DNA of 64,000 nucleotides from NCBI GenBank assembly GCA_015490295.1, contig WFYC01000074.1, positions 1-64,000 of the forward strand, read 5' to 3'. Below, piece after piece: positions 1 through 64,000 of the stretch; position 1 is the stretch's first letter, and each line of letters begins with the position of its first letter. The notes under the pieces are model-generated. The model searched no databases and was not told where the DNA came from. It saw only the letters and a list, made by a program, of their open reading frames with translations. The stretch comes from Hydrogenimonas sp. (lineage in GTDB: Bacteria > Campylobacterota > Campylobacteria > Campylobacterales > Hydrogenimonadaceae). A program made the translations under genes and the position numbers.

Positions 1-1404
1 GGGTGGGTACCGTACCGCTATAAACGCTACTGGCTATTCGGAGTAGTGACGGTGGTGGCCCTTGTGCTGCCGTTTATAAAAATAAACGGTAACCACTTCT
101 TCCTGCTCAACTTCGACCATAAGCAGCTCCATTTCCTGTTTGTGCGTTTCGATATGCAGGAGCTCTACCTGATGCCGTTTCTGCTGATGCTTCTTTTCCT
201 GGGGATCTTCTTCATGACGACCCTGGGAGGAAGAGTCTGGTGCGGCTGGGCGTGTCCCCAGACGATATTTAGAGTTATATACAGAGATCTTTTCGAGACG
301 AAGCTGCTCGGTCTTAGAAAGAGAATAACAAACAAACAGCAGGAGCCCGACTGGAGTAAACCGGAGAATAAGGCGAAAGAGGGTGTGGCTATAGTGCTGT
401 GGTCGATACTGGCCCTGATAGCGGCGGCCGACTTCACATGGTACTTCGTGCCGCCGGAGGACTTTTTCCAATACATCCAGGACCCGGCCGAGCACCCGGT
501 GCTTATAGGGTTCTGGCTGGGGATCGCCCTGTTTCTCGTAGTAGATGTGGTGTGGCTCAAAGAGAATTTCTGTATCTATATATGCCCATACAGCAGAGTG
601 CAGTCTGTAATGTACGACGACGATACGATCATGGCGATCTACGATGTACATAGAGGCGGCCATATATACGACCATGATGGCCAGGACAGCAAAAAGCTGG
701 TACACAATATAAAAGAGCTGCACCAAAGAGAGCCCGAGGCTGAATGTACCGCATGCGAAAGCTGCGTAAAGGTGTGTCCTACCCATATAGATATACGCCA
801 GGGTATGCAGCTTGAGTGTATAAACTGCCTCGAGTGTGTAGACGCATGTACCAAAGTTATGGGCGCTCTGGGTAAACCGAGCCTCGTACAGTGGAGCAGC
901 CCCAGAGAGATAGAGAAGCGTGAGGGTAAAACCAGATATATAAGACCCAGAACGGTGGCATACGCGGTTGCGCTGACAATAGTGACCGCGGCCCTGTTTG
1001 TTATGGGGACGAAAAAAGAGCATATGCTGCTCAACATAAACAAGACGGCACAGCTCTACAGATTCACAAACGACGGCAGGATCGTAAACGACTATACGTT
1101 CCTGTTCCAAAACACAGATACGAGAGATCATACATACTACTTCGAGGTTGTAGACAACCCGAAGATAAAGATAGTCAAACCGACGAAACCGTTCAAGCTT
1201 CTTGCCCGCAAGAAGGTGAAAAAGATAGTGCAGCTCGAGGCCGTGGAGCCCCTGGCCAAAGAGAGCAGGAGAGATACGCCTGTACCGGTTACGATAAGGG
1301 CCTTCGCGACCGATGCGCCCGAAAAGATATCTGTCACCAGGCGTACGGTGTTTGTATATCCGAGGTGGGATATAGTGCAAAAGAGGCTCAAAAAGAGCCG
1401 ATAA
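1..1404 (+). CDS. ccoG: Cytochrome c oxidase accessory protein CcoG (RdxA/FixG family), 5' end outside window
   Basis: Open frame runs to the window edge; WCGWACPQT motif, two ferredoxin-like Cys clusters (CTACESCVKVCP, CINCLECVDACTKVM), several TM segments. Confidence 0.93.
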   Translation, partial: GWVPYRYKRYWLFGVVTVVALVLPFIKINGNHFFLLNFDHKQLHFLFVRFDMQELYLMPFLLMLLFLGIFFMTTLGGRVWCGWACPQTIFRVIYRDLFETKLLGLRKRITNKQQEPDWSKPENKAKEGVAIVLWSILALIAAADFTWYFVPPEDFFQYIQDPAEHPVLIGFWLGIALFLVVDVVWLKENFCIYICPYSRVQSVMYDDDTIMAIYDVHRGGHIYDHDGQDSKKLVHNIKELHQREPEAECTACESCVKVCPTHIDIRQGMQLECINCLECVDACTKVMGALGKPSLVQWSSPREIEKREGKTRYIRPRTVAYAVALTIVTAALFVMGTKKEHMLLNINKTAQLYRFTNDGRIVNDYTFLFQNTDTRDHTYYFEVVDNPKIKIVKPTKPFKLLARKKVKKIVQLEAVEPLAKESRRDTPVPVTIRAFATDAPEKISVTRRTVFVYPRWDIVQKRLKKSR

Positions 1405-1434
1405 AATGTTACAATAACGCAAAAGGAGAGAGAA

Positions 1435-1536
1435 ATGATTCAGATTATGGACAAAGTTCTGGGTTGGACAATGGTTATCATGGCGGCTTATACACTCTGG
1501 GCGGTCGTCACCGCCAACCACGCGTTTGTCGGTTGA
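1435..1536 (+). CDS. Small 33-aa single-TM peptide downstream of ccoG
   Basis: ATG at 1435 after AAAGGAGAGAG; MIQIMDKVLGWTMVIMAAYTLWAVVTANHAFVG; stop at 1534-1536. Confidence 0.6.
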   Translation: MIQIMDKVLGWTMVIMAAYTLWAVVTANHAFVG

Positions 1537-1539
1537 TCG

Positions 1540-2175
1540 TTGAGTAGAAACGACGCCGTAAAAAAGGGGGGCTCTCTGCCCCTTCTTGCAACTCTTCTTT
1601 TTTTCATTCCATCCCTGCTCTTTGCGAAAGCAGATTTCGTACTTAAAAACGATGGAGTTATGCCGCCAAAAGAGGTAGAGAAGCTTGAACAGATGGGCTC
1701 CGAGCTCTACGAAAAGACCGGGGTAGCGGTGTTTGTAGCCGCGGTAGCGGAACTCAATGCGACAAGGCCTGTAGATATAATCGAGCCGTTAAAGCGGAAG
1801 TACCCTGACTATATACTTCTATATTTTTCGATAAAGCCTACCGCTGTAAACATATTTGCAACCGAAAAGACAAAGGGACTTATCGATATTGACCAGATTC
1901 TAAGCCCTCTCCCCTGGCGCGGTACGATAAGACCGATCATGAGTCCTGCGTTCAGTAAAGACCAAAAGGTAAAAAATGAGGTTGCCATCTTCAATGGGTA
2001 TGCCGATATCGTAGATCAGGTCGCGCAGAGCAAAGGAGTGAAACTTGAAAGCAGCATAGGTAGTGGAAGTAGAGACAGCTTCAGACTGATTCGATGGATC
2101 TTTTACGCAATACTTGCACTCTTTCTTATTCAGTATATAATTTTTAAGGTTAGGAGAAGACGTGGAGAGTCCTGA
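1540..2175 (+). CDS. Membrane-anchored protein, possibly TPM-domain-like, in cbb3 maturation cluster
   Basis: 211-aa ORF (TTG start), N-terminal signal and C-terminal TM plus basic tail, between ccoG and fixH-like gene. Confidence 0.6.
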   Translation: MSRNDAVKKGGSLPLLATLLFFIPSLLFAKADFVLKNDGVMPPKEVEKLEQMGSELYEKTGVAVFVAAVAELNATRPVDIIEPLKRKYPDYILLYFSIKPTAVNIFATEKTKGLIDIDQILSPLPWRGTIRPIMSPAFSKDQKVKNEVAIFNGYADIVDQVAQSKGVKLESSIGSGSRDSFRLIRWIFYAILALFLIQYIIFKVRRRRGES

Positions 2176-2656
2176 AAAAAAAGAGGCAAACTTCTGGCCT
2201 TACGCGATCGTGGGGATGATACTCACTGTTGTGATGCTTGGCGCCTGGACGATCAAGGTAGCACTCAAAAATCCTGTGCAGTTGGAAAACAGCTATATGA
2301 TGAAGTACCAGGATGTCGACGAAAAGATAAATGAAATTCTTGAAAAACAGCGACTCTTCGATATGAAATATAGTATGGCTCTTGATTCCAACAGGCTCAA
2401 ACTGGGTAAGAACAGGGTCGAGGTAAAACTTTTCGACAAGAACGGCATGCCGGTCAGCGGTGCGAAAATCAAGGTTCTGCTCACCAGGCCGGATACAGCT
2501 CAATACGATATAGAGCTTGACGAGTTCACCTACAGCGACGGTAGATATCTGAGCAGAGAGTTCACTCTCGAAAAGAGGGGACGCTGGAATATTGTGGCGA
2601 AGGTGGAGCTTGGGGGTGACGAAGGCTTCAAAAAATATAGGACCTTTGTCGAATAG
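2162..2656 (+). CDS. FixH/CcoH family protein
   Basis: N-terminal TM, FixH-like beta domain, adjacency to ccoG; GTG start. Confidence 0.7.
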   Translation: MESPEKKEANFWPYAIVGMILTVVMLGAWTIKVALKNPVQLENSYMMKYQDVDEKINEILEKQRLFDMKYSMALDSNRLKLGKNRVEVKLFDKNGMPVSGAKIKVLLTRPDTAQYDIELDEFTYSDGRYLSREFTLEKRGRWNIVAKVELGGDEGFKKYRTFVE

Positions 2657-2662
2657 TAGGCT

Positions 2663-2686
2663 GGCGGAGGGGTGATCCGCCCTTTT
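2663..2686 (+). terminator. Rho-independent terminator after fixH-like gene
   Basis: GGCGGA...TCCGCC stem followed by CTTTT. Confidence 0.6.
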
Positions 2687-2746
2687 AAACCCGCTTCAAA
2701 AGCTTACAAATTACTGAAATTAAGTAAATATTAATCAAACTTACTC

Positions 2747-2752
2747 TACAAT
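2747..2752 (+). promoter_or_regulatory. Candidate -10 box (TACAAT) for rplM-rpsI
   Basis: TACAAT in AT-rich leader 36 bp upstream of rplM ATG. Confidence 0.45.
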
Positions 2753-2787
2753 CGCTTCGTTCAAATCTTTTTAAAGGTCAAACTACC

Positions 2788-3216
2788 ATGAAAATGACTA
2801 AGATGGTAAACAGCGCTCAGGTTGAGCGTGACTGGATCGTACTCGATGCAGAAGGAAAAACATTCGGACGACTGGTTACGGAGATCGCAACCTATCTTCG
2901 CGGAAAACACAAACCCTATTTTACCCCGCATGTCGACTGCGGTGACCATGTTGTAGTCATCAATGCGTCGAAAGTGAAGTTTACGGGAACGAATAAACTC
3001 GAAGATAAGCAATATCACAGGCACAGCGGATATTTCGGAAGTGTCAAAAGTGAGAAGCTGGGTGAGCTCGTAGAGAAGAATCCCGAAAAACTCTTCAAGC
3101 TGGCTACAAGAGGAATGCTACCCAAGACAAAACTCGGACGTGCTATGCTGAAAAAACTGCGTGTATATGCAGGTAGCGAGCATCCGCATACAGCACAAGT
3201 GAAAGCTAAAGGATAA
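2788..3216 (+). CDS. rplM: 50S ribosomal protein L13
   Basis: Characteristic L13 sequence ([19 protein letters not shown]...LRGKHKP...[22 protein letters not shown]). Confidence 0.98.
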
Positions 3217-3221
3217 CAGAT

Positions 3222-3611
3222 ATGGCAAATGTTTATGCAACCGGAAAACGCAAAAGCGCCGTCGCCAAAGTATGGCTCAAGCCGGGCAGCGGAAAAATGA
3301 CGATAAACGGTCTCGGCCTGGACGAGTGGCTGGGCGGTCATGAAGCTATCAAGAGAAAGGTGATGCAGCCGCTTCTTTTGACAAAGCAGGAAGCGAGTGT
3401 AGATATTGTCGCACAGACTCTCGGAGGCGGTTACTCGGCACAGGCTGACGCTCTAAAACACGGAATCTCCAAAGCTTTGGCGTCGTTTGACGAAGAGTTT
3501 AGAAAGATTCTGAAGCCGAACGGTCTTCTGACTCGCGATTCGCGTGTGGTCGAACGTAAGAAGTACGGTAAGCACAAAGCTCGTCGAAGTCCTCAGTTCT
3601 CCAAACGTTAA
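3222..3611 (+). CDS. rpsI: 30S ribosomal protein S9
   Basis: [19 protein letters not shown]...[28 protein letters not shown]. Confidence 0.98.
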
Positions 3612-3645
3612 TGTTTTCCCGGGATCTCCCGGGGGAGAATCTCCT

Positions 3646-4053
3646 ATGAAAAAACTTATTTTCCTTACAATAGCAGTATCACTATCGCTCTTTGCAGGTG
3701 TAAAGGATCTCGATATCGAAAATTTCGAGAAGGCGAAAAGAGAGGGTGTCCCTGTAATAGATATCCGCACACCGTCGGAATGGCGTGAAACCGGAGTCAT
3801 AAAAGGGAGCCATACCATCATGTTTTTCGACCGGTCCGGAAGATATGACCTTAAATCGTTTTTGGAAAGACTTTCAAAACTTGGAATCAACAAAGATAAA
3901 CCTTTTATTCTCGTCTGCAGATCGGCATCGAGGACGAAAATGGTCGGTGATTTTCTCTCTGATAGAATGGGATATAAAAAGGTATATGAGCTAAAAGGCG
4001 GAATACTCAATTGGCAAAGGCACAAAAAGCCTCTCGTTCCACCGGCGCGATGA
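3646..4053 (+). CDS. Rhodanese-like domain protein (secreted)
   Basis: Signal peptide, PVIDIRTPSEWRETGVIKGSH, active-site loop CRSASRT. Confidence 0.9.
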   Translation: MKKLIFLTIAVSLSLFAGVKDLDIENFEKAKREGVPVIDIRTPSEWRETGVIKGSHTIMFFDRSGRYDLKSFLERLSKLGINKDKPFILVCRSASRTKMVGDFLSDRMGYKKVYELKGGILNWQRHKKPLVPPAR

Positions 4054-5549
4054 GAACGCTGCTGCTAACGCTGCTGCTACCCCTCCATATACTTGCCTCT
4101 ACACTGCATCTTGCTCTCGGAGCCAATCCGAGTAGAATAAATCCTCTGCTTGCAACCGACAGTGCAAGCGGAGAGATAAGCGGCTGGATATTCAACGGAC
4201 TTGTAAAGTTTGACAAAAACGGACAAATTGTTGGCGACCTCGCCGAATCGTGGAGGTTCGAATCGCCCGTTAAACTGATTTTCGACCTTAGAAAACGCGT
4301 AAAGTGGCACGACGGGGAGCCATTTGGAGCCGACGATGTGGTTTTTACATTCTCACTTCTAAAATCGTCCAGAATCTTCACCCCCTATGCAAGCGATTTC
4401 AGGTATGTAAAGTCGGTAAGGGCACTGGATCCGTCGAGGGTAGAGGTGATATACAAGGAACCCTATTTCAAAGCGCTCTCTATCTGGATGATGGGTATCC
4501 TGCCCAGGCATCTTTGGAAAGATGTCGAAGATCCGATGACTTCGGAGTTGAACAGGGAACCGGTCGGTACCGGTCCCTATCGTCTCAAGAGTATGCAAAA
4601 CTCCGGTGATGTAATTTTGGAAGCAAACGACGACTATTTCGAACACCGCCCCAATATAGACGTTATCCACTACCACTTCATGCCGGATCCTACGACGCAG
4701 TTTTTGATGCTGAAAGCGAAGAAGCTCGATCTCGGCTCTCTGACGCCTCTTCAGAGGGAGAGGCAGATAGACTCCTCTTTCTTGGATTACTACCGTATTG
4801 TGCAGATGCAGGGGCGGGGCTATACATACCTTGGCTTCAATCTCACTCTGCCGAAGTTCAGGGATCTGCGTGTCAGGAAGGCTCTCGATATGGCGATAGA
4901 CAAGCAGGAGCTTATACGAATACTCTTCTTTTCGTACGGAAAAGTCTGCTACGGCCCTTTTATGCCCGGTACGTTTGCCTACCCGAAGAGGGTAACAAAA
5001 AGCGGATACGATCCGCAAAAAGCGAAAGAGCTTCTTGCGCAGGCCGGTTACAGTGAAGCTCGTCCGCTCGAATTTACGATCTCTACAAACGCAAACAATA
5101 CCACAAGGCTCTATGCGGCCCAGATAATCCAGCACCAGTTGGCCAAAATAGGCGTGAAGGTAAAGATTAGGGCGATGGAGTGGCAGGCTTTTTTGAATAC
5201 GGTCGTGACCCCCAGAAGATTCGAGGTCATTCTTCTCGGGTGGAGCCTTGGGTTGATCCCGGACGCCTACGCCTTGTGGCACTCCGATTCGGACAGACTG
5301 GGCGGTTTCAACCTTGTCGGATACAGAAACGAAAAGGTGGACGAGATGATAGAGAGAGCCGAAAAGCTGACGGATATGGAGAAGGTCGGAGAGATATACA
5401 GAGAGATGTTCAACATAATCGCGGCCGACATACCCTACATATTCTTATATATTCCAGACTCCATTACCGCCATCAATAGAGAGATAACACCGATAGTACC
5501 TTCCATTATCGGAATAATGCATAATCAGGTCGACTGGAAAAAACCTTGA
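4050..5549 (+). CDS. ABC transporter substrate-binding protein, family 5 (peptide/nickel type)
   Basis: SBP_bac_5 features (DLAESWRFE..KLIFDLRKRVKWHDGEPFGADDVVFTF); ATGA overlap with upstream ORF; signal peptide from 4050. Confidence 0.93.
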   Translation: MRTLLLTLLLPLHILASTLHLALGANPSRINPLLATDSASGEISGWIFNGLVKFDKNGQIVGDLAESWRFESPVKLIFDLRKRVKWHDGEPFGADDVVFTFSLLKSSRIFTPYASDFRYVKSVRALDPSRVEVIYKEPYFKALSIWMMGILPRHLWKDVEDPMTSELNREPVGTGPYRLKSMQNSGDVILEANDDYFEHRPNIDVIHYHFMPDPTTQFLMLKAKKLDLGSLTPLQRERQIDSSFLDYYRIVQMQGRGYTYLGFNLTLPKFRDLRVRKALDMAIDKQELIRILFFSYGKVCYGPFMPGTFAYPKRVTKSGYDPQKAKELLAQAGYSEARPLEFTISTNANNTTRLYAAQIIQHQLAKIGVKVKIRAMEWQAFLNTVVTPRRFEVILLGWSLGLIPDAYALWHSDSDRLGGFNLVGYRNEKVDEMIERAEKLTDMEKVGEIYREMFNIIAADIPYIFLYIPDSITAINREITPIVPSIIGIMHNQVDWKKP

Positions 5550-6229
5550 CGGCGGCACGCAGGGGGGCGCCGCATGAGCCGGTGACTATACTTTTCGATC
5601 TCGACGGCACGCTGATAGACTCGACCGAAGCGATCCTCGAGAGTTTCAGTTACGCTTTCGCCCACTTCGGAGAGCGGGCTCCGGCGGACGAGAAGATAAA
5701 AAGACTTATAGGATACCCTCTCGATGTAATGTTCGAGAGTTTGGGAGCGCAAGCGCGTCCGGTAGCAGGATACGTGGCGGCATACAAGGAGTGCTACAGA
5801 GAGATCAGCCGTGAAAAGACGGTGCTGCTTCCTGGAGCGAAGGATGCCGTAGAGGAGGCGGCCGAGTTCGCTCTTTTGGGTGTAGTGACCACAAAGACCG
5901 CCCGTTACTCCGTTGAACTGCTGGAGCACATGGGGCTTATGGACCTGTTCGAGGTACTGGTAGGCAGAGAGGATGTAGATAACCCGAAGCCGCATCCGGA
6001 GCCGATTTTCAAAGCGTTGGATCTACTCGAAAGGGGGGCGAGAAACTGCTGGATGGTGGGAGATACACTGCTTGATGTAGATGCCGCCAAGGCTGCGGGC
6101 GTAACTCCTTTCGCGCTCACATGCGGATACGGTGATGCCGAGGAGCTGGCAGGCGCAACCGAACATCTGGCAGAAGATGCAGTGAGTGCCGTAAAAACGA
6201 TTCGACGACTCTGTACAACAGGGGTCTGA
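5546..6229 (+). CDS. gph: HAD-superfamily hydrolase, phosphoglycolate phosphatase-like
   Basis: ILFDLDGTLIDS, motif III KPHPEPIF, WMVGDTLLDVDAAKAAG. Confidence 0.85.
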   Translation: MTAARRGAPHEPVTILFDLDGTLIDSTEAILESFSYAFAHFGERAPADEKIKRLIGYPLDVMFESLGAQARPVAGYVAAYKECYREISREKTVLLPGAKDAVEEAAEFALLGVVTTKTARYSVELLEHMGLMDLFEVLVGREDVDNPKPHPEPIFKALDLLERGARNCWMVGDTLLDVDAAKAAGVTPFALTCGYGDAEELAGATEHLAEDAVSAVKTIRRLCTTGV

Positions 6230-6440
6230 ACCTGCCGGATCCGATCTTGGTGACGCTTTCTGGCGACGGAATATATACCGCTTTGTACCGCCTTTGCTCA
6301 CTTTTTATCTTCTTTGTCTGCAAAAAGCTTGCTTTAAGAGCCGCTTGATTACAATTAGCTTACCTTAGTATATAAATAAAAAGTGCCAAAAAATCTAAGA
6401 GGTGGAAGTAGAGTTTTTTGGTCTTTTGAAGGGAGAATCG

Positions 6441-6998
6441 ATGTTGGAAATTCGCTGGCACTCTCGTGCAGGACAGGGTGCGGTTACGGGCGCCAAAGGT
6501 TTGGCGGACGTAGTATCGCGAACCGGGAAGTTTGTACAGGCGTTTGCTTTTTACGGATCGGCCAAGCGCGGTGCCGCGATGACGGCCTATAACCGTGTGG
6601 ATGATGAAGAGATTCTGAACCATGAGAAGTTCATGCATCCGGACTATGTTCTCGTCATTGACCCGGGCCTGACTTATACGGCCGATATCACGGCTCACGA
6701 AAAAGATAGTACAAAATATATCATCACTACGCATCTGAGCAAAGATGAACTGGTAGCGGGACAGCCGAAGCTAGAAGGCAAAGATGTCTATGTCGTAGAC
6801 TGCATGCAGATCTCTCTCGATACTATCGGCCGCGCGATTCCAAACACCCCGATGCTCGGCGCACTGATGAAGGTTTCCGGAATGTTCGAACTTGACTATT
6901 TTCAGGATGCGATGAAAAGCGTGCTTTCCAAATTTCCGCAGAAGGTCATCGATGCCAACATGGCGGCGATAGAGCGTGCGTACAATTCAGTGAAGTAA
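6441..6998 (+). CDS. porG: Pyruvate:ferredoxin oxidoreductase gamma subunit
   Basis: MLEIRWHSRAGQGAVTGAKGLADV; followed by delta, alpha, beta subunits. Confidence 0.92.
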   Translation: MLEIRWHSRAGQGAVTGAKGLADVVSRTGKFVQAFAFYGSAKRGAAMTAYNRVDDEEILNHEKFMHPDYVLVIDPGLTYTADITAHEKDSTKYIITTHLSKDELVAGQPKLEGKDVYVVDCMQISLDTIGRAIPNTPMLGALMKVSGMFELDYFQDAMKSVLSKFPQKVIDANMAAIERAYNSVK

Positions 6999-7009
6999 AG
7001 GAATATAAG

Positions 7010-7396
7010 ATGAAATATCTTGGATGGGATGAACTGCTCCCCGGAGCGATTCTCTTCTCGTTTGACGAAGAGATGGAGAAAGATGCGTGCGAAGTTCTGC
7101 CGGAGAACCGCCCCTATGCCGAAACAAATTCACATGAAGCGTATGTAGGTGACTGGCGAGTTCTAAAACCTGTATACAACAGGGATCTCTGTATCGACTG
7201 TCAGTTCTGCTGGATCTACTGCCCCGACGTTTCGATCATCTCCAGAGACAAGAAGATGATCGGTGTCGATTACGACCACTGCAAAGGGTGCGGAATCTGT
7301 GTGGAAGTCTGCCCGACCAACCCGAAATCGCTGCTTATGTTCGAAGAGCGTATAGAAAATGAAACCGCTCTGGCCCAGTGGCCGGAGAAAGAGTAA
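7010..7396 (+). CDS. porD: Pyruvate:ferredoxin oxidoreductase delta (ferredoxin-like) subunit
   Basis: Two 4Fe-4S motifs CIDCQFCWIYCPD and CKGCGICVEVCP. Confidence 0.93.
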   Translation: MKYLGWDELLPGAILFSFDEEMEKDACEVLPENRPYAETNSHEAYVGDWRVLKPVYNRDLCIDCQFCWIYCPDVSIISRDKKMIGVDYDHCKGCGICVEVCPTNPKSLLMFEERIENETALAQWPEKE

Positions 7397-7408
7397 CAGG
7401 AGAGTTAG

Positions 7409-8629
7409 ATGGCTGAAAAAATGGAATTGAATGAAGTGGAGGTCTGGGATGGCAATATGGCGGCGAGCCAGGCGCTTCGCCAGGCACAGGTCGATGTTGT
7501 CGCAGCCTACCCGATCACACCTTCTACACCGATAGTTCAAAACTATAGTTCTTTTCTCGCCAACGGATATATCGACGGCGAATTCGTGATGGTCGAATCC
7601 GAGCACGCCGCGATGAGCGGATGCGTAGGTGCTGCTGCTGCCGGCGGACGTGTAGCCACGGCTACAAGTTCACAGGGTTTTGCGCTTATGGCGGAGGTTC
7701 TCTATCAGGCGAGCGGTATGCGTCTGCCTATCGTTCTGACGGTAGTAAACCGTGCACTCGCGGCGCCGCTCAACGTCAACGGCGACCACTCCGACATGTA
7801 TCTGGGCCGCGACAGCGGCTGGATTCAGCTTGACGCGTTCAACTCGCAGCAGGCTTACGATCTGACCCTGATGGCATTCAGAATAGGAGAGGACCACTCG
7901 GTAAGGCTGCCCGTCATGGTGCACCAAGACGGCTTTATCACCTCTCATACGGCAGAAAACGTAAAGCCCCTGAGCGACGATGAAGCGTACGCTTTCGTCG
8001 GCGAATACAAACCGATGAACGCGATGCTCGATCTGGCCAAGCCGGTAACGTACGGAGTTCAAACCGAAGAGGATTGGCACTTCGAGCACAAGGCGCGCCA
8101 GCATGCCGACCTTATGACCAAAGTTTTCGGAAAAGTGGAAGAGGTGTTCGAGGCGTTCGAAGAGAAGACCGGCCGAAAATATAATATAGTCGAAGAGTAT
8201 ATGATGGATGATGCCGAAGTGGCTATAATCGCACTCGGTACAACGGTAGAGACAGCCGAAATGGTCGCGAGAATGATGCGCGAAGTGGGGATCAAGGCGG
8301 GAGTAGTATCTCCGCGCCTGTTCCGCCCGTGGCCATACGAGCAGATAAAAAAAGCGCTTTCGAAGGTCAAAGCTGTGGCGTGTCTGGACAGAAGCAGCCC
8401 CAACGGAGCCCTGGGAGCGCTCTATAACGAAGTGACCGCATCACTCTATCAGAGTGACAATCGTCCGGTCGTCACGAACTACATCTACGGACTCGGCGGA
8501 CGCGACTTCACTATAGACCACGCCAAAGAGATCTTCAAAGAGTTGGATGCCAACGCCAAAGAGGGCAGACCGACCACACCACTTCAGCAGTTTGTAGGAC
8601 TTCGAGGTCCCAAACTGTCGTTTTATTAA
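7409..8629 (+). CDS. porA: Pyruvate:ferredoxin oxidoreductase alpha subunit
   Basis: DVVAAYPITPSTPIVQ..., MVESEHAAMSGCVGAAAAGGRVATATSSQG. Confidence 0.95.
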   Translation: MAEKMELNEVEVWDGNMAASQALRQAQVDVVAAYPITPSTPIVQNYSSFLANGYIDGEFVMVESEHAAMSGCVGAAAAGGRVATATSSQGFALMAEVLYQASGMRLPIVLTVVNRALAAPLNVNGDHSDMYLGRDSGWIQLDAFNSQQAYDLTLMAFRIGEDHSVRLPVMVHQDGFITSHTAENVKPLSDDEAYAFVGEYKPMNAMLDLAKPVTYGVQTEEDWHFEHKARQHADLMTKVFGKVEEVFEAFEEKTGRKYNIVEEYMMDDAEVAIIALGTTVETAEMVARMMREVGIKAGVVSPRLFRPWPYEQIKKALSKVKAVACLDRSSPNGALGALYNEVTASLYQSDNRPVVTNYIYGLGGRDFTIDHAKEIFKELDANAKEGRPTTPLQQFVGLRGPKLSFY

Positions 8630-8641
8630 GAGGAGCGCACG

Positions 8642-9604
8642 ATGAGTGAAATGAAAAAGATCAAAAACCTTAAAGAGTTTTCAACTTCTGCAGACCGTTT
8701 CGAGGGCGCCAACCTTCTATGCCCCGGATGTGCGCACTCGATTATCGTACGTGAGATTCTTAACGCTACGAACGACCCACTGGTACTCTCTGCCTCTACA
8801 GGCTGTCTGGAGGTGTGTACTGCGGTCTATCCCTATACATCCTGGGACGCTTCGTGGATTCATATCGGATTCGAGAACAGCTCTACGGCCATAGCCGGTG
8901 CCGAAGCGATGTACAAGACTCTGAAGCGAAAAGGGAAACTTCCCGCATCCTGTGAAGGCAAGTCCCCGAAATTCATCGCTTTCGGTGGTGACGGGGCGAC
9001 ATACGATATCGGCTTTCAGTGGATCTCCGGATGTTTCGAGCGCGGCCATGACATGATGTATGTATGTCTCGACAACGAGGTATACGCCAATACGGGCGGA
9101 CAGCGAAGCTCCGCCACCCCGATCGGTTCGAGCACCACTACATCTCCGGCCGGTCGCGTAAGCTACGGTGAGAAGATGAACAAAAAAGATATGGTTCAGA
9201 TCATGGCGGCTCACGGTTCTCCTTATGTAGCGCAGGTGGCACCCAACAAGTGGAAAGATATGATAAAAAAGATTCAAAAAGGGTTTGCTACAGAGGGTCC
9301 GGTCTATATCAATGCCATGAGCGCCTGTACCACGGAGTGGAAATTCGCGCCTGACGATACGATAGCTATATCGGATCTGGCAACCGATTCTCTCGTATTC
9401 CCGCTCTACGAGATAGAGAACGGCACCAAGCTTACCATTACGTATCGCCCGAAAAACAAGATTCCCGTACGAGACTACCTCGGAGCGCAGGGGCGCTTCA
9501 AACACCTCTTCAAACCGGAGTACGAGTATCTGATAGACGAGTGGCAGAAGCGCGTCGACGACTATTGGGAGTATCTCCAGCGCCGCGAAGAGGCGGGAGT
9601 CTAA
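8642..9604 (+). CDS. porB: Pyruvate:ferredoxin oxidoreductase beta subunit (TPP-binding)
   Basis: LCPGCAHSIIVREIL, GGDGATYDIGFQ, DNEVYANTGGQRS. Confidence 0.95.
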   Translation: MSEMKKIKNLKEFSTSADRFEGANLLCPGCAHSIIVREILNATNDPLVLSASTGCLEVCTAVYPYTSWDASWIHIGFENSSTAIAGAEAMYKTLKRKGKLPASCEGKSPKFIAFGGDGATYDIGFQWISGCFERGHDMMYVCLDNEVYANTGGQRSSATPIGSSTTTSPAGRVSYGEKMNKKDMVQIMAAHGSPYVAQVAPNKWKDMIKKIQKGFATEGPVYINAMSACTTEWKFAPDDTIAISDLATDSLVFPLYEIENGTKLTITYRPKNKIPVRDYLGAQGRFKHLFKPEYEYLIDEWQKRVDDYWEYLQRREEAGV

Positions 9605-9639
9605 ACCAATATCCCGTTCCAGGCCCCGAGAGGGGCTTG

Positions 9640-9768
9640 CTAACCAAAAACTAAAAGCTAAAAGTTAGAATTTTTTACTTTCCAACAGATTCATCTACAC
9701 ACACTACAATATCATCCATTATTATCATTGCGAGTGGATCACCTAAACTTTTAGCTTTTAGTTGTTAG
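9640..9768. repeat. Imperfect inverted repeat flanking the luxS promoter region
   Basis: Left arm CTAACCAAAAACTAAAAGCTAAAAGTTAG (9640-9668); right arm CTAAACTTTTAGCTTTTAGTTGTTAG (9743-9768). Confidence 0.8.
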
Positions 9769-9791
9769 TTTATACTTCAAAAAGGATATCT

Positions 9792-10307
9792 ATGCCGCTA
9801 CTCGAGAGTTTTACCGTAGATCATACAATTATGCCGGCGCCCGCCGTGCGGAAGGCCAAAACTATGAGGACCCCGTGTGGGGATCTGATTACGGTTTTCG
9901 ACCTGCGTTTCTGCCGCCCCAACAGGGAGATGATGAGCGAAAAGGGGGCCCATACGCTCGAGCACCTGTTCGCGGGATTTATGAGGGAACATCTAAACGG
10001 TGATGATGTGGAGATTATAGATATTTCGCCGATGGGGTGCAGAACGGGCTTTTATATGAGCCTTGTAGGAGAACCCGAAGAGGAGCGAGTTGCGAAAGCG
10101 TGGGAGACATCTATGGAGGATGTGATGAATGTGCGCAGTATGGCCGATATACCTGAACTCAATATCTACCAGTGCGGCAGCTGCAAGATGCACTCTCTGG
10201 ATGAGGCCAAAGCGATCGCCGACGGAGTGTTGAAACGCGGTGTCGGTATAATGCACAACGAAGAGCTGAAACTGGATCCTTCCAAGCTGGAGGGGGCATC
10301 ATGCTGA
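9792..10307 (+). CDS. luxS: S-ribosylhomocysteine lyase LuxS
   Basis: [41 protein letters not shown]. Confidence 0.97.
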
Positions 10308-10603
10308 TAGAGATTCCGCTCGACTCGAAAGATATGAAGGTCGCCAGGGTCACGACTATGGATTCCGCTCTCTGCTGGGGGCTCATAACTTTCGAAGAGG
10401 GCGTCGTGAAGAGTATAGAGTGTTTCGAGCGCCGTGAAGATATTAACGATTTCGTGGACTACGCAATCGTTGCCAAGCAGGGCGAGCCGATCTGGCCGAT
10501 GATGGAGGAGAGCATATTCGTTCTTGTCGCCGAAGAGGGCATGGGACTCGATGAGGTGATGGAGCGATTCAGATTCAAAGAGCTTCACGAAGCGAGCTTT
10601 TGA
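10301..10603 (+). CDS. NifX/NifB-associated (dinitrogenase Fe-Mo cofactor biosynthesis-like) small protein
   Basis: Short alpha/beta ORF overlapping luxS; resemblance to NifX-like domain by eye only. Confidence 0.45.
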
Positions 10604-10610
10604 GATACGA

Positions 10611-11369
10611 ATGGTGAAAAAAGAGCTGGTTGAGACTGCCGACGGTACCTTCACCGCACGCTCCGAAGAGTTCGACGAGTGCTACCACTCTACTAAAGAC
10701 GGAGCGCTCAGGGAGTCATTGAAAAAGCATGTCGAGCCCGCTTTTTTCCTGGTCGACACCGCAAAAAAGAGCCTCGAAATACTGGATATCTGTTTCGGAC
10801 TGGGCTACAATACACTCACCACACTTCTTTATATTCGTCAAAACGGTCTGCCTGTGAAGATTCATATTACCTCTCCCGAGATGGATGAAGAACTTGTCCG
10901 ATCGCTTGTAGATTTCCCGTATGCGAAGGCCCTTCATCCTTTTAAAGCGGTTATAGAGTCGATAGCGAAAAAGGGATTTTATGAAGATGAACAGCTGTTC
11001 ATAGAGGTGAAGTTCGGCGATGCAAGGGAGTTTCTGCGCGATACGGACCGAGTATTCGACATAGTCTACCAAGATGCCTTCAGCCCGAAGAAAAATCCGG
11101 CTCTTTGGACCAAAGAGTATTTTACGGACCTTGCCGCACACCTGAAAAAAGAGGCTGTCATAACCACATACTCCTGTGCTACACCTGTGCGTCTTGCGAT
11201 GGAGGAGAGCGGACTCCATCTTTACCGGCCCCCGCAAAGCGGCGTAAGAAGCGGCACCATAGCTTCACCATCGCCAGACCTTCCTTTGGAGCCGATAGAT
11301 ATGGCGTTAAAAAAAGAGCGCAATCCTTCAGCCCTCCCGCTTACAGACAGAGAGACTCATGCGCGCTGA
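10611..11369 (+). CDS. mnmD: MnmC-like methyltransferase (MnmD-type, standalone N-terminal domain)
   Basis: DGTFTARSEEFDECYHSTKDGALRES, DICFGLGYNTLTTL, DAFSPKKNPALWT. Confidence 0.85.
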   Translation: MVKKELVETADGTFTARSEEFDECYHSTKDGALRESLKKHVEPAFFLVDTAKKSLEILDICFGLGYNTLTTLLYIRQNGLPVKIHITSPEMDEELVRSLVDFPYAKALHPFKAVIESIAKKGFYEDEQLFIEVKFGDAREFLRDTDRVFDIVYQDAFSPKKNPALWTKEYFTDLAAHLKKEAVITTYSCATPVRLAMEESGLHLYRPPQSGVRSGTIASPSPDLPLEPIDMALKKERNPSALPLTDRETHAR

Positions 11370-11512
11370 CAAGATCCCACTATTTGCAAAAATGGCCGCT
11401 CAACCGAGGGCCCATGAACCACTCTATACATGCAATGAAACAAAGTTGTGCTATCATCAAATAGCAAGATAAAATATTTTTATATTTTATACCTTTACCG
11501 AAAGGGGATGAG

Positions 11513-11956
11513 ATGAAGCTCAAAACGAAAGCGGTTCTTACGATTGTCGGTTTGTCGGTGCTTATACAGTTTGTGCCGTATGGAAGGGACCACACCAATC
11601 CCGAGGTGCTCTCGGAGCCGAGGTGGGATTCGCCGAGAACCAAAGAGCTTTTCATGCGTGCGTGTGGAGACTGCCACTCCAACGAGACAAAGTGGCCCTG
11701 GTACAGCAGCATAGCTCCCGTATCATGGCTTGTGGCATACGATGTACACGAGGGGCGTGAACACTTCAACGTATCTATGTGGGGAGTCCAGGAGGAGAAT
11801 GAGGGTGATGAAGCTGCTGAAGAGGTTCGAGAGGGTGAGATGCCGCCATTTGGATACCTGCTTGCCCATCCAGAGGCGAGACTGGACGAAGCTGAAAAAA
11901 GGGAGCTGATAGATGGGCTCGTCAGGACTTTCGGAGATAAAAAAGATGACGATTGA
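11513..11956 (+). CDS. Haem-binding domain protein (Haem_bd-like)
   Basis: [40 protein letters not shown]. Confidence 0.8.
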
Positions 11957-12017
11957 ATTTTAAAAACTCCTTAAATTATGCTATACTGCTAAATATAGTT
12001 TATAGAAGGAGGCTCAA

Positions 12018-12587
12018 ATGGGAGAGCTTTTACTAAAAATCGCGCGACAGGCGATAGCCGCCAGACTGGGGCTTGCACCGCGGGTAGATAAAGAGAAGCT
12101 GGCAAAAGAGCACCCAGAGCTTCTGCAGAAGCAGGCGACATTCGTAACGCTGACGATAGGGGGGCAGCTTCGAGGCTGCATAGGCTCCATAATTCCGCAC
12201 AGGTCACTGATCGACGATCTTGTCGCAAATGCGGAGGCGGCGGCATTTGAAGACCCGAGGTTTGTGCCGCTTGGTGCCGAAGAGTTTGAAAAGGTAGATA
12301 TAGAGGTCTCTCTTCTTACAGTGCCCAAGCAGCTCGAGTATAGCGATGTGGAGGATCTAAAAAGCAAAATCAGCCCGGGTGAAGACGGTGTAATTTTGCA
12401 GTTGGATGGTCGACAGGCGACATTTTTGCCGCAGGTATGGGAGGAGTTGAATGATTTCGACCTCTTTTTCGCGCACCTGTGTGCAAAAGCGGGACTGCCG
12501 CAAAACTGCCTTTCGTACCACCCGACGATCTACACATACCGGGTAGAGAAGTTCAAAGAGTGCGACAGTGCGGGCTGCTCTGCCTGA
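12018..12587 (+). CDS. AMMECR1-domain protein (AmmeMemoRadiSam system protein A-like)
   Basis: QATFVTLTIGGQLRGCIGSIIPHRSLIDDLVANAEAAAFEDPRF. Confidence 0.9.
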   Translation: MGELLLKIARQAIAARLGLAPRVDKEKLAKEHPELLQKQATFVTLTIGGQLRGCIGSIIPHRSLIDDLVANAEAAAFEDPRFVPLGAEEFEKVDIEVSLLTVPKQLEYSDVEDLKSKISPGEDGVILQLDGRQATFLPQVWEELNDFDLFFAHLCAKAGLPQNCLSYHPTIYTYRVEKFKECDSAGCSA

Positions 12588-12605
12588 GACCGGCCGGCTA
12601 AATAT

Positions 12606-12869
12606 CTACCCCGACAGTTCGATACTCTCTTCGGCCTTCAGGAGCCAGACGAAGACCTCCGCTACGGCTTGAAAAAGCTGCGGATCTATTTCGCTGCCGA
12701 CCTCCTGTTTCAAAAGGGCTTCGGCGAGCGCTTCGTTTTGAAAGAGCGGTACGTCGAAGGCATTTGCCTTCTCTATGATTTTAAGGGCTATATCGCCGCG
12801 CCCCGATGCGACTACCTTTGGAGCGTTGTCGTTTTCGCCGTATCTCAAAGCGGCCGCTTTTTTCTTCAT
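12606..12869 (-). CDS. Standalone FlhB/YscU C-terminal-domain-like protein
   Basis: AALRYGENDNAPKVVASGRGDIALKIIEKANAFDVPLFQNEALAEALLKQEVGSEIDPQLFQAVAEVFVWL; start by ATGA overlap with cupin gene. Confidence 0.75.
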   Translation of the reverse strand: MKKKAAALRYGENDNAPKVVASGRGDIALKIIEKANAFDVPLFQNEALAEALLKQEVGSEIDPQLFQAVAEVFVWLLKAEESIELSG

Positions 12870-13177
12870 TTTTGCCCCTTGTGTATATGGATGGCGAGCC
12901 ATCTGGTAGCTTTTTCGGTTTTTAGCACCCTGTGCGGAGTGTTTGCCGGTATGATGAAAAAGTCTCCTCTTTTAAGTTCTACGACTTCTCCTTCCATCTC
13001 GAGAGTTGCGGAGCCTTCCATCAGAAGCACAGCTTCGTCGTGCGGCTGGTTGTAAAGAACAGTTTCCGGTCTGTCGCTGCTAACGATTAGTTCGATATCC
13101 GTATATCCGTTCTCAAAGAGTTTTTCGAAGAGTTCCCCGCTTTTCGGAGCGGCGGCTTCAAGTAGGTTTTGTACCAT
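12866..13177 (-). CDS. Cupin-domain protein
   Basis: EAVLLMEGSATLEMEGEVVELKRGDFFIIPANTPHRV. Confidence 0.85.
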   Translation of the reverse strand: MVQNLLEAAAPKSGELFEKLFENGYTDIELIVSSDRPETVLYNQPHDEAVLLMEGSATLEMEGEVVELKRGDFFIIPANTPHRVLKTEKATRWLAIHIHKGQK

Positions 13178-13178
13178 C

Positions 13179-13679
13179 TCAAAACTCTTCCAGGGGGATG
13201 TATATGGGCCCGGCCGGTGTCAGGCGGCTCTCTATCAGGTAAACCGGAGCCTCTATGGTGCCGAGAGGTTCGCTCATCCATGGACGCTCCAGGCTTCTGT
13301 AGCCGTTCGAGTGTGTACGTTTTATGCGCGCCAGGGTCACGTGCGGTCTGAACCGAGCGTCAGGTTCCGTCCCGAGCATTTGCGCGATCTTTTGGTGCAT
13401 GATAGAGGCGACTACGGTCGATGTTTTAAGGTATAAAACTTTCGGATCAGAGTTTCCGAAGGTACCGTATCCCTGCATCGACAGTGGCAGTTTCGGAACC
13501 GTTTTCAGCTCTCTCAATCTATCGATTATCGGTGTGGCGGAGGGCTGCTCGCCGAAGAAGTACCATGTAAGATGAAGGTTCTTGGGCTCTACCCATTTTG
13601 CGTCGAAATAGGGTTTGAAATCCTTTTTAATATCTTCGTAGAAGTCGACATTGGCGAAGCTCGCAAGAAAAAGGCGCAT
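13179..13679 (-). CDS. thpR: RNA 2',3'-cyclic phosphodiesterase (2'-5' RNA ligase family)
   Basis: HLTWYFFGE and HVTLARIK (two HxT motifs). Confidence 0.88.
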   Translation of the reverse strand: MRLFLASFANVDFYEDIKKDFKPYFDAKWVEPKNLHLTWYFFGEQPSATPIIDRLRELKTVPKLPLSMQGYGTFGNSDPKVLYLKTSTVVASIMHQKIAQMLGTEPDARFRPHVTLARIKRTHSNGYRSLERPWMSEPLGTIEAPVYLIESRLTPAGPIYIPLEEF

Positions 13680-13791
13680 AGCTCTCCCTTTTTTGTGAAT
13701 AGTGAAAGGTGAATAGTGTCGGATGGCAGTTTTGCGGCTTTAGCTTTTTAAATTCTGCCAACCGCCCGCTGCATACCGACTACTAAAAAAT

Positions 13792-14409
13792 TCAATATAT
13801 CGCCTGGATACGCTCTATCGTCTCCCATTCAATCTTTTTCGCATCCTCTCTCTTTTCGAGAATGTTGGCTACGTAGCGTGCAAAGAGATCGGTTTCGATA
13901 TTTACCCTCGTCCCCATGCGGTAGCTCCCAAAGAGAGTCTCTCTCATCGTGTGCGGTATGATGGTCAGCCTGAAGCCCTCTTGCGATACCTCGTTTACCG
14001 TCAGGCTTACTCCATCTACCGTGATGGAGCCTTTCGGTATTACATACTGCATGAACTCTTTCGGAACGGTTATGAAAAAGTCTGTTCCGTTGCTCCTCTT
14101 TTCTATGCTCTCTATGGTGCCCACGGTATCAACGTGCCCCTGTACGATATGCCCCTCGAAACGGTCTCCCATTCTCATGGCGGGCTCTATATGGACCTTC
14201 CCTTTCAGGTTTTCAAGGGCGATTACTTCTCGTGTCTCGTCCGCAAGCTCCACCGTAAAGCCATCTTCGCTCAACCCTACAACCGTGAGACAGGCGCCGT
14301 TTACGGCTATCGAGTCGCCTATTTTCGGACGGTAATAGGCTTTTAGAGTCAATTTGTTGTTCTCGTACGAGATAACCTCGGCCATCTCCCGAATGAGTCC
14401 GGTGAACAT
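13792..14409 (-). CDS. ribE: Riboflavin synthase alpha chain
   Basis: MFTGLIREMAEV, GDSIAVNGACLTV, EGHIVQGHVDTVG, GSITVDGVSLTVNEV. Confidence 0.96.
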   Translation of the reverse strand: MFTGLIREMAEVISYENNKLTLKAYYRPKIGDSIAVNGACLTVVGLSEDGFTVELADETREVIALENLKGKVHIEPAMRMGDRFEGHIVQGHVDTVGTIESIEKRSNGTDFFITVPKEFMQYVIPKGSITVDGVSLTVNEVSQEGFRLTIIPHTMRETLFGSYRMGTRVNIETDLFARYVANILEKREDAKKIEWETIERIQAIY

Positions 14410-14418
14410 CGCTATCCT

Positions 14419-15924
14419 TTAATCTATATACTCTCTGAGCTGTTCGTTGAGCTCGCTTTGATGCAGGGTCTTTGGAATGATTGCCGCCGTATTGCACTGT
14501 TTGGCATATAGCAGAAGCTCCCTGCTTATGCGCCTGGCGAAAAAGGCTATCTCTATATCGGGGATGATCTTCCTGGCATACTCTATGATCGATTCACTAT
14601 CTATCCCGCGAATCATCGGGTTGATTATCAGAATATTGGGCTGAATGTTTTTAAGATCCGGCAAAATGGTCTCGGGCCTCGTGGAGAGCACCACCTTTAT
14701 ATCTCTGTCTATCTCGCCCAGCACGGTTTTGACCATACCCAGAAATTCCGTATCGTCATCGATGCAGACAAGCCGCTTTTTCGTCTGCGCTTCCAGATAC
14801 TGCATTAGCTCCATAAGCTCCTGGTTCTGTCGGTTAAGTTTCGAACTGTCGAGAGTTTTCAGATAGTATTTCATATATGTAACCGCGCTGAACTCGTCGT
14901 GAATACCCGCCTTTGCAAAAAAGCTCTGAATCGGTTTGGAACGGTTCGCCTTCTTCCACATCAGCGAATCGAATCTGTAAGCGAGAACATCCTGAATCTT
15001 CCTCATAAGAGAGTCGTAGGTTTTTGTGAACTCTTCGAAACTCTTTTTGAACCTCTCGTAGTGCATCTTGTAGAAGTTGTCGAGAAGCTCTATGTAGAGC
15101 CTGTTCTCTTCGGTGAGCTTCGCTATTTCGTGGATAGCGTCCACATGTGAGCGTTTTAGTATCTTTATCTCGTTGAAGAGGTAGATATACTCCTCTGTTC
15201 CCGCATGAAGCTTTTTGAGGCTCCCGCTCTTCTGTTTTATCTCTTTTTCGAGGTTAGCGGCGTTTTCGGTGTGTTTTGTTATTCTGCTCTTGTTGAGATC
15301 CAGTTTCGCGCGGAGCTCTTTGTAGCGGCTCTGCTTGTTTAGAAAAACCTTTTCGTAGGCGTTCTGGATATAGTCCGTTCTGTTTTTGAAGCTCCTGTAT
15401 GCGTCGTTCGCCTCGAGAAGCTCCTGTCTGATTTCGGCCAGTTCGTAGTTTTCGAAACTGTGGTCGATCTCTATCAGGTTGTTGTAGGCCGTCGTTAAAA
15501 AACGCTGCATTCTTGTAAAGTCGAGCCTTCGGTTCTGTTCGAGCAGCTCCCGGCTCTGTGCGACCCGTTTTCGTATGTCGGAAAAGTGCATCTCTATACA
15601 GGCTTCGACATCGAGATCCGATTCGATCAGCCATGCAGGCTCCCGCTCTCCTGTCCGGGCCTCGCCGCTATCTTGAACATCTCTAGCCGCGCTGTTTTGC
15701 TCCTTGTCGGCCTCTTTCTTACTCTCGACAGGCTCCGCCTCTTGCGTCACCCTTATTTTATGAGCGTTGATGCCCTCCGGTTCAAACGAGACTATCTGCC
15801 CGACCGCGGGAGTCTTTTCGTAGTCGTCCCACTCGTCTACGTTGAAATTGTACTTTTTCCTCTCTTTGGTTATGATTTTCCCGATTCCGGTCTGGTCGGA
15901 GTAGACGATAATTTTACCCTGCAA
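14419..15924 (-). CDS. Cold-shock-like N-terminus, coiled coil, and pseudo-receiver C-terminus (hypothetical regulator)
   Basis: 501 aa; GKIIVYSDQTGIGKIITKERKKYNFNV; long charged coiled coil; C-term LVCIDDDTEFLGMVKTVL...ILIINPMI...AAIIPK. Confidence 0.75.
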   Translation of the reverse strand: MQGKIIVYSDQTGIGKIITKERKKYNFNVDEWDDYEKTPAVGQIVSFEPEGINAHKIRVTQEAEPVESKKEADKEQNSAARDVQDSGEARTGEREPAWLIESDLDVEACIEMHFSDIRKRVAQSRELLEQNRRLDFTRMQRFLTTAYNNLIEIDHSFENYELAEIRQELLEANDAYRSFKNRTDYIQNAYEKVFLNKQSRYKELRAKLDLNKSRITKHTENAANLEKEIKQKSGSLKKLHAGTEEYIYLFNEIKILKRSHVDAIHEIAKLTEENRLYIELLDNFYKMHYERFKKSFEEFTKTYDSLMRKIQDVLAYRFDSLMWKKANRSKPIQSFFAKAGIHDEFSAVTYMKYYLKTLDSSKLNRQNQELMELMQYLEAQTKKRLVCIDDDTEFLGMVKTVLGEIDRDIKVVLSTRPETILPDLKNIQPNILIINPMIRGIDSESIIEYARKIIPDIEIAFFARRISRELLLYAKQCNTAAIIPKTLHQSELNEQLREYID

Positions 15925-16103
15925 CGCACCGCCTTTTTCTGAGTGGCATCCCGGCGACAGAGCCGCCGCGGCGCCGAAGCTTGTCCGTTCCCGGGTGAAG
16001 TTTCGGCGGCGGCCTGCTACCTACTGCCTACTGGTCGTTAAATTGATAATATCATATCTTTTTTAACCTCAAAAAGCTATAATCCGCCCAAACAGTATTG
16101 GAA

Positions 16104-16230
16104 AACTGATTTTACGCAAAAAGCATAAAATCATCTCGAAATCTGAGATTTCGAAGCGTCAGGGGGTTGTAGGGCCGCACAGACCCTGCCAAATTACGGG
16201 CTTTGCCCGGAATTTGCTTAACATCAAATT
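16104..16230 (+). repeat. Dispersed structured repeat, copy 1
   Basis: Near-identical to 25034-25160 and reverse complement of 55337-55464; multiple hairpins. Confidence 0.92.
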
Positions 16231-16244
16231 AGAAAAGAGAGTCG

Positions 16245-18137
16245 ATGAGATATGACGTAATCGTAGTGGGCGGAGGCCATGCCGGGATAGAGGCCTCTTT
16301 GGCCCCGGCCCGCATGGGGCTCAAAACTCTTATGGTAACGATTCTTGCCGAGCAGATAGGTGTGGCGAGCTGCAACCCTGCCATCGGCGGTCTTGCCAAG
16401 GGCCACCTCGTAAAAGAGCTCGACGCCCTTGGCGGAGAGATGGGGCTGTTGACCGACAAAACCGGGCTTCAGTTCAGAATCCTCAATGAAACGAAGGGCC
16501 CGGCCGTTAGAGGAAGCCGGGCTCAGATCGATATGGACCGCTACAGGATGGAGGCGCGCACCGTCTGCATGGGAACCGAAAATCTCGATATTCTGCAGGG
16601 GATGGTGGTTCGTCTTATTCTTGAAAACGGCAGGGTGGCGGGAATCAAGACGGAGCTTGGAGAGAGCTTCTATGCACAGAAGGTGATATTGACGACCGGT
16701 ACTTTCCTGAATGGCGTTATCCACATAGGAGAGACGAAAAAAGAGGCCGGACGCGCTGGGGAGTTCGCATCTACCGAGCTTGCCGAGCATCTTCGCGAGC
16801 TTGGGCTCAATGTGGGGCGCCTTAAAACGGGTACATGTCCGCGTATAGACGGTTCCAGTATAGCCTTTTCCAAGATGGAGCTGCAGCCGGGCGACGAGCC
16901 TCCGCGCCCTTTCAGTTTTCGTACCGACAGAGAGAGTTTCCGGCCCAAACAGCTTCCGTGCTTCATTGCCTACACCAACGAGCGAACCCACGCCCTGATA
17001 GAGGGTAATTTCCACCGTGCACCGCTTTTTTCGGGGCAGATAGAGGGGGTGGGGCCGCGCTACTGCCCCAGTATAGAAGACAAGATAAACCGTTTCAGGG
17101 ACAAAGAGCGCCACCACCTCTTCATAGAGCCTCAGACCCTCGAGGCGACGGAGTACTATATCAACGGCATGAGCACCTCTCTACCTGTGGATGTGCAGCT
17201 CGAGATGATCCGCTCCGTCAAAGGGATGGAGAATGCAAAGATAGTACGGTACGGCTATGCGATAGAGTACGACTACGTCGATCCCACGGAACTCAGACAT
17301 ACCCTCGAGACCAAGAAGGTCGAGGGGCTCTACCTGGCGGGGCAGATTAACGGTACCACAGGTTATGAGGAGGCGGCCGCACAGGGCCTTATGGCCGGCA
17401 TAAACGCCGCATTGGCGATACGCTCCAAAGATCCGTTCGTTCTGGGGCGGGACGAGGCCTATATCGGTGTACTGATCGACGATCTCGTTACGAAGGGGAC
17501 CAAAGAGCCGTACAGAATGTTTACGAGCCGTGCCGAATTTCGCCTGATGCTCAGAGAGGACAATGCAGACTTGAGGCTGATGGGCTACGGGCACGCTTTC
17601 GGACTGATAGACGAGGCGACATACGCGAGGATGCTGCGCAAGAAGGAGCAGATAGCCGGGGGTATGGAGCTCATGGAGAGCCGTTCTCTTACACCTAGTA
17701 AGGAGTCGCTCGAATTTCTGGAGTCGATAGGGCTCGAAAAGATTTCGGACAAGACATCGCTGAAGCTGATAGCGGGACGGGGGGATGTCACTTACGGGCA
17801 GCTGGAAAAACTAATTCCCGAGACGGCGGAGTTTGGCGAAGATGTAAAAGAGCAGCTTCTTATAAACGCCAAATACGACAAGTATATCGAGCGTCAAAGG
17901 GAGATGATCGAGAAGATGCACGAGATGCTGGAGGTCGAGATTCCGAAGGGTATGAGTTTCGAGAACATATCGGGGCTGAGTAACGAGATAAAAGAGAAGC
18001 TTGCGCGGTTCAACCCGCCCACTCTTCAGGCGGCTAGCCAGATAAGCGGTATGACTCCTGCCGCCATAGAGATTTTGCATGTATATATCAAGATGGCCGA
18101 AAAGGGAAAGCTCAAAGAACGAAAGGGTGGAAATTGA
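16245..18137 (+). CDS. mnmG: tRNA uridine-5-carboxymethylaminomethyl modification enzyme MnmG
   Basis: [45 protein letters not shown]. Confidence 0.98.
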
Positions 18138-18991
18138 GACTCTACTACTATATAGAGACCGGGCACAGGACGGGATTGGACAGGCTCAGGCGGAGCGCAC
18201 CGGTAATAAACGCGCTGGAGAGAAGAGGCGTAGACGTAACCATGCTGACCAACGATTTTCGCGCCGGTGAGTATGCAAAAGAGCAGTTTGGAATCAGAAA
18301 ATATGTAAGTGTCGATGTTGTCAGGAACATAGCCAATATCGCGGCCCCAGCAGACAAAGTGGTTCTCGATTCCGACTCCGTAGGCGGGGCTTTGTCGGAC
18401 GATATGGCCGACTATTACGGAAAGCTTGTGCGTATCAGCGACGACCCCCATTCGAGTGCCGCATCTTCGCGGCATCTGCTCATTTCCGGAAGCGAGGCGG
18501 AGATCGTCGATCCCCGCTATTTCGAAGAGACGGAGCACTCTTTCGGAGATGTATATTTCTGGGGTGACGACGACTACGAGCAGGAGCTTTCCGGGGTTTG
18601 CGACACTTTTAAAGAGAGCGGGACGGCACTGCTGGAGGGGCACTACTTTTTTTTGCGCTACGCCAGCGAGCTTCAAGGCAGTTTTGAAACCGTTTACGAG
18701 AGCGAATCGTACGATGAGGTGCTGAAAGGTGCCAGGCGTTTTATTACATCTTCGCCGCAGAGTGCGCTCGAAGCGCTGGCGGCCGGCTCCTCCCCGATAT
18801 TTGTCAAAAAGAGTTCGACGCCGGAGTTTTGGTGTGACAGGCTGGCTGAACACTCCGTTCCGGTTCTCGAAGTTTTCGACAGGGAGAGTCTTTTAAGTTG
18901 TATAGAAAGAGAGAACGAATACGAAAAAGGGTCGCTGAGTCCGCAAAGTGCAGGGAACGTAGCCGATATGATATATGATTTTCTTATCTAA
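18134..18991 (+). CDS. PseG-like / GT-B-type hydrolase or glycosyltransferase-like protein
   Basis: [35 protein letters not shown]-term [23 protein letters not shown] overlap with mnmG. Confidence 0.5.
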
Positions 18992-19109
18992 AAGCGGGCC
19001 GGACCCCCTAAAAAGTTACGAAACAACACAGTTTTTCGAAAGAGTGGAGAAAAAGCCGTATGATGCGGTTGTGACACGTTATTTTATGAAAAATTAACCT
19101 TCGCAAGCC

Positions 19110-19115
19110 TATAAT
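19110..19115 (+). promoter_or_regulatory. -10 box TATAAT upstream of petA
   Basis: TATAAT 33 bp upstream of petA ATG in AT-rich leader. Confidence 0.5.
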
Positions 19116-19147
19116 ATTCAGATTTCAATTTCATTAAAGGATCAGCA

Positions 19148-19654
19148 ATGGCAGAAAATAGCCGACGTGACTTTATGGGTAAGGTCTTCGGTGGTTGGGC
19201 CGCTCTCGGCGGTCTTGGTGTGCTCTATGCCGCCAAAAAAACCTGGGATCCGCTTCCAAGTGTCAAGGCAGCCGGATTCACAACGGTTGATCTCTCCGCG
19301 GCGGAGCCAAACGTTCTAAACGTTGAGAAGTGGCGCGGAAAGCCTATCTTTATTCTCAAAAAGACGCCGGATATGGAGAAGAGCGATCGCGATGTTGTCG
19401 TAGGCAAAGATCGCTTTCTGGTAGCTATCGGCCTCTGTACGCATCTCGGTTGTATCCCGGCATATCGTCCCGACAAGAAAGACTTCCTCTGTGCCTGCCA
19501 CGGCGGCATGTTCGATACAAGCGGAGACAATATCAAGCCGCCTCCGCCGAGTCCACTCGTGATTCCTCCTTTCAAGGTGGATGGGACCAAACTGGTACTT
19601 GGAGAAGAGGGACCCGAGTATAAAAAAATGAAAGAAGCCGGCTTAATAGCCTAA
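19148..19654 (+). CDS. petA: Ubiquinol-cytochrome c reductase Rieske iron-sulfur subunit
   Basis: RRDFMGKVFGGWAALGG Tat-like leader; CTHLGC and CACHGGMFD. Confidence 0.95.
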   Translation: MAENSRRDFMGKVFGGWAALGGLGVLYAAKKTWDPLPSVKAAGFTTVDLSAAEPNVLNVEKWRGKPIFILKKTPDMEKSDRDVVVGKDRFLVAIGLCTHLGCIPAYRPDKKDFLCACHGGMFDTSGDNIKPPPPSPLVIPPFKVDGTKLVLGEEGPEYKKMKEAGLIA

Positions 19655-19664
19655 AGGAGCAGAG

Positions 19665-20879
19665 ATGGCACAATTTGAAAAAGCAAACAGCCTGCATGAG
19701 TGGCTCGATCAGCGTCTTGCCATAGATACTCTCGAGAGAGTTCTGGCAAAAGAGTACTGGATTCCCAAAAATATCAACTTCCTATGGGCGATGGGTATGG
19801 TGCTGGCGTTTACCTTCGGTATTCTGCTGGTATCGGGGATCTTTCTGCTGATGTACTATCAGCCGAACGTGAAACTAGCGTTTGACAGCGTCAACTATAC
19901 GATCATGAGAGAGGTCGAGTTCGGATGGCTCTGGAGACACGTACACGCCGTTGCGGCATCGGTCGTTTTCCTCATAATATATATCCATATGTTCACGGGT
20001 ATCTATTACGGATCGTACAAAAAGGGCAGAGAGATGATCTGGATCTCCGGTATGCTCCTTTTCGTCACGTTCTCCGCCGAAGCTTTCAGTGGCTATATGC
20101 TTCCCTGGGGACAGATGAGCTATTGGGCCGGTATGGTTATTACAAACCTCTTCAGTGTAGGTTCTCTTGAGCTTAACGGACTTGTAGAGTGGATTCGAGG
20201 AGATTACGTTCCCGGACAGGCGTTCCTCGACAGATTCTTCATGCTGCACGTTCTGCTTCTTCCGCTTGCCATTCTCGGTCTCATAGGGCTGCACTTCGGA
20301 GCACTCAGAATACCGCACGTCAACAACCAGGACGGAGAAGAGATCGACTTTGAAGCCGAAGCGGCGAAATACAAGGCAGGTAACAAGAAAGAGGCGAAAG
20401 TTATAGCCTTTAAACCGGACTTTTTGAGTAAAGATATGTTTGTACTGAGTGTTTTCCTTATATTCTTCTTCTATCTGGTCTTCTGGCACTACAGCTTCGC
20501 TATGGATCCGATCAACTTCGATCCGGCAGACCCGATGAAGACTCCTCCGCACATCTATCCCGAGTGGTACTTCCTCTGGAGTTACGAGATTCTGCGTCCG
20601 TTCCCGAAAGACCCGGGCCTGGTGGCGTTCGGTATAGCGCAGGTGATCTTCTTCCTGATACCGTTTTTGGATAGAAGCCCGAATGTCGCTCCTGCCGTTC
20701 GACGTGGTAAGTTCAACATCTGGTTCTGGGTAATGCTTGTAGATGTCATAGTGCTTACTGTAATGGGCAAGCTTCCTCCGGAAGGTATATTCAGTACGAT
20801 AGGTCTGGTGGCTACGGTAGTGTTCTTCGCACTCTGGATTTCGCTGCCGTTCATAACGAAAAACGAAAAAGCAGTGTAG
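19665..20879 (+). CDS. petB: Cytochrome b subunit of bc1 complex
   Basis: Multi-TM, FSGYMLPWGQMSYWA, PEWYFLWSYEILR. Confidence 0.96.
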   Translation: MAQFEKANSLHEWLDQRLAIDTLERVLAKEYWIPKNINFLWAMGMVLAFTFGILLVSGIFLLMYYQPNVKLAFDSVNYTIMREVEFGWLWRHVHAVAASVVFLIIYIHMFTGIYYGSYKKGREMIWISGMLLFVTFSAEAFSGYMLPWGQMSYWAGMVITNLFSVGSLELNGLVEWIRGDYVPGQAFLDRFFMLHVLLLPLAILGLIGLHFGALRIPHVNNQDGEEIDFEAEAAKYKAGNKKEAKVIAFKPDFLSKDMFVLSVFLIFFFYLVFWHYSFAMDPINFDPADPMKTPPHIYPEWYFLWSYEILRPFPKDPGLVAFGIAQVIFFLIPFLDRSPNVAPAVRRGKFNIWFWVMLVDVIVLTVMGKLPPEGIFSTIGLVATVVFFALWISLPFITKNEKAV

Positions 20880-20889
20880 GGAGGCTGAA

Positions 20890-21822
20890 ATGAAAGAGTT
20901 GAAAATTTTGGCGGTAGTGGTATTCTTTACACTGCTTACCTATTGGGGAGTCGAGCCTTATGCGCACTCCGTTATGCATAAACATGTGGAGAGCAAAGAC
21001 TTCAAGTATGAAGATCTCAAGCCTCTGAAAAAGAGGGGCGATGCAAAAAGGGGAGCCGAAACGTTCGTGAATGCCGGCTGTACCGGATGTCACGGGGTTC
21101 AGGCCGCCAATATTCCGGCTCCGATGGATCCGATTTCCGCAGCGGCGAGTTTCGGTGTGAATCCGCCCGACCTCAGTAATGCCGGTGCGCTCTACGACGA
21201 GAAGTTCCTCGCGGCGCTTATCAAAAACCCCGCACATGCACTTAAAGTGGAGCACAAGTTTACCGAAGGTAGACAGCATCCGATGCCAGGATTCTACGGT
21301 GTGGGAGGAGATATGGAACAGGAGGTCGCCGACATCGTAGCCTATCTGAAATCGATATCGAAAAACATAGAAGAGATCACTCCGAAGATGGCGTTTGAAG
21401 ATGCGTGCGGCCGATGCCACGCCGTACACTACGAGAAGTGGACCCAAATCGGGGAGAAGCCCAAGTTCAAGCATGAAAAAGATGAGCTTCTTTTCGATGC
21501 GAAAGTGCTCGACTATCAGGACTATCTGACCAAGTATATGGGTAAACTCCCCCCTGATCTTTCGATGTATATCCGCTCTCGCGGCGAACACTACATCAGC
21601 ACCTTCATGGAAGATCCGCAGGCTCTGCTTCCGGGAACCTCCATGCCGAGAGTCGGTGTGAATAAAGAGGCTGCCGAGAAAGTTGTCGAATATCTGCAGG
21701 ATTCCGGTGACCTGAAGCGTGACGAGCGAGACAGTGTCGGAGTAATCGTAATGTTCTACCTCTTTGTCTTTGCCTTCCTCGCATATCTGTGGAAGCAGAG
21801 CATCTGGAAAGAGCTGCATTAA
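20890..21822 (+). CDS. petC: Diheme cytochrome c subunit of bc1 complex
   Basis: CTGCH and CGRCH heme motifs, N- and C-terminal TMs, follows petB. Confidence 0.9.
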   Translation: MKELKILAVVVFFTLLTYWGVEPYAHSVMHKHVESKDFKYEDLKPLKKRGDAKRGAETFVNAGCTGCHGVQAANIPAPMDPISAAASFGVNPPDLSNAGALYDEKFLAALIKNPAHALKVEHKFTEGRQHPMPGFYGVGGDMEQEVADIVAYLKSISKNIEEITPKMAFEDACGRCHAVHYEKWTQIGEKPKFKHEKDELLFDAKVLDYQDYLTKYMGKLPPDLSMYIRSRGEHYISTFMEDPQALLPGTSMPRVGVNKEAAEKVVEYLQDSGDLKRDERDSVGVIVMFYLFVFAFLAYLWKQSIWKELH

Positions 21823-21833
21823 CATAACCTCCC

Positions 21834-21878
21834 GATCGGCCGCAAACTGAAGTTTGCGGCCGATCCCCTCCTTTTTCT
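21834..21878 (+). terminator. Rho-independent terminator after petC
   Basis: Perfect 14-bp stem GATCGGCCGCAAAC-TGAA-GTTTGCGGCCGATC followed by CCCCTCCTTTTTCTC. Confidence 0.85.
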
Positions 21879-21973
21879 CCATATTCAAGCTATTTAGAGT
21901 AGAATAAGAGTAAAAAAGTAGGCACCCGGTTTGGTGTCGACACTCTCTACAATATTTTTAAAAGAGTCGAACA

Positions 21974-22939
21974 ATGCTTATAGATGGACATGGGCGCAGA
22001 GTCAACTACCTTAGAATTTCTGTAACCGAGCGCTGCAACTTCAGGTGCCAGTACTGTATGCCCGAAAAGCCCTTCTCATGGGTTCCAAGAGAGAACCTTC
22101 TAAGTTTCGAGGAGCTTTTCGAGTTTGTCAGGGTGGCCGTAGACGAGGGTATAGACAAAATACGCATCACCGGCGGAGAGCCGCTGCTAAGAGAAGATCT
22201 GGACCGTTTCATAGCGATGATAAACGGGCACAAAAGCGGGCTCGACCTTGCGCTTACTACAAACGGATTTCTTCTTGCCGATGTCGCATTCAGGCTAAAA
22301 GAGGCCGGCCTAAAAAGGATAAATGTCTCCATAGACTCCCTGAAGCCGGAAGTCGCTGCCAAAATAGCCCAAAAGGATGTCCTTTCGAGGGTGTTGGCCG
22401 GCGTAGAGAAGGCTCTGGAGGCGGGTTTGAGCGTAAAGGTTAACATGGTGCCGCTGAAAGGGATAAACGAGGACGAGATAGTCGATGTCATGGAGTACGC
22501 CAAGGCGAGGGGAATGACGATCCGCTACATCGAGTATATGGAGAACGTACACGCAAAAGCGGGACTGAAGGGGCTTACCGGCAAAGAGATACTCTTCAAG
22601 GTCAAGCAGAGATATAGCATTAGAAAAATCGGTCGCGAAGGGAGCAGCCCCGCTTTCAATTATGTTACCGACGACGGTTATAGATTCGGTGTGATAGATC
22701 CCCACAAGCACGACTTCTGCGAGAGCTGCAACCGCATTCGCCTCACCGCGGAGGGGCACCTGATTCCGTGTCTCTATTTCGACGAGGCGATGAGCATAAG
22801 AGAGGCCGTAAAGTCCGGAGATATAAAGAGAGCGACCGAGATCCTGAGGGAGGTGCTGCGCAACAAACCGGAAAAGAACCGCTGGAGCGAGGAGGATTCG
22901 GAAGAGTCCTCGAGGGCGTTTTACGAAACCGGCGGATGA
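21974..22939 (+). CDS. moaA: GTP 3',8-cyclase MoaA
   Basis: [43 protein letters not shown]-terminal GG. Confidence 0.97.
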
Positions 22940-23718
22940 GCGAGATGGCTTTGGAGGAGAGCACGCTCTATCTTGTCGAGCACTTTTTTTCCATTCAGGG
23001 GGAGGGACGCTACTGCGGGGTTCCGTCCGTTTTTTTGCGCTTCGGCGGATGCAATCTGCGCTGCCCCGGCTTCGGGTGCCGCGAAGTGGATGGAAAAATG
23101 GTCTACGGATGCGATACGATTCGTGCGGTATACGGGGGGCTGTACCGCAAAAGCTGGCATCCTGTGACAAAAGAGCAACAGATCGAAAGCATAGTAGCCG
23201 AATATGAAAATAGCGTAACCTACCGCCCGGACATCGTGATTACGGGCGGGGAGCCGATGATATACGCTTCCAACCCCGTTTTTAACGCTATGCTCGAGAA
23301 GTTTGCCGCCGCCGGCTACAGGGTTACGATAGAGACCAACGCGACGATCGCCCCCTCCTTTTTGGAGCACCCTTTCTACGGCGGAGTTACGTTTGCGATG
23401 GCGGTAAAGCTTTCCGGAAGTGGAGAGCCGAAAAACAGAAGAGTTGTTCCCGAGGCGATAAAAGCGCTTGCCTTAAAGGGCAGAGAGTCGTTTTTCAAGT
23501 TCACTCTGGATGCTTCGCTGGCGGAAAACGGCGGAGCGGAGCAGATTGACGAAATTTGCACAGGATACAGCAACGAGATATACTGCATGCCCCTGGGCAG
23601 CGACGAGAGAGAGTTGAGCGCCAATGCACCGGCTGTAGCCGAATTTTGCCTCAAATACGGCTACCGCTACAGTGACAGGCTGCATGTAAGGCTCTGGAAC
23701 AGGGAGGAGAGACGATGA
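22936..23718 (+). CDS. queE: 7-carboxy-7-deazaguanine synthase QueE
   Basis: [39 protein letters not shown], followed by queD; ATGA overlap with moaA. Confidence 0.88.
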
Positions 23719-24296
23719 AGATACGTAAAATGTTCAGGTTCGAAAACGCCCATATCGTACGCGGCTGCACGACAAGGCGATGCAGCAGGAGCATTCACGG
23801 CCACTCCTACAGGGTCGAGCTTATCCTCTCCTCTTCAGCGCTCGACCGCGGTCAGATGGTCTACGATTTCGGGCTCACAAAGGGTGTCATAAAAGCCTTT
23901 ATCGACTCGTTCGACCACGCCATAACGCTCTGGAGCGGGGACGATCCGCAATATCTCGAAGATATGAAGCGCTGGAGCGAGCGATGGGTGCAGATACCGG
24001 TCAACCCCTCTGCGGAACAGTATGCGCGGCTCTTTTTCGTTCTCGTAGAGAGAGTGTTGAAGCAGACAAAGATGGTCAATATGGAGAGCGGGGTCACGCT
24101 CGAGAGGGTAATCGTCCATGAGACCGAAACGGGGTATGCGGAGGCCGATAGAGAAGATGCGTACAGCCCCGTTTTTGGAGAGATCGATCTTTGTGGAGTG
24201 GTATTTTCACAGCGTGTAAAAGAGGAGTGGGAGAATCCGCGCATGTTCGACGAACTGCTTGAAGGGAAGAGCTTCGTCAACCCGGACACGGTTTAA
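23715..24296 (+). CDS. queD: 6-carboxytetrahydropterin synthase QueD
   Basis: FRFENAHIVRGC...SIHGHSYRVEL, DSFDHAITLW. Confidence 0.9.
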   Translation: MKIRKMFRFENAHIVRGCTTRRCSRSIHGHSYRVELILSSSALDRGQMVYDFGLTKGVIKAFIDSFDHAITLWSGDDPQYLEDMKRWSERWVQIPVNPSAEQYARLFFVLVERVLKQTKMVNMESGVTLERVIVHETETGYAEADREDAYSPVFGEIDLCGVVFSQRVKEEWENPRMFDELLEGKSFVNPDTV

Positions 24297-24436
24297 CCGG
24301 TTTAACGTCGTTACAAATAGGTCGACCGTTTTGAAGTCTTTTTTAAGCGGTATGACAATACGATATAGAAAGAGGCCGGAGCAGTTTTTAGGCAATTCTT
24401 GCCTGTGTAACACGAAATTGAAAGAGGGGAGTTTTT

Positions 24437-25036
24437 ATGAAAAAGAGAGTCGTTATTTCAGCCGCCGTTGCGGCGCTGATGCTGTTTTCGGGATGTGAGA
24501 AGAAAGAGAGCGAGAGTGTGCGGCACGAAGCGGAGCCTGCAGCAAAGAGTCAAACCGTTCAGGAGGCCGTAAAACCGGCTGAAGGGGCGGTAGTAGAAGA
24601 GAGCGGTGCGAAAGCGGAGGAGGCTGCAGAGGGTGCCATGGCAGAAAAAGAGGAGAGCCTGGTAGCCCAAAAGGTTGGCGAAGCGGCAGAAGAGGTTGAG
24701 CAGAAGGCATCCGAGATCGCCGAAAGTGTCAAAGATAGCGCAGAAGAGGCCGCATCCGTAGTGGTGGCCGCGGTTTCCAAGCCCGCAGGAGTAGATGCGG
24801 AGGCCCTTTACAAGTCGAAATGTGCCGGCTGCCATGGTGCGAAAGGTGAAAAGTATGCACTCGGAAAGAGCAATATCATAGCCGGGCAGCCCGAAGAAGA
24901 GCTTCTCAAAAAGCTCGACGGGTATAAAAACGGCACTTATGGAGGAGCTATGAAGAGCATAATGGCTTCACAGGTAACATCTTTGGATGATGAACAGAAG
25001 AGGGCCCTTGCGGAGTATATCTCTAAGCTTAAGTAA
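24437..25036 (+). CDS. Cytochrome c lipoprotein with Ala/Glu/Val-rich linker
   Basis: Lipobox LFSGC, long A/E-rich spacer, CAGCHGAKGEKYALGKSNIIAGQ. Confidence 0.88.
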   Translation: MKKRVVISAAVAALMLFSGCEKKESESVRHEAEPAAKSQTVQEAVKPAEGAVVEESGAKAEEAAEGAMAEKEESLVAQKVGEAAEEVEQKASEIAESVKDSAEEAASVVVAAVSKPAGVDAEALYKSKCAGCHGAKGEKYALGKSNIIAGQPEEELLKKLDGYKNGTYGGAMKSIMASQVTSLDDEQKRALAEYISKLK

Positions 25037-25160
25037 CTGATTTTACGCAAAATGCGTAAAATCATCTCGAAATCTTGGATTTCGAAGCTTCAGGGGGTTG
25101 TAGGGCCGTCCAGGCCCTGCCAATTTCGGGCTCTGCCCAGAGTTTGCGTAACATCAGTTA
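25034..25160 (+). repeat. Dispersed structured repeat, copy 2, between convergent cytochrome c and moeA genes
   Basis: TAACTGATTTTACGCAAA...TTTGCGTAACATCAGTTA terminal inverted repeats; internal hairpins; matches copies 1 and 3. Confidence 0.95.
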
Positions 25161-26369
25161 AGTAAAGAGCTCACGCGCCTGTTCGGCGCCTTCCGAATAG
25201 TGAATCGGGATCATCCTTACACTCTTTCCGGCTTTCAGAAAATCGGTCGAGGGAGTCGTGATGACAAACCCGTCCATCTCTTTTAGCGGGCCGACCATTC
25301 CCGGTCCCTGCTTTTCGATGATATCAAAACTCTCTCCGTTGAAACGCCCCATAAGTACCGTAAACTTGCCCGGTTTCACCTTCGTATCGCGTGCGCATAC
25401 GGTCGTTATCGGTGAAAGGTAGGGAGTGTTCACTCCTCTAAGGCGCGCTATGATGGAGCGTGCGAAAATTTCGAAGTTTGCCGCGGCCGCGGACGGGTTA
25501 CCAGGTAGATTCACTATCCATGTTTTGCCTATGCGCCCGACTGTAGTAGGCTTTCCGGGCTTTATGTCGACTTTCGAGAATAGTGTCTGCATACCGAGTC
25601 TTTGGAAGGCCTCCTTGGTGAAGTCGGCGTCGCCGACACTTACGCCGCCGCTCGTTATTATCAGGTCGCTGTCCAGGGAGACCTCTATCTGCTTCATTAT
25701 CGACTCCATCGTATCTGCGGTCGTTCCTGTAAAGCGGGCATCGCAACCCAGCTCCCGTGCCCTGGCTATGAAGGTCGGGGCGTTGGAGTTGTAAATCTGG
25801 TGAGCTTCGACACTCTCGTAGTGCATCTTCAGTTCGTGACCGGTGGCGAATATCGAGACCGTCGGTTTGCGGTAGACCCGCAGATGCGTTATGCCCTGGC
25901 TTACGAGGCGGGCGATCGCGTATGCGCTTATCCTATCTCCGCTCTCTATTATCCGCTCGCCTTTTGTGATATCTTCTCCCTTTTTGCGAATATTGGCGCC
26001 GCGCCTGAGGGAGTCGGGCATCAGAATGCCTTCGGCACTCTCTTTTGTATTCTCGACTGGTACAACCGCATCCGCACCTTCCGGTACAACCGCCCCGGTC
26101 ATAATCTTGACTCCGTGCCCTTTGGTTACCCTGACACTGCTCTCGTCACCTGCGAAAACGGTGGTCTGCGGCTCTATGGTGCCGCCGGCATCCGCCAGTG
26201 TTACTGCATAGCCGTCCATCGCGGAGTTGTCGAAGCGCGGCAGGTCGAATCCGGCGTGTATATGTTCCGCGCATATATATCCGATTGCCGATTCTATAGG
26301 GAGTATTTGGGTGTGAACCGCTTTTACGTTTTCGTGGATCATCTCCAGTGCTTCGGTTATCGATACCAT
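25158..26369 (-). CDS. moeA: Molybdopterin molybdotransferase MoeA
   Basis: RFDNSAMDGYAV, IMTGAVVPEGADAVVPVE, ITSGGVSVGD, LPGNPSAA. Confidence 0.95.
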   Translation of the reverse strand: MVSITEALEMIHENVKAVHTQILPIESAIGYICAEHIHAGFDLPRFDNSAMDGYAVTLADAGGTIEPQTTVFAGDESSVRVTKGHGVKIMTGAVVPEGADAVVPVENTKESAEGILMPDSLRRGANIRKKGEDITKGERIIESGDRISAYAIARLVSQGITHLRVYRKPTVSIFATGHELKMHYESVEAHQIYNSNAPTFIARARELGCDARFTGTTADTMESIMKQIEVSLDSDLIITSGGVSVGDADFTKEAFQRLGMQTLFSKVDIKPGKPTTVGRIGKTWIVNLPGNPSAAAANFEIFARSIIARLRGVNTPYLSPITTVCARDTKVKPGKFTVLMGRFNGESFDIIEKQGPGMVGPLKEMDGFVITTPSTDFLKAGKSVRMIPIHYSEGAEQARELFT

Positions 26370-26430
26370 CGATCTCCTTTTTTTAAGGCATAAGGCCGCT
26401 TTTTATAGTGATTATAGTACAATCACTCTT

Positions 26431-26832
26431 ATGGAAAAGATGGCACTCGAAATTCATATATCTTCCGTAGTCATACTGGCTCTCATAATCGTCACCAATA
26501 TTGCAATGATTTTGATCCAAAAAGATGACTGGAAGCTCAAAAAGTATCTAAGAATCCAGGCGACCGCATGGTCTACGGTGTTGAGTATGGTCATATTTAC
26601 CGGGATGATATTCATGGCGGTTACCCATAGTGGATTCACTGTCAAAATAATAGCTATGATCGCGGCCGCTTTGGCGCTGATCACTCTCGAAGTCAGACGC
26701 CATTTCTACCTCAAGCGTGTAAAGGCCGACACCGAGTGTTTCGAAAAGTTCAGAAAAAGGGCGCTCCGCTACTATATCTTCGAGCTGTTGTGGCTTCTGA
26801 TAGTAGGAGGTCTCTCGCCGCAGCTTCCCTGA
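26431..26832 (+). CDS. Hypothetical membrane protein
   Basis: 133 aa with several TM segments; located directly upstream of rsmE. Confidence 0.6.
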   Translation: MEKMALEIHISSVVILALIIVTNIAMILIQKDDWKLKKYLRIQATAWSTVLSMVIFTGMIFMAVTHSGFTVKIIAMIAAALALITLEVRRHFYLKRVKADTECFEKFRKRALRYYIFELLWLLIVGGLSPQLP

Positions 26833-26842
26833 AGGAGCCTTT

Positions 26843-27511
26843 ATGCAGTTTCTCTACCATCCTGATGCCGGCCTGCCTTCGATTACGGTCGAAGGGGAGG
26901 CGTACCGCTATCTCTTCAAAGTTCGCCGCCATAAAAGAGGTGACTCTGTCGCGCTCCGCAATCTAAAAGATTCGTATCTGTGCCGTTACCGTATAGAGTC
27001 GGTCTCCAAAAGGGAGGCGATTCTGCTCTTCGAGAGCAAAAGGGAGCTTACGGTAATGCCGTCCAGAAGGGTCCATATAGGATGGTGCCTCACGGATCCC
27101 AAAAGCGTGGAGAAGAGCCTTCCGATCCTAAACGAGCTCGGTATATGGAAGATATCGTTCATCTACTGCGACCGGAGCCAGAAGAACTTCACTCTCGACC
27201 TGGGCCGCATGAAGCGCATACTTGTAAATTCGTCCCAGCAGTGCGGTCGAAGCGAAATGATGGAGCTGGAGATTCTCGGTCCGACCGAAGAGTACCTCGA
27301 AAAATATCCCCGTAGCGCCATACTCGATTTCGGCGGAGCCCCGCTTCCATGCGAAGCGCGGATCGACTCCATTCTGGTAGGGTGCGAAGGGGGCTTCAGT
27401 GAAGCAGAGAGAAAACTTTTTGAAAATATGACGATTTATGGAGTGGATACGCCGTTGATATTGCGCAGCGAAAGTGCTGTTGCGACAATAGGCGCAAGGC
27501 TCATTTTATAA
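26843..27511 (+). CDS. rsmE: 16S rRNA (uracil1498-N3)-methyltransferase RsmE
   Basis: HKRGDSVALRN, CDRSQKNF, LVGCEGGFSEAE, LRSESAVATIGARL. Confidence 0.92.
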   Translation: MQFLYHPDAGLPSITVEGEAYRYLFKVRRHKRGDSVALRNLKDSYLCRYRIESVSKREAILLFESKRELTVMPSRRVHIGWCLTDPKSVEKSLPILNELGIWKISFIYCDRSQKNFTLDLGRMKRILVNSSQQCGRSEMMELEILGPTEEYLEKYPRSAILDFGGAPLPCEARIDSILVGCEGGFSEAERKLFENMTIYGVDTPLILRSESAVATIGARLIL

Positions 27512-27573
27512 GTTAACGGAGGAGCCGGCGTAAATTTTAATAAACTTCAAGATTGATGGTTTCTGGAGCGTAA

Positions 27574-30561
27574 ATGTATTTTGGTAGGCTTTTTCTTTTC
27601 TTTTCTGCTCTTATAGCTTTTTTATACCCTACCGAATATAGAGCTGCCGACAACTGCAGTCCCTCCGACTTCTCCGTATCTCTCGATGTCGCAAACAGCT
27701 CCTACTCAAATAGCGGCAATATTGCAAGAGGAGGCTCGGATACATACTATGTCTCCATAGCGACGGCAGGCACAGTTACCGTAACCGTCTCATCCAGTAG
27801 GGTTCTCTTTTCATACTCCCAAAACAGCTGTCCCGCCGCAGGAGACCCGCCCGCTTCGCAGAGTGCGATATACAGCTTTACAGGACCTGTCGATTTCAAC
27901 CTCAGGCTCTACAGGGGGCGAAGGGGAGGTGGCGGCAGGAGGGCCGGAAGCTATACAATAAATATTGAATTTACTCCACTTTCTCCTGTAGCTGAGTGGA
28001 GGATGGATGAGTGCAGTTGGAGCGGTGCTGTTGGTGAGGTGCTCGATGCAAGCGGCAGCGGTCTTAACGGTACCGCTTTAAACGGTGCCTCCACGCTTGC
28101 CGCAAAACTATGTATGGGCGGTTCGTTCGACGGTATTGACGATGCTGTACGGATTGCGGACTCCGATCTGCTTGACGGTACGCAGACTCTTACCCTGATG
28201 GGGTGGATGAAACCGCGGCAGCTCTATCAGACCAACGGGTCCAATGCAAGAGGTTTTCTTTCCAAGCGTGTAAGCACGGGAACGGAGGAGTCGTACGGGA
28301 TTTTTTTCTGGAACGACAATCAGATGGTGGATGATGACGGGGACGGCGATCCGGACAGGGCGAAATTATATATAGATATCGACGGCAATAACGACAGATT
28401 CTCTACAAATGCATATATATCCAAAGGGGTATGGACTCATGTTGCCGTCGTATATGACGGCAACAGACCTTCAGCCTCCAGGGTGGAGGTTTATATTAAC
28501 GGTCAGCTGGACAAAACTGCGGCAGAAAGCAGCAGCACTCTTGCAAACTATGCTTCGGATCTATATATCGGAGAGCTGCACTATCCGAATGAGTTCAAGG
28601 TTTTTAAAGGGGAGTTGGATGAAGTCAAGATCTTCGACCGGGCGCTTAATGCGGACCAGATTCGACTTATTGTGGAAAACGAGATAGCCGGGAAAAACTA
28701 TGACGGAACGCAGAGGAGCTGCACCGACTGCACCCAGCCGCCCATGTATAAAAATGGTATATTCAACGCAGTCGACTACGCCACGATTTGCAATGCCGTA
28801 TCTAACTGGGACGACAATATCACGACTAAAGTGGCCGGGACTTCCTATTCGCTCTCCATACTTTCGAAAGATGAGGCAACCGGACTTCCTATGGAGGCAA
28901 ATATTACGAGGGTTGACCTCTACAGATATTCGAGCGGCGACAATATACAGTGCAGCGGCACTCCCTACTCTACGCTCACCCTTTGCAGCGGGGGGTGCGG
29001 CTTTACCGACGCGGCGGGCTGCATGAGGCTCGATGTTCCGTCATCTGCGAACGAGAGAGCCGCAAAGTGTGTGGAGGTTCATATCGAGGGCAAAGATCTT
29101 AACGATACCGCTTCCGTTAGCCTGAAAGAGAGCAATAGCAGTGACGACTTCGCGGTCAGGCCCGACAGGATCATCTTTTTGCAGCCTGCGGCTGATGCGA
29201 ACCTGACCGCAGAGCGCACCTACCTCTTTGCCTCCGCACTCAAAGCGGTTCTCTCCGATGGTGTGACAGCCGCTCCCGACTACAACACCACACTTTCGCC
29301 GGGCGGCGTGAAGTATATGAGAAACGGCGAGCAGAACTCATCCCTTGCCGGAACTCTGAGTTCTTCCCCTTCGACCTTCATAAACGGGTCGGCCGATCTG
29401 AACGTAAGCTTCGGCGACGTGGCGATCGTATCTATCAGGTTCAACGATACGGGCTGGGCTTCGGTCGATAGCGACGATACGCCGCAGCAAAACAGAAGGG
29501 TTCACGGCGAACGAAACGTAACCTTCATCCCCAATCGTTTCGATCTGCAGTTTCTCTCCGTTCCGACAATGGAAGATAACGATACCGCAAACAGGTTTAC
29601 ATACATATCGAACGACCTGAACATGAGTGCATGGGCCAGGAACCTGACGGTCGTCGTCACCGCCGTGGGCGAAAAGAACTCTACAATGAAAAACTTCTCG
29701 AATCCGGCCGACCGCCTATTCGCGGACCGTGTCGATATCTCACCCCTGCTCAACCTGCCGGCAAAACACTCCGCCGCAGTCTATACGGCCGCACCTTCGG
29801 CGCAGTCTGGGGCGGATATAGGGTTCGATTCTGGGGAGGCGTTTGTAAACTACGCCGATGTGCCGTTCAACTATGACCGCTTCTTCGACACTCCTCAAGA
29901 CCCCTTCTTCGTCTCCGGCAGTGAGGCGAATATCTCCGTGACGGTTACCGATTCGCGGTATCCGGCCGTAACCGGAAGCCTCTTTTCGGTTTTCGACGGC
30001 AACGCCACATTCTACTACGGCAGATTGCGCTCAGATGATGTTATAACGACGCAGCCTTCGGTAAAAAAGAGTGTGGAGATAGAGGTCTATGACAGCGGCG
30101 GCTCGCCACTGGTATCGGGCTTCAGGCAGAATTCGCTCAGATGGTTCAGAAACGGGAAGCATACCGGCCCCTCTTCGGGCGGGATAGAGGAGACTAACGT
30201 CACTTTGGGACTCTCTTTGAACTCCGGTTCGGACACTACCGTTTCGACCGACTACTCCACGTTCGGCAGTGGCTTCGTAGTGATGGAGATAAACAACACG
30301 TCGGGCCTGCGAAAGAGCAGAACGGTCCATATGGGGATCGACAGCTGGCTCTGGTACGCCCCGCGCGGATTCGGCCTGCCGTACAGCTACGCCGCCGCCT
30401 CGGACTGCGCTTCTCACCCATGTTTTCTCTACAGTTACGAAGTCAAAGGAGGGGCCACGGGTGTGCAAAGCGGCGACTTCAACGGCTCCGATTTCGATAT
30501 AGAGCCGATAGACGCCAATGCTACACTTAGGCGAAAAGAGGGAGTGAAACTCTTCAGATGA
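27574..30561 (+). CDS. LamG-domain giant protein, MshQ-like candidate pilus adhesin
   Basis: 995 aa; signal peptide; LamG-like region (SFDGIDDAVRIADSDLLDGTQTLTLMGWMKP...LYIGELHYP..FKGELDEVKIFDRALNADQI); first gene of pilus operon. Confidence 0.75.
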   Translation: MYFGRLFLFFSALIAFLYPTEYRAADNCSPSDFSVSLDVANSSYSNSGNIARGGSDTYYVSIATAGTVTVTVSSSRVLFSYSQNSCPAAGDPPASQSAIYSFTGPVDFNLRLYRGRRGGGGRRAGSYTINIEFTPLSPVAEWRMDECSWSGAVGEVLDASGSGLNGTALNGASTLAAKLCMGGSFDGIDDAVRIADSDLLDGTQTLTLMGWMKPRQLYQTNGSNARGFLSKRVSTGTEESYGIFFWNDNQMVDDDGDGDPDRAKLYIDIDGNNDRFSTNAYISKGVWTHVAVVYDGNRPSASRVEVYINGQLDKTAAESSSTLANYASDLYIGELHYPNEFKVFKGELDEVKIFDRALNADQIRLIVENEIAGKNYDGTQRSCTDCTQPPMYKNGIFNAVDYATICNAVSNWDDNITTKVAGTSYSLSILSKDEATGLPMEANITRVDLYRYSSGDNIQCSGTPYSTLTLCSGGCGFTDAAGCMRLDVPSSANERAAKCVEVHIEGKDLNDTASVSLKESNSSDDFAVRPDRIIFLQPAADANLTAERTYLFASALKAVLSDGVTAAPDYNTTLSPGGVKYMRNGEQNSSLAGTLSSSPSTFINGSADLNVSFGDVAIVSIRFNDTGWASVDSDDTPQQNRRVHGERNVTFIPNRFDLQFLSVPTMEDNDTANRFTYISNDLNMSAWARNLTVVVTAVGEKNSTMKNFSNPADRLFADRVDISPLLNLPAKHSAAVYTAAPSAQSGADIGFDSGEAFVNYADVPFNYDRFFDTPQDPFFVSGSEANISVTVTDSRYPAVTGSLFSVFDGNATFYYGRLRSDDVITTQPSVKKSVEIEVYDSGGSPLVSGFRQNSLRWFRNGKHTGPSSGGIEETNVTLGLSLNSGSDTTVSTDYSTFGSGFVVMEINNTSGLRKSRTVHMGIDSWLWYAPRGFGLPYSYAAASDCASHPCFLYSYEVKGGATGVQSGDFNGSDFDIEPIDANATLRRKEGVKLFR

Positions 30562-31190
30562 GAAGCGCGTTTACGTTGATAGAGCTTATCTTTACGATGG
30601 TGATAGTGGGGCTCGTGTTTATGGTGGTCCCCAAGATCGTATTCGTCACCAACAAGAGTTTCGAAACCGTCTCGAGAGAAGATGCACTCTACAACGCAGT
30701 ATCTATGGCGGGGATCGTCGCTTCGCTGCCGTGGGATGAGAACAACACCCTGTACAGTGCTGTTTTGGGCACCGACTCCACACAGCCGGCCTACCTTTGC
30801 GACGCTACTACGGGTTTTTACAGGATAGGTGGATTCAAAGGGGGGCGAAACTGCATAGAGGGTTCGGCGGCGAAAGCGTCCCCGATCGGAAGGGAGGACT
30901 TATTCTATAACGATTTGGACGACTACGACGGATACAGCGTAACCACCGCAACCCCCAACGGGTCCAAATATCTCTTGAGTGTCAAAGTCAGATACCTTGC
31001 CGATCCGCCACCGGGAGGCGTGGTGGACTTTTCCGCACTTCCTGCAGTTTCGACCAGTTCCAACATAAAAGAGGTCAACGTAACCGTAACCAACGCCGCG
31101 GGAAGGGTAAAGAGCCCGTTTGTATCTTCCGTATACTACGAAAGCGCCAATATAGGGCAGACCGGCATCAAAAGAAGGGCGTGGAGATGA
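30558..31190 (+). CDS. Type IV prepilin-like / pseudopilin protein
   Basis: MRSAFTLIELIFTMVIVGLVFMVVPK class III prepilin signal; ATGA overlap. Confidence 0.85.
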   Translation: MRSAFTLIELIFTMVIVGLVFMVVPKIVFVTNKSFETVSREDALYNAVSMAGIVASLPWDENNTLYSAVLGTDSTQPAYLCDATTGFYRIGGFKGGRNCIEGSAAKASPIGREDLFYNDLDDYDGYSVTTATPNGSKYLLSVKVRYLADPPPGGVVDFSALPAVSTSSNIKEVNVTVTNAAGRVKSPFVSSVYYESANIGQTGIKRRAWR

Positions 31191-32122
31191 GACGCGCTTT
31201 TACGCTGATAGAGATAATCGTCGTCATCTCCATTTCAGGAATATTGGCGCTAGGAGCATTCAAGGCACTCAACGCACTTTTTGTAAGGAGCGCCAAAGCA
31301 CGTGCCGTCACGGAGCTTTCGCTAAATACGCAGTCCGCCCTCGATCAGCTGAGTACGATTCTGTACGCAAGGGTGCCCGGGAGTGTCATAGGGTACGACC
31401 CCGCCGACGGAAGCTACGCATCTTTGGAGAATCTCGCTTCGCCAAAACCGGTACTGGAGTGGATAGGCAGCGCACAGGAGAGTCTAAAGAGGCGCGACTT
31501 CAGCGGGTTTGTGGATATGAATGCAAGCGATCCGGCGGCAAACGTCATAGTCTCTCCTGAGAGTGACGGCACAAAAGTAAATGCGACGCTACGCCAGAAG
31601 TTCGGTACGACGGCAGACTTTTTCGCAAACGATCTTGTGAGGCTCGTCTTTGCCGGCAGTTACGATACAGGCGCAATAGAGGGCGCCTCCTTCAACGCTC
31701 TCTTCGGTTGGCACGGCGGCGGCACAGAGAGGATCTATGCCATATTGATGAACGGTGACGGCAACGTCAGCTTCAGTGCCTATCCACCATATATCTACGA
31801 AAAGTACTACCTGGCCGACACCGCCTACGCCGTGGCCAGGGGTGCGGATGTCAACCTGAGTGCGGCGTGCGTAACCTCTCTGGGCATACCCGTATCTGCC
31901 AGCTCCCTGCTTCTGTTTTACGACTACAGGCCCTGGAAGGGCGAGACCTTCTGTGCCGACTCCGGCGCTGCACCTTCGGGGAAGGTGACGCTTCTTGCCG
32001 ACGATGTATCGGGTTTCAGGGCGCAAAGCGTAAACGGCATGATCAGGCTCGGCATAGATAGTGTGCGAAAGATAAGAGGCTCTACCCCGGTACGGATATC
32101 GAAGCAGAAGGCGGTTTTCTGA
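31187..32122 (+). CDS. Type IV prepilin-like / pseudopilin protein
   Basis: MRRAFTLIEIIVVISISGILALGAFKAL. Confidence 0.85.
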   Translation: MRRAFTLIEIIVVISISGILALGAFKALNALFVRSAKARAVTELSLNTQSALDQLSTILYARVPGSVIGYDPADGSYASLENLASPKPVLEWIGSAQESLKRRDFSGFVDMNASDPAANVIVSPESDGTKVNATLRQKFGTTADFFANDLVRLVFAGSYDTGAIEGASFNALFGWHGGGTERIYAILMNGDGNVSFSAYPPYIYEKYYLADTAYAVARGADVNLSAACVTSLGIPVSASSLLLFYDYRPWKGETFCADSGAAPSGKVTLLADDVSGFRAQSVNGMIRLGIDSVRKIRGSTPVRISKQKAVF

Positions 32123-32571
32123 TGGCGGCAAGAAGAGGCTTCGGACTGTGGCAGGCGATAGCGGTCATATTGATACTCGGCGTAGTGATGACTGTGGCAA
32201 TGAGATATGCCCGGATCGCGGCCGTGCACACCGCCGACAGCTACACCAAAGAGCAGGCGGAGCTCTTTTTGAGAAGCGCCATAGAGACCGCTCTGCTTCA
32301 GATAAGCACCCACGATAGAAGCGGCGGATGCCTTTCGAGCGTGAAGGTGCTCTCCAGAGATGGCAAGTTTATTGCCGATATAAATGTAACGAGGTACTAT
32401 CTGTTCGAAGGGAGCTCAGACCTGGCGCTATGCGGCAGCCTCGGCTACCCCATAAAGAGCTCCGAGTCGCACGGCATGGTGATGATAGAGGCGGTCGTAA
32501 GAAGCGACCCTTCGAACGCAAAAATCGTACACCCTGTAAGAATCCTCAGAAGGAGCATACAGCGGCCATGA
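32122..32571 (+). CDS. Minor pilin-like protein lacking Glu5
   Basis: MAARRGFGLWQAIAVILILGVVMTVAMRYA; position within prepilin cluster. Confidence 0.75.
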   Translation: MAARRGFGLWQAIAVILILGVVMTVAMRYARIAAVHTADSYTKEQAELFLRSAIETALLQISTHDRSGGCLSSVKVLSRDGKFIADINVTRYYLFEGSSDLALCGSLGYPIKSSESHGMVMIEAVVRSDPSNAKIVHPVRILRRSIQRP

Positions 32572-33035
32572 GAATGGGTTTTACACTTATAGAGCTGATA
32601 TTCGTGATTCTACTGATCGGCATACTGGGCGGTATAGGCATGTCGCTCTACAGACCCGACAGGGGATTGGCCGATGCACGATTCATAGCCTCTAAGATAA
32701 TGGAGAGCAGATACAAAGCGATCGGCTACGAGCGCTTGAACTTCGACTCGAGCGTGCTTGCCGGCAGCGTCGGCTGTGTGACTCTCGACAGATCCGGGCT
32801 CGACGATCCGCCGTCCGAAGCCGGCGGATACAGGCTCGGCAAAAGAACGCAAATAGTAGTAACAGGCCTCTCGGGGAACACAATTTGCTTTGACGAGAAG
32901 GGGTATCCGCACGACGGGGACTTTACGACAGGTTCACTACTGCACCAAAAGGTCGATATTAATGTCAGCACACCGAAAAATAGCTACATCATAAGCGTAA
33001 TGCCCTTCAGCGGATATGCGAAAATAGTCTACTGA
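32568..33035 (+). CDS. Type IV prepilin-like / pseudopilin protein
   Basis: MRMGFTLIELIFVILLIGILGGIGMSLY; ATGA overlap. Confidence 0.88.
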   Translation: MRMGFTLIELIFVILLIGILGGIGMSLYRPDRGLADARFIASKIMESRYKAIGYERLNFDSSVLAGSVGCVTLDRSGLDDPPSEAGGYRLGKRTQIVVTGLSGNTICFDEKGYPHDGDFTTGSLLHQKVDINVSTPKNSYIISVMPFSGYAKIVY

Positions 33036-33096
33036 CCTATTTCGCACCTCTTGCACAGAAGGACCGGAATATACTTAATAAAGAGACGGAAAAGCG

Positions 33097-34578
33097 ATGG
33101 CAGGACGGAACGTATACTACTGCATAGATGGGAGAGAGGCCCTGGAGTTCGATGGGACCACTTTTTCCAAAACCGATATAAAAAGAGCCAAAAGGGGTTT
33201 CTGTGCATCCGTGGTTCCACCCGGGCATATACGCTCCCACACCTTCAAGATTCCGGCCGATACCGACGGCGAAAGGCTTGATACACTCGTAGAGATCACG
33301 ATGTTCGAAGCGGGAGGGCTCGATCTTGAGAAGGAGTATGCTATCGCCTATGTGAAGCATACCCTGGAGTTCGAATCTTCATGGCTGATAGAGGCGTTTG
33401 CGGTGGAGCATTCGAAGCTCAAAGAGCTCTTCGGAGCGACGGCCGCTAAAGCCGGCCATATCGACCTGATCGCCGTACCATATATGGTTTACGAAGGGCT
33501 CTACCTCTATGACAAAGCCGACAGCGAAAGGACGGAGCTCTTTCTCTATCTCGGCGACGACGACTCGTACGCCGTGCTCTGCAAAGGCGGGCGCTATATA
33601 GCCCACAGAGACCTTCCCTCCATCTCTTCGATAGCCGCAAAGGCCAATGTGAGTATCGAAACGGTAAAAGATACCCTTCACAAGCGGGGGCTGCAGAGCG
33701 AACTCTACGGGCAGGACGAGCTGCTTCTTCTGGAGAGTATAGAGAGTGCGTTCTTAAAAATCGTCGAGCGGGTTGCACAGACCGTAAACCATAAGCGCGG
33801 GATTTTCGGAATAAAGATGGTAGACCGCATAACCCTGGACTTCGAAGAGAGTCTGATCCCCGGTCTTTGGGAGCTTTTTGACAGCTACGGTTTCGAAGAG
33901 AGTGCAAAGGCGGTGCTGGCCTGCTGTGAGAGCCTCGAGCCCTCGTTTCAGCACAGGGGTGTCGAAGCGCTATATATGCTCGCTGCAAATGAGGGCAGGC
34001 TCGATCCGGCTAACCTGACGATTTTTGAAAAAAAGGGGAGTTTCTGGGCCACCCATACCGGGCGTTTTGTGGCGGCAGTGGCGGCCTCGGCGATTCTGGT
34101 ATGCGGGTACGCCCTTTTGAAGGAGGCCGAGTTGGCGTCTTTGGAGGATGAGAGTGCTATGCTTAGCGCCAGGCTGAAGAGTGTGAAGCAGAAAGCTGCC
34201 GTTTTGCGAAAGGGCATGACAAAAGAGCGCTCCATGCTGCAGGAGCAGAGAAAGAGGCTCGAGAGCATCCGGCGCGAAATCATGGCTTTCGGCGATACGG
34301 CCGATGCCGCACTGCTGATAGAGGAGTCGAAGCTGAAAAGGCGGCGGATGGTGGAGGATGTCGACAGAGCTTTGGCGAAATACAGATTGAGTGCCGCATC
34401 GTTGGAGCAGAACGGATCGAAAAGGGTGGAAGTGGAGATCCTGAGCGACTATTCGAAACGCGACAGGATAGCCAAGTTCATGAAAGAGCTTATCGATATG
34501 GGCTACAGAGGGGTGGGCACAGAAGCGATAGAGCTCGACGAGAACCTCTACAGCAGCCGGGTGGAGATAGTGCGATGA
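33097..34578 (+). CDS. PilM/MshI/GspL-like pilus assembly protein with C-terminal TM and coiled coil
   Basis: 493 aa; actin-like N-terminal half, TM at VAAVAASAILVCGYALL, coiled coil; synteny with PilO-like ORF. Confidence 0.6.
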   Translation: MAGRNVYYCIDGREALEFDGTTFSKTDIKRAKRGFCASVVPPGHIRSHTFKIPADTDGERLDTLVEITMFEAGGLDLEKEYAIAYVKHTLEFESSWLIEAFAVEHSKLKELFGATAAKAGHIDLIAVPYMVYEGLYLYDKADSERTELFLYLGDDDSYAVLCKGGRYIAHRDLPSISSIAAKANVSIETVKDTLHKRGLQSELYGQDELLLLESIESAFLKIVERVAQTVNHKRGIFGIKMVDRITLDFEESLIPGLWELFDSYGFEESAKAVLACCESLEPSFQHRGVEALYMLAANEGRLDPANLTIFEKKGSFWATHTGRFVAAVAASAILVCGYALLKEAELASLEDESAMLSARLKSVKQKAAVLRKGMTKERSMLQEQRKRLESIRREIMAFGDTADAALLIEESKLKRRRMVEDVDRALAKYRLSAASLEQNGSKRVEVEILSDYSKRDRIAKFMKELIDMGYRGVGTEAIELDENLYSSRVEIVR

Positions 34579-35195
34579 GCTTTTTGGAAGATACCGAGCG
34601 GCAGCTTGCCGATATGGGCGGAGCCAAACGATTGGCTCTCACCTTCGCCGCCGCGGCGATGATAGGTGCCGGAGTCTGGTTCGGCTGGATAGAGGACCTG
34701 GAGGCCGACATAGAGCATGCAACCGCCAAAAATGCACAGATTATCAAGCAGATAGGGCTGATAGACCTCAAAAGGCTTTCAAAGAGGATCGAAGAGGTGC
34801 GCCGCAAGCGGATGGAGGCGGCAGAGACACTTCAGCGCAGCCGCGCGCAGGTACTCTATCTGCGTACGGAGATGGATAGAGTCGGCAAACTGAAGTTCGA
34901 CCAGGGCGTTATGGCCGACCTTCTTGACGATATTCTTAAAAGATCGGTGCGGCTGGGGCTGAGGATCGACTCCATAGAGAGTGTAGACGATTCGCTCGAC
35001 CTTACGCCGCTTCTTCAGAGAAAAAAGAGAATATCCGTCGAGGGAGCAGGAGCGTTCGCGAAGATAGTGAGCCTGAGCCACTACATAGAGAGCCGCCCCA
35101 TGCTGGCGAAGATCGATTCGCTCGATATATCCCTGGACAAAAAGGGGAGCACGGCATTCAGGATAGATATATCTACATACGGAGTGAAAGAGTGA
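34575..35195 (+). CDS. PilO/MshJ-like pilus assembly protein
   Basis: Single TM near N-terminus, coiled coil, alpha/beta C-term (GAGAFAKIVSLSHYIESRPMLAKIDSLDI). Confidence 0.65.
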   Translation: MSFLEDTERQLADMGGAKRLALTFAAAAMIGAGVWFGWIEDLEADIEHATAKNAQIIKQIGLIDLKRLSKRIEEVRRKRMEAAETLQRSRAQVLYLRTEMDRVGKLKFDQGVMADLLDDILKRSVRLGLRIDSIESVDDSLDLTPLLQRKKRISVEGAGAFAKIVSLSHYIESRPMLAKIDSLDISLDKKGSTAFRIDISTYGVKE

Positions 35196-35596
35196 AGGGA
35201 ACGGTTTTTATGCTGATATCGGCGCACCTGTGGGTAATGAGCGCTTTCGCGGGGGAGGCGGAGGATATTTTGAAGAAGTTCGACGCCCTCGAAAGCATCC
35301 ATATTCCGTCCGCGGTCGAGTACAGGGTGTACGACCCCTTCAAGCGTGCGGCTCCTATGGTCAAAAAGAGCGGCAGAGGGCTTGCGGCGCACCGGCCCGT
35401 TCCCATAAGGGTGACGGCAGTAATGAACGACAGGGCTTTCGTGAACGGCAGGTGGGTTCGTACCGGCGAAAGGATCGGCCGCTATAAGATAGCCCGAATA
35501 GGAGGCGGCGGGGTCGTGCTAAAAAGAGGAAATACCACCCGTTTTGTGCCGCTCGGCAAGAGGAAGAGAATTTTGAAGATCGAGGAAAATCTATAA
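35192..35596 (+). CDS. PilP/MshK-like small secreted protein
   Basis: Signal peptide; short beta-rich domain (VNGRWVRTGERIGRYKIARIGGGGVVLKRGNTTRFVPL) next to secretin. Confidence 0.6.
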   Translation: MKGTVFMLISAHLWVMSAFAGEAEDILKKFDALESIHIPSAVEYRVYDPFKRAAPMVKKSGRGLAAHRPVPIRVTAVMNDRAFVNGRWVRTGERIGRYKIARIGGGGVVLKRGNTTRFVPLGKRKRILKIEENL

Positions 35597-37119
35597 TGAA
35601 ACGTGCGGTTGTCACACTACTGTTTTTCGCTATGCTGCTATACGGTTCGGCCGACTGCCGGACGAAACTCTTTTCGTTCAAGGTTTCCGGTGCGGGCGGT
35701 ACGGTTACCCTGTACGACGTTCTCGAAAATCTCGCGGATACCTGTGAATTCAGCGTGATGTTCGCCGACAAAGAGGTACAGAGGGTTCTAAAGAGCCCGT
35801 TGAAGATGGTCTATATAAAAGATTACACCCTCGAAGATATGTTCCACTTCCTTTTTGACGACCACAATATGTTCTACGACTTTGACCGCGAAAGAAGGGT
35901 CTTGACGATATCGTACATAGAGACGAAATCTTTTCACATAGACTATGTGAATCTAAGCGAGCTGAAGACAGAGTCGGTGAAATCGATAACGGTCGGAGCC
36001 TCCGGAAACCAGGGCGGAGTATACGGCACGACGGGCGGATACAGCAGCGGCGGTACGGCAGGCAAAAGCGGTTACGGGGGTACGGGAGGCGGTGATAACT
36101 CCGACTACACGACCATAAAGACCGTTACCGAGTTCAACTTCTGGAGCGACTTCAAGAGCCAGATAGACGCGATATTGCAGCGTGACGAAGATAGCCATAC
36201 GGTCAAAAGCAAAGCGCTTGTAAACAACGAAGGGGGCATCGTTACGGTTACGGGAACGAAGCGGCAGATCGAGCGCGTGCAGAACTATATAGAACAGGTT
36301 ATGGGGAGGCTGCACAAACAGATCATGCTCGAAGCGCGGCTGGTTGAGCTGCGCTACAACGACCAAAACACTACGGGAGTGGACTGGAGCCGTTTCGATC
36401 TCTCTTTGAAAGGGGAGGTGTCGGATACTTACCAAAGAGGTCTATCTTCACTTACCGACCGCCCTTTCTACTCTTTCAGCTACAACTTCACGATGGACGG
36501 GCTTCTCGACTTTTTGCAGCGTTACGGCACTGTAAACACACTATCCAACCCCAAAATCATGACGCTCAACAACCAGCCGGCCGTCATAAACGTGGGAGAC
36601 CAGATAAACTACAAATACCAGACAGGTGCGATTACGACCACCACGACGGGAAACCCTGTAGGTACCAACACATACCAGCTCGGCTCTGTATTTATAGGGC
36701 TTACTCTCAATATCGTACCGGAGGTGACCGACGACGGTTTTATCATACTGCGCGTCAATCCGGTCGTAAGTGAAATGCTTGGGGAGAGCAGTGTCAACGA
36801 CCTGACATATACCCAGCCCGGTAACGATGCGGATGGTGTGCGAAGCATGCCGCCGGATGTCAAGATAAAGCAGCTCACCTCCATAGTGAAGGTGAAGAAC
36901 GGCCACAAGGTGATCATTGGTGGCTTGATAAGCAACCGCACCTACTCCACCAACACGAAAGTACCGGTGCTTGGAAGTCTTCCGTTGGTCGGAAAGGCGT
37001 TCAGCCATAACGGTACGCAGAGCCAGAAGGTGGAGCTCATTATCATACTGACTCCAAAAATCGTGGACGGAACATCTTTCCCATCCATCGAAGACGCGCT
37101 TCAGATGGGGAGTAGATAG
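35596..37119 (+). CDS. Secretin, MshL/PilQ/GspD family
   Basis: Secretin core (GTVNTLSNPKIMTLNNQPAVINVGDQINY, VPVLGSLPLVGKAFSHNGTQSQKVELIIILTPKIV). Confidence 0.92.
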   Translation: MKRAVVTLLFFAMLLYGSADCRTKLFSFKVSGAGGTVTLYDVLENLADTCEFSVMFADKEVQRVLKSPLKMVYIKDYTLEDMFHFLFDDHNMFYDFDRERRVLTISYIETKSFHIDYVNLSELKTESVKSITVGASGNQGGVYGTTGGYSSGGTAGKSGYGGTGGGDNSDYTTIKTVTEFNFWSDFKSQIDAILQRDEDSHTVKSKALVNNEGGIVTVTGTKRQIERVQNYIEQVMGRLHKQIMLEARLVELRYNDQNTTGVDWSRFDLSLKGEVSDTYQRGLSSLTDRPFYSFSYNFTMDGLLDFLQRYGTVNTLSNPKIMTLNNQPAVINVGDQINYKYQTGAITTTTTGNPVGTNTYQLGSVFIGLTLNIVPEVTDDGFIILRVNPVVSEMLGESSVNDLTYTQPGNDADGVRSMPPDVKIKQLTSIVKVKNGHKVIIGGLISNRTYSTNTKVPVLGSLPLVGKAFSHNGTQSQKVELIIILTPKIVDGTSFPSIEDALQMGSR

Positions 37120-37911
37120 ATGCTCGACTATAAAAGGGCGGCCGCCCTCTTCGAAGATAGAGCCGACAGCGGAGACTATTTTGATTCGGCGAGTGCCGAG
37201 CGTTCGCGAAGCACACTAAGAAGAGTGGTCGGGGAAGAGGAGAGGAGACCCCTTTTCCTTCTTGGAGAGCCCGGGGTCGGAAAGAGTCATATGCTCGAAA
37301 CGGTTGCCGAAGAGATGGGGAGCGAGCGGCTGATCGTGCATCTGAAAGAGCCATTTTTCGAGCCGAAAGATTTCCTGGAGCGTCTGTTGCGCGAGGCTGG
37401 AAAAAGTGTGGATGGCGGATTGGAGGAGATGAAGAGGGCAGCCGTCGATACTTACGGCGAAAGAGAGCATCTGATCATGATAGACGAAGCGCAGATTCTC
37501 GATGAGAAGTCGCTCGAGTTTTTGAGAATCCTGGCCGATACGAAAGCTTTCAGGCTGCTCCTTTCGATGCATCGCAAAGAGGGTGAAGAGATTCTGGCCA
37601 AACCCCATTTCAGGACCAGAAGCCACCGTGTCGTGGAGATCGGCACCCTCTCGGCGGACGAGGTGCGGCGCTATATTGAGGGGAGGCTGAGAGAGAATGG
37701 GCTGGATGAGGTTTCACGCATATTCGAGCCGAAGCACTTCAAACGCATATACCGCTACACCGAGGGGAACTTCAGGACTCTCAAGCGGATGGTGCAGACC
37801 CTCTTCGAACTGATGGAGCACGCAAAAAGCGAGGGGCTCACAAAATATGCCAGGCCGAACAGCTGTACCCTGGATATGGCCGCACTCGATCTGGAGCTGA
37901 TAGATGCATAG
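37120..37911 (+). CDS. ExeA/MshM-like AAA ATPase
   Basis: Walker A LLGEPGVGKSH, Walker B LIMIDEAQIL. Confidence 0.85.
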   Translation: MLDYKRAAALFEDRADSGDYFDSASAERSRSTLRRVVGEEERRPLFLLGEPGVGKSHMLETVAEEMGSERLIVHLKEPFFEPKDFLERLLREAGKSVDGGLEEMKRAAVDTYGEREHLIMIDEAQILDEKSLEFLRILADTKAFRLLLSMHRKEGEEILAKPHFRTRSHRVVEIGTLSADEVRRYIEGRLRENGLDEVSRIFEPKHFKRIYRYTEGNFRTLKRMVQTLFELMEHAKSEGLTKYARPNSCTLDMAALDLELIDA

Positions 37912-38689
37912 CCGTTTCGAATCGCTTCTGCGCAGGTGCAGATCGAGAAGGAGAAAAATCATCGCCAAACGAATCGCTGCGGTTTCGCTGCTCCTTGTTT
38001 TGGGAGGCGTTGCGGCATATCTTACTTGGTATAACGGTGCTCTTTTAAACGGTGGCTGGAAAGAGCAGAGCCGTGAAACCTCTTTGGTAACAACTGTGCA
38101 GAGCATGACGGAGTCTGTGAGAGCGAAACCGGCTTTGAAAGATGTGCATCCCAAAACCGAGGTGGCCGCCGAGCCGAAGGGGCAGATCGAAAAAAGCGGC
38201 GGCGAAATGGTTATGAAAGAGAAAAAGAGCGCTTTGCAAAATGGTGAAAAGAGTGAGCCGAAAGAGATAAAAAAAGAGGCTGCAAAAGAGGCAGTGAAGC
38301 CGGAACCGAAAGTGAATAGGGATGTGCTGACGGAAGCGTTGAAGCCGGAAGCCGAAAAAGCGGAAGCGGAACCGAAGATCCGGCTGGAGGTAAGGGAAGT
38401 TACAGGTATAGACGCGCTGCTCGAGCAGTATGCGAATTCGCCAAGATACTCCGTAGCTCTTAAAATAGCTCGGAAATATTATGACGAGGGGGATTTCGAA
38501 AAAGCCTCTTTGTGGGCCAGGAAAGCGAACGTTCTTGATCGTGACGACGAGAGGGCGTGGATCATCTACGCGCAGTCGGAGTACGCGCTCGGGCGCGAGG
38601 AGCGTGCAAAACGGATACTCATACTCTTTCTAGACTACAAAGATTCGGCAAAAGCGCGCTCTTTGCTGATGACATGGGGCAGGGAATGA
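37904..38689 (+). CDS. MshN-like TM protein with TPR-type C-terminus
   Basis: N-terminal TM, K/E-rich linker, YYDEGDFEKASLWARKANVLDRDDERAWIIYAQSEYALG. Confidence 0.65.
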   Translation: MHSRFESLLRRCRSRRRKIIAKRIAAVSLLLVLGGVAAYLTWYNGALLNGGWKEQSRETSLVTTVQSMTESVRAKPALKDVHPKTEVAAEPKGQIEKSGGEMVMKEKKSALQNGEKSEPKEIKKEAAKEAVKPEPKVNRDVLTEALKPEAEKAEAEPKIRLEVREVTGIDALLEQYANSPRYSVALKIARKYYDEGDFEKASLWARKANVLDRDDERAWIIYAQSEYALGREERAKRILILFLDYKDSAKARSLLMTWGRE

Positions 38690-40356
38690 TAAAACAGAGT
38701 GTAAGACTGGGCGATATACTGGTCGAAAAAGGTCTCATCACCGAAGATGAACTGACGGAGGCTCTAAAGAAGCAGAAAGAGAGCGACTACTCCAAAAAGC
38801 TGGGTGAGATTCTGGTAGATGAGGGTTTCGTGACAGAAAGGGAGATAGCGGAGCAGCTCGCGAGTCAGCTCAGGCTGGAGTTTGTGGACCTCTACGGCGT
38901 GGAGCTGGATCTGAAGCTGCTCGAGCAGTTTCCGCTCCAGGTTCTCAAAAACGCATGGGCGGTACCGTTTGGGGAGGATGAGGAGAGCATATTCGTAGCC
39001 ACTTCCGATCCGCTTAACTACGATGCTCTCGAGGTTCTCGAAAGAAGTGTGGTAACGAAGCCGATCAAACTCTTTCTGGCTATGAAGGGCGAGATTCAGC
39101 ACATATTTCAGCGCATTGAGATTATAGATTCCACCAGGTCGATCGTGGCCGAAGTGAAGCGAGAAATAAAACAGCATGGCATCAAAAACGAGAGTGAAGA
39201 GAGTGCTGTTTTGAAGCTTATAAAGCTCATCATAAAAGATGCCGTAATCCGCAACGCGAGCGACCTGCACATAGAGCCGGACGCCTACGAGGCATCGGTA
39301 CGTGCCAGGGTGGACGGTGTGCTTCACGAGACCTTCGTCTTCGATCTGGAGGTCTACACCGCACTCGCTTCGCGCATAAAGATACTCGGAAACCTCGACA
39401 TATCTGAGCGCAGAAAGTCGCAGGACGGCAGGTTTATGCTGGTTGTCGACGGCAAAGAGTACGACTTCAGGCTCTCGGCGACCCCAACCCTGCACGGTGA
39501 GTCGATAGTGATGCGTATTCTCGACCAGCAGAAGGTTCTGATGAAGATGTCAGAGCTCGGGTTCGAAGAGGAGAATCTTAAAAGCTTCCATGAAGTGATT
39601 CACCAGCCCTACGGCATAGTTCTGCTCACGGGCCCTACCGGCAGCGGAAAGACGACGACCCTGTATGCCGCCTTGAACGAGATCAAAAGCATCGAAAACA
39701 AGGTGCTGACCATAGAGGATCCCGTAGAGTACCAGCTCCCCCTCATTCAGCAGGTGCAGGTCAACGAAAAGATCGGCTTCACATTTGCGAAGGCCCTGAA
39801 ATCTTTTCTGAGGCAGGATCCCGACATCATAATGGTGGGAGAGATTCGCGACTTCGAGACGCTATCCGCAGCCGCCCAGGCATCGCTTACCGGTCACCTC
39901 GTCTTCTCCACACTCCATACCAACGACGCCCCGAGCGCCGTCAGCAGGATGGTCCAGATGGGGCTGGAGCCCTATCTGATAGCCGATGCGCTCATAGCCG
40001 TAGTGGCACAGCGCCTCGTGCGTAAAATCTGCCCCTACTGCAAAACCGAGAGCAGGCCCCACCACGACCTGATAAAGAGGGTAGAGAAGTACCTGCCCGA
40101 AAATCCGCTCTTCTACAAGGGCAAAGGGTGCCCAGAGTGCGAGATGACCGGCTACATGGGAAGAACGCTGATAGTGGAGATAATGAGCGTAAACGAAGCG
40201 GTCGCACAGAAGATCTCCGAAGGGGCATCCAGGCTCGAGATAGCCAAAACGGCGCTCGAATCGGGGCAGTACCGCCCGATGGTCGAAGATGGCGTCAGAA
40301 AGGTTCTCGGCGGAGTCACCACCCTCGAAGAGGTATTGAGAGTTACGCGGAGCTGA
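38686..40356 (+). CDS. GspE/MshE-type secretion/pilus ATPase
   Basis: GPTGSGKTTTLYAAL, EDPVEYQLP, LRQDPDIIMVGEIRD, CPYC...CPEC zinc motif. Confidence 0.95.
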   Translation: MIKQSVRLGDILVEKGLITEDELTEALKKQKESDYSKKLGEILVDEGFVTEREIAEQLASQLRLEFVDLYGVELDLKLLEQFPLQVLKNAWAVPFGEDEESIFVATSDPLNYDALEVLERSVVTKPIKLFLAMKGEIQHIFQRIEIIDSTRSIVAEVKREIKQHGIKNESEESAVLKLIKLIIKDAVIRNASDLHIEPDAYEASVRARVDGVLHETFVFDLEVYTALASRIKILGNLDISERRKSQDGRFMLVVDGKEYDFRLSATPTLHGESIVMRILDQQKVLMKMSELGFEEENLKSFHEVIHQPYGIVLLTGPTGSGKTTTLYAALNEIKSIENKVLTIEDPVEYQLPLIQQVQVNEKIGFTFAKALKSFLRQDPDIIMVGEIRDFETLSAAAQASLTGHLVFSTLHTNDAPSAVSRMVQMGLEPYLIADALIAVVAQRLVRKICPYCKTESRPHHDLIKRVEKYLPENPLFYKGKGCPECEMTGYMGRTLIVEIMSVNEAVAQKISEGASRLEIAKTALESGQYRPMVEDGVRKVLGGVTTLEEVLRVTRS

Positions 40357-40358
40357 AT

Positions 40359-41600
40359 ATGCGCTACTTCAGGATAGATTACAGGCAGGGGAACAGGCGC
40401 GAATCGGTCGTACTCGAGGCGCAGTCGAAAATGGATGCGGTAACCGAGTTCAGGCAGCGCACCCTCGGCGTCATGCTATCGGTAAAGGAGGTCTCGAAGC
40501 CCTTTTCGCTGAAACTGCGAAAGTGGCTGGAAGCCAACAGGTCGCCGGTGCGCCGCAAAAGGGTCTCTCAGGAGCCCTACATAGCGACACTGAGGCAGAT
40601 ATCGGTTATGCTCGATGCCGGACTTCCGATAAACCAGTGCCTCGAAGAGGCGATACGCTCCACCGACGACGAGATGCTCAAAGAGATTCTTCGCTCACTG
40701 CTCTCTGATATCGAGAGCGGTATGAGCCTCAGCGAAGCGCTCGAACCTTTCAGAGTCCAGCTCGGCAGCATCTCCCTCTCTATGTTCAACCTCGGAGAGC
40801 AGACCGGAACGCTTTCAGACTCGATAAAAAAACTGGCAGAGATACTCGAGCAGATCCAGCACAACAGGCGTGAGCTCGTGCGGGCGACTCGCTATCCGCT
40901 CTTTACGATCATTGCGATGATGCTCGCTTTTGTCGTCGTTATCCTTATGGTCGTTCCGCAGTTTCAGGAGATATTCGCCGAAAGCGGGGCCGATCTGCCT
41001 TTCCCGACACAGCTTCTGATCTGGGTGGAGCATGCGATGACGGAATATGGCCCCTTCATCGTAGCGGGTGCAGTCGTTTTGAGCCTCCTTTTTTCGTACA
41101 TCTACGGAAAAAATGAAAAAGTGAGGCTCGAAGCGGACCGTCTGCTGCTTAAAGTCTATATCGTAGGCAAGGTGACGCACTACGCGATGGTGGGACGCTT
41201 CGTCTATATATTCAACGTTTTGCTCAATGCCGGCATTCCGATAACCGATGCACTCGATGCGGCCATAGGTGTAGTGGAGAACAGCTATATGAAAAGGCGT
41301 CTCGAGGCGATAAAAAGGGCCATAGAAGAGGGGCGTCCGCTCCACAGCGGCTTCGAAGAGAGCGGACTCTTCGCGAACATGATAGTGCAGATGGTAAAGG
41401 CGGGCGAGCAGGGCGGCGCGCTGGGTACGATGCTTCAGAAGGTCACCGATTACTACCAGGAGAGGTATCAGCACATAGTCGACAATGTAGCATCGATGAT
41501 CGAACCGATACTGATAGCAGCGATAGCCGGGTTCGTACTGGTGCTGGCGCTTGGAATATTCCTGCCCATGTGGAGCATGGCCGAAGTGATGGGGATGTGA
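40359..41600 (+). CDS. GspF/PilC/MshG-type inner-membrane platform protein
   Basis: ATLRQISVMLDAGLPINQCLEEA; three TM segments; T2SSF repeats. Confidence 0.93.
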   Translation: MRYFRIDYRQGNRRESVVLEAQSKMDAVTEFRQRTLGVMLSVKEVSKPFSLKLRKWLEANRSPVRRKRVSQEPYIATLRQISVMLDAGLPINQCLEEAIRSTDDEMLKEILRSLLSDIESGMSLSEALEPFRVQLGSISLSMFNLGEQTGTLSDSIKKLAEILEQIQHNRRELVRATRYPLFTIIAMMLAFVVVILMVVPQFQEIFAESGADLPFPTQLLIWVEHAMTEYGPFIVAGAVVLSLLFSYIYGKNEKVRLEADRLLLKVYIVGKVTHYAMVGRFVYIFNVLLNAGIPITDALDAAIGVVENSYMKRRLEAIKRAIEEGRPLHSGFEESGLFANMIVQMVKAGEQGGALGTMLQKVTDYYQERYQHIVDNVASMIEPILIAAIAGFVLVLALGIFLPMWSMAEVMGM

Positions 41601-41695
41601 TGGAGAGCGAATTCGGAACGATAACGGTTGCGGTGATAAGCACGCTCATTCTGGCGTTCGGACTCTGGATTATCAGAAAGTTGACACAGATATAG
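41600..41695 (+). CDS. 31-aa single-TM peptide at end of pilus operon
   Basis: MESEFGTITVAVISTLILAFGLWIIRKLTQI; ATG overlaps TGA of platform gene. Confidence 0.55.
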   Translation: MESEFGTITVAVISTLILAFGLWIIRKLTQI

Positions 41696-41742
41696 GGGGC
41701 GGCCTTTTTCGGCTCTATCCTGCGTCGAACCGGAAAAAGAGA

Positions 41743-41790
41743 ACGAAACGCCCGACCTGCGGGGATGGGGGCCGGGTGTTTCGTTTTCAT
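41743..41790. terminator. Bidirectional Rho-independent terminator between pilus operon and convergent pilins
   Basis: ACGAAACGCCCGACC...GGCCGGGTGTTTCGT stem with T-rich flanks on both strands. Confidence 0.85.
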
Positions 41791-41813
41791 TTGGTATTGG
41801 CATTATGCGGGTG

Positions 41814-42290
41814 TCAGTTGTCGATCAGGGTGAAGGTTCCGGAGGTGCTGTTGTACTCCCAGTAGTCGTTTGCGTCCGGTTTGCCGGCAATATCGGGTGA
41901 CGCCGCCTTTACGCCGCCGTTGGAAGCGGGGCCCCTGTAGTAGCCGTCGGCCCCTTTTACCCACTTTACATTTTTTCCATTTTTCAATATTTTGTCGAAC
42001 GGTGCGGTGTCGCTGCTGCCGAGTTTTATCGGGTATCCGGTTGCGGCGTCAAACTGCGCGGGGTCCGAGGGGTCTATGTCGAAACCGCAGGTAAACGAGC
42101 CTTCGTTTATTATCCACTCTCCGTGGCATACGTCTATCGCCGTCTGAACCGACGAGGCGGTGGAGAGTTCCGAGGTTATTTTGGCGTTGTCGCGCATTCC
42201 CAGAAACTTCGGAACGGCGACGCCGCCGAGCACCCCTATGAGAAGAATGACGAATATCAGCTCGATAAGGGTGAAAGCGGCTCTTTTCAT
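41814..42290 (-). CDS. Type IV pilin-like protein
   Basis: MKRAAFTLIELIFVILLIGVLGGVAVPKFLGMRDNAK. Confidence 0.92.
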   Translation of the reverse strand: MKRAAFTLIELIFVILLIGVLGGVAVPKFLGMRDNAKITSELSTASSVQTAIDVCHGEWIINEGSFTCGFDIDPSDPAQFDAATGYPIKLGSSDTAPFDKILKNGKNVKWVKGADGYYRGPASNGGVKAASPDIAGKPDANDYWEYNSTSGTFTLIDN

Positions 42291-42294
42291 GCGT

Positions 42295-42765
42295 CTACTG
42301 CAGATCTATGTTTACCGTATAGGTGCCGTTGAATGTAGAGTTCGGAGATACGAGCCTTTTGAGCTTCTGGTATTTGTGATTCGCAGAGTCGTTCACGACT
42401 TTTATCTGGGCGGAGAGAACCGGCGGATTCTGAGTGTGGTCAATGAGAATAGTCGCGTTTAGCTCACCGTTTTTGCCCTTGTACTCCCACGCCGTCGAGG
42501 ATGCGTTGTATGTGGCGTTTATGCTCCAGTAAGGAGACCCTTTAACCTCGAAAATATCGGTAATATTGGCGTCGGTCCCGTTAAGGTCGAGTAGGTTAAG
42601 GTATGCGGGCGGTACGGAAGATACGGCATCCTGCACCACTTTGAAGACGTTGGTCACCTCGGCGTTCTGCTTCATTCCCTTGTACTTCGGAATCGCTACA
42701 CCGGCGAGTATTCCTATTATTATGATCACGAAGATCAACTCTATGAGTGTAAACCCTTTTCTCAT
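42295..42765 (-). CDS. Type IV pilin-like protein
   Basis: MRKGFTLIELIFVIIIIGILAGVAIPKYKGMKQNAE. Confidence 0.92.
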   Translation of the reverse strand: MRKGFTLIELIFVIIIIGILAGVAIPKYKGMKQNAEVTNVFKVVQDAVSSVPPAYLNLLDLNGTDANITDIFEVKGSPYWSINATYNASSTAWEYKGKNGELNATILIDHTQNPPVLSAQIKVVNDSANHKYQKLKRLVSPNSTFNGTYTVNIDLQ

Positions 42766-42879
42766 AATGGACTCCTATAGTTTCGTTGTTGTCGAATGTG
42801 TTTTCAATATCGTCTCTTTTGGAGAAAATATTTAGCCGGATGCTTTAAAATTTTATCGATCATCGAAGCCGTTACAGAT

Positions 42880-43050
42880 ATGAACCCGCTGGTCGTTAAA
42901 CTCAAACAGGCAGTATGGAGTTATGCATCGGTATCCCACCCTCTGTATCATGAAAATCTTTACGAGATGCAGCGATACTGCGGACCGGATGGTCTGTTTG
43001 GATTGCTGCCAAACATTGAAAAAATGCATGAACTCTTAAAGATTATGTAA
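42880..43050 (+). CDS. Small ORF, 56 aa, unknown (possible gene remnant)
   Basis: MNPLVVKLKQAVWSYASVSHPLYHENLYEMQRYCGPDGLFGLLPNIEKMHELLKIM; in AT-rich intergenic region. Confidence 0.35.
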   Translation: MNPLVVKLKQAVWSYASVSHPLYHENLYEMQRYCGPDGLFGLLPNIEKMHELLKIM

Positions 43051-43176
43051 ATCAAAATTATGTATAGTAATGCGATTAATAAAAAATTATTGTAAAAAAC
43101 CTTATATGGTTTCACTTGAAAATCTCAATACTGCTGAGATTGGTGTTTGACAGATTCTGGTTTTGAAAGGGGTATC

Positions 43177-45333
43177 ATGGGTTTTGGAGGTTTTGGAAGG
43201 TATGTTTTTGCCTGTTTGTTGTCGCTCTCTATTCTGACTGGGTGCGGTGGCGGTTCCGGTTCGGATACGACAGACGGCACATCGGGTTCGATCACAACAA
43301 CTTACGCAACAGCACAGCTTGGAAACCTGGCAAATGCGACGGTTGAGATCTTTGAAGTGGAAGATAACGGAAGTTTGACGCTGAAATGGAGTGAACAGAC
43401 ATCTTCCGGCGATAGACTGGATGAGATAGGTAAGTTCGATCTTCATGCGCAGGATTTGAAGCCGGATAGGTTCTACCTTTATAAAGTAAGTGGAGGAGAG
43501 GACTGGGATGCTGATGACGACGGCGTAAAGGATGCAAACTATACTCTGAACAGAGGTACTGTCAGAGCCGTAGCCAAAGGGAGTGAGATTATAGATATGG
43601 GCGAAGGTTTCAGAGTAACCGCTGTAAGCGAGATAGTTTACGAGAAAGTTGCAAAAACCCTCAAATACGACTTCAACAGTACAACCTTCGGCGATATTCT
43701 AAACCAAAGTGCGGCTCTGGTAGTCGACGATATCGATGGTGACGGCAGTGTGGATATCAAGGATATATTACGCTATGACCCGGTGGCCGATAAAGAGAGG
43801 CTAAAAGAGCTGTACAGGCTTAAACTGAATGAAATTCTGGATACCATCCACCAGGGAAAAACCGTCGTGTTGAATCTTGACTCCATAGTGGGCTCCTACG
43901 GTACATCAAGTTCAACTCACGAGGTTGCTATCTCAAGTGACGGTACAATAGCCTATTTGGCAGATGGGGATAACGGTTTGGTGATCATAGATATAACCGA
44001 TCCGGCAAATCCGACTCAGCTCGGCTCTTATTATGATACGGCCGGGTATGCATTTGGTGTCGCCCTCTCGGGCGACGGTACGAAAGCCTATTTGGCGGAC
44101 GGTGGTAACGGTTTAATAATCATTGATATCACTGATCCTGCAAACTTAACTAAACTAGGATCTTTTGATATAGGAGGCAGCGCCAACAGTGTTGTTCTTT
44201 CAGGCGACGGTACAAAAGCTTATATAGCAGGTAGTAACGGTTTAGTCATTGTTGATGTGGTTGATCCTGCAAACCTGACAGAACTGGGCTCGTACAATAC
44301 AGCCGGAGTTACTTCTTGGGATATTACCCTTTCAGGCGACGGTACAAAAGCCTATATAGCAGATTATAATAACGGCTTGGTAGTTATCGATATCACTGAT
44401 CCTGCAAACCCGACCCTGTTTGGCTCCTATGATACGGCCGGGGATGCTCATGGTGTTACTCTCTCAAGCGACGGTACAAAAGCCTATGTGGCAGATAATA
44501 ATAACGGGTTAGTAATTATAGATATTACCGATCCTGCAAATCTAACCAGACTTGCTGTCTATAATGCGGGAAGGTATGCTTATGATGTCACCCTCTCAGA
44601 TGACGGTACAAAAGCCTATGTGGCAGATATTGTAAATGGTTTGGTAGTTGTCGATATCACCGACCCCACAAACCCGACCCCGCTCGGCTCCTACGATACG
44701 GCGGGGGATCCTCGTGGTGTTACTCTCTCAAGCGACGGTACAAAAGCCTATGTGGCGGACGGCGGTAACGGTTTGGTCATCATAGATATCACCGATCCCT
44801 CAAATCCGACTCTGCTCGGCACTTACGATACGGCGGGGTATGTCAGTGGCGTCATCCTCTCAGGTGATGGCACAAAGGCCTATGTGGCGGATGGCGGTAA
44901 TGGCTTGGCCATCATCGATATCAAAGATCCCTCAGCCCCAACTCTGCACGGCTCTTACGATACGGCCGGGAGTGCCGTTGGCGTTGCCCTCTCAGATGAC
45001 GGCACAAAAGCCTATGTGGCTGACCTTTTCAGTGGCTTGGCCATCATCGATATCAAAGATCCCTCAGCTCCAACTTTTCTTGGCTCCTACAATACGGCCG
45101 GGGATGCAAGTGATGTCACTCTCTCAGATGACGGTACAAAAGCTTATGTAGCAGATTATAGTGACGGTTTGGTCATTATTGATATCACCGATCCAAGCAA
45201 TCCAAGTGAGTTCAGTGCCTACAATACAATCGGTGCCGCTTATGGAGTTTGCCTCTCTGGTGACGGTACGGAGGCTTATATAGCAGACCTGAATAACGGT
45301 CTTGTGGTAATCGACCTCACTCTTTTCGAGTGA
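43177..45333 (+). CDS. LVIVD-repeat beta-propeller lipoprotein with dockerin-like Ca-binding motif
   Basis: Lipobox LTGC, DDIDGDGSVDIKDILRYD, 11 repeats of DGTKAYVAD.NNGLVIIDITDP. Confidence 0.9.
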   Translation: MGFGGFGRYVFACLLSLSILTGCGGGSGSDTTDGTSGSITTTYATAQLGNLANATVEIFEVEDNGSLTLKWSEQTSSGDRLDEIGKFDLHAQDLKPDRFYLYKVSGGEDWDADDDGVKDANYTLNRGTVRAVAKGSEIIDMGEGFRVTAVSEIVYEKVAKTLKYDFNSTTFGDILNQSAALVVDDIDGDGSVDIKDILRYDPVADKERLKELYRLKLNEILDTIHQGKTVVLNLDSIVGSYGTSSSTHEVAISSDGTIAYLADGDNGLVIIDITDPANPTQLGSYYDTAGYAFGVALSGDGTKAYLADGGNGLIIIDITDPANLTKLGSFDIGGSANSVVLSGDGTKAYIAGSNGLVIVDVVDPANLTELGSYNTAGVTSWDITLSGDGTKAYIADYNNGLVVIDITDPANPTLFGSYDTAGDAHGVTLSSDGTKAYVADNNNGLVIIDITDPANLTRLAVYNAGRYAYDVTLSDDGTKAYVADIVNGLVVVDITDPTNPTPLGSYDTAGDPRGVTLSSDGTKAYVADGGNGLVIIDITDPSNPTLLGTYDTAGYVSGVILSGDGTKAYVADGGNGLAIIDIKDPSAPTLHGSYDTAGSAVGVALSDDGTKAYVADLFSGLAIIDIKDPSAPTFLGSYNTAGDASDVTLSDDGTKAYVADYSDGLVIIDITDPSNPSEFSAYNTIGAAYGVCLSGDGTEAYIADLNNGLVVIDLTLFE
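43888..45330 (+). repeat. Tandem intragenic ~132-bp repeats (about 11 units)
   Basis: Recurring GACGGTACAAAAGCCTATGTGGCAGAT...GGTTTGGTCATCATAGATATCACCGATCC. Confidence 0.9.
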
Positions 45334-45434
45334 CACTGTTTTTAATGGCGGGATTTTACGTGAAAATTTTAGCGCGGAGCGAAGTCTGTTTCGCTCTGCC
45401 GTTTCCCAAAAAAGGTTCGGCAGAAAGAGCTTTT

Positions 45435-45860
45435 TCAAAGATAGATGATACCGATCCTGACCTCTTTGTCGCGGTTGAGGGGAAAACTTGCCTTTTTGAA
45501 GTTGGGCAAATTGAAAAGGTTGATCGTTTTGTAGTTTGAGAGCCCCACCCCCTCTTTCGGCATAAGCAGACCCTTGTCGATTTTACTGTTGTTGTTTTCA
45601 TCATGAAATACGCTGACAGCATATCTGCCTTCAGGGAGGTCTTTGAAGAGCGCTTTGACCGTTGTGCCGGTGATTGGTACACGCTCCATTTTATAGTATT
45701 TGTCCAGTGCCTTGTCGGGTATGGTTCCCTCTTTGTTGTAAAGAGAGAACTGCACCTCTCCACGATCATTTCTCAAGCCCGTTACAACTATTGTGAGATC
45801 GTGTGCATGTAACTCGAAGAAGGTGAATATCAGACCAACGGTGAGAATTACTTTCTTCAT
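45435..45860 (-). CDS. DUF2141-like secreted protein
   Basis: LTIVVTGLRNDRGEVQFSLYN...LPEGRYAVSVFHDENNNSKIDKG. Confidence 0.85.
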   Translation of the reverse strand: MKKVILTVGLIFTFFELHAHDLTIVVTGLRNDRGEVQFSLYNKEGTIPDKALDKYYKMERVPITGTTVKALFKDLPEGRYAVSVFHDENNNSKIDKGLLMPKEGVGLSNYKTINLFNLPNFKKASFPLNRDKEVRIGIIYL

Positions 45861-45918
45861 TTATATTATTTTCCTCTACTCTATGTTCATGGTGATACAG
45901 ACTCACTTCAATATTGGA

Positions 45919-46374
45919 TTAGTTATTACAGTTTTTGCAGCCTCCACTGCAAGATTGGTTACCGCTTTTTGCTCCTTTTCCCTGCCTTCCATTAAAGCCG
46001 GTCGGCGGGAAGTTGTCGTACATCCATGCCGCTATAATTTCGAGTTCCGATTTTGTAACATTTCCTTTTTGTGAAGGCATGAGACCGAATCGCCGAATCT
46101 TCTGAGGCATACATACTGCCTTTGCCTTGCTTGGATGCAAGACATAATCAACCATAAACGATACCGCACTCTTTTTTTCCGGATACTCCATTTTTATATG
46201 TCTCATAATACCCATTACCGGTGGTGCAACTAAAGAAGAGACATCTACAGGTCTTGTCTTTATATGACAAATACCACATTTTTTGTCGAAGAGCGTCTCA
46301 GCATTACGTGCCGTATCCGCAACAGTCACTGATGTAAGCATGAATAGCGACAAAAGTACATTTTTCATTTTCAT
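45919..46374 (-). CDS. Monoheme cytochrome c-like protein with Cys-rich C-terminal tail
   Basis: Signal peptide, CGICH, Met-containing LMPSQKGNVT, C-term SCSGGCKNCNN. Confidence 0.75.
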   Translation of the reverse strand: MKMKNVLLSLFMLTSVTVADTARNAETLFDKKCGICHIKTRPVDVSSLVAPPVMGIMRHIKMEYPEKKSAVSFMVDYVLHPSKAKAVCMPQKIRRFGLMPSQKGNVTKSELEIIAAWMYDNFPPTGFNGRQGKGAKSGNQSCSGGCKNCNN

Positions 46375-46782
46375 GTTTAGGTCCTTTTTTATGTGTATCA
46401 TAACATTTAGTATGAACAGAATGTGAATTGTACTTTTGCAGCCTTTCATGAGCCGGTATTTCGGGATATTCTGATATAGTTGCCATGGAATGGATCAGTC
46501 GCTGCCTCCAAAACATACCGGCTTGCCCATAATAATATTTAGATAAAAAATACAAACAATACGAGGTGGCGAAAAGTATCTTTACGGAGATCTGACCATA
46601 TCTGCCGGCCCTATGACATAGACACTACGCAAAAGTCTATATACCGAATGGCGGAAAAAAACTTTTATGGAAATCTTCACTTTTATATTGTGCCGGAAGC
46701 GAAGTTTTCGGGCAAGTTTGCGATTTTTATGTAAAAAGAGTGAAAAATCGGCGCAAAATTTGCAAATTTTTTTTATTTCAAG

Positions 46783-46788
46783 TATAAT
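46783..46788 (+). promoter_or_regulatory. -10 box TATAAT upstream of rpmE
   Basis: TATAAT within AT-rich region before rpmE. Confidence 0.5.
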
Positions 46789-46876
46789 TTCAACCCTCCC
46801 CCTAAGTAGCAGCGGTTTGTTATATTTGCAAGCCGCTGTCGTATGTGACGCCAAATCAATACATAAGGAAACAGCA

Positions 46877-47080
46877 ATGAAAAAAGGGATCCATCCTGAA
46901 TATGTCGAGTGCAGCGTAACTTGCGCATGCGGAAACCACTTTACGGTACTTTCAAACAAGCCCGAGATGCGAATCGATATCTGCAACGCATGCCATCCTT
47001 TCTTTACGGGATCTGAGAAGATTGTCGACGCTACAGGACGTGTCGAGAAGTTCAAAAGCAAATACAAACTGGAAAAATAG
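46877..47080 (+). CDS. rpmE: 50S ribosomal protein L31
   Basis: [59 protein letters not shown]. Confidence 0.97.
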
Positions 47081-47088
47081 CCGTTTAA

Positions 47089-47913
47089 TTGCTGACGCTT
47101 CTTCCCACCCCGATAGGAAATATCGAAGATATGTCCTTGCGCTCATTGCGGGTGCTGGAGGAGGCGCAGGTTCTCCTTTGCGAAGATACGAGAGTCGCGA
47201 AAAAACTTCTCAAACTGCTGGAAGAGCGCCACGGGCTCAACCACAGGATAGAAAAATTCATCTCTCTCCACAGCCATAACGAAGATAGGGTTTTAGCCTC
47301 CCTCGAACCCTCTTTTTTTGAAAAAAACATTGTATATATGAGCGATGCCGGTATGCCGTGCATAAGCGATCCTGGTGCCGTTTTGGTGGAGTATTGCCAG
47401 CGCCACGGCATCGACTACACGGTACTGCCCGGACCCACCGCTTTTGCGACCGCCTATGCGGCGAGCGGTTTTACGCAGGGGAGCTTTATCTTCTACGGTT
47501 TTCTTCCGCACAAAGGCTCCGAACGTCACGGCGAACTGCAAAAGCTGCTTACAGAGCCATATGCCGTTATTTTGTACGAAGCGCCGCACCGTTTCGAGAA
47601 ACTGCTCGATGAGCTTGAGCGTTATGCACCGGAGAGAGTAGTTTTCGCTGCGAAAGAGATTTCCAAAAAGCATGAGCGCTTTTTTAAAGGGAGTGCAAAA
47701 GAGCTGAAAGAGCAGATAAGCGGAGCTCTTTTGAAAGGAGAATGGGTAGTCATTCTCTCTCCATCCCTGCAGGGTATACAGGGCGGTGCTTTGAGCGCTG
47801 TCGATATCGAGGCTCTGGATATTCCCCCGAAACAGAAGGCCAAGCTGCTCTCGAAAGTGACTGGACTCGGCGTAAAAGAGTGTTACGAAAGAGTAGTGAC
47901 GGAAAAAAAATGA
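47089..47913 (+). CDS. rsmI: 16S rRNA (cytidine1402-2'-O)-methyltransferase RsmI
   Basis: LTLLPTPIGNIEDMSLRSLRVL, CEDTRVAKKLL, VYMSDAGMPCISDPGA. Confidence 0.94.
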   Translation: MLTLLPTPIGNIEDMSLRSLRVLEEAQVLLCEDTRVAKKLLKLLEERHGLNHRIEKFISLHSHNEDRVLASLEPSFFEKNIVYMSDAGMPCISDPGAVLVEYCQRHGIDYTVLPGPTAFATAYAASGFTQGSFIFYGFLPHKGSERHGELQKLLTEPYAVILYEAPHRFEKLLDELERYAPERVVFAAKEISKKHERFFKGSAKELKEQISGALLKGEWVVILSPSLQGIQGGALSAVDIEALDIPPKQKAKLLSKVTGLGVKECYERVVTEKK

Positions 47914-47977
47914 CAATAAAGTGACTGCGACATTTCGTTTTTGTAACTTTTCAAACATTTTTGGATAAAATGGGCTT

Positions 47978-48661
47978 ATGATAATTTACGGCAAGCAGAT
48001 TTGCGCAACCCTTATGCAGCGGCATCCTGAACTCATCGAACGCTTCCTTCTTGCCAAAGAGGTAGACAAAAAAGAGTTTTCGAAGATAAAAAAGATAGGC
48101 AAACCGGTAGAGAGGGTGGATCCCAAGAGGGCGCAAGCCCTTGCTCGCGGGGGAAACCACCAAGGGTGGCTTTGCGAAGTCAAACCCTACCGCTATGCCG
48201 ACTTTTCTGAGCTCAAAGAAGCCGATTTCCTGGTTGTACTGGCAGGTCTGACCGATGTCGGAAATATCGGGGCGATCATTCGCACGGCCTATGCGCTCGG
48301 AGCCGACGGAGTCATAGCTTCTGGCGTAAAGCAGCTGCAGAGTGAGGCGCTCATACGTACCAGTGCCGGGGCGATGTTCGATATGCCCGTGGCGATCGTT
48401 CCCAATCTTCTCGATCTGCTCAATGAACTGAAGCAGTGCGGTTTTACGCTCTATGGCGCCGCCGTAGGGGGTGAGCCGATAGAGGAGGCGGAGATAGACC
48501 GCAAACGGGTGCTCGTACTCGGCAGCGAAGGGGAGGGGATAGCCAGAAGGGCGCTGCAGAAGATGGAGAGGATCGTCTCGGTAAGGATGGCCAGAGAGTT
48601 CGATTCGCTGAATGTAAGTGCCGCGGCGGCGATATTAATCTACAGGATGGGGCATGCTTGA
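47978..48661 (+). CDS. rlmB: TrmH/RlmB-family rRNA 2'-O-methyltransferase
   Basis: VLAGLTDVGNIGAIIRTAYALGADGVI, VLGSEGEGIARR, SLNVSAAAAILIYR. Confidence 0.92.
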   Translation: MIIYGKQICATLMQRHPELIERFLLAKEVDKKEFSKIKKIGKPVERVDPKRAQALARGGNHQGWLCEVKPYRYADFSELKEADFLVVLAGLTDVGNIGAIIRTAYALGADGVIASGVKQLQSEALIRTSAGAMFDMPVAIVPNLLDLLNELKQCGFTLYGAAVGGEPIEEAEIDRKRVLVLGSEGEGIARRALQKMERIVSVRMAREFDSLNVSAAAAILIYRMGHA

Positions 48662-49520
48662 GAAGATATTGAAACAGTATGGGGCGGACAAGGTAAGCGC
48701 AAGGACGAAAATCTCCAAAAAAAATCTCTCAAAACTCCTGAAAAAGGATTTTGAAGGTTTCTCCAAGCCGCAGGCATATGGATTCGTCTCGATACTTCAG
48801 CGCGAGTATGGTGACGACTTTACCGAGCTGAAAGCAGAGTTGGAAGTGTGGTTCTCCTCTTCGGAAAATGAAGATAAAAAAGAGGAGATATTCATATCTG
48901 CTGATACCGGCAAGAGTGAAACCAATTACAAAGGGGTCATCGCCGCCGTTTTGCTGCTGGCGGTCGCAGCGGCGCTGTTCTATATTTTCCAAAAATGGCA
49001 GAACCGTGAGGTCGAGTCGCAGGAGGCGGTGAAGAGCCATATAGCGATCCCTGTCGATGAGAACAGGACGGAAACGGCAAATCCTGCGGCAGCCGTTGAG
49101 GATAAGGTGCAAGCCCCTCAGGCCGTGGAGCGGCAGGATGAGTCCGCAGAAGCGGGGCTGGAGCAGGCAGCCGAACCGAAAGAGCAGGAGGCTGCACCTG
49201 CAAAAGAGCAGAGCGAAACGGAACCCTATGTACCTATGGAGAGTCCCGTAATAACTCCGGTTGTCAAACTCTGGTTCGGTATCATAGATCTCGAGAGCAA
49301 AAAGAGGGCGGCGAAAACGACCGCGGATCCTTACGAGATAGATCCCAAAGGTAGAAAACTGCTCATAACGGGTCACTGGCGCTTCGAGATAAGCGACTCT
49401 TTCGGCAGTCTTTTCAAGTATAACGATGCAAAAAAGCACTACTTCCTTATCGATGACGGGATGGTAAAAGAGATTCCGCTATCGGAGTTCAAGCGCCTGA
49501 ACGGAGGAAAAGTTTGGTAA
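48654..49520 (+). CDS. RodZ-like membrane protein (N-terminal helical domain, TM, acidic linker)
   Basis: N-term helical domain, TM GVIAAVLLLAVAAALFYIF, Q/E/A-rich linker, C-term beta domain. Confidence 0.5.
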   Translation: MLEKILKQYGADKVSARTKISKKNLSKLLKKDFEGFSKPQAYGFVSILQREYGDDFTELKAELEVWFSSSENEDKKEEIFISADTGKSETNYKGVIAAVLLLAVAAALFYIFQKWQNREVESQEAVKSHIAIPVDENRTETANPAAAVEDKVQAPQAVERQDESAEAGLEQAAEPKEQEAAPAKEQSETEPYVPMESPVITPVVKLWFGIIDLESKKRAAKTTADPYEIDPKGRKLLITGHWRFEISDSFGSLFKYNDAKKHYFLIDDGMVKEIPLSEFKRLNGGKVW

Positions 49521-50335
49521 AAAAAGTTGTTCTCCCTCTTCTGCTGGGCTCATCCCTGTTTGCGAATACGGTTTTGCAAAAGGTCCAGTCCCTGCTCGAC
49601 GAGGATACCTATTCATCCCACAGCAAGCTCATCTCTCTTCTTTTCGAAGATGAGGCCGCCTACATGAAAAGTTCGAGTGTCGATATGATAAAGGTAGCTT
49701 CAACGCTCGAAGAGAACGGCCTGCTGAAGCTCTCTTTCGCATCTGCGAAGCAGGTAGAGCTCACGTTTGAATACGGTGGAGAGAACCCCCTCTTTTTCAT
49801 GAAACTCATGACTGATACCCTGAGGAACATGGGGCTTTCGTTCGTTTTGACGAAAGAGGCGAAGCTCGACAAAGAGGGTTTTTTGTGGACGGTTACCTTC
49901 GAGGCGAAATCTGTTCCGGACCCGGTTTTGCTGGCGAAAAGGCTGGAGAGAAACCGTGCCGCAGTGACCGACCTTCAGCGGCTAGAGAGTACCAGATGGC
50001 GCTACCGTATAGATATGAGCGATGCGACAGTTTCGGCGAAGCCGATAAGGGCCGGCCAGAGCGTGAAGATCGTTCGTCCCATACGTCCGGTATGGATGGA
50101 GGTTAGCCGCATAAAGAGGCTTGTCATACGGGAGCTTCCCGGGAGCCACTGGTATGCGGATGTCGTAGTTTATGATAAAATGCTGCATATTTTATCGATG
50201 AAACAGAGTGAAACGCGTACACGCTACCTAAGCCTGAGGCTGCCGGCAGACGCGGCATATGTAAAAATAAGCGACCGTTTTACGCTTGAAAATCTGCGCA
50301 GCGGAGTTAAGCTGACCGCAAAAGGTGAAAAATAG
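49514..50335 (+). CDS. Hypothetical exported protein
   Basis: Signal peptide; overlaps upstream ORF; 273 aa, no recognised domain. Confidence 0.65.
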   Translation: MVKKVVLPLLLGSSLFANTVLQKVQSLLDEDTYSSHSKLISLLFEDEAAYMKSSSVDMIKVASTLEENGLLKLSFASAKQVELTFEYGGENPLFFMKLMTDTLRNMGLSFVLTKEAKLDKEGFLWTVTFEAKSVPDPVLLAKRLERNRAAVTDLQRLESTRWRYRIDMSDATVSAKPIRAGQSVKIVRPIRPVWMEVSRIKRLVIRELPGSHWYADVVVYDKMLHILSMKQSETRTRYLSLRLPADAAYVKISDRFTLENLRSGVKLTAKGEK

Positions 50336-50338
50336 ATT

Positions 50339-51556
50339 ATGTTCGACGAAATCGAGTTTGAGAAACTAAAGAGGCTGCCGAAGTATGTCTTTGCCGAAGT
50401 GAACGACCTCAAAATGGCGGCAAGGCGTGCCGGTGAGGATGTGATAGACTTCAGCATGGGCAACCCCGACGGTCCCCCTTCGAAAAAGATAATAGAGAAG
50501 CTGGTGGAGTCGGCCGAAAAGCCCAAAACACACGGCTACTCGGCCAGCAAAGGGATCTACAAGCTGAGGCTGGCGATCTGCAACTGGTACGAGCGCCGCT
50601 ACGGCGTGGCTCTTGACCCGGAGACCGAGGCGGTTGCCACGATGGGAAGCAAGGAGGGGTACGTTCACCTAGTGCAGGCCATCACCAATCCGGGCGATAC
50701 AGCCATAGTTCCGGACCCCACATACCCGATACACTCATACGCCTTCATGCTTGCCGGCGGAGCCGTCAAAAAGATGGAGCTCGTCTTCAACGAAAAGTAT
50801 GAAGTGGACGAAGAGCTCTTCTTCATAAATCTCAAAAAGGCGCTTATAGAGTCTGTACCGAGACCAAAATATGTGGTCGTGAACTTCCCGCACAACCCGA
50901 GCACGGCAACCGTGACACCCGCATTTTACGAAAGATTGGTCGATACGGCCAAAAAGGAGCGCTTCTACATAATAAGCGACATAGCCTACGCCGATATAAC
51001 ATTCGACGGCTATAAAACCCCCTCTATCCTTGCCGTCGACGGTGCGAAAGATGTGGCTGTGGAGAGCTATACACTCTCCAAAAGCTACAACATGGCCGGT
51101 TGGCGGGTGGGCTTCATAGTAGGAAACCCCAAACTCGTAGGCGCTCTTCAGAAGATCAAGAGCTGGCTCGATTACGGCATGTTCACCCCGATACAGGTGG
51201 CCGCAACGATCGCCCTGGACGAGCTAGAAGGCGAGGTGGACCATACGATAGAGAAGTACAGGAAGCGAAGAGATGTGCTTATAGACGCCTTCGCAAAAGC
51301 TGGATGGCAGATAGAGAAGCCGCGCGCGAGTATGTTTGTGTGGGCAAAACTGCCCAAAGAGGCTCTACACCTTGGAAGCCTGGAGTTCTCCAAAAAGCTG
51401 CTGACCGAAGCGAAGGTGGCCGTAAGCCCCGGCATCGGCTTCGGAGAGTATGGAGACCAGTATGTACGCATAGCGCTGATAGAGAATGAAAAGCGCATAC
51501 GCCAGGCGGCAAGAAATATCAAGAGGTATTTGAACACACTGAAAAATGATAACTGA
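50339..51556 (+). CDS. Class I/II aminotransferase (LL-diaminopimelate/aspartate aminotransferase-like)
   Basis: DFSMGNPDGPPS, NFPHNPSTAT, SYTLSKSYNMAGWRVGFIVGN. Confidence 0.88.
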   Translation: MFDEIEFEKLKRLPKYVFAEVNDLKMAARRAGEDVIDFSMGNPDGPPSKKIIEKLVESAEKPKTHGYSASKGIYKLRLAICNWYERRYGVALDPETEAVATMGSKEGYVHLVQAITNPGDTAIVPDPTYPIHSYAFMLAGGAVKKMELVFNEKYEVDEELFFINLKKALIESVPRPKYVVVNFPHNPSTATVTPAFYERLVDTAKKERFYIISDIAYADITFDGYKTPSILAVDGAKDVAVESYTLSKSYNMAGWRVGFIVGNPKLVGALQKIKSWLDYGMFTPIQVAATIALDELEGEVDHTIEKYRKRRDVLIDAFAKAGWQIEKPRASMFVWAKLPKEALHLGSLEFSKKLLTEAKVAVSPGIGFGEYGDQYVRIALIENEKRIRQAARNIKRYLNTLKNDN

Positions 51557-51638
51557 GAAACAGTCGTCCGGCCGCTTCTCAGTAACTAAAACCCAGAACC
51601 TAAAACCAATAACCCATAACCAAAAAAAAGAGGAAGCA

Positions 51639-52901
51639 ATGATCCACGTAGGAATCATCGGTGTAGGAACAGTCGGCGAGAGTGTCGCGAAGATTTTGCG
51701 GGACAACCGCGATATCATCAGTGCCAGGGCCGGCAAAGAGATTGTCGTGAAAAAGGGGGTTGTGCGCAACCTCTCCAAAGCGAGGGATGTCGATATACCG
51801 CTTACCGACAATATAGACGAAGTTCTCGACGATCCCCAAATAGATATAGTAGTCGAGTTAATGGGCGGGGTCGAAGGGCCTTACAGGGTCGTGCAGAAGG
51901 CGCTTCGGAATAAGAAGGCCGTTGTAACGGCCAACAAGGCGCTTTTGGCTTACCACCGCTACGAACTGCAGGAGACCGCAGGAGAGATTCCTTTCGAATT
52001 CGAAGCGAGTGTCGCCGGGGGGATCCCCATCATAAAGGCGCTGCGGGAGGGGCTCAGCGCGAACCATATAGAGTCGATCACCGGGATCATCAACGGTACC
52101 GCAAACTATATACTTACGAAGATGATGAACGAAGGGGTCGATTTCGAGCCGGTTTTGAAGGAGGCTCAGGAGCTTGGCTACGCAGAAGCGGACCCGACGT
52201 TCGACATAGGCGGCTTCGATGCCGCGCACAAACTTCTGATTCTGGCCTCCATAGCCTACGGGATAGATGCAAAACCGGAAGATATTCTGATAGAGGGTAT
52301 AGAGCAGATCACACAGGCCGACATCTGTTTCGCCAAAGAGTTCGGCTATACGATAAAGCTGCTCGGCATCGCAAAGAAGGTCGGCGGGTACGTAGAGCTC
52401 CGGGTGCATCCCACGCTGGTTCCAAAAAACCGCATGATTTCGAAAGTTGACGGAGTGATGAACGGTATAAGCGTCATAGGCGACAAGGTGGGAGAGACCA
52501 TGTATTATGGCCCCGGAGCGGGCGGTGACGCTACGGCAAGTGCCGTAATAAGCGATATCATAGCGATAGCCAGAGGTGGCAAAAGCTCACCGATGCTCGG
52601 TTTCAAACGTCCGCTCGAGAGTGGACTGGAGCTTCTTGGAAGGGAGTCTGTCGTAAGCAAATACTACATCCGCCTCGAAGTTGAGGATAGACCGGGTGTT
52701 CTTGCGAAGGTCAGCCGCGTAATGGGCGAAGAGAATATCTCGATAGAGACGATGCTGCAAAAACCGGGTGCAGAAGGGTCGGCATCGCTGTTGCTGGCAA
52801 CCCACTCTTGCGAAGAGAGATCTATGCAGAGCGCACTCATGCGGCTTTTCGGGCTCGAGAGCGTGCTGGAGCGTCCGGTTATGATACGGATGGAAGAGTA
52901 G
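51639..52901 (+). CDS. hom: Homoserine dehydrogenase
   Basis: VGIIGVGTVGESVAKIL, VVTANKALLA, SITGIINGTANYILTKM, C-terminal ACT domain. Confidence 0.96.
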   Translation: MIHVGIIGVGTVGESVAKILRDNRDIISARAGKEIVVKKGVVRNLSKARDVDIPLTDNIDEVLDDPQIDIVVELMGGVEGPYRVVQKALRNKKAVVTANKALLAYHRYELQETAGEIPFEFEASVAGGIPIIKALREGLSANHIESITGIINGTANYILTKMMNEGVDFEPVLKEAQELGYAEADPTFDIGGFDAAHKLLILASIAYGIDAKPEDILIEGIEQITQADICFAKEFGYTIKLLGIAKKVGGYVELRVHPTLVPKNRMISKVDGVMNGISVIGDKVGETMYYGPGAGGDATASAVISDIIAIARGGKSSPMLGFKRPLESGLELLGRESVVSKYYIRLEVEDRPGVLAKVSRVMGEENISIETMLQKPGAEGSASLLLATHSCEERSMQSALMRLFGLESVLERPVMIRMEE

Positions 52902-52953
52902 GTCGGCAGATTCGGCTGCCGTGTAAAAGCAAAATAGAGGGGGAGAGAAAGCT

Positions 52954-55020
52954 TTGCGCTACAAAGAGATAGAGAGCGTTTGTACATACTGCGGTGTTGG
53001 GTGCGACATAGTGGCCGAAGTAGACGGCAACATCGTACATAAGATCAGAGCCGACAAGGATGGATACGTAAGTCAGGGCAAGCTCTGCATAAAAGGGAAG
53101 TACGGGTTCGATTTCATAGAGTCGGATGAGCGGGTCAGAGAGCCGCGCATTTCGACGCGCTTTTTGAAAAAGAATCCGCATATAGCGGAGGCACTGGACG
53201 GTTCGCTGGCCATGCTGAACGATGAGTGGTACACGACGGACCTTAAGAGCGCTGTCAAGGCGGCCGCTATGAAGCTGACCGAGATCAGGAAGCGATACGG
53301 AGACGAGAGTTTCTGCGCCATCGGCGGGGCCAGAACCAGCTGCGAGAGTTCATATCTGTTTCAGAAGTTTACCCGCGACGCGATGAATTCGCCCCATGTG
53401 GACAACTGCGCGCGTGTATGCCACTCTCCGAGCCTCAAAGGGATGCGCGCCACAATAGGAGAGGGCGCCGCCACCAACCCCTACAACGACATCTACGAGG
53501 CCGAGTTCATACTTGTAATAGGTTCGAACACCACCGAAGCCCATCCGATCGTCGCGAACCGCATCATAGATGCGGCGCGCCTGCACGACAATGTGGCGGT
53601 GATAGATGTGCGTGAAATAAAGATGATGAAGTATGCCAAGCATAAAGCGGTGATTCCATACGAGGCGAATCTGCTTGTGCTTAATATGATGGCACACGTT
53701 ATCCTGAAAGAGGAGCTCTACGACAGAAAGTTCGTAGAGAACAGAACAAGCGGCTTCGAAGAGTTTCGTGAGAGTATATTGAGCGATCCTTATGCCGATC
53801 CCGGGTTTTTCAGAAGCGTTCCGGGTTACGAGCACCTTGCCACGCTCATTCCCGTTATAGCCAGGGAGTACGCTCTTAAAAAGTCGATGATATTCTGGGG
53901 TCTGGGTGTTACGGAGCATCTCGACGGAAGCTATGCGGTCATGGCGATCACACACCTGGCGCTGCTGACCGGCAATGTCGGAAAAACCGGTGCCGGCCTG
54001 ATGCCGCTGCGAGGTCAGAACAACGTGCAGGGCGCGTGCGATATGGGGTGCCTGCCATATTTCGCTCCCGATTACCAGAAACCCGAAAAAGAGGGTCTTA
54101 TGACTCCTCAGCTGATCGATGCTATGCTGAATGGAGAGATAAAGGCGATGCTCAATATGGGTGAAGATGTCGCCCATATACACCCGAACCAGAACAAGAT
54201 AGAAAAGGCGCTCGAAAAGCTGGAGTTCATCATGGTTCAGGAGCTCTTCATGACCGAAATCGCGAAGCGTGCCGATATAGTCGTCGGGGTCAAATCGGCC
54301 TATGAAAAAGAGGGGGTCTATGTAAACGCGATGAGACGCCTGCACCTTTCGCAGCCGCTGGTTAAAAGTGATCTTCCCGACGACTGGGAGGTGCTAGTGA
54401 TGCTCGAAAACGAGATGCGGGGAAGCTACAGCTACTCGAGTGCGGAGGAGGTGTGGAACGAGGTTAGAGAGGTGGCCCACAGGCGTTTCAGCCAGGCTAC
54501 CTATCTTCGCCTGAAGCGTCACCGAAAGCGCGGTCTTCAGTGGCCAGTATACACTGAGGATACACCGGTTCTTCATCTGCTCGATTTCAGAACGGAGGAT
54601 GGACTCGGCAGATTCATCTACAACCCATACAAAGAGCGTGGTATGGTAAAGGAGCTCAGGACGGGAGGCGTGAAATCGGGCTTCTATCTAACCACGGGCA
54701 GAACACTCGCACAATACAACAATGCGGCCCAGACGCACAGATGCGAAAAACTCGACAACCGCTACGACGAAGATATACTTTTGGCGAGCGAAGAGGATGC
54801 GGGCCGCCTGCCGAATAGCGAATATGTGATCTTGAAGAGCGAATACGGTGAAAGTGCTCCACTGCGGCTCAAGCTCACTCCGAAAGTGAAGCCCGATACC
54901 CTTTTTGTAACGTTCCACCACGCGAAATCGAAGATCAACTACCTTTTCGGCGACGAGAGCGACGAGCTGATCCTGACGGCGGCGTTCAAGTCGGTCAAGG
55001 TGGAGGTGCTTCCCGCATGA
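52954..55020 (+). CDS. fdhA: Formate dehydrogenase alpha subunit, Cys-type molybdopterin oxidoreductase
   Basis: VCTYCGVGCDI 4Fe-4S, VDNCARVCHSPS (catalytic Cys), GSNTTEAHPIVANRI, LRGQNNVQGACDMG. Confidence 0.88.
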   Translation: MRYKEIESVCTYCGVGCDIVAEVDGNIVHKIRADKDGYVSQGKLCIKGKYGFDFIESDERVREPRISTRFLKKNPHIAEALDGSLAMLNDEWYTTDLKSAVKAAAMKLTEIRKRYGDESFCAIGGARTSCESSYLFQKFTRDAMNSPHVDNCARVCHSPSLKGMRATIGEGAATNPYNDIYEAEFILVIGSNTTEAHPIVANRIIDAARLHDNVAVIDVREIKMMKYAKHKAVIPYEANLLVLNMMAHVILKEELYDRKFVENRTSGFEEFRESILSDPYADPGFFRSVPGYEHLATLIPVIAREYALKKSMIFWGLGVTEHLDGSYAVMAITHLALLTGNVGKTGAGLMPLRGQNNVQGACDMGCLPYFAPDYQKPEKEGLMTPQLIDAMLNGEIKAMLNMGEDVAHIHPNQNKIEKALEKLEFIMVQELFMTEIAKRADIVVGVKSAYEKEGVYVNAMRRLHLSQPLVKSDLPDDWEVLVMLENEMRGSYSYSSAEEVWNEVREVAHRRFSQATYLRLKRHRKRGLQWPVYTEDTPVLHLLDFRTEDGLGRFIYNPYKERGMVKELRTGGVKSGFYLTTGRTLAQYNNAAQTHRCEKLDNRYDEDILLASEEDAGRLPNSEYVILKSEYGESAPLRLKLTPKVKPDTLFVTFHHAKSKINYLFGDESDELILTAAFKSVKVEVLPA

Positions 55021-55343
55021 GCCGTGCGACCGGCGATATCGCGGAGGCGGTCGCCGTAGCTTTTCTCGCCTCGAGCGGCTGCAGAATCGTGGCCCGCAAC
55101 GTCTCCTGCCGCTTCGGCGAGATCGACATTATCGCCGAAAAAGAGGGCGTTTTGCATTTTGTCGAAGTAAAAAGCGGCAGAGGTTTTGAACCGATCTACA
55201 ACATCACCCCGGCAAAGCTCTCGAAACTTCTTCGTACGATCGACTGGTATATCCTAAAAAACGGGATAGATATGCCGTATCAGCTGGATGCGCTTGTCGT
55301 CAAGGGCTCCGAGTGCGACTGGATCGAGAATATTACTATCTGA
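55017..55343 (+). CDS. YraN/UPF0102 nuclease-fold protein
   Basis: GDIAEAVAVAFLASSGCRIVARNVSCRFGEIDIIAEKEGVLHFVEVKSG. Confidence 0.92.
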   Translation: MSRATGDIAEAVAVAFLASSGCRIVARNVSCRFGEIDIIAEKEGVLHFVEVKSGRGFEPIYNITPAKLSKLLRTIDWYILKNGIDMPYQLDALVVKGSECDWIENITI

Positions 55344-55464
55344 TGTTACGCAAATTCCAGGCAAAGCCTGTAATTTGGCAGGGCCTGTGCGGCCCTACAA
55401 CCACCTAAAGCTTCGAAATCCAAGATTTCGAGATGATTTTACGCAAATTGCGTAAAATCGGTTA
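55337..55464 (-). repeat. Dispersed structured repeat, copy 3 (inverted)
   Basis: Reverse complement closely matches copies at 16104 and 25034. Confidence 0.93.
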
Positions 55465-55535
55465 CTATCCAGTTTTTTGCGAATTTGTTAACCGAAGCAG
55501 CAACAGAGACTAAAAACTTTTAAAGATTTAAAGGG

Positions 55536-55541
55536 TATAAT
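55536..55541 (+). promoter_or_regulatory. -10 box TATAAT upstream of trxA
   Basis: AAAGGGTATAATCGAAG 33 bp before trxA ATG. Confidence 0.5.
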
Positions 55542-55573
55542 CGAAGCATCTATTTTTTCCAAGGAGATCCGTA

Positions 55574-55894
55574 ATGGGCAAATATATCGAACTCACAAGC
55601 AGCAACTTCGACGATACGGTAAAAGAGGGTGTGACACTGGTAGATTTCTGGGCGCCGTGGTGCGGACCGTGCCGTATGATCGCACCGGTCATCGAAGAGC
55701 TTGCTGACGAGTATGAAGGAAAGGCGAAAATCGCCAAAGTCAACACCGACGAAGAGCAGGATCTGGCTATCAAGTTCGGTATCCGCTCTATTCCCAGCAT
55801 TTTATTCTTCAAAGACGGCCAGGTCGTCGACCAGATGGTAGGCGCCGCTTCCAAGCAGGCGTTCGCCGAAAAACTCGACGCTCTCATCGGCTGA
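55574..55894 (+). CDS. trxA: Thioredoxin
   Basis: VDFWAPWCGPCRMIAP, IRSIPSILFFKDGQ. Confidence 0.98.
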   Translation: MGKYIELTSSNFDDTVKEGVTLVDFWAPWCGPCRMIAPVIEELADEYEGKAKIAKVNTDEEQDLAIKFGIRSIPSILFFKDGQVVDQMVGAASKQAFAEKLDALIG

Positions 55895-55903
55895 TTCCGT
55901 CTT

Positions 55904-56377
55904 ATGGCAGTGGGTAGAAGGAGATCCCTGTTCTCCTTCTCCTACGTATTCGCGTCGTTCTTCGGCGCGGCCATGATAGCCGCCGCTTTCGCATACTTCA
56001 ACTATAAATACTCCCAGTACAAATTTATCAATTTCAAAGAGATGATACTCTATACTAAGTCCCAATTATTCGTGCCCGATGAAGATAGTTACATTGTCGT
56101 TGTCTACAGTTCCCATATGGGAGATATCACTCCTTCTATCAGGAAATTGAAACGAAAAAACAGCGTACTGGCTATCGATCTTTACCAGAAGCGGAAAAAG
56201 AGCGAGCCGGGAGTTGTTTATGCGACGGCAGGTACAAATACGCTTTTGAAGATCATCCACAGGTTTCATATACGGGAGGTTCCCAGCTACTTTATGATCA
56301 AGAAGCAGAACGATGAAGGGCTCTATAAGCAGGACAGCCGTATCTATCTGCTCGATACCGCGCTCAAAGAGCTGTAG
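55904..56377 (+). CDS. Membrane-anchored thioredoxin-fold-like protein without CxxC
   Basis: N-terminal [15 protein letters not shown]...[14 protein letters not shown]; between trxA and trxB. Confidence 0.6.
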
Positions 56378-56400
56378 AGGATTTGAAAAAAGGAGAGAGG

Positions 56401-57357
56401 ATGCTCGATTTGGCGATCATAGGAGGAGGACCGGCTGGACTTACGGCCGGACTCTACGCGACACGCGGCGGATTGGAAAATGTGGTTATGTACGAAAAGG
56501 GGATGCCCGGCGGGCAGATCACGCAGAGCAGCGAGGTGGAGAACTACCCTGGAATCACCGAAGTCGTAACCGGAATGGAGCTTATGCAGGATTGGCCGGA
56601 GCAGTGCATGCGTTTCGGCCTGAAGCACGATATGGCGGAAGTGGTACGTGTAAGCAGACCGGAAGGTCCCTGCTTCAAGGTCTCCCTTGGCGACGGCAGT
56701 GTCATAACCGCAAAAAGCGTGATCGTAGCCACCGGAAGCACACCGAAACGTGCCGGCTTCAAGGGTGAAGATGAGTTTTTCGGTAGAGGTGTGAGCACGT
56801 GTGCGACCTGCGACGGCTTTTTCTACCGAGACAAAGAGGTAGCGGTCATAGGCGGCGGCGATACCGCCCTCGAAGAGGCCCTCTTTTTGGCCAATATATG
56901 CTCCAAGGTCTACCTCGTCCACAGGCGCGACGAGTTCAGGGCGGCGCCCTCTACCGTGAAGCGGGTAGAAGAGAACGGGAAGATAGAGCTCGTACTCAAC
57001 GCCGTGCCCGAAGAGGTCTACGGTGACAATATGGGCGTGCAGGGGCTGAAGGTAAAAAAGAGGGATAGTGCAGAGACAGTCGACATCCCCGTTCCGGGAG
57101 TCTTCGTATTTGTAGGAAATATCGTAAACAACGACGTGCTGAAGCAGGAAGACGGAAGCTTTTTGTGTGAAGTTAACGAGTGGGGAGAGGTGGTCGTGGA
57201 CCTTGCCATGAGAACGAGCGAGGAGGGGCTGTTTGCAGCCGGAGACGTGAGGATAATGGCCCCCAAACAGGTGGTCTGCGCCGCCGGGGACGGTGCAAAT
57301 GCCGCTATAGGGGCGATAGCCTATGTTGAACATCTTAAACGGGAGAATATATGCTGA
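56401..57357 (+). CDS. trxB: Thioredoxin reductase
   Basis: [58 protein letters not shown]. Confidence 0.97.
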
Positions 57358-58118
57358 AAGTCGGAGTCTATGGAGCCAACGGCCGCGTAGGGCAGCTGCT
57401 GGTAAAAAATATTCTTGAGGATCCCGATACCGAAGTCGCCGCACTTTGCGAGCGCGATCGTATCGATTACCATGCACCCGAAGGGTCGCTTGTAACCAAC
57501 GATGCCAAAATATTTCTCGACAGCTGCGATGCGGCGATCGACTTTACCGTGCCCGAAGCTACGGAGGCGCTTTTGAGGGTGGCTATGCAGAGGCCGCGGC
57601 CTCTGGTAATAGGGACGACAGGATTGAATAGCGCACAGCAGGCTCTTTTGGAAGAGGCGAGCGAAATCATGCCTATTCTCTATGCGACGAACATGTCCGC
57701 CGGTATAGCCCTGCTCAAGAGGCTCGTGCAGATGACGGCACAGAAGCTCGGAGATTTCGATATAGAGATCGTAGAGCAGCACCACCGCTACAAGAAAGAT
57801 GCGCCCAGCGGTACGGCGCTGACACTGGCGGAGTTCGCAGCAAAAGGCCGGGAGCTCGATCTTGAGAAGGTGCGTGTAAGCTGCAGGGACGGAATCACCG
57901 GCGAGCGCACGAAAGATGAGATCGGCGTAATGGCCGTTCGCGGCGGTGATGTGGTGGGACGCCACACGGTCGGTTTTTACAATGACGGCGAATTTATAGA
58001 GTTGAACCATACCGCCACAAGCAGGGAGACATTCTCCAAGGGCGCCGTGCGCGCCTGCAAATGGCTTGCCGGACAGCCGGCCGGCCTTTACGATATCAGT
58101 GACTGTTTGGGACTGTAA
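57351..58118 (+). CDS. dapB: 4-hydroxy-tetrahydrodipicolinate reductase
   Basis: [43 protein letters not shown]. Confidence 0.96.
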
Positions 58119-58119
58119 A

Positions 58120-59466
58120 ATGAACGATATGAACGAAAAGTGCGCCGTTGTAGGCGTTTTCGGAGTTAAAGGTGCGTCTCAGATCGCATATTTCGGCCTT
58201 TTTGCCCTTCAGCACCGCGGTCAGGAGGCTGCAGGAATATGCTCGAACAAAGACGGCAGATTCCATATGATAAAAGACCGCGGCCTCGTGACGCGGGTAT
58301 TCAGCGAAAAGAAGATAAAAAAGCTCAAAGGTGACATGGCGATAGGCCATACACGCTACTCCACGGCAGGCGACGACTCGATACTCGATGCGCAGCCGGT
58401 ATATGCCCGCTACGACCTCGGAGAGCTGGCAATCGTGCACAACGGAAACCTGACGAACGCGAAAGAGGTACGCGACCAGCTGATCAGGCGTGGTGCGATT
58501 TTCCAGACCTTCATGGATACGGAAAATATGATCCACCTGATAGCCAAGAGCGAAAAAGATAGGCTCATAGACAGGATTGTCGACGCTCTTCACAGGGTAG
58601 AAGGGGCATACTCTTTCGTCATACAGAGCAGAAGCAAGATGTATGCGATAAGGGACCGTTTCGGCTTCAGACCGCTCTCTCTTGCGAAGCTCGGCGACGG
58701 CTATATGGTTGCGAGCGAAACATGTGCGTTCGATCTGGTGGGCGCCGAGTTCATACGTGACGTAAAGCCGGGTGAGATGATAGTTTTCGAAAAGGGCAAG
58801 ACGCCGAAATCGATACAGGTTTTCGAACCCGATCCGCACAAGTGTATTTTCGAATATATCTATTTTGCGCGCCCTGATAGTGTCGTTTTCGGCAAAAACG
58901 TCTACAACCTCCGAAAGAGGATGGGCGAGGAGCTCGCCGAAGAGCTGCCTGTAGAGGCGGATATGGTGGTCCCCGTTCCCGATAGCGGGGTAGCTGCCGC
59001 TCTGGGTTATTCACAGCGCAGCGGAATACCGTTTGAGCTGGGGATCATGAGAAACCACTATGTGGGGCGAACGTTCATAGAGCCTACACAGGAGCTTCGC
59101 AATCTGAAGGTGAAGATGAAACTGAGCCCGATCCGCGAGGTGATTGACGGTAAAAGGCTGGTGGTTATAGACGACTCCATAGTCAGAGGCACGACGAGCA
59201 GGCAGATAGTCTCGATGCTCAAAGAGGCCGGAGCGAAAGAGGTGCATATGAGAATATCGTCACCCCCCACTACCGATCCGTGCTACTACGGCGTCGATAC
59301 GCCGGAGAAAGATAAGCTCATAAGCGCCAGGATGGGTACCGAAGAGTTATGTGAGTTCATAGGGGCCGACTCATTGGCTTTTATCTCCATAGAGGGGCTC
59401 GTCAGAAGTGTAGGGAATGACAAAAACTACTGTAAAGCCTGTTTCGACGGGAACTATATCGTATAA
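58120..59466 (+). CDS. purF: Amidophosphoribosyltransferase
   Basis: CAVVGVFGVKGAS, ALQHRGQEAAGI, VVIDDSIVRGTTSRQIV. Confidence 0.97.
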   Translation: MNDMNEKCAVVGVFGVKGASQIAYFGLFALQHRGQEAAGICSNKDGRFHMIKDRGLVTRVFSEKKIKKLKGDMAIGHTRYSTAGDDSILDAQPVYARYDLGELAIVHNGNLTNAKEVRDQLIRRGAIFQTFMDTENMIHLIAKSEKDRLIDRIVDALHRVEGAYSFVIQSRSKMYAIRDRFGFRPLSLAKLGDGYMVASETCAFDLVGAEFIRDVKPGEMIVFEKGKTPKSIQVFEPDPHKCIFEYIYFARPDSVVFGKNVYNLRKRMGEELAEELPVEADMVVPVPDSGVAAALGYSQRSGIPFELGIMRNHYVGRTFIEPTQELRNLKVKMKLSPIREVIDGKRLVVIDDSIVRGTTSRQIVSMLKEAGAKEVHMRISSPPTTDPCYYGVDTPEKDKLISARMGTEELCEFIGADSLAFISIEGLVRSVGNDKNYCKACFDGNYIV

Positions 59467-59535
59467 ATCGCGAATTGACGGAGGCCGGCATATCTTGCCT
59501 GCACCCTCCTCTTTTCGCTCGCTCAAAGGGGGAGT

Positions 59536-60489
59536 TTGAAAAAAGTCTATACAATAGGGCGCTATTTTCGCAAAAAATTCGGCGAAGATGTCTACAAAGT
59601 GCCGCTCAGCATACAGGGGTTTACATGTCCGAATATCGACGGGACGGTAGCAAAGGGAGGATGTACATTCTGTCTTAACGAGTCGTTCAGCCCAAATCTG
59701 GCTAAGCCGTCCAAAAAGTTCTACCTGAGCCCCAACAGTCGGAGCAACCCTTTGCTGCAGAAGCAGCTGGAGCAGGTTCGGATCCAGTACGGAGCCACCT
59801 CTTCACGCCTGGCCGGCAAGTATGGGGTGAAAAAGTTCATAGCCTATTTTCAATCTTTCACAAATACCTACGCCCCCATAGATACCCTCAAGGCCCTCTA
59901 CGAAGAGGCTCTGCGCCAGCCGGGGTGTATCGGACTCAGCATCGGTACGCGCAGCGATAGCGTCACCGACGAGATACTCGACTACCTGGCGGATCTCTCC
60001 GGCAGGTATGAAATATGGATAGAGTACGGTATACAGTCGATCTACGACGAGACTCTCGAAGCGATCAACCGCGGGCACGACAGTGCGAATGTAAAGGAGT
60101 GGATAGAGCGCTCCAAGAAAAAGGGGTTGAATGTCTGCGGGCACGTCATATTCGGGCTTCCTGCAGAGTGCGATGCAATGATGCTAGATACCGTAAGGGA
60201 GTCTATATCGTGGGGGATAGATTCGATCAAGATACACCCGCTTTATGTAGTCAAAAATACGGCGCTGGCGGTCGACTATCTGAAAGGAAAGTTCGTACCC
60301 ATAGATGAAGAGAGATATATAAGACTTCTTGTGGAGTCTATAAAGATGCTTCCTCCGTCAATAAGTGTTCAGAGGCTTACCGCTGGCATAGGGGACGGCT
60401 CTCTGCTCGCTCCGCAGTGGTGCAGGAACAAACATCTTCAGATGAAACATATAAGAGAGGCTCTGAAAGAGGCGGGATATATCTACTGA
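59536..60489 (+). CDS. TIGR01212/YhcC-type radical SAM protein
   Basis: GFTCPNIDGTVAKGGCTFCLNESFSP, YFQSFTNTYAP, LSIGTRSDSV. Confidence 0.9.
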   Translation: MKKVYTIGRYFRKKFGEDVYKVPLSIQGFTCPNIDGTVAKGGCTFCLNESFSPNLAKPSKKFYLSPNSRSNPLLQKQLEQVRIQYGATSSRLAGKYGVKKFIAYFQSFTNTYAPIDTLKALYEEALRQPGCIGLSIGTRSDSVTDEILDYLADLSGRYEIWIEYGIQSIYDETLEAINRGHDSANVKEWIERSKKKGLNVCGHVIFGLPAECDAMMLDTVRESISWGIDSIKIHPLYVVKNTALAVDYLKGKFVPIDEERYIRLLVESIKMLPPSISVQRLTAGIGDGSLLAPQWCRNKHLQMKHIREALKEAGYIY

Positions 60490-60514
60490 CGAGATAGTAT
60501 GGCGGCTTCATCGC

Positions 60515-61069
60515 CTAATGGCAGTATAGTTTGTAGATAAGGCGTGTTTTTCTGAAGTATGGTGGATATTTCATATGTATCGTAAATGGACGAATCTCTT
60601 TGGGTTCCAGACTCTTGGCAACTACAAACTCCCGTTCCAATGTATTTGGACGCTCGCTTTTTGAATCTTTTATGGAAAAGAAATCGCCCAGGCCCGAGGG
60701 CTTGAAAACCTGTCCACCGCTAAGTTTCCCGGCTTCCAGAGGGTTGTTTATCATCTTGATTGTCAATTTGCACTGCCCTATCTTGAATTTGCCCACGTTT
60801 TGTACTTTTCCTTTGAAAACGATCTCTTCCGATCTTAGCACTCTGTAGTTTTTTATGGAGACCAGCTTGGCCTTTTTGGTATATTTGTCCAGAACGAACA
60901 TGCTGAATACGGCAGCCGTCGATGTGACCAGGAAAGAGGCGAAAACCATGGACCAGAAGACGTTCGGGCGGGACTCTCTTTTTGACACTACGACAAGAAG
61001 GGCGAAGAGCGCTACGAAAAATATAAGCACCAGCCAGTGTAGAATCGTCATATAGGTCATGGGTAGCAC
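60515..61069 (-). CDS. DUF2393-like membrane protein
   Basis: N-terminal TMs then beta domain; homologous architecture to next ORF. Confidence 0.65.
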   Translation of the reverse strand: MLPMTYMTILHWLVLIFFVALFALLVVVSKRESRPNVFWSMVFASFLVTSTAAVFSMFVLDKYTKKAKLVSIKNYRVLRSEEIVFKGKVQNVGKFKIGQCKLTIKMINNPLEAGKLSGGQVFKPSGLGDFFSIKDSKSERPNTLEREFVVAKSLEPKEIRPFTIHMKYPPYFRKTRLIYKLYCH

Positions 61070-61581
61070 CTCGGTTGCACTGTAAGATTGAACTCCTGCG
61101 TACTGAAATGATCGACGATTATCCTGAAGGGTTTAGTCTCGTTGCGCGCAATCGGAAAATCTGTACGCTCTATTTTAACGGCTATCGGCTTCAAAACCGC
61201 AGCCGCACGATCCAAAAAGTTGTATGCCGGCCTGTATATCGAAACGGCGAGATCGCAGCGGCTGAAATCCAGCTCACTGTCGTTTTTTATTTTCCCCTCT
61301 ATAATTAGAGAGCTGCTGTAGTTTAGCCGTTTTGTACTCTCCACTTGAATATCGGCTTTTCTGAGGTAGCTGTCCATAATGCTCTTGACCGCTGCAGGAC
61401 CCGCAAAGAGCAGTAGAACTCCCATGAAGAGAGAGAGGTAGGAGAGTGCTCTTTTTTTTACTATGGCGGCCAGAATCAGAAGCAAAAGGGCCAGAAAGAG
61501 AATCCAGCCGATCGCCATATAGTCATATTTTGTAAGTGAATCGAAGGTGTAGTAGATAAAGCTGCGAAGATATTCAGCCAT
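61057..61581 (-). CDS. DUF2393-like membrane protein
   Basis: As above; LNYSSSLIIEGKIKNDSELDFSRCDLAVSIYRP. Confidence 0.65.
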   Translation of the reverse strand: MAEYLRSFIYYTFDSLTKYDYMAIGWILFLALLLLILAAIVKKRALSYLSLFMGVLLLFAGPAAVKSIMDSYLRKADIQVESTKRLNYSSSLIIEGKIKNDSELDFSRCDLAVSIYRPAYNFLDRAAAVLKPIAVKIERTDFPIARNETKPFRIIVDHFSTQEFNLTVQPRCYP

Positions 61582-62248
61582 CGTCTCTGCTGTTTTTCTC
61601 TTCAATGCCGCTCATACCGAACCGGCGGGCGAGCTCCTGCCGTATGCGGTCGGGAGATATCTCCTTTTTGCCGAGCGCGACAAGAACGTGATAGACAAGA
61701 TCGGCGCACTCATAGACGATCTCATCTTCGTTGTCGTCTTTGAAGGCGAAACAGAACTCTCCCGCCTCTTCGACAACCTTTTTGAGCATGCCGTTTTCAC
61801 TCCCCTGAATCAGCTTGGCGGTGTAGGAGCTTTTAGGATCGCTATTTCTTCTTTCGAGTATTGTGTGGTATAGGGTATCTGCCACACCGTAAACCGAAGA
61901 TGGGTCTACTTCCGACTTCGTCGTAGTTGGCTCTTGCGAGTTTACATCGTTGAAAAAGCAGCTTTTGCGTCCAGTGTGGCAGGCGACACCTTTCTGGTGC
62001 ACCTGCAGAAGCACCGTATCTGCATCGCAGTCCAGAAGCATCTGCACGATCTCCTGGGTATGGCCGCTGCTCTCCCCCTTTTTCCAGAGCCGTTTGCGGC
62101 TTCTGGAGTAGTAGTGTGCGTAGCCGGTGCTGCGGCTTAGGTCGAACGCCTCTTTGTTCATGTAGGCGAGCATTAGAACATCTTTTGTGTCGGCATCCTG
62201 TACCACTACCGGAACGAGCGGGTTCTTCTGCCAGTCGATCTCAATCAT
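61574..62248 (-). CDS. hisIE: Bifunctional phosphoribosyl-AMP cyclohydrolase / phosphoribosyl-ATP pyrophosphatase
   Basis: VLMLAYMNKEAFDLS, SRSRKRLWKKGESSGHTQ, HTGRKSCFF, VVEEAGEFCFAFKDD. Confidence 0.95.
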   Translation of the reverse strand: MIEIDWQKNPLVPVVVQDADTKDVLMLAYMNKEAFDLSRSTGYAHYYSRSRKRLWKKGESSGHTQEIVQMLLDCDADTVLLQVHQKGVACHTGRKSCFFNDVNSQEPTTTKSEVDPSSVYGVADTLYHTILERRNSDPKSSYTAKLIQGSENGMLKKVVEEAGEFCFAFKDDNEDEIVYECADLVYHVLVALGKKEISPDRIRQELARRFGMSGIEEKNSRDDG

Positions 62249-62281
62249 ACTCTATTCCCTCTATCGGCTGCACGTGAGCGC

Positions 62282-63340
62282 CTATCTCTCCATTGACGTG
62301 GTCTTCTGCTTATCCTTGCTGTCGATCCAGATATTCGGAACCGCACCTCCGGGAGTAAGGAAAATCTTTGCATCACTGTTTGTCTTCAGCGCCTCGTTGA
62401 ACTTGCCCTGCACCTCTATCTGGCGAAGCTGAAGAAGCTCGTTGGAAAGCGAGTCGCTTATAAGCTTGTTGGCTTTGGCCTGCGCTTCAGCTTCGATTCG
62501 AATTTTGTCCGCCTCACCCTGGGCCTGAATCTTCTTCGCCTCCGCCGTACCTTTCGCGAGAGCAGCCTTCTTCTCGGCCTCCTGCTGTGCACGAAGGACC
62601 TCGTATTTCACCCTTTCGGCCTCCTGCTTGGCTATCTGCACCCTCTCTATCTGATCTTTGATTTTCGAAGGAAGAATTATCGACCTCAACTGAACCGCTA
62701 CGAGTTCGACCGGATCGTGTTCGAGTTTGTTGATCTCCTTGGCTACGTCGTTTTGAATCTTGATCGCTATTTCGTTACGTTTTACCGGGAGCTCCTCGGC
62801 CTTGTACCGGCCTATTACGTTTCTGACAACGTCACGAACAACCGGGTTGATAATCTTCTCTTCCCAGTTGAGGCCCCACTCCGCGATCGTCTGCGGCGCA
62901 TTCTCCGGGTTCAGCCTATACTGTACCGTCAGTTCTATGTTTACCGGCAGCCCCCTGGCATCGAGTACCTCTATGGCAGGTTTTATCAAAACTCCTCCCC
63001 TGCGGTTGAAGTCTCCCTCTCCTGCAGTCGTTTTATAGTTAACTATACGCACCTTGGTGTCAACGACTATTACATCCTGAATGGCCGGTATGAAGAGGTG
63101 GAAACCGGGTGTGAGGGGTTTGGGGTCGAATTTACCCGCCGTTTTCAAGATTCCGACTTCACCGGAATTGATGACGACGAAAGGCTTGAAAAATATAAGC
63201 AGGGCCGCAACTATGACGACGACATACAGAAGTGTCGCTTTCTTGCCGAAGTCCTGTATGAATTGCGGAGGTTTTGGAGGACGGTTTTCACCGCCTCCGC
63301 CGTTTTTCTTGTTGAAGTAGTCATTCATGTCTGCTGGCAT
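62282..63340 (-). CDS. SPFH/prohibitin-family membrane protein
   Basis: TM near N-term, PHB domain (INSGEVGILKTAGKF...PGFHLFIPAIQDVIVVDTKV), coiled coil with QQEAEKKAALAKGTAEAKKIQAQGEADKIRIEAEAQAKA. Confidence 0.9.
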   Translation of the reverse strand: MPADMNDYFNKKNGGGGENRPPKPPQFIQDFGKKATLLYVVVIVAALLIFFKPFVVINSGEVGILKTAGKFDPKPLTPGFHLFIPAIQDVIVVDTKVRIVNYKTTAGEGDFNRRGGVLIKPAIEVLDARGLPVNIELTVQYRLNPENAPQTIAEWGLNWEEKIINPVVRDVVRNVIGRYKAEELPVKRNEIAIKIQNDVAKEINKLEHDPVELVAVQLRSIILPSKIKDQIERVQIAKQEAERVKYEVLRAQQEAEKKAALAKGTAEAKKIQAQGEADKIRIEAEAQAKANKLISDSLSNELLQLRQIEVQGKFNEALKTNSDAKIFLTPGGAVPNIWIDSKDKQKTTSMER

Positions 63341-63424
63341 GAAAATCCTTTGTTTTCCGAATTTTTTGTATATTCCCGCACAAGCTGGGCTCCTGCAGGA
63401 TCTGTTGGCCGTTTGGCACCGGTG

Positions 63425-64000
63425 TCAGATGTAGGTCAAATAGTGTTCGAAATCTCTGTTGCGTCCGTAAACGACATCGAAATACTCCCGCTGCAGCCGC
63501 TCTGTAATGGGCCCTCGTCTCCCTTCGCCGATCACTCTCGCGTCTACTTCTCTTACAGGCGTGACCTCGGCGGCCGTACCGGTAAAGAAAGCTTCGTCGC
63601 AAATATATACCTCATCCCTTGTGATGCGCCTGAATTCTACGGTGTAACCCAATTTTTCAGCCAACTCTATGACTGTAGCCTGGGTAATCGACTCGAGGCT
63701 GTTGTCGTGCGGCGGGGTGATGATGACGCCGTCACGGACGATGAAGAAACACTCGCCGCTCCCTTCAGCTACGAATCCCTCTTCGTCGAGAAGAAGCGCC
63801 TCTTCGTACCCGGCCTCTATAGCTTCGAATTTGGCCATCTGCGAATTGAGGTAGTTGGCTACTGCCTTCGCTTTGCCCATTGTCGATTTTATGGAGTTTC
63901 TGGTGAAAGAGGATATCTTGACGCGTATACCCTTTTCGAGCCCCTCATCTCCGAGGTAGCTTCCCCACTCCCATGCGGCTATAGCCGTCTCTACCGGCGC
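63425..64000 (-). CDS. ilvE: Branched-chain amino acid aminotransferase, N-terminal part outside window
   Basis: ANYLNSQMAKFEAIEAGYEEALLLDEEGFVAEGSGECFFIV, DEVFFTGTAAEVTPV-like; frame continues to window end. Confidence 0.93.
   Translation of the reverse strand, partial: APVETAIAAWEWGSYLGDEGLEKGIRVKISSFTRNSIKSTMGKAKAVANYLNSQMAKFEAIEAGYEEALLLDEEGFVAEGSGECFFIVRDGVIITPPHDNSLESITQATVIELAEKLGYTVEFRRITRDEVYICDEAFFTGTAAEVTPVREVDARVIGEGRRGPITERLQREYFDVVYGRNRDFEHYLTYI

Follow-up and report, generated by a model that had tools for sequence, protein, structure and literature searches.

A probable MSHA-type type IVa pilus of a separate Campylobacterota lineage in Hydrogenimonas

A nearly gapless run of 14 genes on the forward strand (27574-41695) of a 64-kb stretch of Hydrogenimonas DNA, the whole of which is referred to here as the window, probably specifies all parts of an MSHA-type (MSH) type IVa pilus that forms a Campylobacterota lineage of its own and most likely serves as a c-di-GMP-controlled adhesion pilus. 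The MSHA pilus is the means by which Vibrio sticks to surfaces, and the functions proposed below in adhesion, c-di-GMP switching and retraction are drawn from it by analogy. The genes considered mandatory in a published MSH model are mshA, mshE, mshG, mshL and mshM (Denise et al., 2019; PMC6668835), and all are present, with E, G, L and M identified by family matches and trees, and mshA represented by two prepilins, A1 and A2, identified by prepilin motif and position only. The source genome is a MAG of 1.77 Mb in 85 contigs, 82% complete.

Gene content and layout of the locus

The gene order of the operon is Q-D-O-P-C-I-J-K-L-M-N-E-G-F, and all genes named in a preliminary description of this DNA are present on the forward strand. 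With refined starts for C (32568), E (38686) and G (40359), the features of the locus are:

27574-30561, + strand: Q, protein of 995 aa in the MshQ position, one LamG/concanavalin-type domain at residues 186-363 (Pfam Laminin_G_3, 84 bits)
30558-31190, + strand: D, minor prepilin in the MshD position (TIGR02532, 18.5 bits, cut-off 16.3; 4-nt overlap with Q)
31181-32122, + strand: O, minor prepilin, MshO/GspJ-like (N_methyl, 27 bits, cut-off 21.2; TIGR02532, 27.5 bits)
32122-32571, + strand: P, pilin-like protein in the MshP position, degenerate N-terminus with hydrophobic N-terminal segment RRGFGLWQAIAVILILG
32568-33035, + strand: C, minor prepilin of 155 aa, MshC/GspH-like (TIGR02532, 17.2 bits, cut-off 16.3; 4-nt overlap with P)
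33097-34578, + strand: MshI, actin-like cytoplasmic domain of PilM/GspL type, a long helix and, at the C-terminus, a ferredoxin-like domain (predicted fold)
34575-35195, + strand: MshJ, PilO/GspM-like (Pfam PilO, 15.4 bits, under cut-off; hhalign probability 98.5 to the J profile of the paralogue)
35192-35596, + strand: MshK, PilP/GspC-like (33% identity over 60 aa to the K of the paralogue, E 3e-8)
35596-37119, + strand: MshL secretin (TIGR02519 pilus_MshL, 239.4 bits, against GspD 132.7 and PilQ 110.8; tree)
37120-37911, + strand: MshM, ExeA-like AAA ATPase (AAA_22, 65.8 bits, cut-off 27)
37904-38689, + strand: MshN, membrane-anchored TPR protein (ANAPC3/TPR matches under cut-off; 29% identity to the N of the paralogue, E 9e-13)
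38686-40356, + strand: MshE extension ATPase with N-terminal MshEN domain (T2SSE, 428 bits; NF053729 c-di-GMP motif, 70 bits, cut-off 38)
40359-41600, + strand: MshG inner-membrane platform, GspF-type (T2SSF, 180 bits; tree)
41600-41695, + strand: F, single-pass membrane peptide of 31 aa in the mshF position (conservation, pN/pS, alignment)
41739-41789, no strand: strong stem-loop between the convergent operon and pilin pair
41814-42290, - strand: prepilin A2, 158 aa, candidate major pilin in the MshA/MshB position (low-scoring PilA/GspG-type N-terminal matches)
42295-42765, - strand: prepilin A1, 156 aa, candidate major pilin (TIGR02532, 30.5 bits, cut-off 16.3)

Translational coupling, which had been described as running throughout, applies to nearly all of the 13 junctions: five are 4-nt ATGA/GTGA overlaps, three are 1-nt overlaps, in two the genes overlap further (by 10 and 8 nt), and one 0-nt and one 2-nt gap also occur. 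It is not complete because C and I are separated by 61 nt, the sole real gap of the operon. The four prepilins of the preliminary description are reduced to three with a canonical motif (D, O and C); the fourth, P, is pilin-like and gave no match in family profile searches, and its position is kept in related loci. Further, two prepilin genes outside the cluster as first delimited, A2 and A1, converge with the operon. Pilin family scores are low, a point against the MSHA reading, and both are candidates for the major pilin. The stem-loop that lies between them and the operon is likely a bidirectional terminator (stretch 41694-41815, folding energy -54.3 kcal/mol, z -3.44), and a promoter scan upstream of the operon gave no signal above chance. 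The whole gene order is repeated in about 30 loci across six families, far beyond chance.

Several assignments rest on more than family scores. MshI could not be demonstrated to be GspL/PilM by sequence alone with hhalign; its predicted fold settles it as PilM/GspL-like, since the AlphaFold model (mean pLDDT 88) has P. aeruginosa PilM:PilN (5eou, E 1.1e-13) as its best Foldseek match and also matches GspL cytoplasmic domains. MshE matches the structure of its V. cholerae namesake (5htl, E 2.4e-14). Family profile searches gave no match for MshK. The MshL score is 11 bits below the NCBIfam TIGR02519 equivalog cut-off of 250.2, which counts against the MSHA reading; two secretins of the same locus type in congeners exceed that cut-off (252.5 and 250.9 bits).

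Q is a putative tip adhesin. Its orthologues in the genus span 879-1754 aa, with LamG_3 in 7/8 and DUF6701 in 2/8, and besides the LamG domain the C-terminal part is conserved among relatives. The structure model of Q is all-beta and of low confidence (pLDDT 57), too poor for a fold search.

The small peptide F, noted at the outset as a 31-aa product, is a real gene. It lies downstream of the platform gene on the same strand in 31/31 other loci of the window type (32/32 with the window; the count takes in the loci whose sequence extends beyond G), compared with 0/33 control loci. Its pN/pS of 0.23 among seven congeners indicates purifying selection, and the aligned sequences read as a single membrane helix whose C-terminal end is basic. 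F resembles gammaproteobacterial MshF by position only, and homology to mshF is not claimed because the open reading frame at that position in Aeromonas has 152 aa, versus 31 in the window. F appears to be undescribed.

By analogy with Vibrio MSHA, A1 and A2 would be processed by a prepilin peptidase encoded elsewhere, while the minor pilins D-O-P-C and the LamG protein Q would form or cap the tip. I-J-K would form the link between G, the platform, and L, the secretin, whose assembly N and M would aid. E would extend the fibre while c-di-GMP occupies the MshEN domain, a PilT encoded elsewhere would retract it, and F would be a small inner-membrane partner, probably of G.

Neither pilD nor pilT was found in the locus. 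A search of the genome found both outside it, as the preliminary description had anticipated for the prepilin peptidase: a Peptidase_A24 protein on another contig (G000:C71) is the only one found in the genome. All MSH loci lack a prepilin peptidase (Denise et al., 2019; PMC6668835). The suggestion that the system may lack retraction was rejected on account of two PilT-family ATPases elsewhere in the genome (466 and 429 bits, NCBIfam cut-off 319), which make it likely that retraction is available. PilT is present in 28/28 genomes with a window-type locus versus 235/397 overall, or by genus in 16/16 versus 48/68 (raw counts, shared ancestry ignored).

Two MSH lines in Campylobacterota

Among 397 Campylobacterota genomes, 365 have matches to the MshL model, 283 of them above cut-off. 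The window-type (W-type) module is patchy and occurs in 28/397 genomes of six families (f1, f4, f5, f8, f9 and f11), which were set apart by the score of a window-type I profile (at least 157 bits in the 28, at most 142 in the rest). The W-type loci that were read contain Q-D-O-P-C-I-J-K-L-M-N-(X)-E-G-F plus pilins, and in most of them the A1/A2 pair adjoins F. The other MSH line is near-universal in Campylobacterota, has no local pilins and includes the Cts system of Campylobacter. Both lines are found in the present genome, which encodes three GspE-type assembly ATPases. One is that of the window; the second belongs to a paralogous cluster (G000:C66, L044), which corresponds gene for gene to I-J-K-L-M-N-E-G of the window and has no pilin genes beside it; and the third, on contig C19, belongs to a T2SS, with a GspD of 373 bits (NCBIfam cut-off 351).

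Seven other Hydrogenimonas loci have the module beside rsmE and/or an rsmI-type/rlmB-type pair, as in the window (rsmI and rlmB named by sequence resemblance, not family scan). These shared neighbours suggest vertical descent of the module. In the trees, the copy of one congener (L080) clusters with those of other families and was likely acquired by transfer. In two congeners the same interval is occupied by a different type IV filament set.

In the secretin tree, an MSH clade (100/99) includes Aeromonas and Legionella MshL and leaves GspD, PilQ and HofQ outside, and the sequences from Campylobacterota form two groups, window-type (99/98) and Cts-type (96/96). The one exception is the f5 secretins, which are placed with the Cts type; forcing them to join the window type was rejected (p-AU 0.009). 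The window type including f5 is one clade in both the ATPase tree (100/99) and the platform tree (100/100). The platform tree groups the window type with Aeromonas MSHA (99/97), apart from T2SS and T4aP references; the ATPase tree has the same arrangement, with a weak node joining gammaproteobacterial MSHA (81/47). In these two trees the Cts-type rows are not one clade, the long-branched Campylobacter and f2 rows lying outside and the slower Cts-type rows adjoining the window type; the outside placement may reflect true history or long-branch attraction. The proposed phylogenetic check of GspE and secretin places the cluster with MSHA, weakly in the case of GspE. Its components do not all fall inside a well-characterised Campylobacterota system: the window type has its own ATPase and platform clades and lies close to the Campylobacter (Cts) rows but outside them, and its secretin clade excludes f5. 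The view that the cluster is poorly described in this phylum was half right, in that MSH systems in Epsilonproteobacteria had already been reported (Denise et al., 2019; PMC6668835).

The likeness to MSHA of gammaproteobacteria, proposed from gene order, holds. Loci of Vibrio, Aeromonas and Shewanella share with the window the order I-J-K-L-M-N-E-G-F followed by a pilin pair, an MshE with the c-di-GMP motif, an ExeA-like MshM, a TPR protein MshN and a large Q, and they likewise have no prepilin peptidase in the locus and PilT elsewhere. The window differs in that its Q-D-O-P-C block stands before, not after, the assembly genes, which was counted against the MSHA reading. Also, the pilin pair of the window type is usually convergent, except in the f5 loci (L138, L139), where both pilins lie downstream of F on the same strand, as in MSHA. 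A longer c-di-GMP spacer and an MshL slightly below the equivalog cut-off are further differences.

Alternative readings and the c-di-GMP switch

The cluster might instead serve DNA uptake as a competence pilus, with the function that Cts has in Campylobacter jejuni. In L052, a locus of the Campylobacter type, L/M/N/E measure 470/202/195/519 aa, and CtsD/P/X/E have 472/202/195/519 aa (PMC8308473); the locus is taken as Cts from its gene order and lengths, which match CtsD-P-X-E. The L-M-N-E-G order is common to the Cts line and the window, a secretin of the Campylobacter type is recognised as MshL (334 bits), the line containing Cts is nearest to the window type in the secretin, ATPase and platform trees, and the genome has ComEC. 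However, the Cts line is near-universal, the window type is restricted to its 28 genomes, and only the latter has the LamG protein Q, F, local pilins and, bar one case, the c-di-GMP domain; no I or J was found in Campylobacter-type loci. The separate Cts-line paralogue (C66) led to rejection of the cluster as Cts itself, and a competence role is improbable. It is still harder to credit that the cluster works as a type II secretion system, with the LamG protein or something else as its substrate, a reading that is extremely unlikely. Its GspE-, GspF- and GspL-like parts and its secretin have homologues in T2SS, but the window's L, E and G do not group with T2SS references and the genome has its own T2SS with a separate GspD at C19, on which grounds T2SS identity was rejected. 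In addition, MshM, MshN and a pair of major-pilin-like genes are usual in MSH systems and not in T2SS.

A third reading accepts an MSHA pilus and holds that its c-di-GMP domain no longer binds the ligand, leaving extension unregulated. The MshEN receptor consists of two 24-residue motifs, separated by a spacer of 5 residues in V. cholerae (PMC5013675). Window MshE carries both half-motifs in the relaxed form of that study, and the spacer, measured in 28 W-type proteins that give both matches, has 7 residues in 26 of them and 10 in the other two, a length that favours loss of binding. The second half-motif of window MshE begins with K, not R, which was also counted against, and Aeromonas MshE likewise has K. 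On the other side, the contact residues of V. cholerae MshE are largely retained, with R7 and Q61 nearly invariant and G9, Q30 and L39-G40 invariant, and window MshE exceeds the NF053729 cut-off; loss of binding is very unlikely. NF053729 matches 29/29 W-type versus 1/30 Cts-line ATPases, a split on which a regular-expression motif test agrees, and this contrast indicates that the Cts line has lost the motif and the W-type line has kept it. The genome encodes 25 GGDEF domains. The pilus of the window is thus, by analogy with Vibrio, most likely c-di-GMP-controlled.

Significance for Campylobacterota

The survey permits a wider reading, which we put forward tentatively and with somewhat less than even confidence. 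Campylobacterota may have an old MSH pair sharing work between Cts, pilin-poor, used for DNA uptake and released from c-di-GMP control, and a LamG-tipped, c-di-GMP-controlled adhesion pilus with its own pilins that would need an undescribed 31-residue platform subunit, F. A literature search of partial coverage, which is no proof of absence, found no paper linking Cts with MSHA, and neither the loss of the c-di-GMP motif in the Cts line nor the F peptide was found in it. The DNA-uptake machine of C. jejuni, usually called just 'T2SS/T4P-like', would be placed with the MSHA pilus lineage. Because a relative of Cts in vent bacteria retains the c-di-GMP switch, the divergence between adhesion and competence pili becomes testable. 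The F peptide may offer a small new handle on type IV pilus platform function, and Hydrogenimonas and Sulfurimonas-type bacteria gain a concrete candidate for surface attachment.

Neighbouring and additional genes

The genome containing the window (G000) also carries these two genes:

Window 43147-45333, lipoprotein-like protein made up of beta-propeller repeats (LVIVD), with the pilin genes on one side and the rsmI-type gene on the other
G000 contig C76, 2368-2910, fourth secretin of the genome (405 aa), beside small membrane proteins

The LVIVD-repeat protein was not seen in those loci of relatives that were read. The C76 secretin is similar to a filamentous-phage export gene.

Mixed, reduced and possibly decaying modules

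In the family f5 modules L138 and L139, the E ATPase, G platform and F peptide are of the window type, yet in the tree the secretin falls on the side of the Cts-type paralogue line, and joining it to the window type was rejected (p-AU 0.009). Gene exchange or a long-branch effect could account for this misfit. Among Cts-type ATPases, the c-di-GMP motif match is kept by only one of 30 (L059:12524-14287, genome G242), possibly an intermediate.

Two other window-type modules are altered:

L132:10630-12716 (G131), PilP/GspC-like gene K directly before E, with a 4-nt overlap
L140:9949-11444 (G195), split PilM/GspL-like gene I, with a TGA within the match to the window-type profile

The L132 module is without secretin L, AAA ATPase M and TPR protein N, and may borrow its secretin from the Cts-type cluster. 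Given the split I gene, the L140 module may be decaying.

Probable transfer and apparent exchange in Hydrogenimonas

The module of one congener (L080, G125) was placed with families f8/f9, apart from other Hydrogenimonas, in all three trees, and the neighbour genes of the other Hydrogenimonas modules were absent around it within the stretch read; horizontal transfer is therefore likely. The rsmE-rsmI interval, site of the MSHA module in other Hydrogenimonas, is occupied in two genomes of the genus by a type IV filament set of another kind, which is shorter and was separate from the rest in all trees:

L082:2276-10154 (G397), also L084 (G402), secretin (506 aa), pilin-like protein (433 aa), GspE and GspF

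Pilus systems thus seem to have been exchanged at this one spot in Hydrogenimonas.
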